This document shows positions 1 to 6,454 of a stretch of 6,454 nt of DNA, piece by piece. This DNA comes from Pontiellaceae bacterium (GTDB lineage Bacteria; Verrucomicrobiota; Kiritimatiellia; Kiritimatiellales; Pontiellaceae), in assembly GCA_016937035.1 (NCBI GenBank), contig JAFGWS010000151.1, forward strand, positions 1 through 6,454. The letters are read 5' to 3'. The translations under genes were made by a program, and so were the position numbers. How positions within the stretch are numbered: position 1 is the stretch's first letter; each line of letters opens with the position of its first letter. The notes beneath the pieces were generated by a model that was not told the DNA's origin, did no database searches, and saw only the letters and a list, made by a program, of their open reading frames with translations.

Positions 1-557
1 AGGTTGGCAAAGGCACCGGCCTTGGACTCGCTGCCGTATATGGTGCCGTTAAAGCCCATTTGGGAGCCATTCATGTGTACAGCGCACCAACCGAAGGAAC
101 CATCTTCCGCATTTATCTGCCGGTGGATCAGTCGTTGACGCCGGCGCATGCCCTTTCCGCTAATGAAATCATTCAGGGCAAAGGAACCGTGCTGCTGGCC
201 GATGACGAGCAGGTACTACGCAAGATGGGCATGAGCCTGCTGCACAATCTGGGATACACAGTGATCCTAGCTGAAGATGGACAGGAAGCACTCGATATCT
301 ATCGGGAGCGCAATAACGAAATTGATCTGGTGATTATGGATATGGTCATGCCGAAAATGCCGGGACGAGAATCCTTTATTCAAATGCAGGAGATCAACCC
401 GGAAGTGCGAGTCCTCTTCTCCTCCGGCTTCACCCGCGAACAATCGATTGAAGATCTGATGAAACGAGGCGCCCGCGGATTTATCCAAAAACCCTACCGC
501 CGAGCCGAGTTTTCACAGAAAATCTCAAGTGCCTTACAGTCGGAATCGCCCCCGTAA
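1..557 (+). CDS. Hybrid sensor histidine kinase, C-terminal part (5' truncated by window edge)
   Basis: The frame is open from base 3 and gives 184 residues before TAA, so the true start lies outside the window. Seen: residues 2-10 read GKGTGLGLA, the G2 box of the GHKL ATPase domain of histidine kinases, followed by the usual final strands ending at FRIYLP. After a linker of about 20 residues comes a full receiver (REC) domain. It has the acidic pair in LLADDE, the phospho-acceptor Asp in DLVIMDMVMP (codon 339-341), the switch Ser in VLFSSGF and the conserved Lys in FIQKPY. From family knowledge, the kinase autophosphorylates on a His (outside the window) and passes the phosphate to this Asp. 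There is no output domain after the receiver, so phosphate probably moves to a separate Hpt protein or regulator, or the receiver is autoregulatory. The sensed signal cannot be told. No T-rich terminator follows on this strand. Confidence 0.93.
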   Translation, partial: VGKGTGLGLAAVYGAVKAHLGAIHVYSAPTEGTIFRIYLPVDQSLTPAHALSANEIIQGKGTVLLADDEQVLRKMGMSLLHNLGYTVILAEDGQEALDIYRERNNEIDLVIMDMVMPKMPGRESFIQMQEINPEVRVLFSSGFTREQSIEDLMKRGARGFIQKPYRRAEFSQKISSALQSESPP

Positions 558-650
558 AAAACTCATCTCCGCGCAGGCGGTGCTTGGATGCATGTTTTAT
601 GCAGGGCGTGGGCGGCTTCCATCCAGACCTCGGCAAAGGTGTTAAAAGGG
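558..650. other. Gene-free flank between the kinase and the insertion sequence
   Basis: No convincing complete gene is visible. There is a perfect 5-bp hairpin (TGCAT-GTTTT-ATGCA, 589-603) and a small CCGC/GCGG hairpin (569-580). On the minus strand a short open frame runs out of the insertion sequence and ends in TGA at 564-566. It reads protein-like (NTFAEVWMEAAHALHK), but I do not recognise it. It may be the tail of a small ORF or dispersed repeat cut by the insertion. Confidence 0.4.
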
Positions 651-653
651 GTC
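651..653. repeat. Core triplet GTC at the right end of the insertion sequence
   Basis: In transposase orientation this reads GAC and follows ATGGGT. The same GAC occurs at the other proposed end. IS110-family recombination exchanges at a short core shared by donor and target, so removing one copy would restore the empty site. A triplet match alone is weak; it is supported only by its position and the guide-like matches in the element. Confidence 0.4.
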
Positions 654-1093
654 ACCCATTAGAGGTTCCGGTCAAACACAAAATACCCTTCCATAGCCGT
701 TTCTCAACGGCCTGCTTATTTTCCTTTTCCGTGGATCGGTTCTACGTTGCTTTCCATCGCTGAACGTTTGCTGCCTTCCGGGTCTTCGTCACGTGGTTGT
801 TCAGTCACCCATCTGGATCTCGGATGTTGGCGACGGAGGCAACCACCTCCGCGTTGTGCCACATCCCCATTCCGCCCCTGCGGAACCAGAAAACCTTTTG
901 TACCCGCCCACCGCCTATTCAGTCACAATGGTTTCCCTTTGATCCCGCATCTGCTGGATTTTCCGGGTTTCCAGACCCTTTGAGGCTGGCAACGGGGCAA
1001 CCCCGCTTCAATCGATAGAATAAGGACGCCGCCGGTTTCCAATCAGTCCGATGGTTTCACCAGACCCCTTTCTGGGTTCCAGCGGCATCCCGT
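654..1093 (-). ncRNA. Candidate guide RNA (seekRNA/bridge RNA) region downstream of the transposase
   Basis: About 440 bp without a credible ORF, rich in hairpins: GCCGTT/AACGGC (696-711, 4-base loop), CGGAGG/CCTCCG (834-851), TTCCGC/GCGGAA (870-885, 4-base loop), CGGGG/CCCCG (993-1005, 3-base loop) and CCAGA/TCTGG (1060-1075, loop AAGGGG in RNA sense). In RNA sense, ATGGGTGACTGA (801-812) equals the predicted circle junction of the element. AAAGGGGTC (1063-1071) is the reverse complement of the right target flank. GGACTGAT (1042-1049) equals sequence across the left boundary. IS1111-group elements are known to encode their targeting RNA in this position. The RNA ends and promoter cannot be read by eye; only part of the interval is likely to be the mature RNA. 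Confidence 0.55.
656..668 (+). repeat. Subterminal inverted repeat, right end
   Basis: CCATTAGAGGTTC here pairs with CCATAAAGAGGTTC on the opposite strand at 2189-2202. Twelve bases are identical, broken by one T versus AA difference. The shared core AGAGGTTC is an exact 8-mer. Its place outside the non-coding region downstream of the transposase fits an IS1111-type end. Confidence 0.5.
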
Positions 1094-2125
1094 TTATCCA
1101 AACATTAGTTTTTCATCAAAATCGGCTCCGTTCATCACATGCCACATGGCCTTGGCCAGCTTGCAGGCCAGCGCTTTTTTTGCCTTTGGAACACCACTCT
1201 TTGCTTTCTTTCGTTCATACCAGTCATGGATACGCGGGTTGAAGCGTGCCGCATAGGTGGCTGCCTCAATAAAGGCCCATGCCAAATATTTATTTCCGTT
1301 CTTTGCGTTATTGCGGCCTTTTGACTTTCCGTTAGAGCTTCGTTCGCTTTTAACCGCGCGGCAATACGAAGCATAGTCACCCGCACTCGCAAAGCGTTTG
1401 AAGTCGCCACTCTCAAGCACAATAAGCATGCCGAGTGAGACCCCAATCCCCGGCACCAGTTGCGCTCGCTGGTACTGTTCTGTTGGCTTGGTAAATGCGA
1501 GTCCCTGGTTTTCGATCTTTTTCGCCAGCCGATCTGATTCATGAATGGCGTCAAGCAGCGTTTCAAGTTGTAGCTGGACGAATTCATCAAGCCCGGTGGC
1601 CTGAATATCTTTCGATGTCCACAGCTCCATTTTACGCGCGCCCGGCGCATCCAGACCATAGCGTTCAAGCAGGCCGCCAAAACTCAGAAGTACCTGCGTA
1701 CGGCGCTGAACAAATAACTGCCTTCTGCGTAAGGCATCACGGACCGGGCGAGTCTGTTTCGGGTAGATATAGCTTTCCGGGAAAATACCCAGTCGCAGTT
1801 GCTCGGCCAGCCAAGCGGCATCCGTCAGGTCATTCGTTTTCTTGATCCCTTCATACTGTTCCATTTTCGCCGGATTCCCCAGCTTCACATTGCGTCCCTG
1901 TTCTCGCAATCCATCAACCAGCCAGTACCAGTTAAAAGTCGATTCGACTCCAAAAGCCACGATGCGTTTCCAGAATGGCTCCAGTGCAGCGTTCACCGCA
2001 TCAAGGGTCGGCTTTACTCTTCTTCGGAAAACGTTATTCCCCTCTGAGTCACAGAGTGAAAGAAAAACATTGTTTCCATGCAGGTCGGCACCTGCGTATA
2101 ATGCGTTTGCTTTGGTCGTTTGCAT
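1094..2125 (-). CDS. IS110-family (DEDD) transposase, probably IS1111 group
   Basis: The protein has 343 residues, full length for the family. Seen: an N-terminal RuvC-like DEDD domain with D14 (AGADLHG), E61 (FGVESTFNWYW), and D99 and D102 (NDLTDAAWLAE). A middle helical region (about 125-215) follows. The C-terminal Transposase_20 domain begins with the helix-hairpin-helix motif LVPGIG (223-228) and continues through SERSSNGKSKG (260-270), the likely catalytic serine region, and NKYLAWAFIEAA. From family knowledge these enzymes excise the element as a circle and insert it into specific sites using an element-encoded guide RNA. The start is supported by AAAAGGAG (2131-2138) five bases upstream of ATG; a hairpin covers most of that ribosome site. 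No frameshift or missing catalytic residue is seen, so the enzyme looks active. A weak promoter candidate is TTGAAA (2182-2187) about 19 bases from GAATAT. Confidence 0.95.
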   Translation of the reverse strand: MQTTKANALYAGADLHGNNVFLSLCDSEGNNVFRRRVKPTLDAVNAALEPFWKRIVAFGVESTFNWYWLVDGLREQGRNVKLGNPAKMEQYEGIKKTNDLTDAAWLAEQLRLGIFPESYIYPKQTRPVRDALRRRQLFVQRRTQVLLSFGGLLERYGLDAPGARKMELWTSKDIQATGLDEFVQLQLETLLDAIHESDRLAKKIENQGLAFTKPTEQYQRAQLVPGIGVSLGMLIVLESGDFKRFASAGDYASYCRAVKSERSSNGKSKGRNNAKNGNKYLAWAFIEAATYAARFNPRIHDWYERKKAKSGVPKAKKALACKLAKAMWHVMNGADFDEKLMFG

Positions 2126-2130
2126 GACTG

Positions 2131-2156
2131 CTCCTTTTGTTAGTAGTTAACAAAGG
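2131..2156 (-). promoter_or_regulatory. Leader hairpin covering the transposase Shine-Dalgarno sequence
   Basis: In mRNA sense, CCTTTGTTA pairs with TAACAAAAGG across a 5-base loop, with one bulged base. The 3' arm contains AAAAGG of the ribosome site AAAAGGAG, and the ATG lies outside, so folding should hide the site. The pairing is read directly; the translational effect is inference. Hairpins that limit transposase synthesis are known in several other IS families. Confidence 0.6.
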
Positions 2157-2188
2157 ATATTCTGCGCTCGACCAAGGCATATTTCAAA

Positions 2189-2202
2189 GAACCTCTTTAT
2201 GG
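2189..2202 (-). repeat. Subterminal inverted repeat, left end
   Basis: On the minus strand this reads CCATAAAGAGGTTC, partner of the repeat at 656-668. It lies about 64 bp upstream of the transposase start. It is separated by TGATAA from the GAC triplet at the proposed end, which is the subterminal arrangement expected of IS1111-type elements. Confidence 0.5.
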
Positions 2203-2208
2203 TTATCA

Positions 2209-2211
2209 GTC
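2209..2211. repeat. Core triplet GTC at the left end of the insertion sequence
   Basis: On the minus strand this is GAC in ACGGGACTGATAACC, matching the GAC at 651-653. The split point within the triplet is ambiguous, since any cut within the shared bases gives the same product. Confidence 0.4.
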
Positions 2212-2449
2212 CCGTAATCTCGTAATTTCACGCAAATGCTCCCCTTATTCTTCCCGTTCGCCCTCCTTCATTTCATCGATTCTTTGCGGGCACCTCGGCA
2301 GGCATTTTCAGCTCCCACAATCGTCCCTCTTTTGCTTTTCCGCGCCCAAGCGGCTAGTTCGTCGAGCGCTCGTTTGGAAACATGGAAACGCAAAAAGAGC
2401 GAAGTGTAAAAACCTTATGGATATATTCGGCAGAAGTTAATCTTGCCAT
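2212..2449 (-). pseudogene. Broken protein-like frames, possible remnant gene or dispersed repeat
   Basis: No intact gene, but two overlapping minus-strand frames read like protein. One starts at ATG 2447-2449 after a GAAGAGA ribosome-like site, begins MARLTSAEYIHKVF and stops at 2354-2356 (31 codons). The other has 48 codons, ends in TGA at 2268-2270 and contains RALDELAAWARKSKRG. A third short frame starts at GTG 2227-2229, seven bases after AAGGGGAG, and runs into the insertion sequence. Either frameshifts broke a small gene, or this is a dispersed repeat that only looks coding. I do not recognise a family, and the coding appearance is subjective. A 10-bp perfect palindrome, CGAGCGCTCG, lies at 2363-2372. 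Confidence 0.3.
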
Positions 2450-2490
2450 TCTCTTCTTCACGCGACGGCGGCTACGACTCTATATTGAGA

Positions 2491-2570
2491 TTAACCGCAA
2501 GGAGCGCAGGGTTCTCAGAGAGACCTAATCAGCTGCATTTTTGTGTTCCATGTGCTCTTTTGTGGCTGAA
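2491..2570. repeat. Imperfect inverted repeat of dispersed type
   Basis: AACCGCAAGGAGCGCAGG (2493-2510) is similar to the reverse complement of 2541-2567, which reads AGCCACAAAAGAGCACATGG, so the segment can fold into an imperfect long hairpin. The CGCAAGG/GCGCAGG word style resembles dispersed intergenic repeats I associate with PVC-group and other environmental genomes. A related-looking repeat lies at 3883-3944. Membership of one family cannot be proved from two loosely similar copies. Confidence 0.45.
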
Positions 2571-2670
2571 AATCATCATGCGATTCACAATGTTTTCACC
2601 TGAAATTGGGCCAAACCGTCAGATTAAGTAAAACCCGACCTTTTCTATTTTCCTCGACGGAGATTTCTCG

Positions 2671-2679
2671 TGCTATAGT
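2671..2679 (+). promoter_or_regulatory. Extended -10 promoter close to the start of the flavoprotein gene
   Basis: TGCTATAGT fits the extended -10 form TGnTATAAT with one mismatch. A poor -35 (TCGACG, 2654-2659) sits at only 14 bp, which an extended -10 can tolerate. The expected transcription start, about 7 bases on, falls at or next to the ATG at 2688, and no Shine-Dalgarno lies in between, so the mRNA may be leaderless. Confidence 0.5.
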
Positions 2680-2687
2680 CCGCAGCT

Positions 2688-3872
2688 ATGGATTCATTCG
2701 ACATCATTATTATCGGCGGCGGCGCGGCGGGCCTATTTGCTGCCGCTGTGCTGGCTGAGGAGGCACCGGAGCTTAACGTGCTGGTTTTGGAAAAGGCGGA
2801 AAAACCGCTGGGCAAGGTGCGTATTTCCGGCGGCGGACGCTGCAATCTGACGCACGCCTGCTCCGACCTGCGCGAATTTCTGAAAAACTATCCGCGCGGA
2901 CAGCGCGAACTGATGGGGCCGTTTCATCGCTTTGGACCCAAGGAGACCGTGGAGTGGTTTGAAGCGCACGGCGTTCCGCTGGTGACGCTTGAAGACGGCT
3001 GCCTTTTCCCGCAGTCAGACACATCGGAGGATGTGATTCGAGCGCTGCTCGAGGCGAATCCTAAAATCAAGACACACAGCGAGGTACTCCGCGTTACTCC
3101 GTCGGACAACGGCTTTACGATTGAATTGAAAGACGGCGCGCTCTTCCACGCCGACAAAGTACTGGTGGCCACCGGCGGAGGCGAATTCATCGAAGGGCTG
3201 GGCCAACCCATTGAACCGTGTGTTCCGTCCCTATTCACCTTTAACACATCGGACAAAGCGCTGACGTCGCTCTCCGGAATTGTTGTCGAAGAGGTCACAC
3301 TCAGCGCAGCGGGGTTGAAGGCATCCGGAGCGCTGCTGATTACACATCAGGGCATCAGCGGCCCGGCGGTGCTGCGGTTGTCGTCGTTCGGCGCACGCAA
3401 ATGGGCGGAAACCAACTATCAGCTTGAAATACGCATCAACTGGCTCGGCGACCAAAATGAGGAGCAGGTCTTTGAAAAACTGCTGGCGCATCGCGAAAAA
3501 TCACCGCACGCCAAAGTCGGAACCTGGTCGCCGGTCGGCTTACAGCAACGCCTCTGGAAAATGCTGAGCGCCCGCGTCGATATTCAAGATAAGGAATGGT
3601 GTGAATGCTCCCACAAAAATCTACGCCGACTCGCCGCGCAAATCTGCAACTTCACTCTCCCGGTCACCGGACGCAACCGCCATCGCGAGGAGTTTGTCAC
3701 CTGCGGCGGCATTCGACTAAAGGAGATTGATTTTAAAACCATGGAGAGCAAACGGACGCCCGGACTTTACTTTGCCGGCGAGGTGCTCGATATTGACGCA
3801 CTTACCGGCGGGTTTAACCTCCAGGCGGCGTGGACCACAGGATGCCTCGCCGCACGAGCAATGAGCAGCTAA
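2688..3872 (+). CDS. NAD(P)/FAD-dependent oxidoreductase, YhiN/BaiN (HI0933-like) family
   Basis: The protein has 394 residues, normal for the family. Seen: a Rossmann FAD-binding motif GGGAAG (10-15) after an IIII strand, with the acidic residue E35 in VLVLEKAEKPLGK that would contact the adenosine ribose. The family signature RISGGGRCNLT is at 45-55, VATGGG at 160-165, ITHQGISGPAVLRLS at 218-232, and the C-terminal FAD signature GLYFAGEVLDID...TGGFNLQAAW at 359-382. The usual SYPxTGSTGDGY segment after ATGG is missing; PCVPSLFTFNT follows after only about a dozen residues. I take this as a known shorter subfamily, not damage. Members are soluble flavoproteins; BaiN was reported to act in bile acid metabolism, but the physiological substrate of most members is unknown and is not assigned here. 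The start at 2688 matches the family N-terminus; there is no ribosome site, but a -10 lies just upstream. Confidence 0.93.
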   Translation: MDSFDIIIIGGGAAGLFAAAVLAEEAPELNVLVLEKAEKPLGKVRISGGGRCNLTHACSDLREFLKNYPRGQRELMGPFHRFGPKETVEWFEAHGVPLVTLEDGCLFPQSDTSEDVIRALLEANPKIKTHSEVLRVTPSDNGFTIELKDGALFHADKVLVATGGGEFIEGLGQPIEPCVPSLFTFNTSDKALTSLSGIVVEEVTLSAAGLKASGALLITHQGISGPAVLRLSSFGARKWAETNYQLEIRINWLGDQNEEQVFEKLLAHREKSPHAKVGTWSPVGLQQRLWKMLSARVDIQDKEWCECSHKNLRRLAAQICNFTLPVTGRNRHREEFVTCGGIRLKEIDFKTMESKRTPGLYFAGEVLDIDALTGGFNLQAAWTTGCLAARAMSS

Positions 3873-3882
3873 ACGCAAATTC

Positions 3883-3944
3883 AACACGAAGACACGGAGC
3901 ACTCGAAGCTTGGTATTCTTTGTGACTTGAGCGAAGCGGGTGTT
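3883..3944. repeat. Imperfect inverted repeat between the two oxidoreductase genes
   Basis: The outer arms AACAC (3883-3887) and GTGTT (3940-3944) are perfect. Inside, CACTCGAAG (3899-3907) pairs imperfectly with CTTTGTG (3918-3924). The left half carries the words CACGAAG-ACACGGAGCAC and the right half TTTGTGACTTGAGCGAAGCGGGTG, the style of dispersed intergenic repeats. TTTT follows the right arm (3943-3946), so it could also act as a weak terminator for the upstream gene. Confidence 0.45.
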
Positions 3945-3978
3945 TTAAATCCCGCAGTGAATAGGAAACGATATAATC

Positions 3979-5565
3979 ATGAGACTACGAGTTAACCAGA
4001 TTTCGGTGCGGCTGAATTACTGCGATTCCGATGTGATCAAGGCGATCGCCGACCAACTGCACTGCAAAACAGACGATATATCCAACCCGGAAATCCTGCG
4101 TCGCTCGATTGATGCTCGAAAGAAAAACCAGCCGCCCCGCTATATCCTCTCGATTGAGATGGATTATTCCGGTCGCCCGCTGGGCGAAACGCCGGGGAAA
4201 ATTGAACGAGCCCCGCAACCGGAACCACCGCTCAGCTTCCCCCTCCTCTCCCCGGCCCCCTCTCCTCCCCCCGTCGTTATCGGAGCGGGGCCTGCCGGAC
4301 TGATGGCGGCACTCACGCTGGCCGAAGCCGGGCACAAACCGCTACTGATTGAGCGCGGCGCGGAAACGACGGACCGTGAGCAGCAGGTCGCGGCCTTCTG
4401 GAAAAACGGCACCCTCGACCCCGAAAGCAATGTCCTTTACGGCGAAGGCGGAGCGGGCCTTTTTTCGGACGGCAAGCTCACCGCGCGTTCCAAGGACCGC
4501 GCACGAATACGCCGCTTCTTTGAAACGCTCGTCGCCTGCGGCGCGAAGCCCGACATTTTAATCGACGCGATGCCGCATATCGGCACCGACGATCTCTCGC
4601 GTATTATTCCCGCCATTCGCAACCGCATTTGGGAGCTGGGCGGAGCGTGCGCGTTTAACTCGCGTCTCGAAGGGCTGCACATTGAAAACGGTGTACTGCG
4701 CGGCGTTACGGTTTCCGGTAAAGAGATCCGCACTGACGCCTGTTTTCTGGCGACCGGCCACAGCGCCCGCAGCGTTTATTCCATGCTCCATGAAAAGGGC
4801 GTACCGCTCGAAGCCAAGCCGTTTGCGGTCGGTGTACGTCTTGAAATTCCGCAGCATCGCATCGACACCGCGCAATATGGGAAATGGGGTCACCTGCCGC
4901 AGCTCGGCGCTGCCAGCTTCCGCCTGACGCGCAGAGAAGAAAACGGCGCGCGCCACTGTTACAGCTTCTGCATGTGCCCCGGCGGCGAAGTCATCTCCTG
5001 CGCCTCCTCCGAAGGCCTGCTCACCTCTAACGGCATGAGCCTCTCCGCGCGCGCTGAACCCTTCGGAAACGCCGCGTTTCTGGTTCCGGTTGGTCTTGCG
5101 GACTTCCCGACTCAGCACATACTCGGCGGCATCGCTTTCCAAGAAGCGATGGAAAAGAAAGCATTCGAGGCCGGTGGAGCTGATTATGGACTGCCCGCAG
5201 CACGCCTGATCGATTTTCTGGAACAGAGCAAAGGGGATCTTCCCGCGGAGCGCTCCTGCGCCCGCGCGATTCCGTCGGTGCTGCAGGATATTCTCCCCGA
5301 ATTTGTTTCCGAAACCCTGCACTCCGCGATCCCCAAAATGCTTGGCGAACTCGACGGAACCTCGCTCGAAGAAGCCCTTCTCTATGCGTCCGAAACGCGC
5401 AGCTCTTCACCAGTGCGTATCCTGCGCAACAACGACGACGGGCAATCGATTGGCGTGCGCGGCCTCTACCCCTGCGGCGAAGGCGCAGGTTACGCCGGAG
5501 GCATCGTCAGCTCCGCCCTCGACGGCATGAAGCTCGCCGAGGGGTTTGCGCTGTCACGCAAATAA
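3979..5565 (+). CDS. FAD-dependent dehydrogenase, COG2509 type
   Basis: The protein has 528 residues. Seen: an N-terminal domain (1-75) with the family pattern SIDARKK (43-49); a low-complexity proline-rich linker (about 78-98); the FAD-binding motif GAGPAG (102-107) followed by LLIERG with an acidic residue; YGEGGAGLFSDGKLTAR (154-170); FLATGHSAR (256-264); FCMCPGGEVI (330-339); TRSSSPVRI (473-481); and the C-terminal signature GLYPCGEGAGYAGGIVSSAL (495-514), which closes the FAD site. This order is that of the uncharacterised FAD-dependent dehydrogenases; no substrate is established. The ATG is supported by fit to the family N-terminus and by AGGAAA ten bases upstream. The gene ends one base before the stop of the convergent lipoprotein gene. 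It may be co-expressed with the upstream flavoprotein gene (106-bp gap, same strand), but the repeat between them makes this uncertain. Confidence 0.92.
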   Translation: MRLRVNQISVRLNYCDSDVIKAIADQLHCKTDDISNPEILRRSIDARKKNQPPRYILSIEMDYSGRPLGETPGKIERAPQPEPPLSFPLLSPAPSPPPVVIGAGPAGLMAALTLAEAGHKPLLIERGAETTDREQQVAAFWKNGTLDPESNVLYGEGGAGLFSDGKLTARSKDRARIRRFFETLVACGAKPDILIDAMPHIGTDDLSRIIPAIRNRIWELGGACAFNSRLEGLHIENGVLRGVTVSGKEIRTDACFLATGHSARSVYSMLHEKGVPLEAKPFAVGVRLEIPQHRIDTAQYGKWGHLPQLGAASFRLTRREENGARHCYSFCMCPGGEVISCASSEGLLTSNGMSLSARAEPFGNAAFLVPVGLADFPTQHILGGIAFQEAMEKKAFEAGGADYGLPAARLIDFLEQSKGDLPAERSCARAIPSVLQDILPEFVSETLHSAIPKMLGELDGTSLEEALLYASETRSSSPVRILRNNDDGQSIGVRGLYPCGEGAGYAGGIVSSALDGMKLAEGFALSRK

Positions 5566-5566
5566 A

Positions 5567-6214
5567 CTACTGCCAGTCTTCTTTAAATTCAGGGTGGTAG
5601 GGACCATTCAGCAAAGGATGCCCAGATCGCGAAATCAGTTGAGCGCTCGTCTCTTTTGCAGCGCTGTGAGCCTGATCCGTTGTGTCTGCGACAACTTGAT
5701 TCAATGCAGCCGCAATCATGGCCGCAATAATATTATTCCCTCCACCCGACGAACTCTCGGCATAGGCCGCATGGCCTTCCCATAATTGGATGCCGGTTTT
5801 CACATCCACCAATCGAGCGGTCAGGCTGACCTGAGTGGAGCTGTCAACGACGATATACTTTGTTCCGTAACCATTAATCGTGACATAGAGGACCGCATCC
5901 GCACCGATAATGCTGTCAACCTTATCGAGGGGAATCTGATGCATTTCACCGGGCGTCGGCAATCCGTTCTCCTGAAGAAACTGATCCACCACGGCAACGG
6001 GAAAGACATAATATCCCCGCTCCGCCAGAGGCCGGGTCAGCGTTGAAAGGACCGAGTAAGTGGCTCTGATATCCGTGCTCTCATTGAGCGGAGGTATGAC
6101 CAGAATTGATTTGGGGAAATGTTCGCAATACTGCGTGTAATCTCTCGGCGCCGCACACCCACACAGCAGAGCAATGCAGATCGAAAAGCCAACCATGTAT
6201 AATCCGTGCTTCAT
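5567..6214 (-). CDS. GNA1162/DUF799-family lipoprotein
   Basis: The protein has 215 residues, as is usual for this family (Neisseria NMB1162/GNA1162). Seen: a lipoprotein signal peptide with K2, a hydrophobic stretch (5-18) and lipobox LCGC giving lipid-modified C20; the next residue is Ala, not Asp, which favours the outer membrane. The mature part starts with SILVIPPLNES, a strand pattern shared with CsgG-like and other lipoproteins, then GADAVLYVTINGYGTKY (104-120) and VSLTARLVDVKTGIQLWEG (128-146), and a glycine/serine and alanine-rich stretch (about 154-170). The ATG overlaps the TGA of the upstream gene as ATGA, and GGAGGA (6221-6226) lies six bases upstream, so translation is coupled. 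In other genomes this family occurs next to DUF4810 and CsgG-like lipoproteins and is proposed to form an envelope assembly; the function is not established. Confidence 0.88.
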   Translation of the reverse strand: MKHGLYMVGFSICIALLCGCAAPRDYTQYCEHFPKSILVIPPLNESTDIRATYSVLSTLTRPLAERGYYVFPVAVVDQFLQENGLPTPGEMHQIPLDKVDSIIGADAVLYVTINGYGTKYIVVDSSTQVSLTARLVDVKTGIQLWEGHAAYAESSSGGGNNIIAAMIAAALNQVVADTTDQAHSAAKETSAQLISRSGHPLLNGPYHPEFKEDWQ

Positions 6215-6454
6215 GGTGCTTCCTCCAGCTTTCCGATAAACCGATCCATAAGTATCGCCGATTCAGGGAAGGTTTCTTTCTCTGCAATAAACGCGTCCCG
6301 CGCCAAATCGTATTTCCCGAGTTGATAGTAAAGAAACCCGAGATGAGCCCGAACGCCGGGTGGAGCGGGCATTCCTTTTGACTGCGCTTTTCGCACATCG
6401 TTTTCCAACTGCTCTACCTGACCCTCCAGCGAGGATTGATCAGCTTCGTTGTAC
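6211..6454 (-). CDS. DUF4810-family lipoprotein, C-terminal part (5' truncated by window edge)
   Basis: The frame is open from the window edge and gives 80 residues before TGA, so the start lies outside; the TTG at 6406-6408 is an internal Leu. Seen: LEGQVEQLENDVRKAQSKG, a helical charged segment, then PPGVRAHLGFLYYQLGKYDLARDAFIAEKETFPES, a TPR-like helix pair with the PPG-HLG-LY and EK-FPES words typical of DUF4810. The first part of the protein, expected to carry a lipoprotein signal, is missing. The 4-base ATGA overlap with the GNA1162-like gene shows one operon. From family context, a CsgG-like lipoprotein gene would be expected further upstream on the minus strand, beyond the window; that is inference. 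Confidence 0.85.
   Translation of the reverse strand, partial: YNEADQSSLEGQVEQLENDVRKAQSKGMPAPPGVRAHLGFLYYQLGKYDLARDAFIAEKETFPESAILMDRFIGKLEEAP

Follow-up and report, generated by a model that had tools for sequence, protein, structure and literature searches.

A Pontiellaceae insertion sequence of the IS110 superfamily with a predicted guide RNA matching its own right end and its insertion site

The window—a stretch of 6,454 nucleotides from a Pontiellaceae bacterium (contig JAFGWS010000151.1, assembly GCA_016937035.1)—holds on its minus strand an insertion sequence with a transposase gene and, downstream of the gene, a long non-coding region (Table 1). Writing the limits of the element one core later is equally valid. 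The protein features the two domains of the IS110 superfamily, DEDD_Tnp_IS110 (E 6e-11) and Transposase_20 (E 6e-14), and scores above the cut-off of NCBIfam NF033542, "IS110 family RNA-guided transposase". Residues D14, E61, D99, and D102 are invariant in 31 aligned rows and, as judged by this alignment, would form the DEDD catalytic tetrad. The catalytic SG of IS621 and ISCro4 is mostly SN in the window's clade, with S264 nearly invariant and N265 invariant in the 31 rows; the profile match is weak and the mapping uncertain by one residue. Down to the right end, the non-coding region bears no long frame in the sense of the gene, and its length of 440 nt is in line with the long downstream non-coding region of the IS1111 family. 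The window has no match to any RNA family of Rfam. Membership in the IS110 superfamily, with a non-coding region downstream of the transposase gene, is supported.

Table 1. Features of the insertion sequence, in window positions, with the evidence for each
Feature	Positions	Strand	Evidence
Insertion sequence, 1554 bp including a single TG core	655..2208	minus	sister-copy limits and uninterrupted target repeats
Left joint: core TG (2208-2207), then donor A (2206); target from 2209 up, ACGGGAC on the minus strand	2206..2208	minus	sister copies and empty sites
Left subterminal inverted repeat AGAGGTTC	2189..2196	minus	sequence comparison
Transposase/recombinase gene, 343 aa	1094..2125	minus	Pfam domains DEDD_Tnp_IS110 and Transposase_20; NCBIfam name
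Non-coding region, proposed source of a guide RNA	654..1093	minus	440 nt after the transposase stop codon
Predicted target module: 13-bp stem (1091-1079 with 1035-1023) around two target guides	1023..1091	minus	fold and compensatory changes in 57 rows
Predicted right target guide AAAGGGGT, complementary to ACCCCTTT on the right side of the core	1064..1071	minus	sequence match and covariation
Predicted left target guide TCGGAC + core TG + AT (AT = left end of the element)	1042..1051	minus	covariation; 4 of 6 flank positions match in the window
Predicted left donor guide ATGGGTG + one base (A) following the first target base right of the core	805..812	minus	covariation with right ends
CTGA, start of a recurring CTG motif 3' of the donor guide, not donor sequence	801..804	minus	family comparison; CTG also in the search anchor (at most 1 substitution)
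Right subterminal inverted repeat GAACCTCT	661..668	minus	sequence comparison
Right joint: core TG (654-653), then target A (652); target CCCCTTTT from 651 down	652..654	minus	sister copies and empty sites

Relatives were gathered iteratively from genome-contig loci and fetched genomes, with transposases 38–100% identical and from several phyla. Among 103 loci examined for a right end, 78 were kept with the motif, 23 lacked it, and 2 were weak. Ten of the 78 were dropped before counting because the supposed right end was a donor guide, the left end was absent, the end was tandem, or the locus was a duplicate, which leaves 68 rows; the right-target guide is usable in 57 of these and the left-target guide in 52. 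The rows share descent, so that shuffles overstate significance, for which cluster representatives at 70% and 60% identity are a partial remedy; clustering at 50% transposase identity leaves two clusters and hence no covariation test at that level. The closest locus in the genome contigs searched is that of Pontiellaceae bacterium B1224 (90% identical), and a protein named for Pontiella desulfatans is 94% identical over 76% of the length. Within the class, the protein search gave matches of any kind in 72 of 345 genomes, and the non-coding end was matched at the DNA level in 40 of 345, at most two candidates being scored per genome. Copies of the element were detected by DNA search in 9 of 14 chosen genomes. 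The viral contigs searched held nothing close, and the phage search returned four records, none above 60%.

Partial copies accompany the complete ones. Related genomes contain scattered right-end fragments that differ in length and lack both transposase and guide region (L154, L156, L157, L163, L180, L185, L189, L228, and others), some of them at contig ends. Locus L158 contains at 301-397 a mini-element, in which a left end of about 31 nt is joined to a right end of 71 nt without gene or guides; it is a candidate non-autonomous form. In L145, the copy's right end is immediately succeeded by another short one (1835-1870), like stacked insertions, and the right flanks of L141, L147, and L163 are repeated shortly downstream, for example TGACCCCTGCGC twice in L163.

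Sister copies share their left-end sequence from CTGATAAYCATAA inward and diverge just outside it; at the right end, they agree up to ATGGGTGAC. The copies are constant from the core TG(A) inward, and the bases before the left TGA vary as G[A/C/G]C. Sister copies of one genome are inserted in a repeat starting ATGACGAWTTAGGCGG, which occurs 37 times in five of the six genomes searched; the 27 distinct sites listed comprise 19 with [A/C]CTGA followed by the target, 3 with CCCGAC, 3 others, and 2 with an IS. As read from these repeats, the uninterrupted site is GGCGG[C/A]C-TG-A-CCC, with CC-TGA-TAATC as the left and ATGGG-TGA-CCC as the right product of insertion. In the genomes of L039, L005, and L022 (two genomes), all 45 matches to a pattern allowing 0–6 free bases between AAGTAAAC and CCCCGGA read AAGTAAAC-TGN-CCCCGGA, N being T in 44 and A in one; the ends of L039 read AAAC-TG-ATAATCC (left) and GGG-TG-TCCCC (right). 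Two empty sites GTTCATC-TGA-CCCCATTT are found in the genome of L045. Since uninterrupted target repeats already hold TG, the shared core is TG and not GAC; strands would be exchanged at TG, and the circle of the window's element should read ATGGG-TG-ATAACC (ATGGGTGATAACC). The preliminary description had set the limits of the IS at 651-653 and 2209-2211 and had named sister copies with other ends as evidence against them; sister copies and empty sites place the ends a few bases away, with TG within TGA as the shared bases. At the TG joint, a promoter-like TTGACN-16..18-GATAAT is formed, with 37 of 54 rows scoring at least 10 of 12, which agrees with the promoter at joined ends reported for IS1111 seekRNA elements (excerpts of PMC11187229). 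A pattern search of 15 genomes for tandem right-left joints as natural proxies of the circle found none. The targets are dispersed REP-like repeats, TTAGGCGGCCTGACCCCTTTT and AAGTAAACTGTCCCCGGA (L274-L303, L304-L323). A Y1_Tnp (IS200-like) gene adjoins one right-end copy (L173:813-1385, minus), which is what one would expect were the target repeats REPs of transposases of that kind. No Pfam match was obtained for a 68-aa piece in L250.

The upstream part of the non-coding region folds into the predicted target module. The outer nine pairs of its stem are formed in 42–49 of 57 rows and by several pair types (3 of 60 rows being left out). The predicted fold pairs the target guides partly with each other and is taken as a fold of the free RNA only. 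From 5' to 3', the right-target guide (top-strand complement) precedes the left-target guide (bottom-strand guide); both, at 1071-1064 and 1051-1042, had been overlooked in the preliminary description. In the window, the right-target guide matches ACCCCTTT in full. Over 57 rows, 6.54 of its 8 bases match the right flank, against a shuffle mean of 5.00 and a largest value of 5.53 in 5000 shuffles. The left-target guide matches 4.19 of 6 positions of the left flank over 52 rows, against 2.32 in shuffles (largest 2.92 of 20000); the search pattern demanded [T/C]GA[A/T], so that the A after the core and the limit to A/T are partly imposed. Both signals persist in cluster representatives at 70% and 60%. 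A longest-common-substring test for the right-target guide within the first 200 nt gave a weak contrast (6.63 versus 5.65) because short chance matches are common, and the positional test was used instead. Striking agreement of guide and flank is seen in L065 (AGTTGAGT for ACTCAACT), L070, L031, L080, and L050. Among the misfits, the left-target guides of L143 and L147 are unlike the left flank of L143, and L141 has lost part of its donor guide and matches 5 of 8 with its right-target guide. An earlier candidate for the left-target guide, the 6-nt match ACGGGA at the very start of the non-coding region, was dropped, and the guide order bottom then top was withdrawn, as the family alignment places the left-target guide after the right-target guide.

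The four matches out of six of the window's left-target guide and the many right-end fragments in related genomes could also be taken to mean that the element has decayed, its guide features being remnants without present function in this copy. Such decay is unlikely, as the transposase frame is open with both Pfam domains and both joints, the donor guide, and the right-target guide are intact.

Further downstream, an 8-nt segment repeats the final seven bases of the right end and adds one more. It was located, by flanking anchors alone, in 66 of 68 rows; five of these 66 anchors are misplaced, and the correct place in those rows again reads ATGGGTGA. Over the seven donor bases, guide and right end differ by 30 mismatches compared with 43.5 in shuffles (66 rows, the five misplaced anchors among them). 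With these five left out, cluster representatives give 10 mismatches versus 20.2 at 70% (39 rows) and 5 versus 9.7 at 60% (20 rows), each with P of about 1e-4 or less. The right-end variants GGGTG, GAGTG, GGATG, and GGCTG are accompanied by a matching guide across the 68 elements, and guide and end have changed together in several different rows: GGCTG in L006 and L009; GAGTG in L052, L057, L160, and L187; GGATG in L159; and GGGC in L065. The covariation of guide and right end that the preliminary description had proposed to look for in related copies is hence present. Misfits at one or more bases are found in L002, L003, L010, and L078 and at the GGGCG ends of L037, L042, L051, L054, and L055, and several of them would be G-U wobbles; guide and right end are also apart in L031 (GAGTG against GAGCG) and L148 (GAGTG versus GGATG).

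Positions 812-805 are, on the strength of this covariation, very probably the left donor guide of a predicted guide RNA. It is quite improbable that they are instead a conserved structural element or protein-binding site that was copied from the right end and guides nothing: the identity of ATGGGTGA at both places in most rows would suit such a site and says nothing on pairing, but in the GGCTG, GAGTG, and GGATG rows listed above, which are unrelated, both places change together. The next base switches as well, to C (L012, L018), G (L052, L057), or T (seven rows of the T group).

The donor guide is part of a longer match noticed before. The 12-mer ATGGGTGACTGA occurs exactly once in the window (812-801, minus), downstream of the transposase gene and in the same sense, and nothing else matches it with up to two mismatches. 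Its 12-nt identity to the junction ATGGGTGACTGATAACC, which the preliminary description had built by joining the ends through GAC, is confirmed as a string match; a simple calculation gives about 8e-4 chance occurrences of an exact 12-mer over the two strands of the window, so the match is not trivial. The longest non-coding stretch that spans the TG joint is the 8 nt of ATGGGTGA at 812-805, for which chance alone would give about 0.007 copies in 440 nt. From the donor-guide segment as first proposed, 812-805 is retained for its covariation with the right end, and 804-801 is assigned to the recurring motif. It is very improbable that the ends share GAC, that the circle is ATGGGTGACTGATAACC, and that all 12 bases act as a single donor guide spanning the joint: despite the exact match in the window copy, sister left ends have GCC or GGC where GAC is required, empty sites already contain TG and leave the predicted junction four bases (ACTG) too long, insertion of ACTG brings none of 54 rows to 10 of 12 for the promoter compared with the 37 of the TG joint, and CTG stays constant after the guide—partly imposed by the anchor, which contains CTG with at most one substitution—whereas the base preceding TG at the left end changes with the target.

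A right-donor guide was sought near the donor guide, where complementarity to the left end is hardly above that to shuffled ends (4.59 versus 4.29, 49 rows) and has no fixed place; a short or distant one may be present. The candidate in the hairpin loop TGGTTG has no support. A third conserved block at 933-908 (minus), ACCATTGTGACTGAATAGGCGG, also contains GTGACTGA and recurs in other genomes as a match of its own; it could be the place of the missing right-donor part.

Both left guides are extended beyond the core. The donor-guide base that follows it disagrees with the first target base in 5 of 66 rows, compared with 24.0 in shuffles (five anchors misplaced); cluster representatives, with the misplaced rows left out, give 3 mismatches versus 14.0 (70%, 39 rows) and 2 versus 8.3 (60%, 20 rows), again with P of about 1e-4 or less. 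Of the 15 rows with a first target base other than A, 12 have a guide that agrees with the target and 3 (L003, L022, L039) one that keeps the donor's own A. The donor guides of L045 and L048 have T at an A site, and the right-target guide there also calls for T. The T group is largely one lineage, which leaves few independent switches, perhaps three to five. The left-target guide agrees with the element's own left end at its second post-core base, as T/T in 45 rows and A/A in 6; the two are apart in one row (L029, where the automatic pick was wrong). A looser pattern gives G and T after the core in L012 and L018 and G and A in L049, and G/G at the second base was read by eye from the printed sequence in L052 and L057. 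Each left guide would accordingly end by matching what strand exchange would present or, read the other way, the two joints of the integrated element; a role of these bases in excision is an equally fair reading. In IS621, handshake guides pair with the top strand of the partner after exchange (excerpts of PMC11208158) and extend the right (top-strand) guides, whereas the bases described here extend the left (bottom-strand) guides and would pair with the bottom strand; in either system, their place is 3' of whichever guide is on the 3' side. They might be handshake guides in mirror image of IS621—with the two post-core bases of the left-target guide following the left end of the element itself (A, then T/A/G), and the post-core base of the left-donor guide following the first target base (A/T/C/G)—a reading that we hold to be possible rather than probable. 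Handshake bases on bottom-strand guides were not met in the accessible literature, which comprised neither preprints nor most subscription papers; their absence there is weak evidence of novelty.

The element shares features with described RNA-guided systems, compared here from excerpts of the respective papers. In common with the IS1111 seekRNA systems (ISEc11, ISPa11, ISKpn4, ISPst6; PMC11187229), it has a non-coding region after the transposase gene that contains the target guides, the top-strand complement lying 5' of the bottom-strand match—here as judged by sequence and covariation—and, like ISPa11, it has a REP-type target. Published IS1111 terminal extensions measure 7 (or 6) bp on the left and 3 bp on the right (PMC11187229), and the repeats of the window's clade are more distant from the joint: in 37 of 54 rows, the inverted repeat begins 11 nt past the core T at the left end and 7 nt ahead of the core end at the right end (12 and 8 in the window). 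The repeats match exactly over 8 bp in the window and over 5–12 bp across 54 rows, most often 8 (15 rows); an automatic 11-mer search for them gave mostly chance matches and was used as a pointer only. IS1111 repeats are usually 11–13 bp (Siddiquee et al.) or 7–17 bp (Durrant et al.), and the 8 bp of the window fit the wider definition only. The IS1111 transposase motif GL-P----S(T)G is found in none of the 68 rows, and the window reads CRAVKSERSSNGK there. A donor guide is evident in the window's clade and is not described in the excerpts of PMC11187229. The excerpts of PMC11208160 report donor-binding bases that Durrant et al. predicted in a multiloop of the right-end RNA of six IS1111 elements; these are likened here by description only, and the window's clade is not named in those excerpts.

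With the IS621 bridge RNA (PMC11208160, PMC11208158), the predicted RNA has in common target and donor guides, a two-base core shared by donor and target, a REP target, covariation as evidence, and handshake-like positions. The RNA of IS621 is encoded upstream of the recombinase gene with the bottom-strand guide first, whereas here it lies downstream and the guide order is reversed. Among the parts of an IS621-type bridge RNA, the left and right target guides and the left donor guide are found, and a right donor guide is not, there being no enrichment near the donor guide. A relative with a 38% identical transposase is annotated as ISGsu4 family in two plasmid records, a likeness to ISGsu4-like IS110 elements by name only. 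The IS1111-type layout of the preliminary description holds for gene order and guide order, but not for the short inverted repeats, their distances from the ends, or the transposase motif, which are unlike the published definition of IS1111. The element is therefore described as part of a separate clade with IS1111 layout, not as a member of the IS1111 family in the sense of Siddiquee et al.

Taken together, ends, empty sites, covariation of guides with DNA, and covariation of the stem are read from the aligned sequences, and the non-coding end very probably specifies a guide RNA pairing with both the element's own right end and its insertion site. That such an RNA is made, binds the recombinase, and acts as a guide is inferred from published relatives. 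With high confidence, we regard the element as an RNA-guided member of the IS110 superfamily with a two-module guide RNA and exchange at the shared TG. In the proposed mechanism, the downstream non-coding region would give one RNA with two modules. The target module (1091-1023) would form a stem with an internal loop, in which the right-target guide would pair with the top strand to the right of the core, and the left-target guide, 3' in the same loop, with the bottom strand to the left of it. The recombinase would use this RNA to unite the circle joint ATGGG-TG-ATAACC and the REP-like repeat GG[A/C]C-TG-ACCCC, and strands would be exchanged at the shared TG.

For a broad and apparently little-described clade of RNA-guided recombinases, this analysis provides base-level predictions of ends, core dinucleotide, and target and donor guides. 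Donor guides of IS1111-layout elements have so far, according to the excerpts of PMC11208160, been predicted by inspection of few elements, whereas here guide and end change together in many relatives. The bottom-strand handshake-like positions offer a direct test of which strand is exchanged first: a mirrored handshake, if true, predicts that bottom strands are exchanged first in IS1111-layout elements, with a polarity opposite to that of IS621. The compact 343-aa enzyme could become a further programmable recombinase.
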